Source: Prauserella halophila (lineage in GTDB: Bacteria; Actinomycetota; Actinomycetes; Mycobacteriales; Pseudonocardiaceae). Taken from it: a stretch of DNA of 64,000 bases. The stretch spans positions 99,318 through 163,317 of the forward strand of contig NZ_JAMTCQ010000009.1 in NCBI RefSeq assembly GCF_024171895.1. Direction: 5' to 3'. This document shows, in pieces, positions 1 through 64,000 of this stretch. Every line of letters begins with the position of its first letter. The first letter of the stretch is position 1. The notes under the pieces were generated by a model that was not told the origin of the DNA, did no database searches, and was given only the letters and a program-made list of their open reading frames with translations. A program made the position numbers and the translations under genes.

Positions 1-32
1 TGAGCGACAACAGCATGAGCACCACCGCATGA
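1..32 (+). CDS. C-terminal tail of an upstream gene (partial)
   Basis: The frame starting at base 3 is open to a TGA at 30-32, which overlaps the ATG of the transporter gene at 29-31 in the usual ATGA arrangement. Nine residues (SDNSMSTTA) are visible, so no function can be given. The overlap suggests the transporter is the downstream gene of an operon. Confidence 0.35.
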   Translation, partial: SDNSMSTTA

Positions 33-1213
33 CGGTCCCGAAGACACTCGTGCACCGGGCGTTTCCGCCGACCGCCGTGGCTGCGGGCCTGATCTCGGTG
101 CTCGTCGCCGTCACCAGCACGGCCGCGATCGTCTTCTCCGCCGCACGGGCAGCAGGAGCGTCGCCGGCCGAGGTGACGTCGTGGATGCTCGCCGTGTGCG
201 TGGGCATGGGCGTCACCTCCATCGGCCTGTCGCTGCGCTACCGCGCGCCGATCGTCACCGCCTGGTCCACTCCGGGCGCCGCGTTGCTGGCCGCGAGCCT
301 GCACGGGGTGTCCATGCCGCAGGCGATCGGCGCGTTCGTCGTGTCGGCCGCGCTGATCACGTTGACCGGGCTCACCGGCTGGTTCGAACGAGTCATGAAC
401 CGCATCCCGGTGGCGCTCGCCTCCGGACTGCTGGCCGGGGTTCTCGTGCAGTTCGGCATCGACCTGTTCGGCGAACTGGAGACGAGTTTCGCCGTCGTGT
501 TCCCGATGCTGCTGGCGTACCTGCTGGCGCGGCGGTGGGTGCCCCGCTACGCCGTGCTGGTGGCGCTCGCCGTCGGCGTCGCGGCGACGGCCGTCACCGG
601 GACGCTGCAGCTCGACCGGGTCGACCTCGCGTTCGGGGCTCCCGTGTTCACGATGCCGGAGTTCGACTGGCAGGTGATCATCAGTGTCGGACTGCCGCTG
701 TACATCGTGACGATGGCGTCGCAGAACCTGCCCGGAGTCGCGGTGCTGCGCGGTGACGGCTACACCGACGTGCCGTTGTCGCCGGTCATCGGCACCACGG
801 GCGTGGCGAATCTGCTGCTCGCGCCGTTCGGCTGCTTCGGGCTGAACCTCGCCGCCATCACCGCGGCGATCTGCACCGGACCGCAGGCGCTCGAGGACCG
901 CAGCCGCCGCTACCTCGCCGCGGTGTGGGCCGGCCTCTTCTACCTGGGCATCGGCGTGTTCGCGGGCACGGTCGGCTCGCTGCTCGGCGCCCTCCCCGAA
1001 GCGTTGATCATCGGCATCAGCGGCCTCGGCCTGCTCGCCACGATCACGGGCTCGCTCACCGCGGCGCTCGGCGACGACCGGTGGCGCGAACCGGCCGTCG
1101 TGACGTTCCTGGCCACGGCGTCCGGCGTGACCCTGCTTGGCATCGGTTCGGCGTTCTGGGGACTGCTCGCGGGCGTGCTCACGGCGTTGATCACCCAACG
1201 GCGCCGGTCCTGA
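29..1213 (+). CDS. benE: BenE-type benzoate/H+ symporter family membrane protein
   Basis: This 394-residue, very hydrophobic protein has about 11-12 predicted membrane segments across its whole length and almost no soluble domain. Its size and the sequence around the early helices (YRAPIVTAWSTPGAALLA, residues about 70-88) fit the BenE family of benzoate/proton symporters. It would act in the cytoplasmic membrane importing benzoate or a similar aromatic acid. No benzoate catabolic genes lie nearby, so the substrate is inferred from family only. The start ATG overlaps the TGA of an upstream frame, consistent with translational coupling. The gene converges on ppa, and the spacer between them holds two GC-rich hairpins that may terminate both transcripts. 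Confidence 0.8.
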   Translation: MTVPKTLVHRAFPPTAVAAGLISVLVAVTSTAAIVFSAARAAGASPAEVTSWMLAVCVGMGVTSIGLSLRYRAPIVTAWSTPGAALLAASLHGVSMPQAIGAFVVSAALITLTGLTGWFERVMNRIPVALASGLLAGVLVQFGIDLFGELETSFAVVFPMLLAYLLARRWVPRYAVLVALAVGVAATAVTGTLQLDRVDLAFGAPVFTMPEFDWQVIISVGLPLYIVTMASQNLPGVAVLRGDGYTDVPLSPVIGTTGVANLLLAPFGCFGLNLAAITAAICTGPQALEDRSRRYLAAVWAGLFYLGIGVFAGTVGSLLGALPEALIIGISGLGLLATITGSLTAALGDDRWREPAVVTFLATASGVTLLGIGSAFWGLLAGVLTALITQRRRS

Positions 1214-1275
1214 GGAAAGCGCCCCGAAGGGACCCTTCGGGGCGTTGAGTGCCCCCAAGGTGCCCTTCGGGGCAA
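1214..1275. repeat. CCCCGAAGG hairpin repeat between convergent genes
   Basis: Two adjacent hairpins lie just after the benE stop. The first is a perfect 12-bp inverted repeat (1220-1231 with 1233-1244). The second pairs 1251-1260 with 1264-1273 with one mismatch. A related copy occurs at about 16453-16511, also between convergent genes. No T-tract follows, so a terminator role is inference. Confidence 0.6.
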
Positions 1276-1288
1276 CGGACCGGGCACG

Positions 1289-1324
1289 AAAAAGGGGATC
1301 CGGCCCGGGTGGTCGGATCCCCTT
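1289..1324 (-). terminator. Rho-independent terminator of ppa
   Basis: A perfect 11-bp inverted repeat (1292-1302 with 1314-1324, arm AAGGGGATCCG) is followed on the minus strand by a run of T (five A on the plus strand at 1289-1293). It sits 21 bases past the ppa stop codon, the expected place for its intrinsic terminator. Confidence 0.85.
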
Positions 1325-1345
1325 GAACGATCTTGCGGGTGCGGC

Positions 1346-1861
1346 TCAGTGCTTGCCGGCGTCGGCAGCTTCCTTCTCGAGGCGCTCACGCTCGCGCTCC
1401 AGCGAACGCTCGATCTCGGCCTCGGCCTCCATCCGGCCGACCCAGGAGGAACCCTCGACGCTCTTGGCGGGCTCGAGGTCCTTGTACACCTGGAAGAAGT
1501 GCTCGATCTCGAGCTTGTGGAACTCGTTCAGGTGGTGGATGTCCCGCAGGTGGTCGTTCCGCGGGTCGCCGGTCGGCACGGCCAGCACCTTGTCGTCCGG
1601 GCCCTTCTCGTCGCGCATGCGGAACATGCCCACGGCGCGGCACTTGACCAGGCAGCCGGGGAAGGTCGGCTGCTGCACGAGGACGAGCACGTCGAGCGGG
1701 TCGCCGTCCTGGCCGAGCGTGTTGTCGATGAAGCCGTAGTCGGCCGGGTACTGGGTGGCCGTGAAGAGCGTCCGGTCCAACTTGATCCGGCCCGTCTCGT
1801 GGTCCACCTCGTACTTGTTGCGCTCCCCGCGGGGGATCTCGATCGTGACGTCGAAGTCCAC
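1346..1861 (-). CDS. ppa: Inorganic pyrophosphatase (family I)
   Basis: This soluble 171-residue protein hydrolyses pyrophosphate to phosphate, pulling biosynthetic reactions forward. The opening [20 protein letters not shown] and the metal-binding stretch around residues 50-60 ([10 protein letters not shown]) are hallmark family I motifs. Length matches the bacterial hexameric enzymes. The C-terminus ([19 protein letters not shown]) is a charged helix. It starts with GTG at 1861, with a weak GAGG upstream. It diverges from dacB, as Rv3628 does from Rv3627c in M. tuberculosis. An intrinsic terminator follows at 1289-1324. Confidence 0.97.
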
Positions 1862-2041
1862 GGCGTCCTCGCTTGATCTCGTCGGCGCCGCGTCGCCCGC
1901 GGCTGAAAATGTCAGGTCCTTACCCGATCAGTGTGGCCCACCACTCGGTCATGTAGCACTAAGGATGGCACTAGTGTGATGTCTGCCCCGTTCGAGTGGC
2001 GGAACGCATTAGCACACAGTGGGGACTTGCTGGAGGGGTAC
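1862..2041. promoter_or_regulatory. Divergent ppa/dacB promoter region
   Basis: This 180-base spacer separates two divergent genes, so it must hold both promoters. AT-richer stretches near 1955-1980 (CACTAAGGATGGCACTAGTG) are the most promoter-like part. No defined operator was recognised. Confidence 0.4.
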
Positions 2042-4528
2042 GTGTCACAACGCGATACCGGTGCGGGCGACGGCGGCGGGGCTGCCGGCGACTGGCCCGC
2101 GTGGCCGTCGGACGACGTCGACGCGGCCTCACAGGGTGACGCGACCCCACACGGCGAGACGGTCCCACCAGGTGACGCGACCTCGCAGGGGGAGACGGCC
2201 CCACCGGCCGACGCAGTGCCATCAGCCGACGCAGCCCCACCGGACGATGCGGCCCCACAGGGCGAGACAACCGCACCGGGTGACGTGGCCCCACGAACGC
2301 CCCCACGGAGGCAGCCGCAGTCGGAGCCATCGCAGCCACCCCGGACGCAGCCACCCCGGACGCAGTCGTCGCGGCCGCAGCCGCCCCCCTCGGCGTGGCC
2401 GGAGGTGCAGGGCCCGACACGGTCGCCGTGGTCAGGGCAGGCATCCGGGGCCGCATCGCCACGTCCGCCCGGGCAGCCGCAGTCCCCGGCGGGGCCGCAG
2501 CAGCCCTCCGAATTCCGGGGGCCGCAACACCGACCTCCGGACGCGGGGCACGGCCCCCGGGATCCGCAACACGATGCCCGGGATCCGCAACACGGCCCCC
2601 GGGATCCGCAACACGGCCCCCGGGAAGCGCAACACGGGCAGCAGTGGCCGCCGCGGCCTCCGGCCCCGCCGCAACGGCCCGCGCAGCCGCCGGTCTCCAC
2701 CACACCGGTTCCGCAGGCCGGGACGCCCGCCCGTCCGATGCGCATCGAGCCGACCCGGCATGCCCACCCGGATGCAGCCGCAGACGGCGGTCACGCAGCC
2801 GCAGGCGACAGTGACGGCCGCCCCGACACCACCGCAGCCGCAGGCGATACCGCCGCAGCCGACACCGCCGCAGGTGAGGTCGCGGCCGCAGCCGACACCG
2901 ACACCGACGCAGCCGACGCAGCCGACGCAGCCGACGCAGCCGACGCAGCCGACGCCGCCGACGCAGCCGACGCAGCCGACGCAGCCGACGCCGACACTCC
3001 CGCCGAAGCCGCACCCGCAGCCGACGGCCGGTCGGGCGGCCCGCCCGACCAGCCGTCCGGTGGGGATCCCGACCCCGACCCCGACCCCGGCCCCGCGCCG
3101 AAACGCCGGCGACGCGGGCGTGCCCTGCTGCTCGGCGGGCTGGCGCTGGTGCTCGTCGTCGCCGTCGGCATCACGCTGGCGCTGCCCGCCGTGTCGAACC
3201 GCCTCGGCCTTCCCTGGGCGCCGAACCTGCCGAAGGGGGACGAACCGGAGCCCATCGCCGTCACCCGGCAGCTGCAGCCCATCGGAGGTCAGGGCGACGC
3301 GCCGACGCCGAGCGGAGTGCAGCAGGCGCTCGAGGGGCTCGCGAGTTCCGATGCCCTGGGCTCGCTCAGCGGAACGGTCGTCGACGCGGCCACCGGCGAG
3401 ACTCTGTGGTCGCAGGGTGAGAACAAGGCCGTCACGCCCGCGTCGGCGACGAAGATCCTCACCGCAGCGGCGGCGCTGCTCGAACTCGGTCCCGACATGC
3501 GACTGTCGACCAAGGCGTACGAGGCGGTGCCCGGGCGGGGCGGCATCCTCGTGAAGGCGGGCGGCGACGTGACGCTGTCGTCGCTGCCGAAGGGTGAGGA
3601 GTCGCTCCACCGGGGTGCGGCCCACCTGGACGACCTTGCTCAGCAGATCGACGAGGCCACCGACGGCAACGTCCGCGCGATCGCCCTCGAACAGAGCGTG
3701 TTCACCACCGACGAGACGGCGCAGGGCTGGGCGAACGAGGATGCCCCGTCGACGTACGCCGCCCCGCTCGCCCCGATCATGCTCGACGGCGGCCGCAGGG
3801 ACCCGCTCGACGACAAGTCCGAACGATTCGGTGACCCGGCCAGCCGGATGGTCGAACAACTGGCCGGCAAGTTCGCCGCCGCGGAAGTCGACCCCGACCT
3901 GACGAAGGGTGTCGAGGTAGAGGACCTGCCGGAGCCGATCGCCGAGGTGCAGTCGGCGCCGATGGAGCGGCTCGTGCAGCAGATGCTTCAGCTGTCCGAC
4001 AACACACTCGCCGAGGCGATCCAGCACCACATCGCGATCGCCAAGGGCCGGGAGCCCTCGTTCGAGGGCGGTGCGAAGGCGACCCTTCAAGTACTGCGCG
4101 AGCACGGCTTCGATGTCAGCGGCGTGACGCTCCACGACGGCAGCGGCCTCTCGGTGGACAACCGCATCACGACGAAGCTGCTGTCGGAGGTCGTCGCCGT
4201 CGCGGCGGCACCGGACGGCGGTGCGAGTGCCGACGAGCGCACCGCCGCACTGCGATCGCTGCTGGCAGGTCTGCCCGTCGCGGGCGGCACGGGAACGCTC
4301 GCCGGGCGCTACACCGAGGGCACGCCCGAACAGGGGCGCGGCTGGGTGCGCGCCAAGACCGGCACCATCTCCTCGACGGGCACGAATGCCCTGACCGGCC
4401 AGGTCGTGACCGTCGACGGACGGGTCCTGGCGTTCTCGCTGATCACCTCGGATGCGGACAACACGGAGGAAGCCCGCGACGCCCTCGACACCATCGCGGC
4501 GACCCTCCGCCGATGCGGTTGCCGTTAG
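2042..4528 (+). CDS. dacB: D-alanyl-D-alanine carboxypeptidase/endopeptidase (PBP4, class C)
   Basis: This penicillin-binding protein trims peptidoglycan side chains outside the membrane. GTG at 2042 was chosen because GGAGGGG sits four bases upstream; this gives 828 residues. Residues 1 to about 355 are a cytoplasmic, Pro/Gln/Ala/Asp-rich disordered region. One membrane segment follows at about 362-384, then the class C catalytic domain. All three serine-enzyme motifs are present: SATK (S468, K471), SDN (652-654) and KTG (772-774). The disordered part contains an in-frame array of 21-bp repeats (PRDPQHG) and a run of Ala-Ala-Asp triplets. PBP4 proteins are usually about 450-500 residues, so the N-terminus is an unusual extension. 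Position matches Rv3627c. Confidence 0.92.
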   Translation: MSQRDTGAGDGGGAAGDWPAWPSDDVDAASQGDATPHGETVPPGDATSQGETAPPADAVPSADAAPPDDAAPQGETTAPGDVAPRTPPRRQPQSEPSQPPRTQPPRTQSSRPQPPPSAWPEVQGPTRSPWSGQASGAASPRPPGQPQSPAGPQQPSEFRGPQHRPPDAGHGPRDPQHDARDPQHGPRDPQHGPREAQHGQQWPPRPPAPPQRPAQPPVSTTPVPQAGTPARPMRIEPTRHAHPDAAADGGHAAAGDSDGRPDTTAAAGDTAAADTAAGEVAAAADTDTDAADAADAADAADAADAADAADAADAADADTPAEAAPAADGRSGGPPDQPSGGDPDPDPDPGPAPKRRRRGRALLLGGLALVLVVAVGITLALPAVSNRLGLPWAPNLPKGDEPEPIAVTRQLQPIGGQGDAPTPSGVQQALEGLASSDALGSLSGTVVDAATGETLWSQGENKAVTPASATKILTAAAALLELGPDMRLSTKAYEAVPGRGGILVKAGGDVTLSSLPKGEESLHRGAAHLDDLAQQIDEATDGNVRAIALEQSVFTTDETAQGWANEDAPSTYAAPLAPIMLDGGRRDPLDDKSERFGDPASRMVEQLAGKFAAAEVDPDLTKGVEVEDLPEPIAEVQSAPMERLVQQMLQLSDNTLAEAIQHHIAIAKGREPSFEGGAKATLQVLREHGFDVSGVTLHDGSGLSVDNRITTKLLSEVVAVAAAPDGGASADERTAALRSLLAGLPVAGGTGTLAGRYTEGTPEQGRGWVRAKTGTISSTGTNALTGQVVTVDGRVLAFSLITSDADNTEEARDALDTIAATLRRCGCR
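2518..2640 (+). repeat. In-frame 21-bp tandem repeat array inside dacB
   Basis: Four clear 21-bp units run from 2552 to 2635, with degenerate copies just upstream. Each reads close to CCCGGGATCCGCAACAC and encodes PRDPQHG. The unit differs by about one base from the intergenic units at 41226-41330 and 54856-55023. Confidence 0.9.
2905..2992 (+). repeat. 9-bp GACGCAGCC microsatellite in dacB
   Basis: About nine to ten copies of a 9-bp unit encode an Asp-Ala-Ala run in the cytoplasmic tail of the PBP. The period is a multiple of three, so gain or loss of units keeps the frame. Confidence 0.85.
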
Positions 4529-4540
4529 CGATTCCTTCCA

Positions 4541-4646
4541 CCGGTGACGGATCGTGCCGGTGGGCGGGTCCTGCCGGTGACGGATCGTGCCGGTGGGCGA
4601 GCGCCGCCCGGTGGGACGGCGCCGCCCGGTGGGACGGCGCCGCCCG
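4541..4646 (+). repeat. Tandem repeats upstream of the metalloprotease gene
   Basis: A 26-bp segment at 4541-4566 recurs at 4573-4598 (period 32), followed by two perfect 18-bp units at 4603-4620 and 4621-4638 plus a partial third. They lie between the dacB stop and the -10 of the next gene. Confidence 0.85.
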
Positions 4647-4652
4647 AACCGG

Positions 4653-4658
4653 TAGCGT
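4653..4658 (+). promoter_or_regulatory. -10 element (TAGCGT) for a leaderless transcript
   Basis: TAGCGT lies 8 bases before the GTG at 4667, so transcription would begin at or beside the start codon. Confidence 0.6.
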
Positions 4659-4666
4659 CGGCGGGT

Positions 4667-5728
4667 GTGAACGCCGAGACGAAGGCACCGCCCGCGAATG
4701 CGCTGGTCGACTGGCCCCTGGCGGCGTCGACGGGAGCGCGGCTGGTACGCGGCGGACCGGTGGTGCCGCGCGACGAGGCCGACCGTGCGGTCGCCGACCT
4801 GCGCGACCTGTCCGTCGATGCCGAGCGCTACGTCCGTGAACTGACCGGTCTCGGTGACGGACTCCCGGTGCCACCGGGAACTGTGGTCGACCGGCCGGGG
4901 TGGGTGCGTTCGGCCGCGGCCGGGCTCGGCGAGCTGACCGGCCGTGCCGTGCCGCCCGAGCGTGCGTCGAAACTGTCGTCCGTGTTCGCGGGCAGCGCGG
5001 GCGTGCAGACGGGCGTGGTGCTGGCATTCCTGGGGTCGCGGGTACTCGGCCAGTACGACCCGTTCGGCGGGCCGCAGGCCGACGGCGAGCTGGTGCTGGT
5101 GGCGCCGAACGTCGTCACCGCCCAGCAGGCGATGAGGGTGCCTGCCCGGGACTTCCGGCTGTGGGTGTGCCTGCACGAGTGCACGCACCGGTTGCAGTTC
5201 ACCGCCGTCGACTGGCTGCGCGAGTACTTCGCGGCCGAGGTGGGCAAGCTCGTCGGCGGATTCACGGGATCGGACGAGACGGTCGCCGCGACGCTGCAGC
5301 GCCTGCCGGACAACCTGCGCTCGCTGCGGGAATCGGGTTCCCGTGACGTGATGGGGCTCGTCGAGCTGGTGCAGTCGCCCGGCCAGCGCGAGGTGTTCGA
5401 CCGGCTCATCGCGTTGTCGACGCTTCTCGAGGGGCATGCGGACTACGTCATGGACGCCGTCGGCCCTGACGTGGTGCCGAGCGTGGCGACGATCCGCAGG
5501 CGCTTCACCGAGCGGCGCAAGGGCGGCGGGCTGTTCGACCGGGTGCTGCGTGCGCTGCTGGGCATCGACGCCAAGGTGCGCCAGTACGAGCAGGGAGCGG
5601 CGTTCACCAAGCACGTCGTCGCCACCGTGGGCATGGCCGGTTTCAACGCCGTGTGGACCTCGCCGGAGACGCTGCCGACCCGCGCCGAGATCAAGGACCC
5701 GCAGGCATGGATCCGGCGGGTTCACTGA
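4667..5728 (+). CDS. Zinc-dependent metalloprotease, F420-biosynthesis-associated family
   Basis: This 353-residue protein belongs to the actinobacterial family annotated as zinc-dependent metalloprotease or coenzyme F420 biosynthesis-associated protein (Rv3626c-like). The putative zinc motif is HECTH (H170-H174), within LWVCLHECTHRLQF. No signal peptide or membrane segment is visible, so it is probably cytoplasmic; its substrate is unknown. The open frame extends 41 codons upstream, but only through the tandem repeats. GTG at 4667, directly behind a leaderless-type -10, is the better start. The gene overlaps tilS by 22 bases. Its link to F420 is an annotation habit rather than an established function. 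Confidence 0.85.
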   Translation: MNAETKAPPANALVDWPLAASTGARLVRGGPVVPRDEADRAVADLRDLSVDAERYVRELTGLGDGLPVPPGTVVDRPGWVRSAAAGLGELTGRAVPPERASKLSSVFAGSAGVQTGVVLAFLGSRVLGQYDPFGGPQADGELVLVAPNVVTAQQAMRVPARDFRLWVCLHECTHRLQFTAVDWLREYFAAEVGKLVGGFTGSDETVAATLQRLPDNLRSLRESGSRDVMGLVELVQSPGQREVFDRLIALSTLLEGHADYVMDAVGPDVVPSVATIRRRFTERRKGGGLFDRVLRALLGIDAKVRQYEQGAAFTKHVVATVGMAGFNAVWTSPETLPTRAEIKDPQAWIRRVH

Positions 5729-6762
5729 CGGCGTCCGGCCGGAGCGGGTTCCACGCGGTCGCGGCGGTCCGCAAGGCCGTCCGGGAGTTCCTGGCCGCGA
5801 TGCCGGAGCCGGTTCCCGCTTCGCTGTGTGTCGCGGTCTCCGGCGGTGCCGATTCGCTCGCGCTCGCCGAGGCGGCCGCCTACACGTGCCGGAGCCTGCC
5901 GGTGACCGCGCTCGTCGTCGACCACGGGCTGCAGGCCGGTTCCGACGAGGTCGCCGAGAAAGCAGCGGCCACGGCCCGTGACCTCGGAGCAGGGGCGGCC
6001 CGCGTGCTGCCGGTGTCGGTGTCCGGTCCCGGCGGTCCGGAGGCGGCGGCACGCAGAGCCCGGTACACCGCCCTGCGGGAGGCGTCGGGGGGTGCGCCGG
6101 TGCTGCTCGGCCACACCCGGGACGACCAGGCCGAGACGGTGCTGCTCGGGCTCGGCCGCGGTTCGGGGCCGCGATCGATCGCCGGCATGCGCCCGCACGA
6201 CCCACCGTGGGCAAGACCACTGCTCGGACTGCCGCGGGCCACGACCCGGGATGCGTGTGACGAACTCGGCATCACCCCGTGGCAGGACCCCCACAACGCG
6301 GACAGCCGCTACCGGCGCGTGCGGATCCGTGACGAGGCCCTGCCGATGCTCGAGGACGTGCTCGGCGGCGGTGTCGCGGGGGCGCTCGCGCGGACGGCCG
6401 CGCAGCTGCGTGACGACGTCGACGTCCTCGATGACCTGGCCGAAGAGCTGCTCGGCCGAGCATTGGCGGACGCGTACCCTGACGCAGGGGGCGAATCGGA
6501 GGGCATGTCCGAATTGTCGGTCGCCTCGCTCGGGGCCGCTCCCGCCGCACTGCGCAGGCGCGCGCTGCGGAGCTGGCTGCTCGGTGCCGGAGTGCGTGAA
6601 CTCACGGACGCGCACCTGCGGTCGGTGGACGCGCTCGTCGCCGATTGGCGCGGGCAGGGCGGCGTATGGCTGCCGGGGGATTTTGAGGCGGGCCGGGCAC
6701 GTGGAAAGCTCAGGGTCCGTCCGGCAGGAGCCGGAACCAGCACTACTCCAGACCATCGCTAG
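5707..6762 (+). CDS. tilS: tRNA(Ile)-lysidine synthase
   Basis: TilS converts the anticodon wobble cytidine of tRNA-Ile2 to lysidine using ATP and lysine, so that AUA is read as Ile. The ATP-pyrophosphatase P-loop SGGADS starts at residue 45. VDHGLQAGS and [15 protein letters not shown] follow as in the family. The 351-residue protein is short, with a reduced C-terminal region typical of actinobacterial TilS. ATG at 5707 lies inside the end of the metalloprotease gene, with AAGGA nine bases upstream. hpt follows 14 bases later; the tilS-hpt pair is widely conserved. Confidence 0.95.
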
Positions 6763-6776
6763 AGGGGACAGCTGCC

Positions 6777-7346
6777 GTGTACGAAGGCGACATCGCCTCC
6801 GTCCTCATCACCGAGCAAGAGATCAAGGACAAGATCGCCGAGCTGGCCGAGAAGGTCGCCGCGGACTACACCGGTGGCGACGACGCGGCGGGCGAATCGG
6901 GTCCCGATCTCGTACTGGTCGGTGTGCTCAAGGGGGCGGTCATGATCATGACCGACTTCGCACGCGCGTTGCCGGTGCCTGCGCAGTTGGAGTTCATGGC
7001 CGTCTCGTCGTACGGCTCGTCGACGACGTCGTCCGGGGTGGTGCGGATCCTCAAGGACCTGGACCGCGACATCGCGGGCCGGGACGTGCTGATCGTCGAG
7101 GACATCGTCGACTCGGGCCTGACGCTGTCATGGTTGATGAAGAACCTCACGGCGCGCCACCCACGGTCGCTGAACGTCGTTTCACTGCTGCGTAAACAAG
7201 AGGCGGTGCAGGTCGACGTGCCGGTGAAGTACATCGGCTTCGATATTCCGAACGAGTTCGTGGTCGGCTATGGTCTGGACTACGCGGAGCGCTATCGTGA
7301 CCTGCCCTACATCGGCACGCTTGACCCGAAGGTGTACTCAACGTAG
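6777..7346 (+). CDS. hpt: Hypoxanthine phosphoribosyltransferase
   Basis: This purine-salvage enzyme joins hypoxanthine or guanine to PRPP, giving IMP or GMP in the cytoplasm. The PRPP-binding loop [14 protein letters not shown] (about residues 104-117) is intact and VGVLKGA near the start is typical. At 189 residues its length is normal. GTG at 6777 is preceded by GAGGGG. It is the last gene of the dacB-metalloprotease-tilS-hpt run. A 184-base spacer then leads to the ESX-associated genes. Confidence 0.96.
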
Positions 7347-7530
7347 GGCGATTTGCTACGTGAGGTGAGTGCATCGCGGCCGGTTCGGGCCATGCGAGCG
7401 GAGGTGGAACCGTGAGTCCTTCGATCGCGTCATACCGAACGCGTTGATGCGTTAACCTAAGCGAAGATCGCAGGTCGGCTGCCGAAAGGCCTGCCGTCGG
7501 CTCTGAGGGGACGTAGGGAGAGTCCGGAAC
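7347..7530 (+). promoter_or_regulatory. Promoter region of the ESX-associated genes
   Basis: The best -10 candidate is TAACCT at 7453-7458. It overlaps TTAACCTAA (7452-7460), which resembles one half of an iron box, but the other half is absent. Confidence 0.4.
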
Positions 7531-7899
7531 ATGGGGAACAGCAGTCAGGCGGATGCGGCGGCATTCCGCCAAGCGGCCGTCAACGGCCAGGTCGGTATCG
7601 ACCCGGACCACGCCGAGACGGTGCTGAACAAGATCCGCACCGGCAAGGACGCGGTCGAGGCGCTGCTCCAGAAGGCCCAGGAGCTGTCCACGCCGCCGCA
7701 GATCGGCGCGAACCCGGTCGGCAACGCGATGGCCACCAAGTTCTCCGACGCCGCGGGCGGGAACCGGGAGTCCTACGCCGACGCCCTGCGGAATCTCCAC
7801 CGTCAGTACGACGACGCCGAGCAGGCGATCACCACGGCCATGCGCCGGTACCGCGACATCGACGAGGACAACGCCCAACCGTTCACCGGGCAGCTCTGA
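7531..7899 (+). CDS. Small helical ESX-associated protein
   Basis: This 122-residue, almost entirely helical protein has no cysteine, signal peptide or membrane segment. I do not recognise a named family with confidence. Its length, helix content and place directly before a PPE-like gene and two espG genes suggest an ESX substrate or partner comparable to EspC or WXG100 proteins. No clear WXG turn is visible; the middle instead holds PPQIGANPVGNAMA. Its ATG follows AGGGAGAGT closely. The next gene begins 18 bases later, so the two are probably co-expressed and might pair. Confidence 0.7.
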   Translation: MGNSSQADAAAFRQAAVNGQVGIDPDHAETVLNKIRTGKDAVEALLQKAQELSTPPQIGANPVGNAMATKFSDAAGGNRESYADALRNLHRQYDDAEQAITTAMRRYRDIDEDNAQPFTGQL

Positions 7900-7917
7900 C
7901 GCAGGGGGAAGTGAGCA

Positions 7918-9414
7918 GTGAACATCGACAACGATTCCGGTCTGATCGGTTCCGACCTGTCCGACGACGGGGCGGCCGAGTCGACCGCATCCGAAGCCGA
8001 GGCCGCTCCGGTCGAGTCGGATTCGGAATCCGGCGCCGCTGGGCTGGGTGCGGCGTTGCAGGACGATCCCGCTCGGCTGGAGCGAATGGTCACGGCCGTA
8101 CAGCTCGGTGACTCGGGCGAGGTCTCCGACATCGTCGGCCGTGCACGCAGCCGGCAGGACGGCTTCGCTTTCGACAACGAGCGGGCGATCGCCGACCGGC
8201 CGAACTGGGCGGCGCACGAGAGCAAGCAGCTCTACGCCTTCGCGACGGTCAACAACGTGCCGGGCAGCGCCGAGGAGATCGGCAGCTCGTGGGGGCGCCA
8301 CGGCACGACGTTGCAGCAGGTCTCCGAGGATCTCTACACCACGATCGACGAACTCGGCACCGCGTGGATCGGCCAGGCGGCCGGTGCTGCGCAGGGTGCG
8401 CTCGTCGGCATCGCCAACTCCAGCTCGCAGGCCGCCGAGGCGGCCAGGGCAATGGGCCAGCGACTGTCGCAGCAGGCCGCCGCTGCGGCGGACCTCAAGA
8501 AGATGCCGCAGCCGGAGGAGTTCGACCCGGCTTCCGAGACCGCGAACATGCTGGCCATGGGGCCGGCGGCGATGGTCGGCGACATGAAGGAGAAGTTCGA
8601 TCAGGCCCGCGCGGTCAAGGCCCAGCAGGTGCAGTACCTGAACACCTACACCGCCGCGATGTCCGAGGTCGACAACTCCACGCCGAGCTTCGGCCCCGAA
8701 TCGCTGGGCCTGAAGCAGGAGACGAACTCGGGCGGCACGAACCTCTCGTCGGTCGGCGGCCCCGGTGCGGTCGGTTCCGTCGGTTCCGGCGTGGCGGGCT
8801 CGGTCGGCGGTGTCCGCGGACCCGAGGGGCTGTCGGTACACGGCGGCCCTGCTCACCAGCCGGGGCCGCAGGCTCCGCAGCAGCCGGCACCGCAGACCCC
8901 GCAGGCCCCGCAGCAGCCGGCGGCACAGGCGCCCGCTGCGGGTGTTGCGTCCGCCGCGCAGGCGCCCGCGAGTTCCTCGGCCGGTGGCATCGGTGCCGCC
9001 GCGGCCGGTGCCGCGCTCGCCGGAGGCGGTGCCGCCGTGGCGGGCGGCCGTGCGTTGGCTAAGGGCAGCAAGACGAGTTCGGACAAGGACCAGGAGTCCG
9101 AGGGCGCGACGACGGCGCAGTCGCAGCAGGCGGCACAGCCCGCAGCGTCGGTGCAGCAACCGCAGAACTCGGGTATGCCGGGTGCAGGTGGTCTCATCGG
9201 TGGCCGTGAGGGCGCCGGGGTGGCGCCGCCGCCCGGCACTCCGATGGGTGGCGGCATGGGTGCCGCGGGTGCCGCAGCGGGTAAGGGGCAGGAAGGCGAG
9301 GAACACACGCACGCGTCCTTCCTCGTCGAGGCGGACCCGGACGACGTGTTCGGAGCCAATCAGGCGACGGCGCCGCCGGTGCTCGGCGCCTGGGGCCCGG
9401 ACGACGAGGAGTGA
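7918..9414 (+). CDS. PPE-like ESX substrate protein
   Basis: This 498-residue protein has an acidic N-terminal stretch (1-80). A helical domain of about residues 95-250 follows, containing a WIG tripeptide (150-152), comparable to the WXG turn of PPE and WXG100 proteins. The rest is a long Gly/Ala/Pro/Gln-rich tail (about 265-480), ending in a conserved-looking acidic segment (TAPPVLGAWGPDDEE). EspG chaperones recognise PPE proteins, and two espG-like genes follow directly, supporting the assignment. It starts with GTG. There is no signal peptide, as expected for type VII substrates. No PE partner is present; the preceding 122-residue protein could fill that role. Confidence 0.75.
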   Translation: MNIDNDSGLIGSDLSDDGAAESTASEAEAAPVESDSESGAAGLGAALQDDPARLERMVTAVQLGDSGEVSDIVGRARSRQDGFAFDNERAIADRPNWAAHESKQLYAFATVNNVPGSAEEIGSSWGRHGTTLQQVSEDLYTTIDELGTAWIGQAAGAAQGALVGIANSSSQAAEAARAMGQRLSQQAAAAADLKKMPQPEEFDPASETANMLAMGPAAMVGDMKEKFDQARAVKAQQVQYLNTYTAAMSEVDNSTPSFGPESLGLKQETNSGGTNLSSVGGPGAVGSVGSGVAGSVGGVRGPEGLSVHGGPAHQPGPQAPQQPAPQTPQAPQQPAAQAPAAGVASAAQAPASSSAGGIGAAAAGAALAGGGAAVAGGRALAKGSKTSSDKDQESEGATTAQSQQAAQPAASVQQPQNSGMPGAGGLIGGREGAGVAPPPGTPMGGGMGAAGAAAGKGQEGEEHTHASFLVEADPDDVFGANQATAPPVLGAWGPDDEE

Positions 9415-9420
9415 TGACCG

Positions 9421-10212
9421 TTGGCGGAGCGGCTCACGCCACTGGAGTTCGATTTCCTGTGGGAGTCGTTCGGCGCCGGTGAGCTGCCCTATCCGCTCGA
9501 GGTCCGATCGCACGGCGAGACGCTGGAGCAGCGAGCGGCACTGCGGGCGCAGAGCCTCGGCGAATTGGCGGCCCGGGGACTTGTCGACGAGTCCGGCAGG
9601 CCCGCGCCGCTGATCGAGGACTGGTTCGAGTGTCTCGCGACGGCTCAGGTGAGTCTGGACTCCGTGCAGGTCGACGCTCCGGACCACGAACCGCACCTGG
9701 CGGTCGCCGCGGCGCTGGGGCCGCAGGGCGTGCTGTTGATCTCGGATTCCGACGGCTACGTGCTCGACCGGGTACCCCCGGACGGTCTGGCCAGCGCTGT
9801 CGTGGGGCTGTTGCCCGCGGAGCGCCGCGGCGAGGAGAAGTCGATCACTGTGCCGCTCGAACAGCTGCTGTCCGGCTCCGGGGTGGACTTCCTGCAGCGG
9901 CGGGGGCAGGCAGGTCCCGACGGCAAGGCGGGTCCCGACGACGATCGCAAGGCCCTCGCGCGGCTCAACGCGCAACCGCGGCTGCGGGGCGGGCAGATCG
10001 GCGCCAACGCGCGCAACTCGTCGGGCGGCAGAACGCGGATGCCGGTGCTGAGCTGGTTCGACACCGAGTCCGGCCGTTACTTCACACAGGCCAGCCGCGG
10101 CCGCGACGGCCGGGACTGGATCACCATCGCCCCTGCGGACGCCCCGACGTTGCGGCACCGCCTGTCCGAGATGCTCGCCGGTGCAGCCGGCGCCGCGACG
10201 GCGCCACTGTGA
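9421..10212 (+). CDS. EspG-family ESX secretion chaperone, copy 1
   Basis: This 263-residue protein matches the EspG (ESX secretion-associated) family, cytosolic chaperones that bind PE/PPE substrates and keep them soluble until export. The N-terminal LTPLEFDFLWESFGAGELPYPL (first 20: LTPLEFDFLWESFGAGELPY) and the C-terminal WFDTESGRYF and APAD segments are shared with the next gene. It starts with TTG at 9421, six bases past the PPE-like stop; no in-frame ATG or GTG would preserve the conserved N-terminus. It is probably translationally coupled to the PPE-like gene. Confidence 0.85.
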   Translation: MAERLTPLEFDFLWESFGAGELPYPLEVRSHGETLEQRAALRAQSLGELAARGLVDESGRPAPLIEDWFECLATAQVSLDSVQVDAPDHEPHLAVAAALGPQGVLLISDSDGYVLDRVPPDGLASAVVGLLPAERRGEEKSITVPLEQLLSGSGVDFLQRRGQAGPDGKAGPDDDRKALARLNAQPRLRGGQIGANARNSSGGRTRMPVLSWFDTESGRYFTQASRGRDGRDWITIAPADAPTLRHRLSEMLAGAAGAATAPL

Positions 10213-10301
10213 CGGTGAGCAGGGAGAAGCGCTGACGAGGTCGGTTCATGTTCACGCACCAGACGAGCACCATCGCCAGTTCAGAATTGGTCGGGAGGAC
10301 C

Positions 10302-11090
10302 GTGCCCACCCAGGAGTTCTTCAGCCCGGTCACGTTCGACTTCCTGTGGGAGCGGATGGGGGCGGGTGAGTTGCCGTACCCGTTGAAGGTCACGTCCCAC
10401 GGCGAGACCGAGCATCAGCGGCGCAGGTTTCGCGACGGTGCGGAGCAGGAGATCGAGGCCCGCGGCATCGAGGGTTCGCCGGTCGAGGGCTGGCTGGACC
10501 TGCTGGGCAGGGCTTCGGTGACGGTGGACGCACTGTTCATCCCGGAGTTCCAGCACCCGCCGGTGGGCGCGATCGCGGCCTCGGACGGCAAACAGGCGGT
10601 GCTCGCCGTTCAGGACCGTGAGGGTTTGCGGCTGAGCCCGGCCTATCCCGACGGCGTGGCATCGGCGGTGGTCGACCTGCTGCCGCAGGCTCGGCGAGGC
10701 ACGGAAGCGTCGATCACGCTGCCGCTCGGTGAGGCGCTGCAGGCGCGGCCGGACCGCACCGGGGCGCTCGCGGGCAGGAGCGGTGGTGACGCCGACGGCG
10801 GCCGCAAGCGCGGCGGCTTCGCCGACCGCACCCGGGACCCGCGGGAGGCGTACTCGCAGCTCATCGCTCAGCCGCGGCTGCGGGGCGGTCAGCTTGCAGC
10901 GAACAGCAAGGACGAGCTGGGCTACAAGAAGCGGTCGGCCGTGCTCGCGTGGTTCGACACGGCGACGGGCCGGTACCTGAGCACGTCCGCGTCCGGCGGC
11001 GACGGCAGTGAGTGGGTGACCGTGGCTCCTGCGGATGCGAAGACGCTGCGCAGCAGGCTCGGTGAGCTGCTGGCCGGGGTCGGCCGCTGA
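10302..11090 (+). CDS. EspG-family ESX secretion chaperone, copy 2
   Basis: This is a paralogue of the preceding gene. It shares FDFLWE/GAGELPYPL near the N-terminus, the middle PDGVASAVVDLLP block and the AQPRLRGGQ/WFDTATGRYL C-terminal blocks. GTG at 10302 gives 262 residues and the same N-terminus as its sister. ATG at 10248 (280 residues) is possible and has GAGG at a better distance. Two EspG copies may serve different substrates or form a heterodimer. No eccC, eccD or mycP gene lies in the window, so the export machinery must be elsewhere. Confidence 0.82.
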   Translation: MPTQEFFSPVTFDFLWERMGAGELPYPLKVTSHGETEHQRRRFRDGAEQEIEARGIEGSPVEGWLDLLGRASVTVDALFIPEFQHPPVGAIAASDGKQAVLAVQDREGLRLSPAYPDGVASAVVDLLPQARRGTEASITLPLGEALQARPDRTGALAGRSGGDADGGRKRGGFADRTRDPREAYSQLIAQPRLRGGQLAANSKDELGYKKRSAVLAWFDTATGRYLSTSASGGDGSEWVTVAPADAKTLRSRLGELLAGVGR

Positions 11091-11405
11091 CCGCAGAGCC
11101 CGATGCGCCCGCTCGGCGGACCCGGTCCGCGGGTGATCACGTGACGCTGCGCACGCGGCGGGAACACGCACCCGGCGGTGTCCGTTGACCTATCGGTGAC
11201 GGCTGTGCACCTGCGGCCGTAGCCGAACGCACGGATTTCCTCGAGGATGCCCCGATGACCCAGTTCACCGGGCGGTACCCTGATGGAACGGCATTCGCCG
11301 CGGGAGTGCGAACCGTGCACCAGCGGGAGTTGACAAGACCGTGACGGCGGAAGTCACCACCCACCGCCTAACCAGGGAGGGCCGAGGCCGCAACGGCCGG
11401 ATCTA
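11091..11405 (+). promoter_or_regulatory. ftsH upstream region
   Basis: This 315-base stretch holds no convincing gene. Promoter-like pieces are TACCCT near 11276 and TTGACA near 11331. GGGAGGG lies near 11376, somewhat far from the ATG. No operator was recognised. Confidence 0.4.
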
Positions 11406-13910
<2,505 letters not shown>

Positions 13911-13935
13911 CGAGGTTTCCGAGAACGGGCACGCG

Positions 13936-14550
13936 ATGGTCGACGAGGACAGCGTCGACGCACCGCGTGCCACGGGTCGGTCGTTCGATCAGGCACGCGC
14001 GGAGGCGGCCGTGCGTGAGCTGTTGCTCGCGTGTGGTGAGGACCCGGACCGGGACGGGTTGCGTGAGACACCCGCTCGGGTGGCGCGGGCGTACCGCGAG
14101 ATGTTCGGAGGGCTCTACAACGATCCGGACCACGTGCTGGACCGGACGTTCGACGAGAGTCACGAAGAGCTCGTGCTGGTGACGGACATTCCGCTGTTCA
14201 GCCAGTGCGAACATCATCTGGTGCCCTTCCACGGAGTGGCTCACGTCGGCTACATCCCGAATGCGCAGGGCAAGGTGACGGGGCTGTCGAAACTGGCACG
14301 GCTCGTCGACCTGTACGCGAAGCGGCCGCAGGTGCAGGAACGGCTGACGACGCAGGTCGCCGACGCGCTGGATCGCAAGCTGAACCCGCGCGGCGTGATC
14401 GTGGTGCTCGAGGCGGAGCACCTCTGCATGGCGATGCGGGGCATCCGCAAGCCGGGCGCGCGCACCACGACGTCGGCCGTTCGCGGGATCATGGAGCGTT
14501 CGGCGACCTCGCGTGCGGAAGCGTTGCAGCTGATCAAGGGGAACCGGTGA
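13936..14550 (+). CDS. folE: GTP cyclohydrolase I
   Basis: FolE converts GTP to 7,8-dihydroneopterin triphosphate, the first step of folate synthesis. Zinc-site residues are visible in SQCEHH (C91, H94) and in the later HLCMAMRG segment. [26 protein letters not shown] is the family signature region. ATG at 13936 gives a normal 204 residues; it lies 25 bases after ftsH. The stop overlaps the folP start (GTGA), implying coupled translation through the pathway. Confidence 0.96.
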
Positions 14551-15386
14551 ACGAGCGCATTCCGACGGCCGACCGCTGTGTGGTGATGGGCGTTCTGAAC
14601 GTCACGCCGAACTCGTTCTCCGACGGCGGCAGGTACCTGAGCCAGGAGGACGCGCTCGCGCACGCGCACGCGATGTGGCGGCGGGGCGCGGACATCGTCG
14701 ACGTCGGCGGTGAGTCGACGCGCCCCGGTTCCGATCGGGTCGACGCCGACACCGAGTTGGCGCGGGTGGTGCCGGTGGTGCGACAGCTCGCCGCAGACGG
14801 TGTCCCGCTGTCGGTGGACACGACGCGTGCCACGGTCGCGGAAGCCGCCGTCGAGGCGGGTGCGCAGATCATCAACGACGTCTCGGGCGGTCTGGCCGAC
14901 CCGAACATGCCGACGGTCGCCGCGCGGACCGGTGTTCCGTTCGTGATCATGCACTGGCGCGGGCACAGCAAGGACATGAATGCGCTGGCCGAGTACACCG
15001 ATGTGGTGGCCGAGGTGCGCGACGAGCTGAGTGCGCGGGCCGACGCGGCGCTGGCGGCGGGCGTCACGGCCGACTCGATCGTCCTCGATCCGGGGCTGGG
15101 ATTCGCCAAGCGTGCCGAGCACGACTGGGCGCTGCTGCAGCGGCTGGACGAGTTCATCGGCATGGGCTTTCCGGTGCTGGTCGGCGCCTCGCGGAAGCGT
15201 TTCCTCGGTGCTCTGCTCGCCGACGCCGAAGGTGAGCCGCGGCCCGCGTCGGGCCGGGAGGTCGCGACGGCGTCGATCTCGGCGCTGTCCGCGGCGGCGG
15301 GCGCGTGGGGCGTGCGGGTGCACGACGTCGGCGCGTCGCTGGACGCCGTGAAGGTCACCGCCGCCTGGTCCAAGGGTGGTGGCTGA
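14547..15386 (+). CDS. folP: Dihydropteroate synthase
   Basis: FolP condenses p-aminobenzoate with hydroxymethyl-dihydropterin pyrophosphate to give dihydropteroate; sulfonamides target this enzyme. The signatures [14 protein letters not shown] and [11 protein letters not shown] are present, as is the closing lysine/arginine region GASRKRF. The GTG start overlaps the folE stop by four bases, with AAGGGG upstream. At 279 residues its length is normal. folB follows two bases after the stop. Confidence 0.97.
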
Positions 15387-15388
15387 GA

Positions 15389-15772
15389 GTGCCGGACGTG
15401 CCGTCGTCGGAGGTGCGCGACCGCATCACGCTGACGGGCCTGCGCGTGTTCGGTCGGCACGGTGTGTTCGACCACGAGAAGCGTGACGGTCAGGAGTTCG
15501 TCGTCGACATCACGGCGTGGCTGGACCTGACGCGCGCCGCGGCCTCGGACGAGCTGAGCGAGACGTTGCACTACGGCGAGCTGGCGCAGCTGGCTGCCGA
15601 CATCGTGGGTGGCGAGCCCTGCGACCTCATCGAGGCCGTTGCGGGCCGGATCGCCGACGAGGTGATGCGCGACGAACGGTTGTCGGCGGTCGAGGTGACG
15701 GTGCACAAGCCGACGGCGCCGATCCCGCTGACGTTCGCCGACGTCGCAGTGACCGTCGCGAGGCAGCGTTGA
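15389..15772 (+). CDS. folB: Dihydroneopterin aldolase
   Basis: FolB cleaves 7,8-dihydroneopterin to 6-hydroxymethyl-dihydropterin and glycolaldehyde. The 127-residue product carries the family pattern GLRVFGRHGVFDHEKRDGQ near the N-terminus and the conserved VHKPTAPIPLTFADV at the C-terminus. GTG at 15389 follows the folP stop by two bases, so coupling is likely. A 175-base spacer, unusually long for this operon, separates it from folK. Confidence 0.94.
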   Translation: MPDVPSSEVRDRITLTGLRVFGRHGVFDHEKRDGQEFVVDITAWLDLTRAAASDELSETLHYGELAQLAADIVGGEPCDLIEAVAGRIADEVMRDERLSAVEVTVHKPTAPIPLTFADVAVTVARQR

Positions 15773-15947
15773 CCCCGGCCATACGCGGCAGGCCAGCGGG
15801 TGGAGTGCCTCCTTCGCATAACGCGCCCGTCTGGGCGGCGGTGGGAGACGGGCGGGAGCCCCGAATCTTCCCTTCACGTAGTGGACTTCGTGCCTGTCGG
15901 AGCTGGACGCCCCCGAGGGCGCCTCGCGGACTTCCGGGAGACAGCCG
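15773..15947 (+). repeat. folB-folK spacer with degenerate repeat element
   Basis: No gene is visible. The sequence CCCCGAATCTTCCCTTCAC near 15858-15876 resembles CCCCAAATGTTCCCTTCGC at 16492-16510 and the hairpin repeat at 1214-1275. It appears to be a degenerate member of the same dispersed family, here between two genes on one strand. Confidence 0.45.
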
Positions 15948-16439
15948 ATGAGCAGGGCGGTGTTGTCGCTGGGGTCGAACCTCGGCGACCGGTTGTCGTA
16001 TCTGCGGCTGGCCGTCGACGGTCTGCGCGACTCCCTCGTCGCGGTGTCGAGCGTGTACGAGACCGCCCCCTGGGGTGTGACCGACCAGCCCGACTTCCTC
16101 AACGCGGTGTGCATCGTGGCCGACCCGGCGCGCGACCACTGGGCGTGGCTGCGCGCCGGGCAGGCGCTCGAACGCGAAGCCGAGCGCGTGCGGGAGCAGC
16201 GATGGGGGCCGCGGACGCTCGACGTCGACGTGGTGTCGGTCGACGGCGTGCGCTCGGCCGACCCGGAACTGCGACTGCCGCATCCGGGAACGGCCGAGCG
16301 GGCGACCGTGCTCGTCCCGTGGCTCGAGCTCGACCCGGACGCCGAGGTGTCGGATGTCGGGCGCGCCGACGCGCTACTCGCCGCCCTGCCCGCCGCCGAC
16401 CGCGACGGCGTACGCAAGCGCGCCGACCTCTCCCTCTGA
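15948..16439 (+). CDS. folK: Hydroxymethyl-dihydropterin pyrophosphokinase
   Basis: FolK transfers pyrophosphate from ATP to 6-hydroxymethyl-dihydropterin, preparing the FolP substrate. LGSNLGDR at the N-terminus and WGPRTLDVDVV (with the metal-binding aspartates) are the family motifs. At 163 residues it is complete. GGGAGA precedes the ATG. It is followed by a gene on the opposite strand instead of the DUF3180 gene that usually comes next. Confidence 0.95.
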   Translation: MSRAVLSLGSNLGDRLSYLRLAVDGLRDSLVAVSSVYETAPWGVTDQPDFLNAVCIVADPARDHWAWLRAGQALEREAERVREQRWGPRTLDVDVVSVDGVRSADPELRLPHPGTAERATVLVPWLELDPDAEVSDVGRADALLAALPAADRDGVRKRADLSL

Positions 16440-16452
16440 GCCACCCGCGGCG

Positions 16453-16511
16453 GCGCCCCCAAGGGCACCTTCGGGGCGTCCAACACCCCAAATGTTCCCT
16501 TCGCGCGTCGC
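16453..16511. repeat. CCCCAAGG/CCTTCGGGGC repeat between convergent genes
   Basis: This spacer between folK and the MerR gene carries CCCCCAAGGGCACCTTCGGGG, a near-perfect hairpin of the type at 1214-1275 (first 20 bases CCCCCAAGGGCACCTTCGGG). A second diverged unit is CCCCAAATGTTCCCTTCGC. A terminator role is plausible but there is no T-tract. Confidence 0.55.
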
Positions 16512-16520
16512 GCCGATGGA

Positions 16521-17501
16521 CTACGCCGACGCGCGCACCGCCGACACGACCCACTTCGTCGCCGCGACGCGGGTGGGCACGGGAGGCCAGCCGTTGATGA
16601 TCGCCAACAGCTGCCAGTAGCGCTCGGCCCGGGCGTCTCCGCCCGCGTCGATCTGCCCGGCCAGCCACCTGCGGTACTCGGGGCTGTCCGCCGGTTCGGG
16701 TGCGCCGTCGCCCGCGAACCACGCGGACGTGTCGGCCTCGCCGAGCGAGGCTCGCACGATCTCGTCGGCCAGCGCCCGGCCCTCGGCCGATTCCGGCGAC
16801 AGACCGGAGTCGAGGAGTCCCTGCGCCCGCGCGTGCCAGTCCTCCCACCGCTCGCGCTGCGCCCGCGAGAACGCGTCGATGTCGTGGCCGGCCTCGCGCC
16901 GCTGCGCCTGCTGCTCGCTCATGCCCCGGATGAGGGCCCGGAACTCGGCGTCGGACACGAGCTCGGCGAATTCGATCCACGCGTCCAGCTGCTCCGGCGT
17001 CGGTTCGTCGGGCAGCTCGGGCTTGGCCGACCGCATCCACGCGTAGAACTCCGAGTCCACGTCGAGGCCCTTGCTCACCTCGTCCCAGAACTCGTCGACC
17101 AGCCGGTTGCGCTCCTCGTCCGACATCGATGCCAATTTGTTCATCAGTTCCACCTCTTCCAGTTCGGATTCACGGTTCGCGACCGCCCGCAGCACCGCCC
17201 TGCGGTGCCGTAGCACGCGGAGGCGGTCGTCGAGCGCGGCCACGTGCGCGCTCGCCAGTTCCGCCACCGTCGACGCTCCTGCCAGCACCCGCTCGATGTC
17301 CGCCAGTGCGAGGCCGAGTTCGCGCAGTGTGCGCACGAGTTCGAGCCGCGCCAACGCGGTGGCGTCGTAGAGCCGGTAGCCGGCAGCGGTGCGATCGGCC
17401 GGAGGGACGAGACCCTGATCGGAGTAGAACCGGATCGTCTTCACCGGCAGGGCAGTGCGACGTGCCAGTTCGCCGATCGTGAACGTTCCCGATGGGGTCA
17501 T
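16521..17501 (-). CDS. MerR-family regulator with TipAS-like effector domain
   Basis: The 326-residue protein has an N-terminal MerR winged helix-turn-helix (residues 4-72, FTIGELARRTALPVKTIRFYSDQGL) and a dimerisation helix near 80-115. A long C-terminal region of about 200 residues (EFWDEVSKGLD onward) looks like the TipAS/antibiotic-binding class. Such proteins usually sense a small hydrophobic molecule and activate transcription. ATG at 17501 has a strong GGAGG upstream. A palindrome with a 19-bp promoter spacer lies just before it, suggesting autoregulation. It is inserted against the grain of the folate operon. Confidence 0.85.
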   Translation of the reverse strand: MTPSGTFTIGELARRTALPVKTIRFYSDQGLVPPADRTAAGYRLYDATALARLELVRTLRELGLALADIERVLAGASTVAELASAHVAALDDRLRVLRHRRAVLRAVANRESELEEVELMNKLASMSDEERNRLVDEFWDEVSKGLDVDSEFYAWMRSAKPELPDEPTPEQLDAWIEFAELVSDAEFRALIRGMSEQQAQRREAGHDIDAFSRAQRERWEDWHARAQGLLDSGLSPESAEGRALADEIVRASLGEADTSAWFAGDGAPEPADSPEYRRWLAGQIDAGGDARAERYWQLLAIINGWPPVPTRVAATKWVVSAVRASA

Positions 17502-17520
17502 CTCCGCCTCCACGAATCCG

Positions 17521-17551
17521 AGCCTCGAGGCTCCAGTCGCTGGAGAGTCAA
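17521..17551 (-). promoter_or_regulatory. MerR-type promoter/operator with 19-bp spacer
   Basis: On the minus strand, TTGACT (17546-17551) and GAGGCT (17521-17526) are separated by 19 bases. That spacer contains a perfect inverted repeat CTCCAG-N3-CTGGAG (17531-17545). Overlong spacers with a central palindrome are the hallmark of MerR-activated promoters. The likely target is the regulator's own gene. Confidence 0.85.
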
Positions 17552-17632
17552 CCGCAATGGCCGTCTCGATGCTCGACGCCTGCCGCGTCGGCGCCCGGCA
17601 GCTCGGGAATCGGGGCGGGCGACCGGCGCAGG

Positions 17633-17742
17633 GGAAGGACACACGGGCAGGACACACGGGAAGAGGCAGCCGCGCCGGCAGCGCGTCGTCGGGTGGCGGT
17701 CGGGTGCAGGACACGCGGGCCCGGGTGCAGGACACGCGGTGA
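17633..17742 (+). repeat. GTGCAGGACACGCG direct repeats
   Basis: Two copies of a 21-bp unit containing GTGCAGGACACGCGGGCC start at 17702 and 17723; two shorter GGACACACGGG copies lie at about 17636-17666. The motif is the reverse complement of GCGTGTCCTGCAC at 33100-33112. It lies between divergent genes, unlike the other arrays. Confidence 0.7.
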
Positions 17743-17776
17743 GGTTGCGGGGGCCGTTGCGGCTGCGGGGTCCCAG

Positions 17777-17782
17777 TACGGT
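17777..17782 (+). promoter_or_regulatory. -10 element (TACGGT), leaderless type
   Basis: TACGGT ends 6 bases before the ATG at 17789. Confidence 0.6.
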
Positions 17783-17788
17783 GGGGAC

Positions 17789-18232
17789 ATGCACTTCACG
17801 CGCCCTCGTGAGCTGGTCGTCGCCGGGCTGGTCGGGCTCGTTGCGGTGTATCTGCTCTTCGAGTTCGCGTACGGGCAGCTGCCGAGTCTGCCGACTCTCG
17901 CGGGTACGACGTTGCTGGCGCTGGCCGTGATCGAGACCGTGCTGGCGTTCACGGTGCGCAGCCGCGTCCGAGAAGGACGCGTCGTCACGGGTCTCGGTAT
18001 CGCCCGCGCGGTCGCGCTCGCGAAGGCGTCGTCACTGCTGGGGGCACTCATGCTCGGCGCCTGGCTCGCAGGAGTGGCTTTCCTCGCGCCGCGGGCGAGC
18101 GATCTCACGGCGGCCGCCGACGACCTGCCGGCCGCCATCGTCGGAGCCGCGTGCGCAGCGGTGTTGATCGGTGCGGCACTGTGGCTCGAATACTGTTGTC
18201 GCGCACCGGACACCGCCGACCGCGACGAGTGA
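17789..18232 (+). CDS. DUF3180 membrane protein
   Basis: This 147-residue protein has four predicted membrane segments (about 10-27, 33-52, 75-97 and 112-132) and short hydrophilic ends. It matches the DUF3180 family, which commonly follows folK in actinobacteria (Rv3605c in M. tuberculosis). Its function is unknown. Here it is separated from folK by the MerR gene and has its own leaderless-type promoter. The open frame runs further upstream, but only through repeats. ATG at 17789 gives the expected family length. Confidence 0.85.
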   Translation: MHFTRPRELVVAGLVGLVAVYLLFEFAYGQLPSLPTLAGTTLLALAVIETVLAFTVRSRVREGRVVTGLGIARAVALAKASSLLGALMLGAWLAGVAFLAPRASDLTAAADDLPAAIVGAACAAVLIGAALWLEYCCRAPDTADRDE

Positions 18233-18306
18233 TCAGCACCGACCGGCCGGCGATCAGAACGCGCCGCTCGAAGTACCGACGAGGTCACGATCCGGCAACC
18301 GGAAGG

Positions 18307-18312
18307 TACGGT
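18307..18312 (+). promoter_or_regulatory. -10 element (TACGGT), leaderless type
   Basis: TACGGT ends 7 bases before the ATG at 18320. Confidence 0.6.
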
Positions 18313-18319
18313 ATCGGGC

Positions 18320-21079
18320 ATGACTGGCGAGGGTGAGGACGAGCCCGGCCGCAGCTCGGACGGCCGGCTGTGGCCGACCGTGGGCGTGCTGCTCGCGCTC
18401 GGTGCCACCGTCGCTCTGATCCTGGCCGAGGACATGCGACTGCTGCGGTTGGGCATTCTGGCTGCGCTGTGGGCGGCGCTCATCGGTACGTTCCTCGCGA
18501 CGCGTTACCGCAAGAAGGCGGCGGCGACCGAAGTGGCCGCGTCGAAGGCACAGGAGATCTACGAGCTCGAGCTGGAGCGCGAGGTCGCCGCCCGGCACGA
18601 GTTCGAGCTCGAGGTGGAGGCCGAGACCCGCGAACGCGTCGAGGACGAGTCCCGCGCCGAGCTCGAAGCGCTGCGCGTCGAGGTCTCGTCGCTGCGGGAC
18701 AGCCTGCAATCACTGTTCGGCGGTGAAGTGATGTGGGAGCGCATCGCACTCACCGCACAGTCCACCCGCATGCGTTCGTTCGGTGACGACCGTCCCGTCG
18801 TCTCCAACGGCGAGACGCCGGGGAAACCCCGGTTGGCCGCAGGTCGCGGCGAGAATCCCACCGAGTTCATCGGCCGGGTCGTCGAGACCGAAAGCGGTGA
18901 CTCCGGAGCCATCGCCAGGGCCATCGGCACGGCCGGCAATGGCGGCAACAGCGGAAACAGCGGAAACAGCGGAAACAGCGGAAACGGGTCGCTGAAGAAC
19001 GCCGTGAAGAACGGTGCCGCCCAGAACGCCGGCGCTGCACAACCGAACGGAGCTGCCCCCAACGGTGCTCCCCCCGGAACCGCTCCCCACGGCGCCTCCT
19101 CCAACGGAGGTGCGCCCCGCGGCGCCACCTCGACCGGTGCGGCTCCACACGGTGCGGCGCGGAACGGTGCCGTGCCCGACGGAGCGGCCGCGAACGGCGC
19201 GGTCGCATCGAAGGGTCCGGGGCCCCGGCCGCAGTCGGGTGGTTCGGAAACCGCCTCGGAATCGACGGCCTGGTTCGCACCATCCACCGGCCGAGCGGCC
19301 GGCGATGACGACTTCGACGAGCGCGATTTCGACGAGCCCGACCGTGACGACGCCGACGGCGAGTCCGACACCGACCGTGCGCCGGCTCCCGTCCGGCCCG
19401 CGGGCGTGCAGGACGGCCCCCGGAAGGCACGCGGCCCTCAGCGGCGGCCGCAACAGCAGACTTCGCCTCCGGTCCCCGCTCAGCAGCGTTCCGCCGGCCC
19501 GCAACAGGCACCGCAGCAGGCGAACCGGCAAGCTCGCGCTGCGCGACGCCAGCCGCCGCAAGCCCGGTCACCGCAATCCCAGCCGCAGCCGCCGCCAGCC
19601 CCGATGCCGCAGTCCCAGGGAGAGCAGTCGCGGGGAGAGCAGGCGCGGGGAGAGCAGACACAGCGAGCGCAGTCCCGGCGGCCGCAGCAGGCGCCGGCCG
19701 CCGACCGGCGGTCGTTCGACGACGGCGAATTCGACGAGGAGTGGGCCCACGCCGCATCGGGAAGTCACGCCGGAGGCTCCGGCGCCGGTTCGGCCGGCCG
19801 TCCGGCGAACCGGTCCGGCGACGGCACCCCGGCCGCCGAGACAACCTCGGCCGGATCGGTATCGGCCGGAGCGGCATCGGCCAACGGAATGCCGGCCAAC
19901 GGAATGCCGGCCAACGGAACACGGGCCGACAGGACCCCGGCTGACAGGACCCCGGCTGACAGAGCTCCGGCAGACGGAGCACCCGTCGACGCGGCCGGGG
20001 CCGCGGCCGCCGAGCCCGGTTCGCCCGACGAGGACCCCACGCGCCGCGTGCGCGCCCGCGAGGCCGCCTCGGCGAAGGATCGCTTCCGGCCGGCCCAGCG
20101 CGCGGGGGGCCCGCAGGCACAGGGGCAGGCACCGGCACAGGGGCAGGCACAGTCCGCCGCCGAGCCGCCTCAGGCACCCGCGCCCGGCCGTCCGGTCCCG
20201 CCGCGGGCGGACGATTCGCGTCCCACGCAGCAGCCGGCCGTTCCGCCGAAGCAGACCGGTCGAAGCCGCAGTGGTTCCGACCGGAACGGTCCGGACCCGG
20301 CAACGGCCACGGCACAGAGCCCCGTCCAGCCCGGCCCAGCACAACCGTCCGGCCGTACGAAACCCGGACCCGCCCAACCCGGATCAGCACAGCCCGGTCC
20401 CGCCCAACCCGGATCAGCACAACCCGGCCCCGCCCGCCCCGAGTCCGCTCCGCAGGACGGGCGTCCGGGTTCACCCTCACGGTCGAACGAATCCCGCAAT
20501 GAGGGTCAAAATCGGCGTGATGTTGAACTCACTCCGGCGAGTGACTCGGGTTCGCGTGGGCGTTCTGCCTCGCAGGCCGGGTCGTCGCCGGGTCAGGGCG
20601 TGGACAGGGCAGGATCACAGACCGCTTACGCTCGGACTCCCGAGACAGACTCCGGAGAGGCGCGTGACACGCGCGCCGTCGCTCCGAAGGCCGCCGAGCC
20701 GGCACCCGAGGTGGCTCAGGCGGAACAACCGATCGCGAAGGGACCCCTTCCACCCATGTCTTACCCCGAGCAGCCCGCCGGCGCGGCCGACTCGACCGAG
20801 GCCTCCGGCGAGGACTCCGCCGTCAACCCGACGCTGCCGCCCGAGGTGCGCGATCTCGCGCGCAAGCCGGGTGGACGCCGGCGTGCCGCCGAGTCGGAGG
20901 GCGACGACGCGTCGCAGGACGAACAGGGGCCCGAGGCCGGCGGCCGTCGCCGTGCTCCGGATGCCGAGGACGGCGAGCCCACCGGTTCGCACTCCTCCGG
21001 TCGCTCGGTGAGCGAACTCCTCGCCGCCTACGGCAGTGGCGACGCCACACCGCGCCGTCGCCGCCGCGCCGAGGACTGA
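18320..21079 (+). CDS. Membrane-anchored protein with huge disordered tail (DUF6779-like)
   Basis: Residues 18-58 form two close membrane segments. A charged coiled coil follows (about 65-130, rich in Glu/Arg), and then nearly 780 residues of low-complexity sequence. These include NSGNSGN repeats near 210, NGA/GAAP runs, Gln/Pro-rich blocks and NGMPANGMPANG repeats near 510. The last 60 residues regain a conserved look (SVSELLAAYGSGD). I recall the N-terminal part as a family seen next to DUF3180 in Mycobacteriales and Pseudonocardiales; the DUF number is from memory. No catalytic motif is visible. At 919 residues it is far longer than its mycobacterial counterpart. Function unknown. Confidence 0.75.
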   Translation: MTGEGEDEPGRSSDGRLWPTVGVLLALGATVALILAEDMRLLRLGILAALWAALIGTFLATRYRKKAAATEVAASKAQEIYELELEREVAARHEFELEVEAETRERVEDESRAELEALRVEVSSLRDSLQSLFGGEVMWERIALTAQSTRMRSFGDDRPVVSNGETPGKPRLAAGRGENPTEFIGRVVETESGDSGAIARAIGTAGNGGNSGNSGNSGNSGNGSLKNAVKNGAAQNAGAAQPNGAAPNGAPPGTAPHGASSNGGAPRGATSTGAAPHGAARNGAVPDGAAANGAVASKGPGPRPQSGGSETASESTAWFAPSTGRAAGDDDFDERDFDEPDRDDADGESDTDRAPAPVRPAGVQDGPRKARGPQRRPQQQTSPPVPAQQRSAGPQQAPQQANRQARAARRQPPQARSPQSQPQPPPAPMPQSQGEQSRGEQARGEQTQRAQSRRPQQAPAADRRSFDDGEFDEEWAHAASGSHAGGSGAGSAGRPANRSGDGTPAAETTSAGSVSAGAASANGMPANGMPANGTRADRTPADRTPADRAPADGAPVDAAGAAAAEPGSPDEDPTRRVRAREAASAKDRFRPAQRAGGPQAQGQAPAQGQAQSAAEPPQAPAPGRPVPPRADDSRPTQQPAVPPKQTGRSRSGSDRNGPDPATATAQSPVQPGPAQPSGRTKPGPAQPGSAQPGPAQPGSAQPGPARPESAPQDGRPGSPSRSNESRNEGQNRRDVELTPASDSGSRGRSASQAGSSPGQGVDRAGSQTAYARTPETDSGEARDTRAVAPKAAEPAPEVAQAEQPIAKGPLPPMSYPEQPAGAADSTEASGEDSAVNPTLPPEVRDLARKPGGRRRAAESEGDDASQDEQGPEAGGRRRAPDAEDGEPTGSHSSGRSVSELLAAYGSGDATPRRRRRAED

Positions 21080-21361
21080 CAGCTCCGGTCGTTCACCGCA
21101 CCCGGCCGCACCCGCCGTGGCCGGGGCGCACTGAACGAAACTGCTCCGGACACGGCATCGGTCCGGACGCCGTCGCTCTGAACCGCGGCACTGCCATGAG
21201 CGCCCCTGAACGGCCCGAGGTGCCGCTAACGGCCCTGCTCCTGGCGCCGCCGTCGCCTCGTGCGATCCGGACATCCCGGCGGTGCTCATCGGCTCGACAC
21301 CGTCGCTGCGGCCCCGTATCCCTCAGCCGGGTAGTCGGGGGCGGCTACTACTCTGCGCGGC
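21080..21361 (+). other. Spacer without a recognised gene
   Basis: This 282-base stretch shows no supported coding region. Its only clear signal is the -10 at its end (21349-21354). Confidence 0.5.
21349..21354 (+). promoter_or_regulatory. -10 element (TACTCT), leaderless type
   Basis: TACTCT ends 7 bases before the GTG at 21362. Confidence 0.6.
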
Positions 21362-22522
21362 GTGAACGGACCGGCGACCGTCGTGCGGCACGCCCGGCGG
21401 AACATGACACGTCTGGTCACCGTGCTGGTGCCGGTGACCGGCATGGTCGCGGTCGCGATCTGCGGACTGATCGTCTTCGGCCTGGTCACCGTCCAGGCGG
21501 GTGCGCTGCCCGTGATCGTCGGTGTGGTCGTCGCCGTGGTTCCGGTCTCGATGGTCACGGCCGCACTGCTGTGGGTCGACCGGTGGGAGCCCGAGCCGGC
21601 CAGGTACCTGCTGCTGACGTTCCTGTGGGGCGCGTGCGTGGCGACGCTGCTGGCGCTACTGGTCAACGACACCGCCAAGAGCGTCGGCGATTACCTGCTC
21701 GGCTTCGAAGGCGGCAGCAGGATCGCCACGATCGTTTCCGCACCGCTGGTGGAGGAGGCGATCAAGGCGGTGCCGCTCGTCGCGGTGCTGGTACACCGGC
21801 GGAGCGAGTTCAACGGGGTCGTCGACGGCATCGTCTATGCGGGTTTCAGCGCGGCCGGATTCGCCTTCACCGAGAACGTCTACTACTTCGCGAGTGCGTT
21901 CAACGAGGCCGGTTTCGGTGGCGGCATGTCCTCGGGCGTGCTCGCGGCCTTCACGCTGCGCGGGGTGATGTCACCGTTCGCGCATCCGCTGTTCTCCGTG
22001 GTCATCGGCATCGGTGTGGCGCTGATGGTGCAGAAGCGCTACTACGGTGCGGCCCGGTTCGCGCTTCCCGTGGTGTCCTACGTCGGCGCCGTCTGCCTGC
22101 ACGCGCTGTGGAACGCGGCGGCGACGATCGGCGGAGCCCGGACGTTCCTCAACGTCTACTTCCTGATCATGGCGCCGCTGTTCATCGGCGTCGGCCTGAT
22201 CGTGGTGTGGCAGCGCCGCCGCGAGCAGCGGATCGTCACGGGCGCGCTGCCCGCGATGGCCCGCCGAGGCTGGATCGCGCCCTCGGAGATCGAGCTGCTG
22301 TCGGACCTGACCGCGCGGAGGCAGTGGCGCAGGCAGGCACGCCGCGAATCGGGCACGGCGGCCGCGAGGGCCGTCGGCGACTACCAGGCTGCCGTGACCG
22401 AGCTGGCGTTCCTGCGGCGCAGGGGTGTCGCCACCGAGGACGACCGTGCCCGGCACGACGACCTGCTCGCCGAAGCACAACAGGCACGCGCCGACGCCGT
22501 GAGCCTCGCACGCACCGGGTGA
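21362..22522 (+). CDS. PrsW-family intramembrane metalloprotease
   Basis: The 386-residue protein has about eight predicted membrane segments in its first 300 residues and a charged cytoplasmic tail. PrsW motifs are visible: EEAIKAVP (glutamate pair near residue 130), GFSAAGFAFTEN (about 160-171), HPLFSVVIGIG and HALWN. PrsW proteins cleave anti-sigma factors within the membrane in Bacillus; other members have unknown substrates. No sigma/anti-sigma pair is adjacent. GTG at 21362 sits directly behind a leaderless-type -10. Confidence 0.88.
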   Translation: MNGPATVVRHARRNMTRLVTVLVPVTGMVAVAICGLIVFGLVTVQAGALPVIVGVVVAVVPVSMVTAALLWVDRWEPEPARYLLLTFLWGACVATLLALLVNDTAKSVGDYLLGFEGGSRIATIVSAPLVEEAIKAVPLVAVLVHRRSEFNGVVDGIVYAGFSAAGFAFTENVYYFASAFNEAGFGGGMSSGVLAAFTLRGVMSPFAHPLFSVVIGIGVALMVQKRYYGAARFALPVVSYVGAVCLHALWNAAATIGGARTFLNVYFLIMAPLFIGVGLIVVWQRRREQRIVTGALPAMARRGWIAPSEIELLSDLTARRQWRRQARRESGTAAARAVGDYQAAVTELAFLRRRGVATEDDRARHDDLLAEAQQARADAVSLARTG

Positions 22523-22655
22523 AGCTGGTCACCTGGGTGCATGACGACAGTGGTGCGAACGCTACGCTCGCGGCGTCGTCTGGTACCCGCGACGAGGTCG
22601 GGACTGGAACGGGTTTTGGGAGTTTTGCGGCCATGAGCCTCCTGAGGGGCGCGCG

Positions 22656-23543
22656 GTGACGCGGCCTGCCCGCCTTGCGGTGGGCGTTGTGTCGGCGGGA
22701 CGTGTCGGCAGTGTTCTCGGTGCGGCGCTGACCCGCGCCGGACACGCCGTGACGGCCGTCAGTGCGGTGTCGGACGCGTCCGTCCACCGCGCCGAACGCC
22801 TGCTGCCGGACGCCGAGATCCTGCCGCCCGACGAGGTCGCCCGCCGCGCCGACCTGGTGCTGCTGGCGCTGCCCGACGACGTCCTCGAACCGATGACCGC
22901 GGGCCTGGCGGGCGCCGGTGCGCTGCGCCCCGGCCAGATCGTCGTCCACACGTCGGGTGCCCACGGTGTCGGCGTGTTGCGTGCCGCCTCCGACGCGGGT
23001 GCGCTGCCGCTGGCGCTGCACCCGGTCATGACGTTCACCGGCCGTGCCGAGGACCCGGACCGGCTGACCACGGCGAGTGTCGGCGTCACGGCGACGTCCG
23101 GGGACGACGCGGCCTGGCACGTCGGTGAGGCACTGACCGTCGAGATGGGCGCCGAGCCCGTCCGTGTGCCCGAGGCCGCCCGTCCGATCTACCACGCTGC
23201 GCTGGCCCACGGCGCCAACCACCTGGCCACGGTCGTCGCCGACTGTGTGGAGCTGCTCGCCGATGCCGGCGTCGACCATCCGGACCGGGTCGTGGCGCCG
23301 CTGCTGTCGGCCTCGCTCGACAACTCCCTGCGCCACGGCGGCCGCGCCCTGACCGGACCGGTGGCCCGCGGCGACACCGGCACCGTGACGTCGCACCTGC
23401 GGGTGCTGGCCGAGCAGGCACCCGACGTCGAACCGACCTACGCCGCGCTGGCCCGCCGCACCGTTGCGCGGGCGAAGCTCGCGGGGCTGCTCGGCGACGA
23501 CGCGGCAGCCGAACTGGAAACCCTCCTCGACAACCGATCGTGA
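22656..23543 (+). CDS. Rossmann-like and DUF2520 domain oxidoreductase
   Basis: This 295-residue protein has an N-terminal Rossmann fold (VGVVSAGRVGSVLGAAL, residues 8-24, GxxxxGxxG-type). A C-terminal DUF2520 helical domain follows (about 150-290, HAALAHGANHLATVVADC). It resembles ketopantoate reductase and pyrroline carboxylate reductase in layout. It sits 16 bases before panC, and Rv3603c occupies the same place in M. tuberculosis. A ketopantoate-reductase-like or related role in pantothenate synthesis is an attractive inference, but not shown. GAGGGG precedes the GTG start. Confidence 0.85.
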   Translation: MTRPARLAVGVVSAGRVGSVLGAALTRAGHAVTAVSAVSDASVHRAERLLPDAEILPPDEVARRADLVLLALPDDVLEPMTAGLAGAGALRPGQIVVHTSGAHGVGVLRAASDAGALPLALHPVMTFTGRAEDPDRLTTASVGVTATSGDDAAWHVGEALTVEMGAEPVRVPEAARPIYHAALAHGANHLATVVADCVELLADAGVDHPDRVVAPLLSASLDNSLRHGGRALTGPVARGDTGTVTSHLRVLAEQAPDVEPTYAALARRTVARAKLAGLLGDDAAAELETLLDNRS

Positions 23544-23559
23544 CAGGCAGCGAATCCTC

Positions 23560-24540
23560 ATGACTTTCCCGAAGCACACGCCGAAGTTCACGCGTAACGA
23601 GCTGAACGTCTACCGCGGCCCGTCGGAGGTGTCGCAGGTGACGCATGCGCTGCGCGGAGTCGGCCGCAACCTCGCGCTCGTGCCCACGATGGGTGCGCTT
23701 CACGACGGGCACCGCGAGCTGATCCGCAGGGCCAAGCGGCTGCCGAACACGATCGTCGCCGTGTCGATCTTCGTGAACCCGCTGCAGTTCGGGGAGGGGG
23801 AGGATTTCGACGCCTATCCGCGCAGCCTCGACCAGGACCTCGACACGCTGCGGGAACTCGGCGTCGAGCTCGTGTTCGCGCCGGAGGTCGAGCAGCTGTA
23901 CGGCGAGTCGGGTGTGAGCGTGACGCTCGATCCGGGGCAACTGGGCGCCGAACTCGAGGGCGAGATGCGGCCGGGGCACTTCGGGGGCGTGCTCACCGTC
24001 GTGGCCAAGCTGCTGAACATCGTGCGGCCGCACTACGCCTTCTTCGGGGAGAAGGACTACCAGCAGCTCGTGCTGGTCAAGCGCATGGCCGCGGACCTGA
24101 ACCTGGAGACGGGCATCGTCGGGGTGCCCACGGTGCGGGAGGAGGACGGGCTCGCCCTCTCGTCGCGGAACGCCTATTTGTCCGAAGAGGATCGCCGCAG
24201 TGCCGCTGTCCTGTCGACCGCCTTGGGGATGGGCGTCAACGCCGGAGCCGACGGTGCCGAGGCGGTGCTCGAAGCCGCTCGTACGGAACTGGCGGCGCAT
24301 CCGGAAATCGAGATCGAATATTTGGAGCTGAGGGGAACCGATCTGGGCCCCGCGCCCGTCGATGGTGACGCGAGGTTGTTGATCGCGGCCAAGGTCGGCC
24401 GCACGAGGCTGATCGACAACACGCCGGTGCCGCTCGGCGCCGCCGCGATGGGACTCGGTGACCAGGAGACCGCAGACGGCGAGGACGTGGCAGGCGACGG
24501 CCGGAATGCCGCCCCAGCGGGAACAACTCCGTCTCAGTAG
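23560..24540 (+). CDS. panC: Pantothenate synthetase
   Basis: PanC joins pantoate and beta-alanine with ATP to give pantothenate. The nucleotide-binding MGALHDGH (about 46-53), [16 protein letters not shown] and LSSRNAYLS motifs are intact. The 326-residue protein carries a variable C-terminal tail after the core (last 30 residues, Gly/Ala-rich). ATG at 23560 follows the DUF2520 gene by 16 bases. panD follows 20 bases after the stop, giving the usual panC-panD-coaX run. Confidence 0.97.
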
Positions 24541-24560
24541 GGGTATCAAGGGAGTCGAAG

Positions 24561-25076
24561 ATGTACCGCACCATGCTCAAGTCGAAGATCCACAGAGCCA
24601 CGGTCACGCAGGCCGACCTGCACTACGTCGGCTCGGTGACGGTGGACGAGACCTTGATGGAGGCCGCCGACCTGCTGCCGGGCGAGATGGTGGCCATTGT
24701 GGACGTCACCAACGGCGCACGGCTCGAGACGTACGTCATTCCCGGCGAGCGCGACAGCGGTGTGCTCGGCATCAACGGTGCCGCGGCGCACCTGGTGCAC
24801 CCGGGCGACATCGTCATCCTCATCGCCTACGGCCAGATGGACGAGGCCGAGGCCAGGACGTTCCGTCCGCGCGTGATCTTCGTCGACGCCGACAACCGCA
24901 TCGCCGACCGCGGCGCCGACGCGGGCCGTGCCCCCGAAGGGTCCGGCCTGGTTTCCGGCGCCCTGCCGATCGACGACACCGGGCACGCGTTCATCGAGGG
25001 CGAGCTGCCCGCGTTCCCGGTCGCCGAGACGGCCGACGCCGCCCGTCTCGACGCCATGCTGCACGCGGAGAGCTGA
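24561..25076 (+). CDS. panD: Aspartate 1-decarboxylase
   Basis: PanD makes beta-alanine for pantothenate from aspartate. The self-cleavage site Gly24-Ser25 (HYVGSVTVD), which generates the pyruvoyl cofactor, is present, together with Lys9 and Tyr58-type active-site surroundings ([14 protein letters not shown]). The 171-residue protein has about 35 more C-terminal residues than the usual 126-140, a low-conservation Ala/Asp-rich tail. It is the second gene of panC-panD-coaX. Confidence 0.96.
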
Positions 25077-25083
25077 GACGCGC

Positions 25084-25890
25084 ATGCTGCTCACCATCGA
25101 CGTCGGGAACACCAACATCTCCCTCGGCCTGTATCCCGAGGAGGGTTCCCGCGTCGAACTGGTCCGCGACTGGCGGATGCGCACCGATGCGCAGATCACG
25201 TCCGACGAGCTGGCGCTGACCATGCGAGGCCTGCTCGGCGACTACGCCGACCGGATCACCGCGATCAGCGCGCTGTCGACCGTGCCCGCCGTGTTGCGTG
25301 AGCTGCGGGTGATGCTCGGCCGCTACTACGCCGACGTGCCCACCGTGGTCGTCGAGCCCGGGGTGCGCACCGGCGTTCCGCTGCACGTCGACAACCCGAA
25401 GGAGGTCGGAGCCGACCGGCTCGTCAACACGCTCGCCGCCTACCAGCTGTGCGGGACGGCCTGCGTGGTCGTCGACTTCGGCACGTCCACGAACGTCGAC
25501 GCGATCTCGGCCAAGGGCGAGTTCCTCGGCGGGGCCTTCGCGCCGGGTATCGAGATCTCCGTCGACGCGCTCGCATCCCGTGCGGCGGCGCTGCGGAAGG
25601 TCGAGCTGACACCGCCGCGTTCGGTGATCGGAAAGACCACCGTGGAATGTCTCCAGTCCGGCATTCTGTTCGGTTTCGCAGGTCAGGTCGACGGCCTCGT
25701 CCGCAGGATCGTGAAAGAGCTGGGTGACGGCCCGATCGAGGTGATCGCCACCGGTGGCCTCGCGCCGCTCGTGCTCGGCGAATCCGAGACCATCACCGAG
25801 CACCGGCCCGACCTCACTCTGCTGGGGCTCAAGCTCGTCCACGAACGGAATCGCGAGCGCGGCAGCGACCGGTCCGCCGGGCGGAAATAA
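25084..25890 (+). CDS. coaX: Type III pantothenate kinase
   Basis: CoaX phosphorylates pantothenate, the first step of coenzyme A synthesis, so this operon runs from pantoate to phosphopantothenate. The phosphate-binding DVGNTN starts at residue 5. GADRLVN and [11 protein letters not shown] are also present, typical of the ASKHA-fold type III enzymes. ATG at 25084 gives 268 residues and lies seven bases after panD. Confidence 0.95.
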
Positions 25891-25950
25891 CAGCCGGCAA
25901 TCGCTCGGCCGATGGCAGGAGCCGGTTCACGGGCTCGGCTCGGCCATTCG

Positions 25951-25956
25951 TACGCT
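25951..25956 (+). promoter_or_regulatory. -10 element (TACGCT), leaderless type
   Basis: TACGCT ends 7 bases before the lysS ATG at 25964. Confidence 0.6.
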
Positions 25957-25963
25957 GGTGCGC

Positions 25964-27469
25964 ATGAGCGATATCCCGGAACACTCCCAGAGCGACGACG
26001 ACCTGCCGGAGCAGCTGCGGGTGCGCCGGGACAAGCGCGACCGCCTGCTCGCCGGCGGGGCCGAGCCGTATCCCGTCGAGGTGCCGCGCACGCACACGCT
26101 CGCGCAGGTACGCGCCGCCCACCCGGACCTGCCGGCCGACACGCAGACCGGCGACGTCGTGGGCGTGACCGGCCGCGTCATGTTCATGCGCAACACGGGC
26201 AAGCTGTGCTTCGCCACCCTGCGCGAGGGCGACGGTACCGAACTGCAGGCCATGCTGAGTCTGGCCAACATCGGAGAGGAGTCCCTCTCGGCGTGGAAGT
26301 CCGACGTCGACCTCGGCGACCACGTGTTCGTCCATGGCGAGGTCATCACCTCCAAGCGCGGTGAACTGTCGGTCATGGCCGATTCGTGGCAGCTCACCTC
26401 GAAGGCGATGCGCCCGTTGCCGGTCGCGCACAAGGAAATGTCGGAGGAATCGCGGGTCCGGCAGCGTTATGCCGACCTGATCGTGCGCCCACGGGCGCGA
26501 GAGGTGGTGCGGACTCGCGCGAACGTGCTGCGCGGGTTGCGCGATTCGTTCCACGGCCGCGGATTCACCGAGGTCGAGACGCCGATGCTGCAGACGTTGC
26601 ACGGCGGCGCCTCGGCCAGGCCGTTCACGACCCATTCCAACGCCTTCGACATGGACCTCTACCTCCGCATCGCTCCGGAGTTGTATCTCAAGCGGTGCGT
26701 GGTCGGCGGTATCGAGAAGGTCTTCGAGATCAACCGGAACTTCCGGAATGAGGGCAGTGACTCGTCGCATTCCCCCGAGTTCGCGATGCTCGAATACTAC
26801 GAGGCGTATGCGACGTACGACACAATCGCCGACCTGACGAAACAGCTCGTCCAGGAAGCCGCGGACGCCGCATTCGGTTCACGGATCGTCACGTTGCACG
26901 ACGGGACGGAGTACGACCTGTCCGGCGAGTGGGCGTCGGTCACAATGTACGAGTCGCTCTCCGAAGCGCTCGGTGAGGAAGTGACGCCGGAAACGACGGC
27001 CGAGAAACTGCATGCCACGGCCCGGGCACGCGGCATCGAGGTCGACCCGAAGCTCACCCACGGCAAGCTCGTCGAAGAACTGTGGGAGGATCTGGTCGGC
27101 GACAAGCTGTACGCGCCGACATTCGTCTGGGACTTCCCCGAGGAAACCTCGCCGCTGACGCGTGCGCACCGCACCAAGCCGGGGATCGCGGAAAAGTGGG
27201 ACCTGTATGTGCGGGGATTCGAGCTGGCCACCGGCTACTCGGAACTGGTCGATCCGGTCATCGAAAGGCAGCGGCTGACGGCTCAGTCCAAGCTGGCCGC
27301 CGGCGGTGACGACGAGGCCATGCAGCTGGACGAGGATTTCCTGAGGGCGCTCGAGTACGGAATGCCGCCGACCGGCGGTGCCGGAATGGGAGTGGACCGG
27401 TTGCTCATGGCGCTGACCGGTCTCGGTATCCGGGAAACCATCCTGTTTCCGCTGGTCCGGCCCGAATAG
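25964..27469 (+). CDS. lysS: Lysyl-tRNA synthetase (class II)
   Basis: LysS charges tRNA-Lys in the cytoplasm. The N-terminal OB fold (about 55-160, [20 protein letters not shown] region) binds the anticodon. The class II catalytic domain follows, with motif 2 around [20 protein letters not shown] and motif 3 near [13 protein letters not shown] at the C-terminus. At 501 residues it is complete. ATG at 25964 sits behind a leaderless-type -10, so it may be transcribed apart from the pantothenate genes. Confidence 0.96.
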
Positions 27470-27728
27470 TTTCGTCCCCGCGTTGCGATGGCCGACGGAA
27501 GTCGTCTCCCGTCGCCGGTGGAAACCCGCCAAAACCCGGGCGTCTGATTTGCTTTTATGAGTGCGCAAGGGTATTACTGTGAGCAGTTCCCCGACTTCGC
27601 CTCACGGGGACCGCTCGCCAGGCCGGAGCGTCAGGCCGGATCGGTTGTGTGGTTCGACGGGGTTTGGACACCGATCGGGATCGGCGATTCCATCGGTCTA
27701 TCGCAGGTTTCACAGGAGGAAAGCAAGG

Positions 27729-28079
27729 ATGGCGCAGAAGGTTCTCGTCTCCCTCGTCGACGACCTTGACGGTTCGGAGGCGGAAGAGACCGTCGAGTTC
27801 GGTCTGGACGGTGTGACGTACGAGATCGACCTCTCGGCGGAAAACGCCGAGGAATTGCGTGACGCGCTCGCGCAGTACGTCGAGCACGCTCGTCGCGCGG
27901 GGGGTCGCAAGCGCACGACCCGCGCCACCGCGTCGAAGCCGCAGGCGGGTCGCAGCGCCGCGGTCGACCGTGAGCAGAATCAGGCCATTCGCGCCTGGGC
28001 CCGCAAGAACGGTTACGACGTTTCCGACCGTGGCCGCATCCCGTCCGAGGTCGTCGACGCCTACCACCGCAAGAACTGA
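27729..28079 (+). CDS. lsr2: Lsr2 nucleoid-associated silencer
   Basis: Lsr2 is the actinobacterial H-NS analogue; it bridges DNA and silences AT-rich, often horizontally acquired genes. The 116-residue protein has the N-terminal dimerisation domain ([15 protein letters not shown]) and the C-terminal DNA-binding domain with the minor-groove RGR of [17 protein letters not shown] at 27729 has a perfect AGGAGG upstream. A strong terminator follows. The AT-richer island at 36.2-37.7 kb is the kind of sequence Lsr2 would bind (inference). Confidence 0.97.
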
Positions 28080-28132
28080 GCTGACGTCGGCGTCCGCGCG
28101 TCGCACGGGCGCGCGGCGTTCGAACGAGCCTT

Positions 28133-28173
28133 CGAAGGGCCTCCCGGTGCCGCACCGGGAGGCCCTTCGTATT
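28133..28173 (+). terminator. Terminator after lsr2
   Basis: A perfect long inverted repeat (28133-28150 with 28152-28169, arm CGAAGGGCCTCCCGGTGC) is followed by TATTTGTG. It lies 54 bases past the stop codon. Confidence 0.85.
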
Positions 28174-28277
28174 TGTGACCCCGGTTACTTCGTGATCGGG
28201 CCGGGATTCTCCGGTGCGGGTGCGATGCCGGTATGTCTCGGCTGGTGCCATCGACCCTGCTGCGATTCAATGGCCCG

Positions 28278-28874
28278 ATGGCCGAGAACAGCACGACCGA
28301 CAGCAACACGACCGACAGCAACGCAGTCGCCGGCGCCGTTCCCGTCGCCGCGCGTGAACTCCTCGGTGTGCTCGCCCGAATCGGCGACGCCGACACATCC
28401 CGCCCCACACCGTGTGCGGATTTCACGGTCGCGGACCTGCTCGAACACCTGCGGTACTGGGGTCCCGGCCTGCTCGCGGCCTCACCGGCCGGTGCGGACA
28501 CCGCAGACACCGGGAACACCGCAGACACCGGGGGCCTGGCCGCACTCGTCGAACGGCTGGGCGCGGCGTGGAGTGACCCGGCGTCGTGGGAGGGGAACGG
28601 ATCGATCGCCGGGACCGAGCTGCCGCGATCGGTGCTGGGCCGGATGGTCTTCGTGGAGTTCGTGCTGCACGCATGGGACCTCGCCGCGGCGGTGAATCCC
28701 GGTGGCGGGTGGAGGTCGTCGGTCGCGGCCCCGGCCGTCGACGTGCTGAGCGGATTGGTCGCGCAGGGCAGGCGGATGGGCGCGTTCGGGCCGGAGGTCG
28801 AGGTTCCCGCGTCGGCGCCGGAGATGGACAGGGCCCTCGGACTGGCCGGTCGTGATCCGGCCTGGCGGCCGTGA
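28278..28874 (+). CDS. TIGR03086-type metal-binding, DinB-superfamily protein
   Basis: The protein is a helical bundle of about 198 residues of the TIGR03086/maleylpyruvate isomerase-like group within the DinB superfamily. TPCADFTVADLLEHL (near residue 40) and FVEFVLHAWDLAAAV (near 130) carry the putative metal-binding histidines. Relatives often use mycothiol as cofactor, which would fit an actinomycete, but the substrate is unknown. ATG at 28278 is preferred because the upstream extension is poor. A start at 28233 is possible. It converges on the siderophore reductase gene. Confidence 0.75.
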   Translation: MAENSTTDSNTTDSNAVAGAVPVAARELLGVLARIGDADTSRPTPCADFTVADLLEHLRYWGPGLLAASPAGADTADTGNTADTGGLAALVERLGAAWSDPASWEGNGSIAGTELPRSVLGRMVFVEFVLHAWDLAAAVNPGGGWRSSVAAPAVDVLSGLVAQGRRMGAFGPEVEVPASAPEMDRALGLAGRDPAWRP

Positions 28875-28992
28875 TCTGCGCAGGCCGGCGTGACCTCTCG
28901 ACTGGCGCGGACCGGCACGGAGCCCCTGACCGGGGCGGACCGATGGACCCGCCGGTGCCGAGTGCGGCCGGTGGCCGGCCGTGCCGCAGGCG
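28875..28992. other. Convergent spacer, no signal recognised
   Basis: This is GC-rich sequence between convergent stop codons. No repeat array, gene or clear terminator was seen. Confidence 0.5.
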
Positions 28993-29913
28993 CTAGTCCT
29001 CGGTGCGGCGGCGTAGCCGGGGGCAGCCCGCGCACTCGTCGCGGCCCGGCAGCAGGTGGGTGAAACAGCAGCTCTGCCGCTGCCGTGCCCAGCCGTTGTC
29101 GCCGGTGTGCAGGGTCGACGGCGACGTCAGGGGAGCGAACGCGGCGTCGAGCACCAGCGTGGCGTCGGCGACCCCACCGCCCTCGTCGCCGCAGTCGCGC
29201 CCGGCCCACCAGAGGCAGTCGTCGAGCGCGTCGGTGGCGGCCGACCACAGGGTGCGGGTGCCGAGCTGGCCTGCGCCCCGGTAGGTGCGGACGAACTGCG
29301 AGGCGTGGGCGGTGTAGCGGGCCCGCAGCATCCCGGCGAGCTCGCGTTCGTCGGCGGCGACGGAGGTCTGCGGGTCGGCACACGCCGGATCGAACGGCAG
29401 GCAGGCGAAGCCCTTGCCGAGGACGGCGATCGCCTCGGGGCTCGGCCGTCCCCGGTCGGCGAGGCGCACCGCGAGGTCGTCGGGGCGCAGCGAGGGCACG
29501 CGGCGTTCGTGGAACAGCAGCGCGGCACCGACGTACGCGGGGATGCGCAGGTACCAGGACATGACGTAGGCGAGCGCGGTGCGGCCCGGCGCGTCGCCGT
29601 AGCCCTCCTGCAGCCACTCGGCGGTGCGTGCCCACCAGGCGGTGAAGTGCTGCGGGTCGTCGAGCAGATCCGAACAGCGGATCCAGTCGGGGCCGGAGGT
29701 CGAGCCGGTGAGCGTGTACCGGTCCTGGGCTGCGTCGACGCGGGCGAGCGAGTCCGTGAGCCCGGTGGTGTTGGTGGGCCGGGTGGCGTTCGTGGGCACG
29801 GTGCCGCTCGTGCCGTCCGGGAAGTCGCCGGCCACGGCGCCGGACAGGGCGCCGGGTCCGGCTCTGACCGCGGCGCTGTGTGCAGCGTCACGTACGGATC
29901 GGTCGACGGTCAC
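28993..29913 (-). CDS. FhuF-like [2Fe-2S] ferric siderophore reductase
   Basis: This 306-residue protein ends with the cysteine pattern CC-x10-C-x2-C (SCCFTHLLPGRDECAGC), the unusual iron-sulfur site of FhuF-type ferric reductases. These enzymes release iron from siderophores by reducing Fe(III) in the cytoplasm. Upstream is a 19-bp site closely matching the IdeR/DtxR iron box, so it should be repressed by iron. No siderophore transporter or synthetase is adjacent; the gene stands alone between the DinB-type gene and clpC. It starts with GTG at 29913. Confidence 0.88.
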   Translation of the reverse strand: MTVDRSVRDAAHSAAVRAGPGALSGAVAGDFPDGTSGTVPTNATRPTNTTGLTDSLARVDAAQDRYTLTGSTSGPDWIRCSDLLDDPQHFTAWWARTAEWLQEGYGDAPGRTALAYVMSWYLRIPAYVGAALLFHERRVPSLRPDDLAVRLADRGRPSPEAIAVLGKGFACLPFDPACADPQTSVAADERELAGMLRARYTAHASQFVRTYRGAGQLGTRTLWSAATDALDDCLWWAGRDCGDEGGGVADATLVLDAAFAPLTSPSTLHTGDNGWARQRQSCCFTHLLPGRDECAGCPRLRRRTED

Positions 29914-29975
29914 GCTTGCTCCAACGGTGTGACGGGCACGGCGGCAGGGCTCGTAGTTCCTGCTTCCAGTAACTA

Positions 29976-29994
29976 TAAGGGGAGCCTAACCTAA
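29976..29994 (-). promoter_or_regulatory. IdeR/DtxR iron box
   Basis: The minus strand reads TTAGGTTAGGCTCCCCTTA, against the iron-box consensus TTAGGTTAGGCTAACCTAA. The left half and centre match perfectly, with three mismatches in the right half. It lies 62 bases upstream of the reductase GTG. Confidence 0.85.
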
Positions 29995-30087
29995 ACCTGC
30001 GTGGTGCCTTGCGCCGACGGGGTGACACGATGGTGGAATAGGGAGAACCCGAACCGGCTGGACACGGCGGGTGACGCGGGGTCTCTG

Positions 30088-30112
30088 GCGTGTTCGCCGG
30101 AAGCGGACACGC
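30088..30112 (+). promoter_or_regulatory. ClgR-like palindrome upstream of clpC
   Basis: A 25-base inverted repeat with 10-bp arms and one mismatch contains GTTCGCCGGAAGCGGAC. This fits the ClgR recognition pattern GTTCGC-N5-GCG known upstream of clp genes in actinobacteria. It lies about 180 bases before the proposed clpC -10. Confidence 0.7.
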
Positions 30113-30267
30113 CCGGTGTGGCGGAATCGCGGCCGCCGCACGCTCGTTGCACCCTGCGGAAACAGCGCCGTAGCCAGCGATAATCCGGAAAAGTCACCAT
30201 CCGGTGAGCCATCCGACGGACCCGCCGGATTCGTGTGAGTGGTAGGCCACCGGACACGCATGGCTAC

Positions 30268-30273
30268 TAGAGT
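30268..30273 (+). promoter_or_regulatory. Candidate clpC -10 (TAGAGT)
   Basis: CTACTAGAGT near 30265-30274 would give a leader of about 65 bases ahead of the ATG at 30347, which has GAGGGAG just upstream. Confidence 0.5.
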
Positions 30274-30346
30274 GGTCTCACGGTGCCGAACCCATCACGA
30301 GGAACCGATGGGTCGGGCCGCCGGCGCAGCAGTCGAGGGAGTGGGA

Positions 30347-32908
30347 ATGTTCGAGAGGTTCACCGACCGCGCGAGGCGGGTGGTCGTCCTGGCCCAGGAA
30401 GAGGCCAGGATGCTCAACCACAACTACATCGGCACCGAGCACATCCTCCTGGGTCTGATCCACGAGGGTGAAGGTGTCGCCGCCAAGGCGCTCGAATCGT
30501 TGGGTATCGCGCTTGAGGGCGTCCGTTCGCAGGTCGAGGAGATCATCGGCCAGGGGCAGCAGGCTCCGAGCGGGCACATCCCCTTCACGCCGCGTGCCAA
30601 GAAGGTGCTGGAGCTGTCGCTGCGGGAGGCGCTGCAGCTCGGCCACAACTACATCGGTACGGAGCACATCCTGCTCGGCCTCATCCGTGAGGGTGAGGGC
30701 GTCGCGGCCCAGGTTCTGGTCAAGCTCGGTGCCGACCTCAACCGCGTGCGCCAGCAGGTGCTGCAGCTCCTGTCCGGCTATCAGGGCAAGGAGCCGCAGG
30801 AAGCAGGCGGTGGCCGGGGTGAGGGCACGCCGTCCTCGTCGCTGGTGCTCGACCAGTTCGGCCGCAACCTGACCCAGGCTGCGCGTGACGGCGATCTCGA
30901 CCCGGTGATCGGCCGGAACTCCGAGATCGAGCGTGTCATGCAGGTGCTCTCGCGCCGTACCAAGAACAACCCGGTGATGATCGGCGAGCCCGGTGTCGGC
31001 AAGACGGCCGTGGTCGAGGGTCTGGCGCAGAACATCGTCAAGGGCGAAGTGCCCGAGACGCTGAAGGAGAAGCAGCTCTACACGCTGGACCTCGGTTCAC
31101 TGGTGGCGGGCTCGCGCTACCGCGGCGACTTCGAGGAGCGGCTCAAGAAGGTCCTCAAGGAGATCAAGACCCGCGGCGACATCATCCTGTTCATCGACGA
31201 GCTGCACACGCTCGTCGGAGCGGGAGCGGCCGAAGGCGCCATAGACGCCGCGAGCATCCTCAAGCCGATGCTGGCCCGCGGTGAGCTGCAGACCATCGGT
31301 GCGACCACTCTCGAGGAGTACCGCAAGTACATCGAGAAGGACGCCGCCCTGGAGCGCCGCTTCCAGCCGATCCAGGTGGGCGAGCCGGTGCTCGAGCACA
31401 CCATCGAGATCCTCAAGGGCCTGCGTGACCGCTACGAGGCGCACCACCGCGTGTCGATCACCGACTCCGCGCTGGTCGCCGCCGCCACGCTGGCCGACCG
31501 CTACATCAACGACCGGTACCTGCCGGACAAGGCGATCGACCTGATCGACGAGGCCGGTGCCCGGATGCGCATCCGCCGGATGACCGCTCCGCCGGACCTG
31601 CGCGAGTTCGACGAGAAGATCGCCGACGTGCGCCGGGACAAGGAATCGGCCATCGACGGTCAGGACTTCGAGCGGGCCGCGTCCCTGCGCGACGAGGAGA
31701 AGACGCTCCTGTCGCAGAAGTCCGAGCGCGAGAAGCAGTGGAAGGACGGTGACCTGGACGTCGTCGCCGAGGTCGACGACGAGCAGATCGCCGAGGTCCT
31801 CGCCCACTGGACCGGTATCCCGGTGTTCAAGCTCACCGAGGAGGAGACGACGCGTCTGCTCCGCATGGAGGACGAGCTGCACAAGCGGATCATCGGCCAG
31901 GAGGACGCGGTCAAGGCCGTCTCGCAGGCGATCCGCCGTACGCGTGCCGGCCTGAAGGACCCGAAGCGCCCGTCCGGTTCGTTCATCTTCGCCGGCCCGT
32001 CCGGTGTCGGTAAGACCGAGCTGTCCAAGGCGCTGGCGAACTTCCTGTTCGGCGAGGACGACGCGCTCATCCAGATCGACATGGGCGAGTTCCACGACCG
32101 CTACACCGCCTCGCGGCTGTTCGGTGCCCCTCCGGGCTACGTCGGCTACGAGGAGGGCGGCCAGCTCACCGAGAAGGTGCGCCGTAAGCCGTTCTCCGTG
32201 GTGCTGTTCGACGAGATCGAGAAGGCCCACCAGGAGATCTACAACACGCTCCTGCAGGTTCTCGAGGACGGCCGCCTGACCGACGGTCAGGGCCGCACGG
32301 TCGACTTCAAGAACACGGTGCTGATCTTCACCTCCAACCTGGGCACGTCGGACATCTCGAAGTCCGTCAGCCTCGGCTTCTCGTCGGGCAACGACGAGGT
32401 GACGCGCTACGACAAGATGAAGCAGCGCGTCAACGAGGAGATGAAGAAGCACTTCCGGCCCGAGTTCCTCAACCGGATCGACGACATCATCGTCTTCCAC
32501 CAGCTCACGCGGGACCAGATCATCGAGATGGTCGACTTCATGGTCCGGCGCGTCGAGGAGGCCCTGAAGGGCAAGGACATGGCCATCGAGCTCACCGACC
32601 GTGCGAAGGCGCTGCTGGCCAAGCGCGGCTTCGACCCGGTGCTCGGTGCCCGTCCGCTCCGCAGGACCATCCAGCGCGAGGTCGAGGACCAGCTGTCCGA
32701 GAAGATCCTGTTCGGTGAGGTCGAGCCGGGCCAGATCATCATCGTGGACGTTGACGGCTGGGAGATCGGCGACGAGAAGGACGATCAGGCGACGTTCACG
32801 TTCCGCGGTGAGCAGAAGCCGATCGACGTTCCGGACGCGCCGCCGGTCAGCATGGCCGCAGGCGAGGAAGGCTCGGGTTCGGGCTCCGGCGAGACCGAGC
32901 AGGAGTGA
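30347..32908 (+). CDS. clpC: ATP-dependent Clp protease ATP-binding subunit ClpC
   Basis: ClpC unfolds proteins and feeds them to ClpP; it is essential in mycobacteria as ClpC1. The 853-residue protein has two N-terminal Clp repeats, each with [14 protein letters not shown] (about 25-40 and 100-115). AAA domain 1 carries Walker A GEPGVGKT, followed by a UVR middle domain (about 420-455), and AAA domain 2 carries GPSGVGKT. The tail is Gly/Ser/Glu-rich. ATG at 30347 follows a good ribosome-binding site. A ClgR-like palindrome upstream suggests proteolytic-stress control. Tandem repeats and a strong terminator follow. Confidence 0.97.
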
Positions 32909-32916
32909 CGAGCGCC

Positions 32917-33060
32917 GACTAGGCAAACGGCCGACTAGGCAGACCGGAACAACTGACTAGGCAAACGGCCGACTAGGCAGACCGGAACAACTGACTAGGC
33001 AAACGGCCGAGTAGGCAGAAACGGCCGAGTAGGCAAAAGCGGCCGAGTAGGCAGAAACGG
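32917..33060 (+). repeat. GACTAGGC tandem repeats downstream of clpC
   Basis: Two perfect 38-bp units begin at 32917 and 32955. They dissolve into shorter 16-18-bp units built on GAGTAGGCAGAAACGGCC up to 33060. The last one merges into the terminator stem. Confidence 0.9.
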
Positions 33061-33090
33061 CGGGCACCGCGTAGGCGGTGCCCGCCGTTT
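33055..33090 (+). terminator. Terminator after clpC
   Basis: A perfect 16-bp inverted repeat (33055-33070 with 33075-33090, arm AAACGGCGGGCACCGC) with a GTAG loop ends in TTT. Confidence 0.85.
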
Positions 33091-33099
33091 CCGTATCCC

Positions 33100-33236
33100 G
33101 CGTGTCCTGCACTCAGACGCCCGTGTTGCGGGTCCCGGGGACCGTGTTGCGGGTTCCGGGGACCGTGTTGCGGATTCCAGGGACCGTGTTGCGCCCACCC
33201 GTCGCTCAACCGCCGGCCCTCACGGACGCGCCGGCG
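33100..33236. repeat. Composite dispersed element with 21-bp array (convergent spacer)
   Basis: The element opens with GCGTGTCCTGCACTCAGACG. It then carries three 21-bp units (33123-33185, reading GTGTTGCGGGTCCCGGGG) plus a partial fourth, in reverse orientation to the other arrays, and ends with GCGCCCACCCGTCGCTCAAC and a GC-rich tail to 33236. Both flanks recur without the array at 53208-53264. Confidence 0.85.
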
Positions 33237-33279
33237 TGCGGCCGTCCCTCATGGCCCGTGCCGTGCCGTGCCGTGCCCG

Positions 33280-34083
33280 TCAGCGGAAGGCGTCGGCGTG
33301 GGCGCGGGCCCAGTCGGCGAACGTGGTGGCGGGCGTGCCCGTGACGGTTTCGACCGTGGTGTTGGCGGCGGCCGGCTCGGCGTCGAGGAACGGCAGGACG
33401 TTGTCGACGTAGAACTCGGCGTTCTCGCCCATGACGGGTCGCAGATGGGTGAGTGTGTCCTCGCGGGACGTCGTGACGAACCGCAGGTCGCTGTCGAGGG
33501 CCGTGGCGAGGTGGGCGACCTGCTCGGTCCGGGTCAGCGTCTCGGGGCCGGTGAGCAGGTGCGATGTCCCCGGGTCCGGGTCGAGCAGGGCAGCGGCGGC
33601 GACGGCGGCGATGTCGTCCATGGCGATCGGTGAGCTGGCGGCATCGGGATACGGTTCGTGCACGGCGCCGGTCCGGCGGATCTGATCCGCCCAGAGCATC
33701 GAGTTCTCCATGAAATCGCCGGGCCACAGGTGTGTCCACGGGATGCCGGATCGCTCGACGGCGCGTGTGACCGTTCCCCACCAGGATTCGTGCTCGCCGG
33801 ACAGGTCGACGATGTGCTCGATGCCTGCGTCCCGGGCCAGGCGCAGCACGTCGTCGACCGTGTCGGGGGTCGGCGCGAGGTACATGCGGGTGACGCTGTC
33901 GAAGGCTGCGGGCAGGGTGTCGAGCCTGCGCAGGTAACCGTCGGCCACCTCGACGTGGTCCGGCAGCTCGGCCTTCGTGGGGTTGTTGGTGAGCGCGCGG
34001 ACGTCCGTGGCGCCGCGTTGCAGCAGGTGGTCGACGGTCTTGCGGCCGATGTTGCCGGTGGCTCCGGTGACCAGGACGGTCAT
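33280..34083 (-). CDS. NmrA-like NAD(P)-binding protein
   Basis: The 267-residue protein has an N-terminal Rossmann motif GATGNIG (residues 7-13) and the layout of atypical short-chain dehydrogenases of the NmrA/NAD(P)H-quinone oxidoreductase type. There is no Tyr-x3-Lys catalytic pair in the usual place, so it may sense nucleotides or reduce a quinone rather than act as a classical dehydrogenase. ATG at 34083 has GGGAG upstream. It lies 37 bases after the sirtuin gene, on the same strand, and may share its transcript. The neighbouring sirtuin also uses NAD. Confidence 0.82.
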   Translation of the reverse strand: MTVLVTGATGNIGRKTVDHLLQRGATDVRALTNNPTKAELPDHVEVADGYLRRLDTLPAAFDSVTRMYLAPTPDTVDDVLRLARDAGIEHIVDLSGEHESWWGTVTRAVERSGIPWTHLWPGDFMENSMLWADQIRRTGAVHEPYPDAASSPIAMDDIAAVAAAALLDPDPGTSHLLTGPETLTRTEQVAHLATALDSDLRFVTTSREDTLTHLRPVMGENAEFYVDNVLPFLDAEPAAANTTVETVTGTPATTFADWARAHADAFR

Positions 34084-34120
34084 CGCGGTCTCCCTGGGGT
34101 CGGCGCGGACGGAGCGGGTG

Positions 34121-34960
34121 TCAGCTGTTCAACCGTGCATCGATGGCCGTCAGCGCGTCCAGTGCGCCGACGGGGAGGGAGACGCCGCGTCCGTGGCGGA
34201 CCTCGGGTTCGCGCGGGTTGATGCGGATCAACCGGCCGTCGGCGGCGCTGGCCAGTTCGGCCTGCCGACGCACCGTCGGTACGGCCAGGCCCGCGCCGAG
34301 TTCGATGACGGCGAGGCCGGTCGTGTTGCGCCGCCACGCCTGGAGTGCGTCGAGCTGCCGCTGGGAACGCTCGCCGAGCCAGTCGGCGTCGCCGAACATG
34401 AGTATGTTCGGCCGGGCGAGTGCTCCGCAGCCCGGACAGGCCGGCAGCGGTTCCGCTGCGCGCATGGTCGATTCGTCGATCGTGACGGCGACGTCGTCCG
34501 CGGGCCAGATGCCGGCGGAACAACCGGTCAGGCACTGCAGGTGGTGGATCGAACCGTGCACCTCGGCGACGTCGGTGAAGCCCGCGCGCTGGAACTGGCC
34601 ATCCACATTGGATGTGAATACGTGCGCGCCGCCCGGTTTCCCGGTGGCCCAGCGGCGGAGGATGTCGAACCCGGGGTGCGGTGTGGTGCGGCGGTACAGC
34701 TCGAGGCGGTGGCCGTAGAAGCCCCAGGCGAGTTCGGGGTCGGCGGCGAAGTGCATCGGGTCGGCGACCTCGACGAAGCTGAGTCCGAGCCGCGCGTACG
34801 GCGGGTAGGCGCGCCAGAAGCCGTCGTCACCGCGGAAGTCGGGCAGGCCGGAGTCGACGCCCATGCCCGCCCCCGCGCAGACGAGCAGCGCGCCGGCGGA
34901 ACCGATCAGCTCCGCCGCGCGCTCGAGCTCGTCACTGTACTGGTGGAGCGTGTCGTTCAC
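34121..34960 (-). CDS. Sir2-family NAD-dependent deacylase
   Basis: The 279-residue protein carries the sirtuin motifs GAGMGVDSGLPDFRG (about residues 30-44), SNVDGQF (canonical QNID region) and EVHGSIHH (catalytic histidine). Two cysteine pairs (CLTGC and CPGC) would form the zinc site, though the first has three rather than two residues between cysteines. It removes acyl groups from lysines using NAD. The GTG start at 34960 overlaps the mhuD stop by four bases, so translation is coupled. Pairing a sirtuin with a haem oxygenase is unusual. Confidence 0.88.
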   Translation of the reverse strand: MNDTLHQYSDELERAAELIGSAGALLVCAGAGMGVDSGLPDFRGDDGFWRAYPPYARLGLSFVEVADPMHFAADPELAWGFYGHRLELYRRTTPHPGFDILRRWATGKPGGAHVFTSNVDGQFQRAGFTDVAEVHGSIHHLQCLTGCSAGIWPADDVAVTIDESTMRAAEPLPACPGCGALARPNILMFGDADWLGERSQRQLDALQAWRRNTTGLAVIELGAGLAVPTVRRQAELASAADGRLIRINPREPEVRHGRGVSLPVGALDALTAIDARLNS

Positions 34961-35274
34961 TCGTCGGAGGAATCCGGCGACGACCCGAGTACGACCTCGA
35001 ACTCGAGGAGGTTGGCGCCACTGGACACGGGTTTCTGCTGTTCGCCCGCGTGGGCCTCCTTGGCGCCGCCCTGGGCCCACGCCTGGTAGTCCTCCTCCGT
35101 CTCCCACTTGGTGTAGACGAAGTAGCGGTTCTCGCCGGACACGGGACGCAGCAACTCGAACCCGAGGAAGCCGGGAGCGTTGTCGACAGAACCCTTACGC
35201 GCGGCGAACCGCTTCTCCAGCTCGGGGCCTGCTCCTTCGGGAACCTCGATCGCGTTGATCTTCACAACAGCCAT
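34957..35274 (-). CDS. mhuD: MhuD-type haem-degrading monooxygenase
   Basis: This 105-residue ferredoxin-fold protein of the ABM/IsdG family closely resembles M. tuberculosis MhuD (Rv3592), which cleaves haem to mycobilin and frees iron. All three key residues are present at identical positions: Asn7, Trp66 and His75. The opening VVKINAIEVP and closing LLEFEVVLG segments also match. It is probably a cytoplasmic homodimer. A leaderless-type -10 lies directly upstream. No iron box was found here, in contrast to the siderophore reductase. Confidence 0.92.
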   Translation of the reverse strand: MAVVKINAIEVPEGAGPELEKRFAARKGSVDNAPGFLGFELLRPVSGENRYFVYTKWETEEDYQAWAQGGAKEAHAGEQQKPVSSGANLLEFEVVLGSSPDSSDE

Positions 35275-35281
35275 GACGCCG

Positions 35282-35287
35282 AGGATA
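35282..35287 (-). promoter_or_regulatory. -10 element (TATCCT), leaderless type
   Basis: On the minus strand TATCCT ends 7 bases before the mhuD ATG at 35274. Confidence 0.55.
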
Positions 35288-35329
35288 CTGACGAGTGGGG
35301 TGACGTCGCAGCAGTGGCGGTCCGGCCGG

Positions 35330-36343
35330 TTACGGTCGAGCTCGCGGGCGCATCCTGCGGCGAAGGCGACGGTCTTCGCAGTCGTGGCGGTTACTCGCCG
35401 CGCGTGGGTCGTTGTGAATGCGCCGGAGCTGTCGCAGTGCTTTCAGGTGTGCTCCGATGTCGCGTTTCCGACGATGTCGGATCCACCAGGCAATGCCGCC
35501 GAACACCGTGCCTGCGACCATCATCCACACCCCGACCTGGACTGCGGTGTCGGAGCCGATGTCGTCCTGCATCCCGATGAACAGAGGGAAGGGGCCGGTG
35601 GCCCAGAGCAAGCCACAGAGCGCCGCAGACCCGAGGAACCGTTTCAACCAGTAGTTGTTGCGCTGTCTCAGACGGTCCAGAGTCTCCGGGGCGAGCGGGT
35701 CGTTCCCGTGCTCCTGTTGAATCTCTCTTGCGTACCGGATCACTGCGGGATTTTGCCGGAACTCCTGCGGTCGGATGCCGAGCAGCTGTGGTTCCGTGAC
35801 CCCATCCGAAAGCTCGAGTCCGGGCCGTGTGACCTGCAGGAGGCCATCCTTTCCCGTTCCCGATGATGCTGGTTCCCATCCCGCCGCGGCGATTACCTCT
35901 CGGCGTCTGTCGTCGGACAAGCTGCTGTATCGTCCGGGATCCAGCGCGTACCGGCCGGTGCCGTCCGGTTCTGCGGCGCCGAGTTCGTTCGTGAGTCGAA
36001 CTGAGGCGTCCTCGTACGGCGTCGAGGGGGCGAATGTGAAGGTCAGAAACCAGGAGTCGCCGTTATAGTTCTGGACTGAGTAGCGCCACCCGTGCGTGGC
36101 GGCGTGATCGACCAGTTCCTGCTTCGGTATATCCGGATAACGTAGCCAATCAACTTCTAGTTCCTGGCCGTCCTGCGTCTGCAACATCCGTTGAAATTCT
36201 GCTACCTGCTTCGGTCTCGCTTTGCGGCTCTTTCCATCACCGTTTCGTAGGCCAACCGATCGCGGAAACCCTGCGAGAAGGATGAGGGCGAGTCCGAGCC
36301 AAATGGAAAACAGGGTGATGTCTGTTACCGGATCATCAGTCAT
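35330..36343 (-). CDS. Membrane protein of unknown function (operon gene 5)
   Basis: I do not recognise this 337-residue protein. It has one N-terminal membrane segment (about 9-25). A soluble region follows with ELVDHAATHGWRYSVQ near residue 75, then two membrane segments near 237-257 and 268-288, and a very basic C-terminus (RHRRKRD and RRRMRPRARP). The N-terminal third resembles the whole of the preceding 99-residue protein. It overlaps that gene by eight bases. As the last gene of the WXG-type operon, it could be an immunity or accessory membrane protein; this is inference only. Confidence 0.7.
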   Translation of the reverse strand: MTDDPVTDITLFSIWLGLALILLAGFPRSVGLRNGDGKSRKARPKQVAEFQRMLQTQDGQELEVDWLRYPDIPKQELVDHAATHGWRYSVQNYNGDSWFLTFTFAPSTPYEDASVRLTNELGAAEPDGTGRYALDPGRYSSLSDDRRREVIAAAGWEPASSGTGKDGLLQVTRPGLELSDGVTEPQLLGIRPQEFRQNPAVIRYAREIQQEHGNDPLAPETLDRLRQRNNYWLKRFLGSAALCGLLWATGPFPLFIGMQDDIGSDTAVQVGVWMMVAGTVFGGIAWWIRHRRKRDIGAHLKALRQLRRIHNDPRAASNRHDCEDRRLRRRMRPRARP

Positions 36344-36635
36344 CGCTTCTGCCCTCGCGGATGAATTCTACCGTGCGCGACGCAACCCCGTCGGTTCCGA
36401 TTCTCGTAAACGAGAAGCCATGAGTGCGCGCGAGCTCTTTGACGTGCTCGATGGAAAGCGGGTGGGTTTCCCAGATGCGAATGGAGACCGATGCTCCTAC
36501 ATCGTTGCTTCGGTCAAGTTTTCTCGTGACATGGGAAATACTGTTGCGATACCCCTGGAATCGTGCACGAATCCTGCTCTGGAAAACCCAGAAAGCGACG
36601 ACGAGAAATATTAAGCTGGTAACCAGAGCTGTCAT
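36336..36635 (-). CDS. Small membrane protein (operon gene 4)
   Basis: This 99-residue protein has an N-terminal membrane segment (about 3-19) followed by a basic linker and a short domain, HVKELARTHGFSFTRIGTDG, near residue 65. The same arrangement appears at the start of the 337-residue neighbour, so the two are probably paralogues. The ATG at 36635 overlaps the preceding stop (ATGA). Codon use here is clearly more AT-rich than the genome. Function unknown. Confidence 0.7.
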   Translation of the reverse strand: MTALVTSLIFLVVAFWVFQSRIRARFQGYRNSISHVTRKLDRSNDVGASVSIRIWETHPLSIEHVKELARTHGFSFTRIGTDGVASRTVEFIREGRSDD

Positions 36636-37288
36636 TGGGGTCCGCCATCCAATACATTCACAACCGAGGAGGATCCTGTGCTCGGTCTCGTGAAACTGAC
36701 GGTTCTAGCGATTCCGTCGAGTACTCCGACGAAATCGTCCCAATCATCCAGGTCACTGCTGGAGATTCCGATCATTGCCAACCTTCGCCTACCCGGAAAT
36801 TGGAAAATAATAGTACTCTGCCGAATTTGTAGGCTTTGGCCGTTCCATCTCACGAGATGGTGCTCGCCCTGTGCTATCGCAGGACCTGCGGGGTAATCGA
36901 CGAGAAGTGTCTCGCTGTGACTCCCGTTCTCCTGTAGTCCGCGTGCAATTTCCGTGAGAGACTGATCGGCAAGTCCGTAGGGTTCACGTACAACTACAGT
37001 AAAGAGTGCGGAAACAAGTCTTGTCGGGACAAGTTCTGAGCTAGCGACAAAGTTTGCAGCATAAATGGCGCCGGTTTGTCGCAGACTGCTTACCAAGGAT
37101 TCTTGGGAGAGGACGGCGTGAGCTTGCCAGCTCGGGTTGCATCCGGGGAGCTTCTGAGTTTCCCGTGCAATTCGGTCGATCCTGGAGTCCGCCGGCTCGT
37201 CCAGATCTATTTCCTGAAATTCGGGTGGCACATTAAGCCAAAGTGGTATTTCTTTTTCGGTTGGCTGGAGAAAATCTGATATGCTCAC
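36632..37288 (-). CDS. Hypothetical protein of a WXG-linked operon (gene 3)
   Basis: This 218-residue soluble protein has no signal peptide or membrane segment. It starts MSISDFLQPTEKEIPLWLNVPP, and the C-terminal half (LVRWNGQSLQIRQSTIIFQF, then RLAMIGISSSDLDDWDDFVG) looks like a compact beta-rich domain. I do not recognise the family. Proteins of this shape accompany WXG100 genes in other actinomycetes, by memory. It begins eight bases after the large WXG-type gene and overlaps the next gene by four bases. Its base composition is AT-richer than the backbone, a sign of transfer. Confidence 0.7.
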   Translation of the reverse strand: MSISDFLQPTEKEIPLWLNVPPEFQEIDLDEPADSRIDRIARETQKLPGCNPSWQAHAVLSQESLVSSLRQTGAIYAANFVASSELVPTRLVSALFTVVVREPYGLADQSLTEIARGLQENGSHSETLLVDYPAGPAIAQGEHHLVRWNGQSLQIRQSTIIFQFPGRRRLAMIGISSSDLDDWDDFVGVLDGIARTVSFTRPSTGSSSVVNVLDGGPQ

Positions 37289-37296
37289 AGCGGAAC

Positions 37297-38451
37297 CTAC
37301 TTGGCCGTTATGCCGGCGAGTATGAGATTGGCACCACCGGCGACGTCGTGAACTGCTTTGTCCTCACCGCTGGCAACCTTGTCGACAGCCGGCGCTTGAA
37401 CTAATGTGGTGGCAGAACTTTCGAATACCTTGGCGGTTGTGGTTGCAGCTTCGTCAGTCAATCCTGGAATCTTTGATGTAATTTTAGTCACAATTTCGCT
37501 GGCTTCGTACATTTCCGAGGCTGCTCCGGTACTAAATTTGGCCATCTTCCCACTTAATGAAGCTGCTTCGCCAACGGTATCTAGGCCGGCCTTTGCAGCT
37601 TTGACCCCTGGAACTAGGCCTATCGCATCGCCTGCTAGGCTGATCCAAGCGTTGGGGTCGTCGAAGTTTCCCTTGACTGCCATATCTGCTGCGTGAGCGC
37701 CAAGAGCGATCGCACCAGAGACCAGCGCAACTGGCGCTGCGATTGCGTTGATGCCGGGAATGAAGGACAGGACACCGGCGATAGCGGAGACAATGCCGGC
37801 GATATCACCGATCGTGCTGAGAGCCCCTTCGAAGAACTCGCCGATTCCTTCCCAGAAGCCTTCGTCGGGTGCGCGGTCACCGGCCTCACGGAGTTTCTTC
37901 GCGCACTCCCGTGACGCGTCCTCCCAGCTGTTCTTGAGCTGTTCGGCGTTCCGTCTGAGCTCTTCCACGGTGGCGGCGGCCGAAGCGGCTGCCTTGTTGG
38001 CGCGCGTGGCGGCCTCCGCCGCGCCCTGGTCTGCAGGTGCGTCGGAGAACTGACTGGCGGCCTGGACCTGGGCCTGGTTCGCGTGCTGCGCTGCTGCCAG
38101 TGCCTGTTGCTCCTTGTCGAGCGCTTCGCGCAGGTTTTCTTCGATACGTGAGGCGTGCTGCTTGAGGTCGGTGAGCCGGTCTGACCAGGCTTTCAGGGCC
38201 TTGCCCGCGTGGTTCATGGCCCAGTCGGCGTCATCCAGGTAGCCGGGTAGATCCTCGATGTTCTCGGCAAACTTCTGCGATGCCCCACCGGTCCAAATGT
38301 CCTGGTTCGCCTTGATCGAGTTCAGCGCTTCGCGCGCCTCTCTTGCGTAGTCGGACGTGGACTTGAGTTCGCTGGCGAGGTTCTCGAGTGTTGCTACGTT
38401 GCCCCGCGCCGGGTCGTAGCCGATGCTGGGATACGGTTCAGCGCTCATCAT
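37297..38451 (-). CDS. Putative type VII secretion effector, LXG/WXG-like
   Basis: The first 180 residues of this 384-residue protein are a long helical hairpin with a WTG turn (53-55), matching the WXG pattern. Heptad-like Ala/Gln/Glu coils follow (100-180). Next comes a hydrophobic Gly/Ala/Ile-rich stretch (about 213-265, IGDIAGIVSAIAGVLSFIPG) that could insert into a membrane. The C-terminus has no recognisable enzyme motif. This layout resembles putative T7SS-secreted proteins of actinomycetes. It is translationally coupled to the small partner gene upstream. Activity might be membrane insertion rather than catalysis (inference). Confidence 0.75.
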   Translation of the reverse strand: MMSAEPYPSIGYDPARGNVATLENLASELKSTSDYAREAREALNSIKANQDIWTGGASQKFAENIEDLPGYLDDADWAMNHAGKALKAWSDRLTDLKQHASRIEENLREALDKEQQALAAAQHANQAQVQAASQFSDAPADQGAAEAATRANKAAASAAATVEELRRNAEQLKNSWEDASRECAKKLREAGDRAPDEGFWEGIGEFFEGALSTIGDIAGIVSAIAGVLSFIPGINAIAAPVALVSGAIALGAHAADMAVKGNFDDPNAWISLAGDAIGLVPGVKAAKAGLDTVGEAASLSGKMAKFSTGAASEMYEASEIVTKITSKIPGLTDEAATTTAKVFESSATTLVQAPAVDKVASGEDKAVHDVAGGANLILAGITAK

Positions 38452-38771
38452 GCCCCCTTGTTTCCGGACTGCTCGACGCCATCGCGCATCTTCGCCAGCG
38501 CGTCGCGGATCCCTTCCTCAGCTTCTCGGTAGCCTTTGGTCGCGTTGTCCAGGCCCTCGCCGATGCCATCGATGGCGTCTTCGATCTCTTCGAGTCCCTC
38601 TTTCCACTCGTCGCGGAAGTCTGCGCAGGCCTCGTCGAGTTCTTCCGATCCGATCGAATCCGGTGCGAGGTCGGCGAGGCGCTTGGTTGCCCCCTCGACG
38701 TTCTCCTTGCACCTGGTCAGATTCTTGCTGAGTGCCTCAAGGCCGCCGACGTCGACCGTGAAATCTGGCAT
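38448..38771 (-). CDS. WXG100/EspC-like small partner protein
   Basis: This 107-residue acidic, all-helical protein begins MPDFTVDVGGLEALSKNL and has a central FRDEWKEGLEEIEDA region. Its size, helix content and position just before a WXG-type effector gene fit the ESX/WXG100 partner role. A classic WXG tripeptide is absent. GGGGAGAG precedes the ATG at 38771. The stop overlaps the effector start by four bases, which fits equal expression of two interacting partners. It is the first gene of the five-gene operon. Confidence 0.75.
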   Translation of the reverse strand: MPDFTVDVGGLEALSKNLTRCKENVEGATKRLADLAPDSIGSEELDEACADFRDEWKEGLEEIEDAIDGIGEGLDNATKGYREAEEGIRDALAKMRDGVEQSGNKGA

Positions 38772-38966
38772 TGCTCTCCCCTCGCCCCTCAGCGTGCACC
38801 TAGTGTGAGCGGACGATAATAGGCGTCGGTCGAGGTGGATGCGGATGCTGGCGGGATCCAGCCACTTGAGAGGTGAGACACAGGACGGCTTACTGCAAAC
38901 CCGAATATCCGGGCACATGGGGACATCCGCGCGGACCGTGCATTCTCGGCGATGCCGCTTGGGTCG
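38772..38966 (-). promoter_or_regulatory. Promoter region of the WXG-type operon
   Basis: This 195-base spacer separates the broken peptidase gene and the operon. TAGTGTGAG at 38801-38809 and ATAAT on the minus strand near 38815 are AT-richer patches. No operator was recognised. Confidence 0.35.
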
Positions 38967-40433
38967 TCAGTTCGACAGCGTTCCCGGATACAGGTGCTGC
39001 TCGCCGGGACGTCCACTGTGGTGGAACCAGGCGGCGAAGAAGGCGTCGAGCTTCTGCCCGGAGGTGCGCTCGGCGAACCGTTCGAACTCCGGCCACGACG
39101 CGTTTCCCTCGGCGTGCCGGCGGGGCCACTGGCGCAGCACCGTCCAAAATGTCTCCTCGCCGAGCTGTCGGCGCAGCGCGTGCATCGCCAGGATTCCCTT
39201 GTCGTACACGCCGGTGAACTCGTTGCCGGCACCCATGTCGTAGAGCTGTGGCGCCCAGAACCCTTCGGTGGCCGAGCCGACCGCCCCGCGATACCTGGCG
39301 TCCAGATCGACGTTTTTCTTACCTTCGTCCCACAGCCACTGCGCATAGCTGGCGAAGCATTCGTTGAGGCAGATGTCCGCCCACGACGACACGGACACCT
39401 CGTTGCCGTACCACTGGTGCGCCAGCTCGTGGACGATCGTCGCGAATCGGGCGTTGGCGTCGTACGTGGGCCTGCCCTGCGTCTCCAGTGCGTACCCGGT
39501 TTCCGCACCGAGGTAGATGCCGCCCGTGGTGGTTGCGGGGTGATCACCGAACCGCGATTCGAGGAACCGCACCACCTCTCCGGTGCGACGCGCCCCCGGC
39601 CGCAGGTCCTCCGAGCCCGGCGCGAAGGCGTTCAGCACCGGGGTTCCGTCGTCGAGTTCACGGCGGGTGACGTCGAACCGGTCGACCGCCACGGTCGTCA
39701 GATACCCGGCCACGGGCTCGGGTTCGACCCACCGCGACGTCGTCCAGCCGTCACGGGTGGCCGACCGCACCTCGCGGCCGATGGACACCGCCGTCCAGCC
39801 CTGCGGGACACGTGCCGTCAGCCGGAACGTCGCCTTGTCGCGCGGATGGTCGTTGGACGGATACCAGAACGACGCCGACGGCGGCTCGCCCATCACGAAC
39901 GCGCCGCCGGACGGGGTGCGGTGCCAGCCGTTGTTGCCGAGGCCACTGGTCGTCCGTCCCGGCGTGCCGCGGTACTGCACCCGCACCCGGAACCGTTGGT
40001 TTTCCGCCTTCGCCCGCGCAGGCGTGATCACCAGCTCGTGCGCGCCCTCGCGGTCGAACCGGGCGCGGGCGCCGTCGACGTGCACCGAATCGATCGTCAT
40101 CCCGCGCAGATCCAGGTTGAACCGACTGAGCGGTTTCGTCGCGCGAGCCGTCATCGTGGAATCGCCGTGGAGCACCCCGGAGCCGGGGTCGTAGCGCACC
40201 GACACGTCGTAGTCCTGCGCGTACTACCCGCCGTCGCCCGCCGCCGGGTAGTACGGATCGCCGATCCCGGTTGCGCCCGGCTCGGGAGGTTGTTGCTGCA
40301 GCGCAGCGGGGATGTGACTCGTCGGAGCGGCGGGTGGGTACTGCGATGTGGTGGTCCGCGGCCCGTCCCCACCCGAGGTGCGCGCCGTTAGGGTGCACAC
40401 GAGAGCGAGCACGCAGGGTCCGGCCCGGCGAAT
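38967..40433 (-). pseudogene. M1-family metallopeptidase (lipoprotein type) split by in-frame TAG
   Basis: The catalytic part (GTG at 40205 to 38967, 412 residues) is an M1 aminopeptidase-like protein with the full zinc motif HELAH-x18-E (VHELAHQWYGN ... NECFASY). The same frame continues upstream to about 40433, encoding a basic, hydrophobic signal-like segment and a Pro/Gln/Thr linker. A single TAG at 40224-40226 interrupts it. The lipobox appears damaged too: LTA is followed by Arg (CGC, 40380-40382) where cysteine (TGC) would be expected. Without the leader, the catalytic domain would stay in the cytoplasm. The upstream start is uncertain (ATT 40433 or GTG 40412). Confidence 0.75.
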
Positions 40434-40452
40434 GGCGGTAGGGAGAGCGTAG

Positions 40453-41214
40453 ATGCGGTTGGGCGATGGCGCCGTGCGGTTCGGCGGCGCGGGGCAGCCG
40501 ATCGTGCTGCTGCACGGTCTGATGGGCAGGGCGACGACGTGGTGGCGGGTCGCGCAGTGGCTCACGTCCTACGGTGACGTCGTCGGACTCGACGCACGCG
40601 GTCACGGTCGCAGCCCCCGGCCGCTGCCTGCCGCCACCGAGGATTTCGCCGCCGACGCCGCCGAGTTCGTCGAACATCTCGACGCGGGGCCGGCCGTCGT
40701 GATCGGACACTCGATGGGCGGTCTGCACGCCCTCGCGCTCGCGGCGACCCGCCCGGAGCTGGTGCGAGCGGTCGTGGTCGAGGACTTCGCCCCGGACTTG
40801 CGCGGGCGCACCGTCGACACCTGGCGCGGTCATTTCGAGTCCTGGCCCGTCCCGTTCGCCTCCCTCTCCCACGTTCGCGAGTTCTTCGGTTCTGCCGGCG
40901 AGTACTTTGTGGAGTGTTTCGAGGAACACTCCGACGGCTACCGGCTCATCGCCGATCTGGACGACCTGTACGCGATCGCCGCCGAGTGGGGAAATCGCGA
41001 CTACTGGTCCTATGTGGACAAGTTGGACCGCCCGTTACTCGTCGTCGAGGCGGGCGACACCGTGATGCCCGCGGGTCAGCAGGCGGAGCTGGCCGAACGT
41101 GCCGGCGGTCGGCACGTCGTCGTCGACGGTGCGGGACACGTGGTGCACGACACCGCCCCGGACGAGTACCGCGGCGCCGTCGAGGCGTTCCTGTCCGACG
41201 TGCTGGACCGCTGA
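40453..41214 (+). CDS. Alpha/beta hydrolase
   Basis: This 253-residue protein has the alpha/beta-hydrolase oxyanion motif LLHGLMG (19-25), the nucleophile elbow GHSMGG (serine near residue 95), and a late DGAGH holding the catalytic histidine. No export signal is present. The substrate cannot be predicted; Rv3591c is the positional equivalent. It diverges from the broken M1 peptidase gene. ATG at 40453 follows GGGAGA. Its stop is 11 bases before a 21-bp repeat array. Confidence 0.88.
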   Translation: MRLGDGAVRFGGAGQPIVLLHGLMGRATTWWRVAQWLTSYGDVVGLDARGHGRSPRPLPAATEDFAADAAEFVEHLDAGPAVVIGHSMGGLHALALAATRPELVRAVVVEDFAPDLRGRTVDTWRGHFESWPVPFASLSHVREFFGSAGEYFVECFEEHSDGYRLIADLDDLYAIAAEWGNRDYWSYVDKLDRPLLVVEAGDTVMPAGQQAELAERAGGRHVVVDGAGHVVHDTAPDEYRGAVEAFLSDVLDR

Positions 41215-41225
41215 CCGCGGCGGGC

Positions 41226-41330
41226 GGCCTCCGGAACCCGCAACACGGCCTCCGGAACCCGCAACACGGCCTCCGGAACCCGCAACACGGGCCCCGGAAT
41301 CCGCAACACGGCCCCCGGAATCCGCAACAC
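41226..41330. repeat. 21-bp tandem array, five units (convergent spacer)
   Basis: Five consecutive 21-bp units with the core CCGGAACCCGCAACAC (units 1-3) or CCGGAATCCGCAACAC (units 4-5) fill nearly the whole 122-base space between the stops of the hydrolase and amidase genes. Confidence 0.95.
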
Positions 41331-41336
41331 GGCGGG

Positions 41337-42326
41337 TTACTGTGCCAGGCGGGTTCGCAGTTCCTCCCGCTCGGCGCCCGTCGCGGCGAGTAGTGGCCAC
41401 ACGTCGGCGCCGAGGTGGCCACTCTCGTCGGCGCTCCGGTGCAGCGACGCGCCGCAGGTCAGCTGCTGGACTCCGTTGGCGCGCTTGAACTTCGCCACCT
41501 CGCCGGCCATCGCGGCGGTGAACACGCCGTCGGTCGCCACGTTCGCCCCGCGGTCCCGCAGCAGCGTCTGGGCCGTCCGTACCCGCGGGCCGGCGTCACC
41601 CGGCATCAGCAGTGGCCAGGAATCGGGCTGCTCGGCCCGGGTTCCGAGCCGAGCAGCCACCGCCCGGCGCAGTTCCGGCAACCGTCCGTAAAGGATCTCG
41701 CCGGGGCACTGGGTGGAGTTGAAGTCGCGATGCCCCATGATCAGGTCCGTGGTGACTCCGTACTGCGAAGCCAGCCACGCGACGAGGTGCACGAGTGAAT
41801 CCCACAGCGCCTGCGTGACGTCGGCATCGACGTAGATGCCCTCGTTCTCGATGCCGATGCAGGTCGAGTTGTTGTCACCCACGTGCGCACCTTGCACGTG
41901 CCGGGTGCCGCCCTGCACGGCCTGGAGCGAATGGTGCCTGCCCTCGGTGGCGTGACCGCCGCGGCTGTTGGTGAACTGCTGGCCCGAGTCTCCCCAGCCG
42001 TTGTCGATGTGCAGCTGCTGGATGTCACGCGAGACCTGGAACGCGTGCTCGATCGAGTAGTCCTCACTGTTCGCGCCCGCGGTGTGGTGGACGACGATGT
42101 ACGTCGGCGGGTGGTCGAGGATGATCGGGTCCTGCGTCGGCGTCTGCGCGCCCCAGTCGACCGTGGTGTAGATCAGTGGCTGGCCGACCTGCCGGGGCAC
42201 GCTCGACGGGACAGCGGGCGAGGCGCTCGCCCGTGCGGCGGCGAACGTGGTGAGGGCGCTCGCGGCGGTGACGGCGAGGCCGCCCTTGAAGAGCGTGCGA
42301 CGGTGGAATTCGGGCCGGTCGGGCAT
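41337..42326 (-). CDS. Tat-exported N-acetylmuramoyl-L-alanine amidase (PGRP domain)
   Basis: This 329-residue protein begins with a twin-arginine signal (HRRTLFKGGLAVTAASA, about 8-25, cleaved near ASASPA). The PGRP/amidase_2 domain (about 50-215) has zinc ligands in VVHHTAG and in GHRDFNSTQCPGE. A C-terminal peptidoglycan-binding repeat (about 235-290, PGDAGPRVRTAQTLLRDRG) follows. It would cut the amide bond between MurNAc and the stem peptide outside the membrane. Rv3594 is the likely counterpart. ATG at 42326 was chosen for the intact Tat signal; GGGAG lies upstream. Confidence 0.92.
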   Translation of the reverse strand: MPDRPEFHRRTLFKGGLAVTAASALTTFAAARASASPAVPSSVPRQVGQPLIYTTVDWGAQTPTQDPIILDHPPTYIVVHHTAGANSEDYSIEHAFQVSRDIQQLHIDNGWGDSGQQFTNSRGGHATEGRHHSLQAVQGGTRHVQGAHVGDNNSTCIGIENEGIYVDADVTQALWDSLVHLVAWLASQYGVTTDLIMGHRDFNSTQCPGEILYGRLPELRRAVAARLGTRAEQPDSWPLLMPGDAGPRVRTAQTLLRDRGANVATDGVFTAAMAGEVAKFKRANGVQQLTCGASLHRSADESGHLGADVWPLLAATGAEREELRTRLAQ

Positions 42327-42585
42327 ATCGTTCGAGCTCCCTCCACTGGCGTGGCTGCGTAGGGATATCGCTGCGGGGATATCGCCGTGTGGGGACATCG
42401 GAGCACGAAACAGGGTCCGCTGCGAATAATGACCGACGAAGTGCGGCCCACCGTCGTGAAAACTTTTCAACCGCAGTCGGTGTCGTGACCTGCGTGAACC
42501 CTGCCGATAGTGGGCAGGGCACGCCATTCGCCGTCAGCCGAACGGGTTATCGACGTGGGTGAGCCGCCGCGACCGCCGCGGCCGA
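42327..42585. other. Spacer between mutY and the amidase gene
   Basis: This stretch holds the amidase promoter. CTGCGGGGATATCGCCGTGTGGGGACATC near 42371-42399 has short direct repeats (GGGATATCG at about 42361 and 42376). No gene was supported. Confidence 0.35.
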
Positions 42586-43473
42586 TCAGTGTTCGCCGGG
42601 CAGCGCGAACCTGCCGTCGGGCGTCTGCTCGACGAGCCCGTCGGTGAGCAGCGAGTCGAGACAGCGGTCGCGCTGGCCCGCGCGGTCCCACACCACGTCG
42701 AGCCGCGTCTTGGGCACCGGTTCGTCGGTCCCGCGCAGCACGTCGAGCAGTAGGCCGCGCACCTGGCGGTCCGTCCCGGCGAACTTCTGCACCGGTTTGG
42801 CGGGACCGTCGTAGGCGGGTTTGCCCGCGCGGACCCAGGCGCAGTCGTCGAACACCGGGCAGTCCGCGCACTGCGGCGAGCGCGCCGTGCACACGAGCGC
42901 ACCCAGCTCCATCAGTGCCGCCGACAGGGTCGCCGCGCGGCGCTCGCCGGCAGGCAGGAGCGCTTCGACGTCGGCCATGTCCTTCGTGTTCGACGCCGGG
43001 CCGGCATCGCCTGCGCCGTGTACCGCCCGTGCGACGACCCGCCGGACGTTCGTGTCCACGACGGGTGTGCGCTTGCCGTAGGCGAACGCCGCGACCGCGC
43101 GCGCCGTGTACGCCCCGATACCCGGCAGTGCGAGCAACGTGTCGACGTCGTCGGGCACGACGTCGCCGTGTTCGCGGGCGATCACGTCCGCTGCCGTGTG
43201 CAGCCGCAGCGCCCGCCGCGGATAACCCAGCTTGCCCCAGGCACGCAGCACTTCGGCCTGCGTGGCGGCCGCCAGCGAGGACGGCTTGGGCCAGCGTTGC
43301 AGCCACTCGTGCCAGATCGGCTCCACCCGGGCCACGGGCGTCTGCTGCAGCATGATCTCGCTGATCAGCACGCCCCAGCCGTCGCAGTCGGGCCTGCGCC
43401 AGGGCAGGTCGCGAGCGGTCTCGGAGTACCAGTCGGCCAGCGTTTCGGCGGCGATATCGGCGGTCAGCACCAC
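42586..43473 (-). CDS. mutY: A/G-specific adenine glycosylase MutY
   Basis: MutY removes adenine mispaired with 8-oxoguanine. The catalytic glutamate (ISEIMLQQTPVARV), helix-hairpin-helix LPGIGAYTARAV, catalytic aspartate (VVDTNVRR) and [4Fe-4S] cluster C-x6-C-x2-C-x5-C (CTARSPQCADCPVFDDC) are all present. At 295 residues it has only a short C-terminal part in place of the full MutT-like 8-oxoG recognition domain, as in other actinobacteria. It starts with GTG behind a leaderless-type -10. Rv3589 is the positional match. Confidence 0.96.
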   Translation of the reverse strand: MVLTADIAAETLADWYSETARDLPWRRPDCDGWGVLISEIMLQQTPVARVEPIWHEWLQRWPKPSSLAAATQAEVLRAWGKLGYPRRALRLHTAADVIAREHGDVVPDDVDTLLALPGIGAYTARAVAAFAYGKRTPVVDTNVRRVVARAVHGAGDAGPASNTKDMADVEALLPAGERRAATLSAALMELGALVCTARSPQCADCPVFDDCAWVRAGKPAYDGPAKPVQKFAGTDRQVRGLLLDVLRGTDEPVPKTRLDVVWDRAGQRDRCLDSLLTDGLVEQTPDGRFALPGEH

Positions 43474-43479
43474 GCGGGC

Positions 43480-43485
43480 ATTAAA
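43480..43485 (-). promoter_or_regulatory. -10 element (TTTAAT), leaderless type
   Basis: On the minus strand TTTAAT ends 6 bases before the mutY GTG at 43473. Confidence 0.6.
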
Positions 43486-43512
43486 ACACCGACCCTGCGG
43501 CGGCCGAACAGG

Positions 43513-44013
43513 TCACTCCACCTCGGACAACCGGCCCGTGTGCACGTCGTAGACGAAGCCGCGTACGAGGTCGCGATGCGGCAGGAACGGGCTCTGCTTC
43601 GCCCGCTGGACCGACGTGCGCACGCTCGCCTCCACCTCGCGGAACGCCTCGACGGCCCACGTCGGGCGCAGCCCCGTGTCGGCTTCGAGCTCGTCCTTGT
43701 AGCCGTCGTCGGTCACGGAGCTCAGCCCGCACTCGGTGTGCTGAATGATCATGATCTCGCGGGTGCCCAGCTTTCGCTGGCTCAGCGAGAGCGACCTGAT
43801 GGTGTCGTCGGTGACGACCCCGCCCGCGTTGCGCAGGATGTGCGATTCGCCCTCGATGAGGCCGAGTAGCTGGAACACCCGGATGCGGGCGTCCATGCAC
43901 GTCAGGATCGCGACGTGCTGAGAAGGGCGGGGCGACGAACGGTCGCCGGTGACGACGTCGCCGAGTTCGGCGTTGCGCTGGAGAAGCAGGTCGATCGCGG
44001 TCATGACGCTCAT
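43513..44013 (-). CDS. Beta-class carbonic anhydrase
   Basis: This 166-residue enzyme interconverts CO2 and bicarbonate. Zinc ligands Cys39, His92 and Cys95 (CMDAR and HTEC) and the Asp41/Arg43 dyad are intact. Length and sequence resemble the short Rv1284 type rather than the longer Rv3588c protein that occupies this place in M. tuberculosis. The ATG at 44013 gives a normal N-terminus; M4 is an alternative. The LacI gene ends 61 bases upstream on the same strand, so they may be co-transcribed. Confidence 0.93.
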   Translation of the reverse strand: MSVMTAIDLLLQRNAELGDVVTGDRSSPRPSQHVAILTCMDARIRVFQLLGLIEGESHILRNAGGVVTDDTIRSLSLSQRKLGTREIMIIQHTECGLSSVTDDGYKDELEADTGLRPTWAVEAFREVEASVRTSVQRAKQSPFLPHRDLVRGFVYDVHTGRLSEVE

Positions 44014-44074
44014 ATGACCCGGCTTCCGTCGCCGACACAAGTCGGGTTGGCGTTCGTCACTCCGCTCGTGTGGC

Positions 44075-45175
44075 TCAGGGCCCGAACCAGTGCTGCTCGG
44101 CGGTCCGGGGCGGGCCGGACGTGGTGCCCACGCGCAGCTCGGTCGGCAGGGTGATGACCTTCGACGCCACACGGTCGCCCGCTCCGAGCAGCAGCTGGCC
44201 CGCGGCCTTGCCCTTCTCCAGCACCGGTTGGTGCACGGTCGTCAGACCCGCGCGCGTCGCCTCACCGATGCCGTCGAAGCCGGTGATCGTCAGGTCGGCG
44301 GGAACGCGCAGGCCACGGCGGCCCGCCTCGGCCAGTGCGCCGAGCGCGAGGATGTCGGAGGTGCAGATCAGCGCCGTCACCCGCGGATGCTTGTCCAGCA
44401 GCTGCCGCGCGGCCGACGCGCCGTCGTCGACGTGGTGGTCGAACCGCTCGACCACGGGCACCGAGTCCCACGGCACCCCCGCCGCCTCGAACGTCCGCTG
44501 CAACGCCGCGAGCCGGGCGCGCTGCACGTGATAGTGCGCGTCCTGCTGGCGATACTGGGATGCGAAGTCGTCGTTGCGGTCGCTCGACAGGCGCATGCAC
44601 AGCACGCCGACCTGCCGGTGACCGAGGCCGACGACGTGGTTGGCGAGGTCGACGGTGGCGGCCTCGTCGTCGGGGCCGACGCGGTCCAGGCCGTCGAGCT
44701 GCGGCTGGTCGACGATCACGGTCGGCACCGGCCGCTGCAGCGCGGCCTCCAGGTGCGGATCGTCGTCGGGTACGGAGTAGACGACGAAGCCGTCGACGCC
44801 GGCGCGGTGCACGGCGGCGACGTCCTCGTTACCGGGCCCGCCGGGTACGAGGGTGAGGCCGACGCCCGCGTCTTCGCACGCGAGCGCGAGGCCCTCGAGC
44901 ACGCCACCTGCCGCGGGGTCGCGGAAGGCGTACGACAGGTTCTCGGTGAGCAGCAGGCCGACGGCGCCCGCCCTGCGCGTGCGCAGTGAGCGCGCGACCG
45001 GGTCGGGACCTGCGTAGCCGAGGCGTTTCGCGGTCTCTAGGACGCGTTTGCGCAACTCCGGTGACAGCTGGTCCGGCCGGTTGTACGCGTTGGACACGGT
45101 CGTACGCGAGACGCCCAGTTCGGCGGCGAGGGAGGCCAGCGTGGCCTGCCGCCTCGATCGCATCGGCCGGTTCAT
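44075..45175 (-). CDS. LacI-family transcriptional regulator
   Basis: The 366-residue protein has an N-terminal LacI helix-turn-helix (about 11-40, TLASLAAELGVSRTTVSNAYN) with the hinge helix RSLRTRRAG. A periplasmic-binding-protein-like effector domain (65-350) follows, reading AVGLLLTENLSYAF onward and ending with ITGFDGIGEA. Effector unknown. No sugar transporter is next to it. Its own promoter contains a perfect 13-bp palindrome over the -10, suggesting autorepression. ATG at 45175 lies 6 bases from that -10. Confidence 0.92.
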   Translation of the reverse strand: MNRPMRSRRQATLASLAAELGVSRTTVSNAYNRPDQLSPELRKRVLETAKRLGYAGPDPVARSLRTRRAGAVGLLLTENLSYAFRDPAAGGVLEGLALACEDAGVGLTLVPGGPGNEDVAAVHRAGVDGFVVYSVPDDDPHLEAALQRPVPTVIVDQPQLDGLDRVGPDDEAATVDLANHVVGLGHRQVGVLCMRLSSDRNDDFASQYRQQDAHYHVQRARLAALQRTFEAAGVPWDSVPVVERFDHHVDDGASAARQLLDKHPRVTALICTSDILALGALAEAGRRGLRVPADLTITGFDGIGEATRAGLTTVHQPVLEKGKAAGQLLLGAGDRVASKVITLPTELRVGTTSGPPRTAEQHWFGP

Positions 45176-45193
45176 GAACAAACCGTAACGGTT
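45170..45193 (-). promoter_or_regulatory. LacI promoter with overlapping palindromes
   Basis: AACCGTAACGGTT (45181-45193) is a perfect odd-centred palindrome covering the minus-strand -10 TACGGT (45182-45187). The start codon itself lies in a second perfect palindrome GTTCATGAAC (45170-45179). Either could be the regulator's operator. Confidence 0.6.
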
Positions 45194-45387
45194 CAGAACA
45201 CGGTGCAGAACCGGAGGCCCGCGTCGATCACATTTGGCGGTCCTTCGCGTGGCGCTGCGGCCCGTGCCGTGGCGCGGATCGCAGCCCGGTTGCGCGTCGT
45301 GACCACGAGCGTCGGGGCCAGTGACGCAGCGTCGAACCGGTGGTCCTTCCGTCGGGGTTTCGTCACCGATTTCAGCGGTCGCCTCGT

Positions 45388-45402
45388 TGGGAACGATTTC
45401 CA
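45388..45402 (+). promoter_or_regulatory. Zur-like box of the zinc transporter operon
   Basis: TGGGAACGATTTCCA matches the actinobacterial Zur box TGAAAATGATTTTCA at 11 of 15 positions and is itself nearly palindromic. It lies 5 bases before a TATACT -10 (45408-45413), ideal for repression when zinc is plentiful. Confidence 0.7.
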
Positions 45403-45470
45403 TTATCTATACTGACCGTGACAAACGGCTATCCCGGATCGGGTCCCGGGTTCAGGCAGGGTGGTGGACG

Positions 45471-46463
45471 ATGAACAAGGCGCGGGTATTCACGGCGATG
45501 CCGCTCGCGGCGGCGCTGGTGGCGGCGACGGCATGCGGTGGTTCCGGTGGTGATTCCGGCGGCTCCGGTGACGACTCCGCGATCACGGTCGTCGCGTCCA
45601 CGAACGTGTGGGGCGCGGTCGCGAAGGCCGTCGGCGGCGACCGCGTCGAGGTGAACTCCCTCATCGACGACCCGTCGTCCGATCCGCACTCCTACGAAGC
45701 GACCGCCGAGGACGCGGCCGACGTCCAGGACAGCGACCTGCTCGTCTACAACGGCGGCGGCTACGACGACTTCTTCACCCAGCTCGTCGAACAAGCCACC
45801 GACAAGCGCTCCGTCGTGGCCGTCCCCGACGACGGCGGCGGACACCAGCACGGCCACGGCGGCCACGGCGGCGACGGCGCCGAGAGCGGCGAGCACGGCG
45901 ACGAGGGCGACGCCGAACACGGCCACGAGGGGCACAGCCACGGCGACGGCGACAACGAGCACGTCTGGTACGACCCGGAGGCCGTGGGCGAGCTGGCCGA
46001 CGAGGTCGCGCAGGAGCTGGCGGAGATCGAGCCGGGGCAGAAGCAGACCTTCACCGACAACGCCGCCGAGTTCACGAAGCGACTCGAGGGGCTGGAGCAG
46101 AAGATCGCCGGAACGTCGGACGGCCGGGTCGTGGCCACCGCGCCGGTCGCGCACTACCTGCTCACCGGTGCGGGGCTCGAGGACGTCACGCCGCCGGAGT
46201 ACATGCGGGCGATCGCGAACGAGACCGATGTGCCGGTGGCGGCGCAGCAGCAGGTGACGAGCCTCGTCGAGGGCGGCCAGGTCGACGCAGTGATCAACAA
46301 CCCGCAGACGGTCACGTCCGTCACCGAGAAGCTCGTGAACGAGGCGGACGGCGCGGACGTGCCGGTGGTCGACATGACCGAGACGCTGCCGGAGGGGCAG
46401 GACGACTACATTGCGTGGATGACCGGCCAGATCGACGCGTTGGCGGGAGCATTGGGTCAGTGA
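45471..46463 (+). CDS. znuA: Zinc ABC transporter substrate-binding lipoprotein
   Basis: This 330-residue cluster A-I metal-binding protein captures Zn(II) outside the membrane. The signal peptide ends in the lipobox ATAC (cysteine near residue 22). The His-rich flexible loop (about 124-165, HQHGHGGHGG and EHGHEGHSHGDG) between the first and second metal ligands is typical of zinc rather than manganese proteins. DPHSYE supplies the first ligand. znuC overlaps the stop by four bases. A Zur-like box lies upstream. Confidence 0.93.
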   Translation: MNKARVFTAMPLAAALVAATACGGSGGDSGGSGDDSAITVVASTNVWGAVAKAVGGDRVEVNSLIDDPSSDPHSYEATAEDAADVQDSDLLVYNGGGYDDFFTQLVEQATDKRSVVAVPDDGGGHQHGHGGHGGDGAESGEHGDEGDAEHGHEGHSHGDGDNEHVWYDPEAVGELADEVAQELAEIEPGQKQTFTDNAAEFTKRLEGLEQKIAGTSDGRVVATAPVAHYLLTGAGLEDVTPPEYMRAIANETDVPVAAQQQVTSLVEGGQVDAVINNPQTVTSVTEKLVNEADGADVPVVDMTETLPEGQDDYIAWMTGQIDALAGALGQ

Positions 46464-47320
46464 GCACGACGAGCACGGACGAGATGGATGCGGCGGTCGC
46501 GACCGGAGCTGTCGAGATCGGGGGCGCAGCGCTGGCCTTCGGCGACCGCACGCTGTGGTCCGGCCTCGATCTGCGCATCGAACCGGGGGAGTTCGTCGCC
46601 GTGCTCGGGCCCAACGGTTCCGGCAAAACGACGCTGCTCAAAGTGCTGCTCGGCCAGCAGCCGCTGAGTGCCGGTGCGGTCCGCGTCGCGGGCACGGCGC
46701 CGGGCAAGGGCAACCACCGTGTCGGGTACGTCCCGCAGCAGCGGGCCATGGACCAGCAGCTGACGCTGCGCGGACGCGACCTCGTCGGACTGGGCCTGGA
46801 CGGCGATCGCTGGGGCACCGGTCTGCGCGGCATGCGCGCCCGCAGGCGCAAGGTCGCCGAAGCCGTCGACTCGGTCGGCGCGACGTCGTACGCCTCGTCG
46901 CCGGTCGGCCAGCTCTCGGGCGGTGAACAGCAGCGGCTCCGCGTGGCACAGGCGCTGATCGGTGAACCCGACCTGCTGCTCTGCGACGAACCGCTCGCCT
47001 CCCTCGACCTGACGCACCAGCGCACCGTCACCGAACTCATCGAACGGCGCAGGCGGGAGACCGGCACCGCGGTGCTGTTCGTGACCCACGAGATCAACCC
47101 CGTGCTGCCGCACGTGGACCGCGTGCTGTACCTGGTCGGCGGCCGGTTCCTCATCGGCACGCCCGCCGAGGTGATGACGTCCGAGACGCTCACCGAGCTG
47201 TACGGCGCACCCGTCGAGGTGGTGCGGGTCGGCGGGCAGATCCACGTCGCCGGTGCGCAGAGCGCGCTGTGCGAGGACACCGTGCATCACCACGAACACG
47301 ACCACGCCGAACCCGTGTGA
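46460..47320 (+). CDS. znuC: Zinc ABC transporter ATP-binding protein
   Basis: This 286-residue ATPase drives zinc import. It has Walker A GPNGSGKTT (about 50-58), the Q-loop in GYVPQQRAMD, signature LSGGEQQR (about 155-162), Walker B LLLCDEPLASLD and switch histidine VTHE. The C-terminus is His/Glu-rich (TVHHHEHDHAEPV) and may bind zinc, giving feedback; that is inference. The GTG start overlaps the znuA stop, showing coupling. Confidence 0.95.
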   Translation: MSTTSTDEMDAAVATGAVEIGGAALAFGDRTLWSGLDLRIEPGEFVAVLGPNGSGKTTLLKVLLGQQPLSAGAVRVAGTAPGKGNHRVGYVPQQRAMDQQLTLRGRDLVGLGLDGDRWGTGLRGMRARRRKVAEAVDSVGATSYASSPVGQLSGGEQQRLRVAQALIGEPDLLLCDEPLASLDLTHQRTVTELIERRRRETGTAVLFVTHEINPVLPHVDRVLYLVGGRFLIGTPAEVMTSETLTELYGAPVEVVRVGGQIHVAGAQSALCEDTVHHHEHDHAEPV

Positions 47321-47374
47321 CCGGGTGCTACCCGCCCGCACTCGAAACCGACCGACCCGGATGAAGGCCCGCTG

Positions 47375-48265
47375 ATGGACAAGCTGTTCGACTTCGAGCT
47401 GACCGCCCGGCTGCTGCAGCTCGACTTCGTGCTGATGGCGCTCGGTGCCGCGGCGGTGCTCGGCCTCGTCGCGGGCGCGCTCGGGCCGCTGATCGTGATG
47501 CGCCGGATGTCGTTCGCCGTACACGGCACCGCCGAGTTGGCGTTCACCGGCGCCGCGGCGGCGCTGCTGCTCGGCATCGGCGTGAGCTACGGGGCCCTCG
47601 CGGGAGCCGTCATCGCCGCGCTGCTGCTGGGCCTGCTCGGTGGGCGCGAGTCCGAACGCGACTCGGTGATCGGCGTGATCCTGTCGTTCGGACTCGGCCT
47701 CGGTGTGCTGCTGCTGTGGTTCTACGAGGGCAGGTCCAGCAACAAGTTCGGCATCCTCGTCGGGCAGATCGTCGCCATCGAGCAGCAGGATCTCGAGCTG
47801 CTCGTCGGCGCGGCGGTCGTGGTGCTCATCGTGCTCGCGGTGATCTACCGGCCGCTGCTGTTCGCGACCGTCGACCCGGCCGTGGCGCTCGCGCGCGGGG
47901 TGCCGGTGCGGTGGCTCTCGCCGTTGTTCGCGGTACTGGTGGGAATCGCGACGGCACTGGGGGTGCAGATCGTCGGTGCGCTGCTGGTCGTGGCCCTGAT
48001 GGTCACACCGGCTGCCGCGGCGGCACGCGTGACGGCCAGTCCGTGGCTCGCGACCGTGCTGGCCGTCGTGTTCGCCGAGACCGCTGCCCTCGGCGGCATC
48101 GTGCTCTCGCTCGCACCCGGTGCGCCCGTGAGCTTCTTCGTCACGGCGATCTCGTTCACGATCTACCTGGTGTGCCGGGTCATCGCCTACGTGCGCGGCA
48201 GGCAGGGTTCGCTCCGTGACCTCAGCGGATCGGATTCGCCGCGAGCCGCCGTTCGACCATCTTGA
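47375..48265 (+). CDS. znuB: Zinc ABC transporter permease
   Basis: This 296-residue ABC-3 family membrane protein with about eight to nine membrane segments forms the channel of the ZnuABC importer. The central cytoplasmic loop region (GRSSNKFGILVGQIV) and the C-terminal ALLVVALMVTPAAAA helix are family features. It begins 54 bases after znuC. Its last 44 bases overlap the 3' end of the convergent AlgX-like gene on the other strand, an arrangement that leaves no room for a conventional terminator. Confidence 0.93.
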   Translation: MDKLFDFELTARLLQLDFVLMALGAAAVLGLVAGALGPLIVMRRMSFAVHGTAELAFTGAAAALLLGIGVSYGALAGAVIAALLLGLLGGRESERDSVIGVILSFGLGLGVLLLWFYEGRSSNKFGILVGQIVAIEQQDLELLVGAAVVVLIVLAVIYRPLLFATVDPAVALARGVPVRWLSPLFAVLVGIATALGVQIVGALLVVALMVTPAAAAARVTASPWLATVLAVVFAETAALGGIVLSLAPGAPVSFFVTAISFTIYLVCRVIAYVRGRQGSLRDLSGSDSPRAAVRPS

Positions 48266-49541
48266 TGAACCCCTCGTCAATCAGGGGCAGGTCCCCTTCG
48301 GCGACCGAACGTTCGACGGTCTGCACCACGACGATCTCGGAGCGGATGAACGTGTCGATCGTCGCCTTCTTGTGGTCGCCGAGCTGCGGGTAGCTCAGCA
48401 GCGTCAGGTCCGCGAACGCGGCGGGCAGGTAGCGCGACGAGGCGAACGTGAACGAATCGCCGATGAGCGCCGTCGGTGCGCCGATGGTCCCTTCGATGTC
48501 CTTGCCCGCGTCCGCGTCGTAGCGCTCCGGCCCGTCGAACTTGCGCAGCGCATCGTGCGTGCGGTCGGTGCTGCCGTCGGGCATCAGCTGGTAGCGGATC
48601 CACGTCTTCGGCGCGGAGCGGCCCAGCATCGAGGCGAGGTCGCCGTCCGACGCCGACCAGCCCACGCCGCGGTTGCGCCACGAGTCGGTGACTCCCGGCT
48701 GGAGCTCCTCGGCGATGTCGCGGGTCAGCATCATCGCGCCGTCGTCGGTCCAGTGGGTGTCGTTGGCGAAGTACGGCGGTCGGCCCAGTTGTTCCGCGAC
48801 GTCCTCGAGTGAAGGGCGGATGTCGAGGAAGTTCTGCTGCTGCTCGGCGAGCTTCCAGAATTGCTCCGTCGCTTCGGCGGCGCAGTCCTTGCCCGCGTAG
48901 CTGTCCGGCAGGTGCTGCGGCACCATCGTCGTCTTGTCCGGCGCGATGGTGAGTACGAACCGGCGCCCCGACGCCTCGACGGCGTGCCGGATGCGGTCGA
49001 GGCGCTCGAACGTCTCGGTGAGCGGGCGCTCCGGGAAGCACTTGTCCGTGATGTCGTCGCCGTAGTACAGCCAGCCGTCGGAGCCCTCGATGACCTCGGC
49101 ATAGCCTGCGCTCTGTCGCTGCTGCTGCTGCTGCGAATCGCCGTCGTCGCCCTTGTCCCGGGGCCCGTCGGGAACGCCGGGGATCGGGCCTGCGCCTTCG
49201 CCCTGGCCCATCGGCGCCGGTTCACCGAAGACGCCGTGACTGATGCCGTCGGCGGCCTCGATGGCGGCGTCACGGAAGACGAGATGATCGGTCGCCCACT
49301 GCGACATGCCGGTGAAGAATCCCCACCCGTCGGCGATGCCGGGAAAGTCGGCGAGCTCGCGATTCTCGATCTCGCTCGGCCTGCCGCCGAACACCCATCC
49401 CAGCGCGGGCACCGCGAAGAACACGGCCGCACACACGAGGGCCGTGAGCTGGCGCCTGCCGTGCCGCGGGCGGTACAGCGAATGCTCACGCGGCAGCCAC
49501 GCCTCGTGCACAGGTGGCAGCTTCGGGGGCGGATTCGTCAC
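48222..49541 (-). CDS. AlgX/AlgJ-like SGNH acetyltransferase
   Basis: This 439-residue protein has one membrane anchor (about 33-52) and an extracytoplasmic domain of the alginate O-acetyltransferase AlgX/AlgJ type. DTHWTDDG (near residue 262) gives the Asp-His pair, and GDSFTF (near 360) the nucleophilic serine. A Gln-rich linker (QQQQQRQ) lies near 130. Such proteins take acetyl groups passed by an MBOAT partner and place them on a surface polysaccharide. A matching MBOAT gene lies at 55064-56500. Which polymer is acetylated is unknown. It starts with GTG and a leaderless-type -10. Confidence 0.85.
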   Translation of the reverse strand: MTNPPPKLPPVHEAWLPREHSLYRPRHGRRQLTALVCAAVFFAVPALGWVFGGRPSEIENRELADFPGIADGWGFFTGMSQWATDHLVFRDAAIEAADGISHGVFGEPAPMGQGEGAGPIPGVPDGPRDKGDDGDSQQQQQRQSAGYAEVIEGSDGWLYYGDDITDKCFPERPLTETFERLDRIRHAVEASGRRFVLTIAPDKTTMVPQHLPDSYAGKDCAAEATEQFWKLAEQQQNFLDIRPSLEDVAEQLGRPPYFANDTHWTDDGAMMLTRDIAEELQPGVTDSWRNRGVGWSASDGDLASMLGRSAPKTWIRYQLMPDGSTDRTHDALRKFDGPERYDADAGKDIEGTIGAPTALIGDSFTFASSRYLPAAFADLTLLSYPQLGDHKKATIDTFIRSEIVVVQTVERSVAEGDLPLIDEGFIKMVERRLAANPIR

Positions 49542-49547
49542 GCGGAC

Positions 49548-49553
49548 ACGGTA
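49548..49553 (-). promoter_or_regulatory. -10 element (TACCGT), leaderless type
   Basis: On the minus strand TACCGT ends 6 bases before the GTG at 49541. Confidence 0.55.
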
Positions 49554-49672
49554 TCGGGCGGCGCCTCTCCCGGTGGTCGATACCGGTCGACCCGGGTGGC
49601 CGGCGCGGGGTGCCTGACGGGCGCTGGTGTCACCGTGCGGAACGGCTGTGAACACGGCCGTGACAGTGGTGC

Positions 49673-50908
49673 TCAGTGCAGCATGAGGATGACCTGGAGC
49701 TCGCCGACGATGCCGCCGATGAGGCCGCCGACCACCACCAGCTTCCACTCGTCCTGGCGGAACGCGGGCCGGAGCAGTCCCTCGTACTCCACGGGCGTCA
49801 GCTTGTGCATCCGGTCCTCGACGAGGTGCGCGACGGCCATCGCCTCGGTCAGGTACCCCTCGGCGTGCTGCACCGTCTCGGGCACGCGGGCGATCGCCTT
49901 GTCGGCCGCCGAGCGTTTCATCTCCTCGATCCGCTTCGTGCCGAGCGTGGCGGTCACCAGCGGCCGGGCGTTGCCTGCCTGCTCGTCGATCGCGTCGGCG
50001 ACGACGCGCGAGATCATCGCCATCAGCCGGTCGGACCGCGGTCCGCGCAGGATCGAGTCCATCAGGTTCGGCACCGTCAGCACGTCGCGGGCGATGATCT
50101 CGCCGTACTGCTGCGCGACCTCGGCCTTCCTGCGCTGGAACTTGCCCTGGAAGTACAGCTTGCGCGTGAGGTGGACCGGTTCGCGCGGCACGAAGATCAG
50201 CTTGATCGCCAGCCAGTCGGTGAACAGGCCGACCGCGGCACCGAAGACCGGCATGACCAGCGGGTTCTTCGTCACGGCCCACACGAAGGCCTGCACGATG
50301 CCGAGCGTGAAACCGAAGTAGATGCCCGATCGCGCGATGAACGCCATTTCCGGACGTGACGTCTCGCGGATCAGCTTCACCAGCAGCTTCCTGTCGCTGG
50401 TGAGTCGCCGTACGGTCATCTCCTTGACGTCGAGGAAATCGTCGACGTTCTCACGCATCTCCAGCATCAGCTGCCGCACGAGCTGCGGCGTCTGCGCCTG
50501 GATCTGCTTGATCACCAGGTCCTGAGCCACGGTGGGCAGGCGTTCCCACACCCGGGGATGATTCTCGGTGAGGACCTCGCGCGCGACGTCGTCGACCGTC
50601 CGCAGCAGCGGCTGCTCGATCTCCTCGGTGATGCGATCGGGGTCGATCCGCGCGAAGACGTCCTTGATGTCGAGGAGATTCTGCGTCAGCAGGTCCGTCG
50701 CGATCGCGGCCATGCGTCCGCCGTGCTGCGGGACGACGCCCTGCCAGCCGAGGAAGGTGCCCTTGATGCCCTTCCATTCGATCGGACGGAACATCATCTC
50801 GATGGCCACGCTCTTGGTGACGTAGCCGATCAGGGCTGCGATGAAGGGGATGGCCGTGTACAGCGGCCAATTCTGCGAGATGTCGGCGACGATCACGTCG
50901 ATATCCAC
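49673..50908 (-). CDS. DUF445 family membrane protein
   Basis: This 411-residue protein has a membrane segment at about residues 13-32, then a long helical region. A central hydrophobic pair (about 195-230, IYFGFTLGIVQAFVWAVT) and a C-terminal membrane segment (VVVGGLIGGIVGELQVILML) follow. The paired TKSVAIEMMFRP and TDWLAIKLIFVPREP segments are the DUF445 hallmark. Function unknown. GTG at 50908 follows AAGGAG. It diverges from the coiled-coil gene. Confidence 0.88.
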   Translation of the reverse strand: MDIDVIVADISQNWPLYTAIPFIAALIGYVTKSVAIEMMFRPIEWKGIKGTFLGWQGVVPQHGGRMAAIATDLLTQNLLDIKDVFARIDPDRITEEIEQPLLRTVDDVAREVLTENHPRVWERLPTVAQDLVIKQIQAQTPQLVRQLMLEMRENVDDFLDVKEMTVRRLTSDRKLLVKLIRETSRPEMAFIARSGIYFGFTLGIVQAFVWAVTKNPLVMPVFGAAVGLFTDWLAIKLIFVPREPVHLTRKLYFQGKFQRRKAEVAQQYGEIIARDVLTVPNLMDSILRGPRSDRLMAMISRVVADAIDEQAGNARPLVTATLGTKRIEEMKRSAADKAIARVPETVQHAEGYLTEAMAVAHLVEDRMHKLTPVEYEGLLRPAFRQDEWKLVVVGGLIGGIVGELQVILMLH

Positions 50909-51003
50909 GTCGCGGTCTCCTTCCCCCCTTAGCCGGTCACGCCGTCGAACAGTATCGCGACCGGTTGTGATGCCAGGTATGGGCATCACGGCAGCGAACT
51001 CAT

Positions 51004-51009
51004 TAGAGT
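51004..51009 (+). promoter_or_regulatory. -10 element (TAGAGT), leaderless type
   Basis: TAGAGT ends 6 bases before the ATG at 51016. Confidence 0.6.
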
Positions 51010-51015
51010 TGCCGA

Positions 51016-52095
51016 ATGGCCGAAGCCGATGTCACCCCGAATCCCCCCAAATCCGGCGCCTTCACGACCGTGTTCCGCGGTTACGACCAGGTGCAGGTCG
51101 ACGAACACGTCAAGAATCTCAACTCCAAGCTGGAGCAGACCTCGCGCAGCCGTGACGACGCCACGGCATCGGTCGCCGACCTGACCAGGGCGCTCGGGCA
51201 CGCGCAGCAGGAGCTGGTCGAAACCAAGGCGGCGCTCACTCGGATGGCCGAGGAGCCCACCGGGCCCGCGGCGATGAGCGAGCGGGTCAAGACGATGATG
51301 AAGCTCGCCGAGGAAGAGATCGACGAGCAGCGCAAGAAGGCCGAGGAAGAGGCGGACGCGACCAGGTCGGCCGCCGATTCGTACGCGGAGAAGACGCGTG
51401 AGGAAGCGCGCGCCGAGGCGACTCGTCTCGCCGAGGAGGCCGAGCGCGAACGCGGGCGGCTCGACGAGCAGGCCGCCGAGAAGCGCGCCGACGCGGAGAA
51501 GGCGTCGCAGGACAAGATCGCCGCCGCGGAGAAGAAGTCCGCCGAGGAGGTCGCCGCGACGAAGGCTGCAGCGGAGAAGTCCGCCGAGGAACTCACCGGC
51601 GACGCGAAGAGCCGTGCCGACGCCATGATCTCCGAGGCGGAGGCGAGGCTCGCCGACGCCAAGGAGAAGCACGCCCAGGCGCTCGAACTGCGCGCGACCG
51701 TCGCCGACCGCTTGGCGGCCAGCAACACCGCGCTCACCGACGCACTCGACAAGCTCGGCCAGACGCCGGAATCACCCGAATGGGCGACATCCGGTTCGGA
51801 CGGCGGAGCCGGGTCCGCATCCTCTGGCGCCGAGAGCGCGGCATCCTCGGGCGCCGGGAGCGCGACGGGAGCGACCACGAAGCGGCAGGAGGGCGCGTCG
51901 AAGCCGCAGGCCGCATCTGGACAGCCGGGAACGGACGGCTCCTCGGCAGGGGCGGAGGCCGCGGAGGCTGCTGCTGCGTCGTCCGGTACGGCAGCGGACA
52001 AGGCAGCGGACCAGACCGACGAGGGCGCGTCCGGCAAGCCCAAGCCTGCGCCCACCAAAACCGCTGGACAGGGTAAAGGCGCCACGTCGGCGTGA
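51016..52095 (+). CDS. DivIVA-like coiled-coil protein
   Basis: This 359-residue protein starts with a DivIVA-type segment (FTTVFRGYDQVQVDEHVKNL, about 17-36). A long Ala/Glu/Lys/Arg coiled coil spans about 36-235, and the tail is Ser/Ala/Gly-rich. DivIVA/Wag31 relatives mark curved membranes and organise polar growth in actinobacteria. This one is a second, non-canonical member rather than Wag31 itself, which sits in the dcw cluster. It may be a cytoskeletal scaffold of the FilP/Scy class (inference). Confidence 0.78.
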   Translation: MAEADVTPNPPKSGAFTTVFRGYDQVQVDEHVKNLNSKLEQTSRSRDDATASVADLTRALGHAQQELVETKAALTRMAEEPTGPAAMSERVKTMMKLAEEEIDEQRKKAEEEADATRSAADSYAEKTREEARAEATRLAEEAERERGRLDEQAAEKRADAEKASQDKIAAAEKKSAEEVAATKAAAEKSAEELTGDAKSRADAMISEAEARLADAKEKHAQALELRATVADRLAASNTALTDALDKLGQTPESPEWATSGSDGGAGSASSGAESAASSGAGSATGATTKRQEGASKPQAASGQPGTDGSSAGAEAAEAAAASSGTAADKAADQTDEGASGKPKPAPTKTAGQGKGATSA

Positions 52096-52234
52096 GGCGT
52101 GCGAGACTCAGGGGTGATACCGGCACGTGGCGGCCGTAGTACGCAGGGTCGGCCGGCCGATGCCGATCGTCACGCACCGGCGAAGATCACATCGGTGCTG
52201 TCAATACGGACGGAACGGGTGCAGGATCCACGTC
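52096..52234 (+). other. Spacer upstream of the hypothetical gene
   Basis: This 139-base spacer has a possible -10 TACGGA near 52206. Nothing else was recognised. Confidence 0.3.
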
Positions 52235-53200
52235 GTGAGTACGAGAACGCCTGACACATTGCAGGCCGCCGCTTCGGAAGCCGACGTCCCGGCCTCCGAA
52301 GCTCCGGCCTCCGACGCGCCGGCTCCCGACGCGCCGGCTCCCGACGCCGGGTCCCGTGACGCTGTGTCCCCTGACGCCGTGTCCGCCGACGCTGTGTCCG
52401 CCGCCGGTGCCGACGACGGCACCGGCGGCGGACACAGCGCCGACGATGCCGAGAGTGTGACCGGCGGTTCGAGTGGCTCGGCGTCCGAACCACGTCCGGT
52501 ACCGGTCGACTTCCCCGTCTACGGCTTGCACCCGAGGATTCCCGGTCCGCGCTGGGTCGACTTCTTCGAGGGCGGCAACGTCGGTTCCGACGCCGGTTCC
52601 GGTCGCGCCGAGGTGGGGCAGGCGCCGTGGGCGTTGTGGCTGGGCCAGCGACTGGCCGATACCGAGTGCGGGCTGCGGATCGGCAGCCTGCCGCGGCTGC
52701 GCTACGAACGCGCCATGTGCCCCGGAGGCGGCGATCCGCACGCCGAGGTGGCGTTCAGTGCGGCGTTCGGCCTGGTCAACCTGACGTTGCCGGACAGTAG
52801 CGTGCCGCGGCCGGACGGGCTGATCGAATCGCTGCTCGCCCACGCGGAGCAGCACGCGCGGCGGTACGAGAAGTGGAAGCGGGTGACCTGGCGGGTGGAC
52901 GGAATGTCGGTGCGCGCGCGGATCTGGGAGTTCGCGGGCGGCTGGACCGGGTTCACCGGCGATCTCGACGACAGCTACGTGGCGGTGATCGGCATCGGCG
53001 TCGCGCCGGAGGAGCTGAGCCTGGCGCGCGTGACCGACCCGACGTCGTACGGGGTGGACTTCTCCGTGCCCATCAGCTTCGCCGACCTCGGCAGGCATCG
53101 CGCGACCCGGCCCGAGGCGTGGCTGCCGCCGCCGCGCCGGGACGCCTTCGACGCGGAGCAGCTGGCGCTCCTGCCGGAGGACCACACCAACGCGCAGTAA
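52235..53200 (+). CDS. Hypothetical protein with repetitive N-terminus
   Basis: I do not recognise this protein. From the GTG at 52235 it has 321 residues. Residues 10-85 are low-complexity Ala/Ser/Asp/Pro repeats (APASDAPAPDAP, SPDAVSADAVS). A compact domain of about residues 95-315 follows, rich in Trp and aromatic residues (FPVYGLHPRIPGPRWVDFFE, WEFAGGWTGFTGDLDDSYV). No signal peptide or membrane segment. A perfect 21-bp inverted repeat lies inside the low-complexity coding part. The stop is seven bases before a dispersed repeat element. Confidence 0.7.
   Translation: MSTRTPDTLQAAASEADVPASEAPASDAPAPDAPAPDAGSRDAVSPDAVSADAVSAAGADDGTGGGHSADDAESVTGGSSGSASEPRPVPVDFPVYGLHPRIPGPRWVDFFEGGNVGSDAGSGRAEVGQAPWALWLGQRLADTECGLRIGSLPRLRYERAMCPGGGDPHAEVAFSAAFGLVNLTLPDSSVPRPDGLIESLLAHAEQHARRYEKWKRVTWRVDGMSVRARIWEFAGGWTGFTGDLDDSYVAVIGIGVAPEELSLARVTDPTSYGVDFSVPISFADLGRHRATRPEAWLPPPRRDAFDAEQLALLPEDHTNAQ
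52391..52438. repeat. Perfect 21-bp inverted repeat inside a gene
   Basis: Arms 52391-52411 and 52418-52438 are exact reverse complements, with a GACGAC loop. The arm begins GCTGTGTCCGCCGCCGGTGC. It would form a very stable hairpin in DNA or mRNA. Confidence 0.9.
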
Positions 53201-53207
53201 CCCTCTC

Positions 53208-53302
53208 GCGTGTCCTGCGCCCACCCGTCGCCCGGCCGCCACCCCTCATGGACGCGCCGACGCGCGACTGCACCTTCTCGCGTGTTCTGCGCCCACGCAC
53301 GG
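53208..53302. repeat. Dispersed element without the 21-bp array (convergent spacer)
   Basis: GCGTGTCCTGC at 53208-53218 runs straight into GCGCCCACCCGTCGCC and CTCATGGACGCGCCGACGCG. This matches the two flanks of the element at 33100-33236 with its array removed. A second GCGTGTTCTGCGCCCACGC copy lies at 53280-53298. Confidence 0.8.
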
Positions 53303-53373
53303 ATCGGCGCCCGTACCGGTGCCGTGATGCGGCGCTTACAGGTCGCTCCAGCGGCGTACCGGCCTGTCCGGAA

Positions 53374-54207
53374 CTATCGCGTGGGTGACAGCAGGCGCTT
53401 GCGTCGTGCCCGAAGTGCATCGGAAATTTCGCGGTTTCCGTGCGCGGCGACGGCGTGGCTGTAGGCGTCGAAGAATTCGAGGTACAGCGGTATCAGCAGC
53501 AGTTCGAGCAGTCGGACGGCTTCCGCCTCGTCGCGAATTCCTCCATTTCGCCAGCCGAGCGCTGCGATCGCGAGTCCGGATGCGGTTCCGGTGGTGGAAT
53601 ACCACGAGACGGCGTCGCCGTTGTGGCCGATCCGGCCGGTTTCGAGGGTGTACAGGAACCGTGGCGGGAACAGTGCGGCTTTGGTCGCAGCACGGGCGCC
53701 CCGTTCGACCAATTCTGCGGGATTTCGCAGTGTGGCAAGGTAGTCGTCGTCGAACTTGGAGACCGCGAACCGCGCTCCCTCGGTCACGAGTTCGCTCGCC
53801 GTGGGCCGTACGGCAGGGCTGCGTGCATCGGTCCCGTGGAGTAGACGGCCCGATTGGAGCAGATCCAGTCGATCGATTGGCGGAAGGCGCTCGTACGGTT
53901 TCGGTTCTTGCCGGACTCCGTTCCAATCGGCCCAGAAGACGGAAAGCCGATCAGCCAATCCGTTCGGGCAATTCGCCCGGGTATCATGTTTGATCTGCTC
54001 GATTTGATCCGGCGAATATGCGGCACCGACGGGCGCGATCAATGCCACATCGATATCGCTGACGAGTGGCGCGAACCCGCCGTGAGCGAGGCTGCCGAGT
54101 GCGTACGCTGCGGCGAGCCGGTCGCCGAGTACTCCGATTGCAGCGTCCACCGCGGCTCGCAGTACGGCCTCGCCGTCGTCGGCGGCTTCGAGTGTCGAAC
54201 TGTCCAT
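53374..54207 (-). CDS. Nucleotidyltransferase-fold protein
   Basis: This 277-residue protein has the nucleotidyltransferase signature GSLAHGGFAPLVSDIDVALI (about residues 38-57), in which the G-S and D-x-D metal-binding aspartates are intact. A helical C-terminal domain follows. This is the layout of kanamycin nucleotidyltransferase-like and DUF4111-like proteins that adenylylate small molecules or act as antitoxin-like NTases. No partner HEPN gene is adjacent. Substrate unknown. Base composition is slightly lower in GC than the neighbours, so transfer is possible. Confidence 0.78.
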   Translation of the reverse strand: MDSSTLEAADDGEAVLRAAVDAAIGVLGDRLAAAYALGSLAHGGFAPLVSDIDVALIAPVGAAYSPDQIEQIKHDTRANCPNGLADRLSVFWADWNGVRQEPKPYERLPPIDRLDLLQSGRLLHGTDARSPAVRPTASELVTEGARFAVSKFDDDYLATLRNPAELVERGARAATKAALFPPRFLYTLETGRIGHNGDAVSWYSTTGTASGLAIAALGWRNGGIRDEAEAVRLLELLLIPLYLEFFDAYSHAVAAHGNREISDALRARRKRLLSPTR

Positions 54208-54275
54208 GGCCTGATCATGACACCGCTTCCCGTGGCATGTTCTGTGCGCTCGGCGCCGGTGTCCGGGGTTCGGCT

Positions 54276-54281
54276 TAGAGT
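54276..54281 (+). promoter_or_regulatory. -10 element (TAGAGT), leaderless type
   Basis: TAGAGT ends 6 bases before the GTG at 54288. Confidence 0.6.
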
Positions 54282-54287
54282 GGCGGT

Positions 54288-54845
54288 GTGACGTCGACGT
54301 GGTACTGCGCGCTGCTGCGGGGAATCACCCCGGGTAAGCCGAACATGCGCAACGAGAAGTTGCGCGGGGTGTTCGACGGTATGGGGTTCACCGGCGTAGC
54401 CTCGGTGCTGTCGAGCGGAAACATCGTGTTCGCTGCGGAAACCACCGACACGACGGCGCTCGAAGGCCGGATCAGGGGCGCCCTGCGTGGCGAGTTGGGA
54501 ATCGGCGGCGAAACCATCGTGCGCAGCCGCAGCGAACTGGTGACCCTCGTCGACACGGAGCCGTTCGGCGAGCTGCAGCACGCTCGCGAGACGTACCTGA
54601 CCGCGACGTTCCTGAAGGAGCCGCTCGAGCCGGTGCCCGAGCCGTTCCCCGAACCGGACGAACCGGCGGTGCGCATCGTCGGCTACGACCCCGGCGCGCG
54701 TGCGGTCCTGGCCGTCTCGGACAACACGTCCTCGTCGTCGCCGGACTTCATGGCCTGGCTGGAACGGCGGTTCGGCAAGGACATCACGACACGCACGTGG
54801 CTGACCGTCCACCGCATTCTGAAACGGATGCCGGACTGCGCGTAG
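54288..54845 (+). CDS. DUF1697 family protein
   Basis: This 185-residue soluble protein matches the DUF1697 family: an N-terminal YCALLRGITPGKPNMRNEKL, then VLSSGNIVFA near residue 40 and TRTWLTVHRILKRM at the end. The family has a ferredoxin-like fold repeated twice and no known activity. It starts with GTG behind a leaderless-type -10. It diverges from the nucleotidyltransferase gene and converges on the MBOAT gene across the longest repeat array of the window. Confidence 0.88.
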   Translation: MTSTWYCALLRGITPGKPNMRNEKLRGVFDGMGFTGVASVLSSGNIVFAAETTDTTALEGRIRGALRGELGIGGETIVRSRSELVTLVDTEPFGELQHARETYLTATFLKEPLEPVPEPFPEPDEPAVRIVGYDPGARAVLAVSDNTSSSSPDFMAWLERRFGKDITTRTWLTVHRILKRMPDCA

Positions 54846-55023
54846 CCCGCAACGCGACCCCCGGAACCCGCAACACGGTCCCCGGAACCCGCAACACGGC
54901 CCCTGGAATCCGCAACACGGCCCCTGGAATCCGCAACACGGCCCCTGGAATCCGCAACACGGGCCCCGGAATCCGCAACACGGGCCCCGGAATCCGCAAC
55001 ACGGGCCCCGGAACCCGCAACAC
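54846..55023. repeat. 21-bp tandem array, eight units (convergent spacer)
   Basis: After a partial copy, eight perfect-length 21-bp units start at 54856 and run to 55023. They fall into blocks: CCGGAACCCGCAACAC (1-2), CTGGAATCCGCAACAC (3-5), CCGGAATCCGCAACAC (6-7) and CCGGAACCCGCAACAC (8). Block-wise sharing of variants points to recent duplications. Confidence 0.95.
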
Positions 55024-55024
55024 G

Positions 55025-55052
55025 GCTGCAGCCGGTGCCGGCCGGCTGCAGC
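55025..55052. terminator. Hairpin between DUF1697 and MBOAT genes
   Basis: A perfect 11-bp inverted repeat (55025-55035 with 55042-55052, arm GCTGCAGCCGG) lies between the array and the MBOAT stop. It could end transcription from either side, though no T-tract is present. Confidence 0.5.
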
Positions 55053-55063
55053 ACCGAGTGCGA

Positions 55064-56500
55064 TCAAAATTGGTAGTAGAGGAACGGGCTGAAGGTGCCC
55101 GTGGCGACGAGGATCGCGGCGTAGGCGATGCCGACCGTCATGACGCCGACGCGCAGGACGTTCGCCGGCTTCGTCCGCGCCGATTCGAGCAGCGGACCCA
55201 TCACCGGACTCGCGGGCAGCACGAACACCGCCGCGGCGAGCAGCAGCAACACCAGCCGCTGGTTCGTCAGCGCCGAGGCGGCGACGTCCGTCAGACCCGC
55301 GACGTCCGGTACGAACATGTGCCCGATCATCGACAGCGCCTGGCCCAGGTCGGGTGCGCGGAAGAACACCCAGCCGATGATCACCAGCACGAGCGTCAGT
55401 GCGCGCCTCGCGATCCTCGGGCCTGCGGTGTCCGGCGTGCGCGCCCAGCCCGTCGCACGCTCCACGACGAGCAGCGCACCGTGGTACACACCCCAGATCA
55501 CGTACGTCCACGCCGCGCCGTGCCAGAACCCCGTCAGTACGAACACGATCCACAGGTTGCGGTACGTGGCGTGGCCGCCCGAGCGGTTGCCGCCGAGCGG
55601 GATGTAGACGTAATCGCGGAACCAGCGCGACAGCGACATGTGCCACCGCCGCCAGAAGTCCGTGACCGTGACCGCCGAGTACGGGCGGGCGAAGTTCTCC
55701 GGCAGGCGGAACCCGAGCATGCGGCCCAGGCCGATCGCCATGTCCGAGTAGCCGGAGAAGTCGAAGAACAGCTGCAGTGTGAAGGCGATCGCGCCGAGCC
55801 ACGCGATCGCGAACGTCATCTCGTCGGCAGGCGTGGCGAAGCACGTGGCGACGAACGGGGCCAGCGAGTCGGCGATGACGGCCTTCTTGCACAGGCCCAG
55901 CGCGAACCGCGGGAACCCGGCGGCGATGTCGTCCAACCGGTGGTGGCGGTGCTGCGGCAGCTGGTCGGCGATCTCGTGGTAACGCACGATCGGGCCGGCA
56001 GCCAGCTGCGGGAACATCGCGATGTACGTGCCGAACGACACCGGGTTGCGCAACGCGCGGCGCTCACCGCGGTAGATGTCGACGATGTACGAAATGTGGT
56101 GGAACGTGAAGAACGAGATGCCGATCGGCAGGGCCAGTTCGGCAACGGGGAAGTCGCCGCCGAACAGCTGCGCGAACCACGCGATCTGCTCGGTGGCGAA
56201 TCCCGCGTACTTCCACACCAGCAGGATCGACAGGTCGAACCCGATGACGCCGATCAGCAGTCTGCGTCTACGAGTGTTGCTGGTCAGGCCCCAGTCGTCG
56301 GGTTCGAGCGTGGGGCCGGCGAGGAAGTTCACCACCATGCAGGCGATGAGCAGCAGGGTGAACGAGCCCGCGCCGGTGGCGTAGAAGATCAGGCTGCCGA
56401 CGGCGATGATGCCGTTGCGCCACGCCCGCGGGCACACCAGCACCGCGATGAGCATCGCGGGCAGGAAGTACCACAGGAACAGTGGTGAAACGAACGACAT
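55064..56500 (-). CDS. MBOAT family O-acyltransferase (AlgI-like)
   Basis: This 478-residue membrane protein with about ten to eleven membrane segments belongs to the AlgI/DltB branch of MBOAT enzymes. The catalytic histidine lies in GFWHGAAWTYVIWG (near residue 320). FFDFSGYSDMAIGLGRMLG and FWRRWHMSLSRWFRDYVYIP are family blocks. It passes acetyl groups across the membrane to a surface-polymer acetyltransferase. The AlgX/AlgJ-like gene at 48222-49541 is the natural partner, about 5.5 kb away. The polymer is unknown. Confidence 0.93.
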   Translation of the reverse strand: MSFVSPLFLWYFLPAMLIAVLVCPRAWRNGIIAVGSLIFYATGAGSFTLLLIACMVVNFLAGPTLEPDDWGLTSNTRRRRLLIGVIGFDLSILLVWKYAGFATEQIAWFAQLFGGDFPVAELALPIGISFFTFHHISYIVDIYRGERRALRNPVSFGTYIAMFPQLAAGPIVRYHEIADQLPQHRHHRLDDIAAGFPRFALGLCKKAVIADSLAPFVATCFATPADEMTFAIAWLGAIAFTLQLFFDFSGYSDMAIGLGRMLGFRLPENFARPYSAVTVTDFWRRWHMSLSRWFRDYVYIPLGGNRSGGHATYRNLWIVFVLTGFWHGAAWTYVIWGVYHGALLVVERATGWARTPDTAGPRIARRALTLVLVIIGWVFFRAPDLGQALSMIGHMFVPDVAGLTDVAASALTNQRLVLLLLAAAVFVLPASPVMGPLLESARTKPANVLRVGVMTVGIAYAAILVATGTFSPFLYYQF

Positions 56501-56597
56501 CCGGCGGGCCCCCTCGGCTGATCCGAAGTGACCCTAGCTCAGCGCGACACGGCGTACGGGCGATACCGGTACGTTCCGGTGCCGGACTTGCCGAGCG

Positions 56598-57566
56598 TCA
56601 CACCCGCCCGGCCGCACGGCGGCGCCGGGCGACCTCGGCCATCAGCACGGCGGCGGCCACCGATGCGTTGAGCGACTCGACCTCCGGCGACATCGGGATC
56701 GACACGGTGACGTCGCAGTTGTCGCGCACTAGGCGGGACAGGCCGCGCCCCTCGGAGCCGACGACGATCACCAGCGGATCGGTGGCGACGTCCAGTCCGT
56801 CGACGTCGAGCGTCGCGTCGGCGTCCAGTCCGGCGACCATCACGCCCTCCGACGCCCACGACTGCAACTGCCGCGTCAGGTTCGTCGCCACGGCGACCGG
56901 CAGCTTGGCGGCGGTTCCGGCGCTGGTGCGCCACGCCACGGCCGTCATGCTCGCGCTGCGCCGCTGCGGCAGCAGCACGCCGTGAGCACCGAACGCGGCG
57001 GCCGACCGGATCACGGCACCGAGGTTGCGCGGATCGGTCACGCCGTCGAGCGCGATGATCAGCGGCGGTTCGCCCGAGTCGCGCGCGGCGGCGAGCAGGT
57101 CGTCGGGGTGGGAGTACTCGAACGGAGGCACCTGCAGGCCGATGCCCTGGTGCACGGCGCCGCCGGTCTTGCGGTCCAGTTCGTCGCGCGGCACCTCGAG
57201 GATCGAGACCCCTTTGTCGGCCGCGAGCTGCACGGCCTCCTTCACGCGGTCGTCGGCTTCGATGTTCAGGGCGACGTACAGTGCGGTCGCCGGGACACCG
57301 GCGCGCAGCGATTCGACCACCGGGTTGCGGCCCGCGATGATCTCGGGGCCCTCGGCGGCCTTCTTCTGTGCGCGCTGGCGGTTGTCCTCGCGCTTGGCCT
57401 GCTGGACCGCCTTCTTCTGCTTCGGGTGCCCGGGGCGGTCCTCGCCCTTCGGCGTCGGGCCCTTGCCTTCGAGCCCCTTGCGGCGGTTGCCGCCGGAACC
57501 GACGACCGGGCCCTTCTTGGTGCCCTCTTTGCGGACCGCGCCGCGGCGGCGGGAGTTACCGGCCAT
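56598..57566 (-). CDS. rlmB: 23S rRNA (guanosine-2251-2'-O)-methyltransferase RlmB
   Basis: This SpoU-family methyltransferase modifies G2251 in the ribosomal P loop. A basic, disordered N-terminus (1-75, Lys/Arg/Gly-rich) precedes the substrate-binding domain ([15 protein letters not shown]). The knotted SPOUT domain follows, with [33 protein letters not shown] and [21 protein letters not shown] at 57566 lies eight bases after cysS, with which it forms a conserved pair (Rv3579c-Rv3580c). The alternative annotation is a TsnR-type thiostrepton-resistance enzyme; the RlmB motifs fit better. Confidence 0.93.
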
Positions 57567-57574
57567 GTCTGTCC

Positions 57575-58951
57575 TCAATCCCTCACTGTCCACGACGGAC
57601 CATTGGGGGTGTCCTCCACCGCGATGCCCGCGGCGGTGAGCTGGTCGCGGATGGCGTCCGCGCGCGTGAAGTCCTTGTCGGCCCTGGCCTGCACGCGTTC
57701 GGAGAGCAGCGCGTCGACGAGCGTGCCCAGCGCACGGGCCTCACCGCTGTGGCTCGCAGCGTCCTGCCACTGCTTCGACAGCGGGTCGAGGCCGAGCACG
57801 TGGACCATCGCGCGCACCGACTCGGCGAACTCGAGTGCCTTCGTGTCGTCACCGGCATCGAGTGCGGTGTTGCCGTCACGGACGGTGTTGTGCAGCACCG
57901 CGAACGCCTGCGGTGTGCCGAGATCGTCGTCGAGCGCCGCGGCGAACTCGGCCGGAACCTCGCCGAGTCGCACCTCGCCACCGGCGCGGCGCAGGAACTG
58001 CTCGACGCGCCGGTATCCCTGCGCGGCCTCGGCCAGCGCCTCGTCGGAGTACTCGATCGTCGACCGGTAGTGCGGCTGGATCAGGTAGTAGCGCAGCTCG
58101 ACCGGCCTGCACTTCCGCAGCATCTCGGGGATCGCCACGATGTTGCCGAGCGACTTCGACATCTTCTCGCCCGAGAGCGTCACCCACGCGTTGTGCAGCC
58201 AGTACCGCGCGAAGCCGTCGCCCGCCGCGTGGGACTGCGCGCGCTCGTTCTCGTGGTGCGGGAAGACCAGGTCGACGCCGCCGCCGTGGATGTCGAACTC
58301 CGAGCCCAGGTACGTCGTCGCCATGGCGGAGCACTCGAGGTGCCAGCCGGGACGGCCCTCACCCCACGGTGTCGGCCACGCCGGTTCGCCGGGCTTGGCC
58401 GCCTTCCACAGTGTGAAATCGCGCGGGTCGCGCTTGCCGTCGGCTGCCGTCTCGCCCTGCTGCACCTCGTCGGGGCGCTGGCCGGACAGCGAGCCGTAGT
58501 CGGGCAGGGACGTCACGGAGAAGTAGACGTCGCCGCCGGAGACGTAGGCGGCGTCACGGTCGATGAGCCGCTGGATGAGCTCGACCATCTGGGTGACATG
58601 ACCGGTGGCGCGGGGCGAGATCGACGGTGGCAGGCACCCCAGCACGGTGAAGGCGTCCTCGAAGGCGCGCTCGTGCGTCGCGGCCCATTCCCACCACGGC
58701 CTGCCTGCGTCGGCTGCCTTGGTGACGATCTTGTCGTCGATGTCGGTGACGTTGCGGACCAGCAGCACGTCCAGTCCATTGTGGACGAGCCAGCGGCGCA
58801 GGACGTCGTAGTTCAGGGCACCGCGGACGTGCCCGATGTGCGGAACGCCCTGGACGGTGGCCCCGCAGATGTACATGGACGCCGTTCCGCTGCGCGCGGG
58901 CCGGAACTCCCGTACGTCCCTGGTCGCGGTGTCGTAAAGATGAAGGGCCAC
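57575..58951 (-). CDS. cysS: Cysteinyl-tRNA synthetase
   Basis: CysS charges tRNA-Cys. The class I HIGH motif is in VPHIGHVRG (about 37-45). Zinc-binding residues lie in YICGATV and [13 protein letters not shown], and KMSKS is in [10 protein letters not shown] (about 265). At 458 residues it is complete and is CysS rather than MshC, since its C-terminal anticodon domain (from about 345) is present. GTG at 58951 follows a leaderless-type -10. Confidence 0.96.
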
Positions 58952-58958
58952 GCCCGAA

Positions 58959-58964
58959 ATGGTA
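58959..58964 (-). promoter_or_regulatory. -10 element (TACCAT), leaderless type
   Basis: On the minus strand TACCAT ends 7 bases before the cysS GTG at 58951. Confidence 0.6.
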
Positions 58965-58968
58965 CGGG

Positions 58969-59655
58969 TTACAACACGCCGTGCTCGCGGAGGGCGGCCC
59001 GCAGCCCATCGGCGCGCTCGGTCGTGGGTAGCGGCTCGACCAGCGCGAACTCGCATCCGATGGCGCGTGCGCCGCCGTCGGCGTCGGTGTGGTCGCCGAC
59101 CATGAGGGTCGCCTCGGCGGGGCTGCCGAGCCGTTCGACGAGGATCCGGAACACCTCCGGATCGGGTTTGGTCACCCCGACCTCGTACGACAGGACGAAC
59201 TCGTCGACACAGGCGTCCAGGCCCCGTGCGGTGAACGCGGGTCGGATGTCGAACGCGATGTTGCTGAGCACCCCGACCCGGACACCTGCGCTCGAGAGCT
59301 CCTTCAGCACGTGGGCGGTGTCCGGGTACGGCGTCCACTCGCCGGGGTCGATGAGCCTGCGGTACAGCGCCTCGGCCTGCTCGGTGCCGGGCACGCCGCT
59401 CTGCCGGAGAATCTCCAGGTAGGTCTTGCGGTGCAGCTCCGGGTCGAGGTCGCGGCGCTCCCAGGCGTCGCGGTGCTCGGCGTCGAGGTCGACGCTGAGG
59501 GTGACCGGTGTGGTCATCCGGCGCATCAACTCCGCCTGCTCGCCTGCGTCGAGTGGTGTTCCGTCGTCGTCGACGAGCCCGGTGAACCACGACTGCCGGT
59601 GTTCGAGCCGGAACAGCGTGCCGGAGAAGTCGAACATGACCGCCTGAATCGCCAT
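58969..59655 (-). CDS. HAD-superfamily hydrolase
   Basis: This 228-residue protein has the HAD motif I in MFDFSGTLF. The usual DxDGT is DFSGT, so the second aspartate, the general acid in phosphatases, is replaced by Ser. Motif II is VLSNIAFD, Lys of motif III is in [10 protein letters not shown], and motif IV is [10 protein letters not shown]. Substitution at the second Asp occurs in some HAD subfamilies (haloacid dehalogenases, phosphonatases) and may mean a non-phosphatase or weak activity. Substrate unknown. It lies between ispF and cysS with its own -10. Confidence 0.88.
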
Positions 59656-59662
59656 GTCGACG

Positions 59663-59668
59663 ACACTA
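59663..59668 (-). promoter_or_regulatory. -10 element (TAGTGT), leaderless type
   Basis: On the minus strand TAGTGT ends 7 bases before the ATG at 59655. Confidence 0.55.
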
Positions 59669-59721
59669 CCGAGGCGCCACGCCCGGCACGGCGCCGGACG
59701 TGATCACCGGGACAGGGGTGG

Positions 59722-60189
59722 TCACCGGGGCAGGAGCAGGGCAGTGGCGATGGCGGCGATGCCCTCACCGCGGCCCGTGAGGCCGAGGCCGTCGCTGGTC
59801 GTGCCCGACACGGCGACCGGACCGCCTGCGGCTTCCGAGAGCACCTGTTGCGCCTCGTCCCTGCGAATGCCGATCCGGGGCCGGTTGCCGATGACCTGCA
59901 CGACGGCGTTGCCGACGCCGAAACCGGCGGTCTCGACACGGCGCCGCACCTCCGCGAGCAGCTCCGCGCCGTGAGCATCCGACCAGCGCGGATCCCCGGT
60001 GCCGAACACCGCACCCAGGTCGCCGAGCCCCGCGGCGGACAACAGCGCGTCGCACAGCGCGTGGGAGGCGACGTCGCCGTCCGAGTGGCCCGCACAGCCG
60101 TGGTCGTCCGGCCAGAGCAGTCCGGCCATCCAGCACGGCCTGCCTGCCTCGATCGGGTGGACGTCGACACCTTGGCCGATCCGGGTCAT
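59722..60189 (-). CDS. ispF: 2-C-methyl-D-erythritol 2,4-cyclodiphosphate synthase
   Basis: IspF forms the cyclic diphosphate intermediate of the MEP isoprenoid pathway. The metal ligands in DVHPI (Asp9, His11) and the GHSDGDV motif are intact, as is [16 protein letters not shown] at the C-terminus. At 155 residues it is a normal trimer-forming enzyme. Its ATG overlaps the stop of the ispD homologue by four bases, so the two are translated together although the upstream protein looks catalytically defective. Confidence 0.95.
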
Positions 60190-60995
60190 GGAGTGTTCTC
60201 CGTGCTCAGCAGGGCTTCGACGACGGCGACGTCGAACGGGGTGCGGATACGCATGCCGTGCGGATCGCCGGGGACGGCGTGAGCGCGACCTCCGAGGCGG
60301 GAGAGCAGGTCGGCGGGGCCGGCCGGGGCTCCGCCGGCGGCGAGCAGCTCCCCGAGCGTGTCGGCGCGCACGGCGACAGGGGCCTGTGCGTGGCGCAGCA
60401 GTGACCGGTCGCGGGTGCCGTGGACGACCCCGTCGGTGTCGACGACCTTGACGGTGTCGGCGACGGGTTCGACGGGAACAGCGGCGGGCGCGCCGTCCCG
60501 AACCGTGTCGACGACCGCCGCGACGACGGAGGCCGGGACGAACGCGCGCGTGGCGTCGTGGACCAGCACGACGTCGTCCGGTCCCGGGGCCGCGGTCCGC
60601 AGTGCCGATGCCACGGCTGCGCCGGACGGGACGGCTGGACCGGACGCGGGGCCGGACATCGAAGCGGGACCGGAGGTCGCGTCCCCGGAAGCCGTGTCGT
60701 TGCCGGAGGCCGCGTCGTCGGGAGCCGCGTCGTCGTCGGGAGCCGCGTCCCCGTCAGCCGCGTCGTCGGAGGTTTCGTCGTCGGAAACGACCACGACGCG
60801 GTCCCCGTCGCAGGTCAGAGGGGTGTGGACAGCACGATGCCGTGCCGGTCCCGCCACGACGATCCGGTCCACGCATCCGGAATCGAGCAGGCCGCGCACG
60901 GCATGTGACAACAACGGTTCCCCGTGAACAGGGAGCAACGCGCCGGAGCGCGAAGCATCCCCGTTCCCGAGTGGAACCAGTGCGATGACGTTCAG
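60186..60995 (-). CDS. ispD: Degenerate IspD (CDP-ME synthase) homologue
   Basis: Position (carD-ispD-ispF) and late motifs [10 protein letters not shown] and PVADTVK identify an IspD-type fold. The early signature loop, normally AAG-x-G-x-R followed by PK, is reduced to [19 protein letters not shown], lacking the Lys and several residues. The GG-x-x-R-x-x-SV nucleotide site is replaced by about 45 Asp/Ala/Ser-rich residues (near 65-110). QTPQ is changed to QAPV. Standard catalysis therefore seems unlikely. No ATG, GTG or TTG precedes the first beta strand; CTG at 60995 (269 residues) or ATT at 61016 are candidates, while TTG 60938 would delete the strand. A functional IspD should exist elsewhere. 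Confidence 0.75.
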
Positions 60996-61024
60996 GGTCG
61001 TATGACCTTGTGCAATCGCTGGAG

Positions 61025-61516
61025 CTAGACGACCGCGGTTTCGAGAACCTCGTCGAGCAGCACCTCGGCCTTGCCTTCGTCGGTACTTTCGGCGAGCGCC
61101 AGCTCGCTCACGAGGATCTGCCGCGCCTTGGCCAGCATCCGCTTCTCGCCGGCGGACAAGCCGCGGTCCTTCTCCCGCCGCCAGAGGTCGCGCACCACTT
61201 CGGCCACCTTGTTCACATCGCCGGAGGCGAGTTTCTCGAGGTTGGCCTTGTACCGACGCGACCAGTTGGTCGGTTCGTCGGTGTGGGGAGCGCGCAGCAC
61301 GTCGAAAACGTGATTGAGGCCGTCTTCGCCCACGACGTCACGAACACCGACGATCTCGGCGTTGTCAGCGGGAACGCGAACGGTCAGATCACCCTGCGCG
61401 ACCCTGAGGACGAGGTACTGCTTCTCCTCGCCCTTGATCACGCGAGTCTCAATCGCTTCGATGAGTGCGGCACCGTGGTGCGGGTAGACGACGGTCTCTC
61501 CGACCTTAAAAACCAT
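61025..61516 (-). CDS. carD: CarD-family RNA polymerase-binding regulator
   Basis: CarD binds RNA polymerase beta and stabilises open promoter complexes, mainly at rRNA genes; it is essential in mycobacteria. The 163-residue protein has the N-terminal interaction domain ([20 protein letters not shown]) and a C-terminal helical DNA-binding domain with the conserved Trp in [16 protein letters not shown] at 61516 has GCAGAGGA upstream. A probable -10, TAAGCT, lies at 61544-61549. The ispD homologue follows closely. Confidence 0.97.
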
Positions 61517-61889
61517 GTGTCCTCTGCCCCTTTCGCTGGATCCAGCTTAGCACGGCCGGTGTGTGTCCAGCCAGGCACCCGCGTTCGTCCTCGCAGGTCA
61601 GTGGGCTAATCGGGTACCAGTGGGGGCTTGACAACGACGGAATTCTCGTACTCGCCCAGGTGGGCCGGGATCCGTTTCCCGCGGCCCCGGAATCCATTAT
61701 GGACATTTTTGCCGTCCGATTCCGGGTGAAGTGCCCGGTCAGGGGTGCCGGCCCCTGTGCCGCCCCTGCACAGTGTCGTGCTCACCACCAGGTGATGTCT
61801 GCGTGCGGCGGCCGGGATAGTCTGCCTGCAGACCGCTCCTCCCGGGAGGAGGTGGTGACGCGTTGCAGGCGCAAGGAAGGACTCGAGCA
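61517..61889. promoter_or_regulatory. Divergent carD/lipoprotein intergenic region
   Basis: This 373-base region has no supported gene. It holds the carD -10 (TAAGCT, minus strand, 61544-61549), a TTGACA at about 61627 on the plus strand, and an AT-rich patch (ATTATGGACATTTTTG near 61697). GGAAGGA at 61874-61880 serves the lipoprotein start. Confidence 0.5.
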
Positions 61890-62435
61890 GTGAAACGTCG
61901 CATGATCGGTGCGGGCATCGCAGGTATCTCGCTCCTCGTCGCGGGATGCGGCGCAGGCCAGATCACGCAGACGGACACCCAGGTCGCCGGCGTCAACGGC
62001 GGTTCGTCGGACGTCGGTGCCATCGCCGTGCGCAACGCCCAGCTCGCCTTCCCCGAGGAGGTGGAGCCCGCCGCCTACCTGGAAGGTTCGGACGCGGACG
62101 TCGTCATGAGCATCGTCAACTCCGGCCAGCAGCCCGACGAGCTGGTTTCGGTGCGGAGCGAGTCGGCGGAGGGCACCGCCGTCGGCGGTACGACGTCGAT
62201 TCCCGCCGACACCACGCTCGCCGTCGGCCCGGAGGAGCCGCAGGGCGGTGCGCAGCTGCACGCCGAGGTGACGCTCGAAGGCCTGCAGCGCGAGATCCGC
62301 CCCGGCCAGGACGTCACCGCGACCCTGACCTTCCGTGAAGCGGGCACCGTCGAGGTGGTGCTGCCGGTGAAGGTCCCGGACGAGCCGCGGCACGATGCGT
62401 CCACCGGCGAGGAAGAGCAGGGCGGGGGACACTGA
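61890..62435 (+). CDS. LpqE-like lipoprotein
   Basis: This 181-residue protein has a basic N-terminus and a lipobox LVAGC with the lipidated cysteine at residue 20. A beta-rich domain follows (about 35-165) with paired VRNAQLAFPEE and SIVNSGQQPDELVSV segments, and a Glu/Gly-rich tail. It matches M. tuberculosis LpqE (Rv3584) in position beside radA and carD. It would be anchored outside the membrane; function unknown. GTG at 61890 is chosen over 61863 because GGAAGGA lies ten bases ahead. Confidence 0.83.
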   Translation: MKRRMIGAGIAGISLLVAGCGAGQITQTDTQVAGVNGGSSDVGAIAVRNAQLAFPEEVEPAAYLEGSDADVVMSIVNSGQQPDELVSVRSESAEGTAVGGTTSIPADTTLAVGPEEPQGGAQLHAEVTLEGLQREIRPGQDVTATLTFREAGTVEVVLPVKVPDEPRHDASTGEEEQGGGH

Positions 62436-62507
62436 CCGGCTCCGCGCGCCGGCTCCGGCGCGCGTGACGGCGTGAGGCGGCACCGCCGGACTGTCGGTGG
62501 TGGCCGA

Positions 62508-62513
62508 TACGGT
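62508..62513 (+). promoter_or_regulatory. -10 element (TACGGT), leaderless type
   Basis: TACGGT ends 7 bases before the radA GTG at 62521. Confidence 0.6.
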
Positions 62514-62520
62514 CCCGGGC

Positions 62521-63888
62521 GTGGCCAAGAAGACGTCGAGTACCTACCGCTGCGCCGAGTGCGGTTACGAGGTCGCCAAGTGGGTCGGCCGATGCCCCGA
62601 GTGTCAGGCGTGGGGAACGATCGAGGAGCGCGGCGACGCGCGTCCACAGGTCGCCCGCGTGGCCGCGGGTGCGCCGAGTGCGCCCGCGCGTCCGATCGCG
62701 CAGGTCGACGTCGAGTCCTCACGTGCGTCGCCGACCGGCGTGTCCGAGCTCGACCGGGTACTGGGCGGTGGGCTCGTGCCCGGCGTCGTGGTGCTGCTGG
62801 CGGGGGAGCCGGGCGTCGGCAAGTCGACCCTGCTGCTCGAGGTCGCGTACCGCTGGGCCGCGGAGAGCGGTACGGCGGCGCTGTACGTCACGGGTGAGGA
62901 ATCCGCCGGACAGGTGCGGCTGCGTGCCGAGCGCACCGGCAACGTCGACGACGCCATGTTCCTGGCCGCCGAGAGCGACCTGTCCGCACTGCTGGGGCAC
63001 GTCGACGACGTCAAGCCAGGGCTGTTGATCGTCGACTCGGTCCAGACCATGTCGTCGCCGCAGGTCGAAAGCTCGCCGGGCGGTGTGCCGCAGGTCCGCG
63101 CGGTCACGTCGGCGCTCGTCGCGCTGGCCAAGGAACGGGGCCTGCCCGTGGTGCTCGTCGGGCACGTCACCAAGGAGGGGTCGGTCGCGGGGCCGCGCGT
63201 GCTGGAGCACCTCGTCGACGTCGTCCTGCACTTCGAGGGTGACCGGCATTCGACGCTGCGCATGGTCCGCGGCGTGAAGAACCGGTTCGGGGCCGCCGAC
63301 GAGATCGGCTGCTTCGAACTGCGTGACGACGGCATCGCGGGCGTACCGGATCCGTCGGGGCTGTTCGTCAATCGGCATGCCGAAGCGGTGCCGGGTACCG
63401 CGGTGACCGTGACGGTCGAGGGCAAACGCCCGCTGCTGGCCGAGGTGCAGGCGCTCGTCGGCAAGTCGTATCTGAACCAGCCGCGGCGTGCGGTCAGCGG
63501 ACTCGATTCCTCCCGGGTGAGCATGGTGCTGGCGGTGCTGGAGAAGCGCGGCGGGGTTCAGCTCGGGGACAAGGACGTCTACGTGGCAACGGTCGGCGGG
63601 ATGAAGGTGACCGAGCCCGCGGTGGATCTCGCGGCGGCGCTCGCGGTGTCGTCGGCGTTCACCGATCGGGCGCTGTCGCCGAAGCTGGTCGCGATCGGTG
63701 AGGTCGGCCTGGCCGGTGAGGTGCGCCGGGTGACCGGCGTCGGCAGGCGATTGACGGAGGCGGCGCGCATGGGGTTCACGCACGCGCTGGTACCGCCGGA
63801 CCCCGGGCCGCTGCCCGACGGCATCAAGGCCCTCGAGGTGGCCGACCTGGCCGGCGCCGTCCACGCCGTCGACTACGTCCCCGCGTAA
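62521..63888 (+). CDS. radA: DNA repair protein RadA
   Basis: RadA is a RecA-like helicase that promotes branch migration during recombination. The N-terminal zinc finger (C11, C14, C25, C28; CAECG and CPECQ), Walker A GEPGVGKSTLL (about 95-105), the RadA-specific KNRFG motif and a C-terminal Lon-protease-like domain (about 285-450) are present. At 455 residues it is complete. In M. tuberculosis disA follows; here the window ends before the next gene can be seen. Confidence 0.96.
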   Translation: MAKKTSSTYRCAECGYEVAKWVGRCPECQAWGTIEERGDARPQVARVAAGAPSAPARPIAQVDVESSRASPTGVSELDRVLGGGLVPGVVVLLAGEPGVGKSTLLLEVAYRWAAESGTAALYVTGEESAGQVRLRAERTGNVDDAMFLAAESDLSALLGHVDDVKPGLLIVDSVQTMSSPQVESSPGGVPQVRAVTSALVALAKERGLPVVLVGHVTKEGSVAGPRVLEHLVDVVLHFEGDRHSTLRMVRGVKNRFGAADEIGCFELRDDGIAGVPDPSGLFVNRHAEAVPGTAVTVTVEGKRPLLAEVQALVGKSYLNQPRRAVSGLDSSRVSMVLAVLEKRGGVQLGDKDVYVATVGGMKVTEPAVDLAAALAVSSAFTDRALSPKLVAIGEVGLAGEVRRVTGVGRRLTEAARMGFTHALVPPDPGPLPDGIKALEVADLAGAVHAVDYVPA

Positions 63889-64000
63889 CGAACGTTTCGG
63901 GAGCGACCTGCGCTGCTCGGCGAACAGGGCAGCGGGAGAACAGGGCGGCGGGAGAACAGAGCTCCGAGCGCAGAGCGCCGGCCGGGGCGCCCCCGACGTA
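63889..64000 (+). other. Region after radA, short direct repeats
   Basis: GGGAGAACAGGGC-type units repeat near 63925-63960. No gene start was recognised before the window ends. Confidence 0.35.

Follow-up and report, generated by a model that had tools for sequence, protein, structure and literature searches.

What role is left to an IspD homologue whose nucleotide site is dead? The question is raised by a 64,000-nucleotide stretch of DNA from Prauserella halophila (the window), in which three neighboring genes lie on the minus strand: carD (61025..61516), an IspD homologue of 269 residues that we call X (60186..60995, read from a CTG), and an intact ispF (59722..60189; Pfam YgbB, 170.3 bits). 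An earlier note on this DNA had offered two answers. Either X has gained a new structural role, for example as a partner of IspF, or it is decaying while another IspD serves the MEP pathway. The same note pointed to a genome search for a second ispD, a structure prediction and a comparison of orthologues as ways to decide. All coordinates given below for the window refer to its minus strand.

X retains the beta-arm of IspD but has lost the nucleotide site

Pfam IspD matches X with 112.5 bits (E = 3.2e-32), hence the resemblance is not due to chance. X has both the fold and the family score of an IspD member, and scores far below the NCBIfam equivalog cut-off for IspD (97.9 vs. 181.3 bits). What remains of the CTP-binding P-loop is a remnant at residues 7–22 (60930..60977). 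When aligned to E. coli residues 12–30 (VPAAGFGRRMQTECPKQYL), X is four residues shorter, with R20 in the gap and G in place of K27, so the earlier reading of a shortened loop without its catalytic Lys holds. The K213 position is occupied by R. As also described previously, an acidic low-complexity insert (residues 76–124, 60624..60770) stands where GGxxR would be. It is encoded by imperfect tandem repeats of 33, 18 and 15 bp (60670–60769), and it varies among congeners, being a short loop in two (G067, G116) and made of different repeats in two others (G033, G120). An initial idea that the insert is important was dropped on these grounds, namely that it is repeat DNA and differs between congeners.

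The beta-arm of X (residues 171–203, 60387..60485) is intact. Its D180, T181, K183, T194, D196 and R197 align with D139, T140, K142, T154, D156 and R157 of E. coli IspD. In the predicted structure of X, the arm is modelled as strands (171–177, 181–185, 191–196 and 201–203), and pLDDT is 51–59 over residues 81–120 of the insert.

The earlier note had remarked that no ordinary start codon precedes the first strand, and indeed no in-frame ATG, GTG or TTG was found in X upstream of 60938. The most likely start is a CTG (60993..60995), which lies six codons upstream of the V in VP and has an AAGG 10 nt upstream. The equivalent codon is ATG or GTG in all seven canonical sister genes compared, and of 20 further X genes 15 have CTG there. 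Initiation at the TTG at 60938 was rejected, as the first strand would be lost, whereas the CTG start is conserved. This conservation extends to several genera, and in many cases the CTG sits 5 bases past the carD stop codon. From the CTG, the frame is open throughout and closes in an ATGA (60186..60189) whose four bases also contain the ispF start. An intact frame overlapping ispF was thus correctly described, and the overlap is of the kind expected for translational coupling. In genomes where the CTG follows the carD stop so closely, the arrangement suggests that translation is coupled, at a low level, from carD across X into ispF. A scan for promoters and terminators found nothing. This gene order is widespread: an IspD-like frame is flanked by carD and ispF in 71 of 73 loci tested, and the two exceptions (G011, G087) lie on contigs that stop short of carD. 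ispF itself gave one match per genome in all 120 genomes of the family (Pseudonocardiaceae).

A second IspD homologue has the nucleotide site but not the arm

The genome of the window (5.05 Mb, 99.95% complete) contains dxr, ispG and one ispF, and HMG-CoA reductase was not found in it. Given this, the MEP pathway needs an IspD. (Of the 20 genomes searched for HMG-CoA reductase, two have it; both are congeners, G033 and G067, and both also carry MEP genes.) Three IspD-family matches are present: X, a protein encoded outside the window that we call T2 (G000:C1:655786-656475, with a match of 162.8 bits at 655801-656469), and a third protein that reads by eye as GlmU. T2 and X are therefore the candidates, and T2 is the second IspD homologue that the earlier note had suspected. 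With a score of 174.1, T2 of this genome narrowly misses the IspD equivalog cut-off of 181.3, and it scores 97 against the NCBIfam model for D-ribitol-5-phosphate cytidylyltransferase, for which the cut-off is 166.

In an alignment of family T2 proteins (E. coli numbering), G16, G18, R20, K27, D106, R109, T165, T189 and K213 are each kept in 19/19, and the CTP-site residues tabulated are all kept in 19/19 except P26, which is N. What T2 lacks is the beta-arm and its MEP-binding residues: the alignment shows T140 in 0/19 and R157 in 3/19, and the arm motif occurs in 2/94, at the level of shuffled sequences. Consistent with this, 13 of residues 139–155 in the T2 model have a pLDDT below 50, and there is no strand of three or more residues between 136 and 156. 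We considered T2 as an ordinary IspD, a plain replacement for the resident one, and rejected the idea, since loss of the arm typifies the whole clade (94 T2 proteins by motif). One genome (G381) has three IspD homologues: a T2-clade protein with a degenerate P-loop (L268:4316-5065), a normal T2, and an X at the carD–ispF locus.

The losses in X and T2 are complementary

To compare residues, we aligned 40 X proteins, 30 canonical IspDs and 19 of the 42 family T2 proteins, using E. coli numbering with the reference checked against 1i52_A. R20, K27, K213 and T189 are kept in 4, 1, 3 and 12 of the 40 X proteins, respectively, and each of them is kept in 30/30 canonical and 19/19 T2 proteins. R109 is kept everywhere (40/40, 30/30 and 19/19). 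In the arm the pattern is reversed. T140, K142, T154 and R157 are kept in 40/40 X and 30/30 canonical proteins and in 0, 0, 2 and 3 of the 19 T2 proteins, while D156 is kept in 40/40, 29/30 and 1/19. Of 11 invariant columns in X, 6 fall within the 23-position arm (p = 2e-4); T2 has 72 invariant columns, none of them in the arm.

Similar trends were seen with motifs in a wider set of 94 T2, 86 X and 88 canonical proteins, for which the background in shuffled sequences is 3–5%. The P-loop motif was found in 91/94 T2 and 0/86 X proteins, and the arm motif in 2/94 and 81/86. Canonical proteins had the two motifs in 78/88 and 74/88 cases, the 10 and 14 misses being due in part to the strictness of the patterns. 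Five X proteins at first lacked the arm motif: four had trimmed segments and were restored with whole frames, and one (L133) has a variant motif. When whole frames were scanned with a less strict pattern, the count rose to 85/86, and the only failure (G206, L314) is a segment that ends within the arm. The motif count for K213 in X (7/86) includes KVT matches in the arm, and the aligned count is 3/40. The T189 motif (T2 2/94, X 2/86, canonical 56/88) was poorly designed and was set aside in favor of the aligned column. GGxxR is retained in 12/86 X proteins, meaning that parts of the old site persist in some. In six canonical proteins (L145, L156, L159, L162, L164, L190) the T140 position is Ala and the Arg is retained, which indicates that T140 is not indispensable in every IspD.

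Loss of the resident nucleotide site goes with T2

A survey of 120 Pseudonocardiaceae genomes found T2 in 40, and two further congeners bring the number to 42. Of these 42 genomes, 41 have a readable gene in the carD–ispF interval; its P-loop is lost in 40 and intact in one (G052). For genomes free of T2, we read the 30 highest-scoring loci residue by residue, out of about 80 such genomes in the family set, and found the P-loop intact in all 30 and lost in none. The association between P-loop loss and presence of T2 is strong (Fisher p = 3e-19, kinship ignored). Excluded from the family count are G087, which has no T2 match and whose gene is cut off by a contig end, and G011, whose X is not readable, and the X count leaves out seven in-family T2 genomes (G202, G221, G265, G351, G357, G361, G374). 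Put differently, T2 is accompanied by an IspD homologue with an arm in 41/41 readable family genomes, the homologue being X in 40 and an intact IspD in one.

The association can be seen within a single genus (g32), where two genomes (G031, G115) have an IspD of 213–217 bits and no T2 match, and two others (G066, G094) have T2 and a decayed X. In G052, T2 coexists with a canonical IspD that is intact, which shows that a dead partner is not obligatory for T2. This genome, along with G094 and G017, in which X is half-decayed, is a candidate for a living intermediate.

T2 and X occur together outside the family

We also searched 298 genomes of an order-level sample, requiring a T2 profile score of at least 185 bits. 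Outside the family, T2 was found in 32 genomes and X in 32/32, by Pfam search or by reading of the stretch; this count includes G206, whose arm was read in part only, and the co-occurrence counts exclude the incomplete genomes G011 and G391. In the latter, a Ktedonobacterales MAG, T2 is present and no X was found; since ispF begins at the contig edge, whatever precedes it is out of view. The neighbors of the T2 relative in this MAG (L130) look by eye, from their translations, like PTS-type and sugar-metabolism genes, and some T2s may accordingly have another (polyol) substrate.

The arrangement of the two genes varies. In some outside genomes X lies between carD and ispF, as it does in the window, and T2 is encoded at another place, and three (G125, G138, G159) have carD, X, a reversed T2 and then ispF. 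In a Mycolicibacterium-type arrangement (Mycolicibacterium iranicum G383, G380 and others), X and T2 are convergent neighbors, and neither carD nor ispF was found nearby in any of eight stretches of 10–11 kb. In Chloroflexota MAGs (L132–L134), X is immediately upstream of T2 on the same strand, and in the Chloroflexota MAG G394 X, T2 and ispF are consecutive on one strand.

The most reduced form of X was found in family f3 (G123, G138, G150, G159, G167), where X comprises only about 115–135 residues around the arm in 5/5 sampled genomes. These arm-only genes (L256–L259, L272) were missed by the Pfam IspD search. They lie between carD and T2, and four of the five have MQWxDL near the start.

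Two further loci are unusual. In G181 a single open frame (L270:4533-5810) encodes both X and IspF, a probable fusion of a dead IspD with IspF, and T2 is on another contig. G393 has an X–T2 tandem and, in addition, an ispF-adjacent IspD (L323) with a degenerate P-loop but with GGERR, HDGARP, the arm motif and NLKVT, possibly an intermediate.

X appears to derive from resident IspD genes and is under selection

In a tree of 71 of the 94 T2 and 40 of the 88 canonical proteins, T2 forms one side of a branch with support of 100/97, and the Chloroflexota T2s branch first within T2 as the tree is drawn. A second tree addressed X. In this tree, in which 64 of 120 inner branches are starred, long branches meet and arm-only rows below 140 aa were left out, 39 of 40 family X proteins sit among the canonical IspDs of the family. 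The remaining one (G104) groups with X from outside. At least two changes of state are forced, and the best tree has five. Judged from these positions, the family X genes look like former resident IspDs whose active sites were lost in genomes with T2.

We estimated substitution rates for 35 congeneric pairs, which are not independent, drawn from the window's genus, with five of its seven genomes, and from six other genera. dN/dS of X ranges from 0.13 to 0.67 and is below 1 in all 35 pairs from the seven genera, and dN is lower in the arm than in the rest of X in 33/35; the exceptions are one pair in each of two genera, where the arm is not slower than the remainder. Within the window's genus, dN is 0.015–0.079 for the X arm, 0.091–0.244 for the rest of X and 0.003–0.035 for ispF. 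These data indicate that X is constrained, mostly in its arm. A pseudogene would be recognized by a broken frame or by neutral evolution, and X shows neither.

The rates bear directly on the simplest alternative, that X is a decaying relic, with T2 alone working as IspD and X persisting only because its translation feeds into ispF. Several features speak for this explanation: the P-loop, K27 and K213 are gone, the insert derives from repeats, the start is a CTG, the ATGA overlaps ispF, and X evolves faster than ispF. However, besides purifying selection in every pair, the arm residues are invariant in 40/40 X proteins, X arose more than once with the same outcome, and it adjoins T2 without ispF in 8/8 Mycolicibacterium-type stretches. 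Moreover, an IspD homologue with an arm is missing from none of the 41 family and none of the 32 outside genomes that have T2 (G011 and G391 excluded). We consider decay improbable, and of this half of the earlier note only the second IspD homologue stands.

A proposed heteromeric IspD

We propose that T2 and X together make a heteromeric MEP cytidylyltransferase, in which T2 catalyzes and X lends its arm in trans. In our judgment this is the probable explanation. The complementary residue losses, the joint occurrence of X and T2, the selection acting on X, its descent from resident IspDs and the two folds are observed here; that the proteins bind each other, that the arm is lent in trans and that the pair alone is active is inferred from them. 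E. coli IspD structure papers reportedly have T140 and R157 acting across the dimer. Published work describes the IspD arm (137–159) as a hook joining two subunits, with the interface forming the active site and the arm holding the MEP site (PMC11770629, PMC11796317). T140 is described as hydrogen-bonding the erythritol hydroxyls (PMC3111433) and R157 as bonding MEP (PMC11770629), and in one IspD a T141D substitution loses 75% of activity and T141E all of it (PMC3111433).

By the proposed mechanism, T2 would contribute the CTP site and the catalytic Lys and Arg residues, having lost its own arm. X, with the IspD fold but no CTP site of its own, would pair with T2 via its arm, which would reach the CTP-loaded site of T2 and give T140- and R157-like contacts to MEP. 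These contacts are what a second T2 could not supply. Each dimer would have one working active site, that of T2, and only the pair would be active. The vanished arm of T2 would have served the dead site of X, and it follows that neither loss would cost anything. That residues for ligand contact are conserved although X has no nucleotide site is otherwise hard to explain, and it argues that X faces a live site in a partner.

A structural role for X, as raised by the earlier note, is thus the better supported of its two answers, but IspF appears to be the wrong partner. That X acts as a structural partner of IspF would fit the overlap of the two genes at the native locus and their probable fusion in G181. 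Ultracentrifugation is also mentioned as having seen an IspD–IspE–IspF association in E. coli, a controversial result cited in PMC5821942; the same paper reports that no IspD–IspF complex was found for B. subtilis or E. coli. Conservation in X falls in the arm with which IspD dimerizes. Outside the family X often adjoins T2, and in the 8/8 Mycolicibacterium-type stretches it does so without ispF, which points to T2 rather than IspF as the partner. We regard pairing with IspF as very unlikely.

Equally slim, in our estimate, is the chance that X binds T2 mainly to regulate or stabilize it, T2 being basally active alone. Pseudoenzyme activators are known in other enzymes, and T2 keeps the tabulated CTP-site residues (19/19, P26 excepted). 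Against this, the invariant residues of X include T140 and R157, which contact MEP according to PMC3111433 and PMC11770629, respectively, and are not those of a mere scaffold. Finally, it is hardly credible that T2 acts on another polyol phosphate while X serves the MEP pathway with some other partner: the sugar-metabolism neighbors of T2 in G391 and the T2 score just below the IspD cut-off would allow it, but the window's genome has no further IspD-family match besides T2, X and the GlmU-like frame, and in several lineages T2 and X share the interval from carD to ispF, just as in G394 they form a row with ispF.

If the two-part IspD is accepted, its history can be sketched. T2 may be a horizontally mobile half-enzyme, which would arrive armless and borrow the arm of the resident IspD, whose own site would then decay and leave the host locked into a two-gene IspD. 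This would have been repeated in Actinomycetota, with the arm-only X of about 115–135 residues as the extreme. We see the case for this scenario as evenly balanced.

Relation to known systems

A two-part IspD, if true, would be a new way to build an enzyme that has so far been described as a pair of identical subunits. IspD is essential and a heavily studied drug and herbicide target, and several practical consequences would follow. In many actinomycetes, a genome in which T2 as well as X is scored as IspD would have a non-catalytic gene among the two so annotated; expression or complementation with a single gene should fail; and the T2–X interface would be the functional unit. The system would also amount to a repeated natural experiment on how complementary losses turn a homodimer into an obligate heterodimer.

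We know of no pseudoenzyme-activated heterodimer within IspD, and among the open-access literature matches listed, which mostly do not cover subscription papers, there was no two-subunit IspD. IspD is described as a homodimer in published work (PMC3111433, PMC11770629, PMC5099578, PMC11796317, PMC10663253, PMC13001223, PMC5821942), and a 2023 survey calls it evolutionarily rigid (PMC10663253).

X and T2 share the fold and family of canonical IspD, also known as YgbP (PF01128, TIGR00453; E. coli 1I52/1INI, M. tuberculosis 2XWN/3Q80). Mycobacterial IspD is nearest to X, and the IspDs of B. subtilis and others are nearest to T2. The canonical order carD–ispD–ispF is kept at the X locus. The difference is that canonical IspD has the CTP site and the arm on one polypeptide that pairs with itself, whereas in X and T2 they are split between two proteins. 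IspDF fusions link IspD to IspF, as does the single open frame of G181, but their IspD half is catalytic and X has no catalytic residues. TarI (ribitol-5-phosphate cytidylyltransferase) and human ISPD/CRPPA have the same fold as X and T2; unlike that pair, they are single-gene enzymes. The closest parallel in principle is the AdoMet decarboxylase prozyme of trypanosomes, a pseudoenzyme-activated heterodimer in which a dead paralogue is needed by the live one. The enzymes are unrelated, and in f3 X has shrunk to little beyond the element that it would donate.
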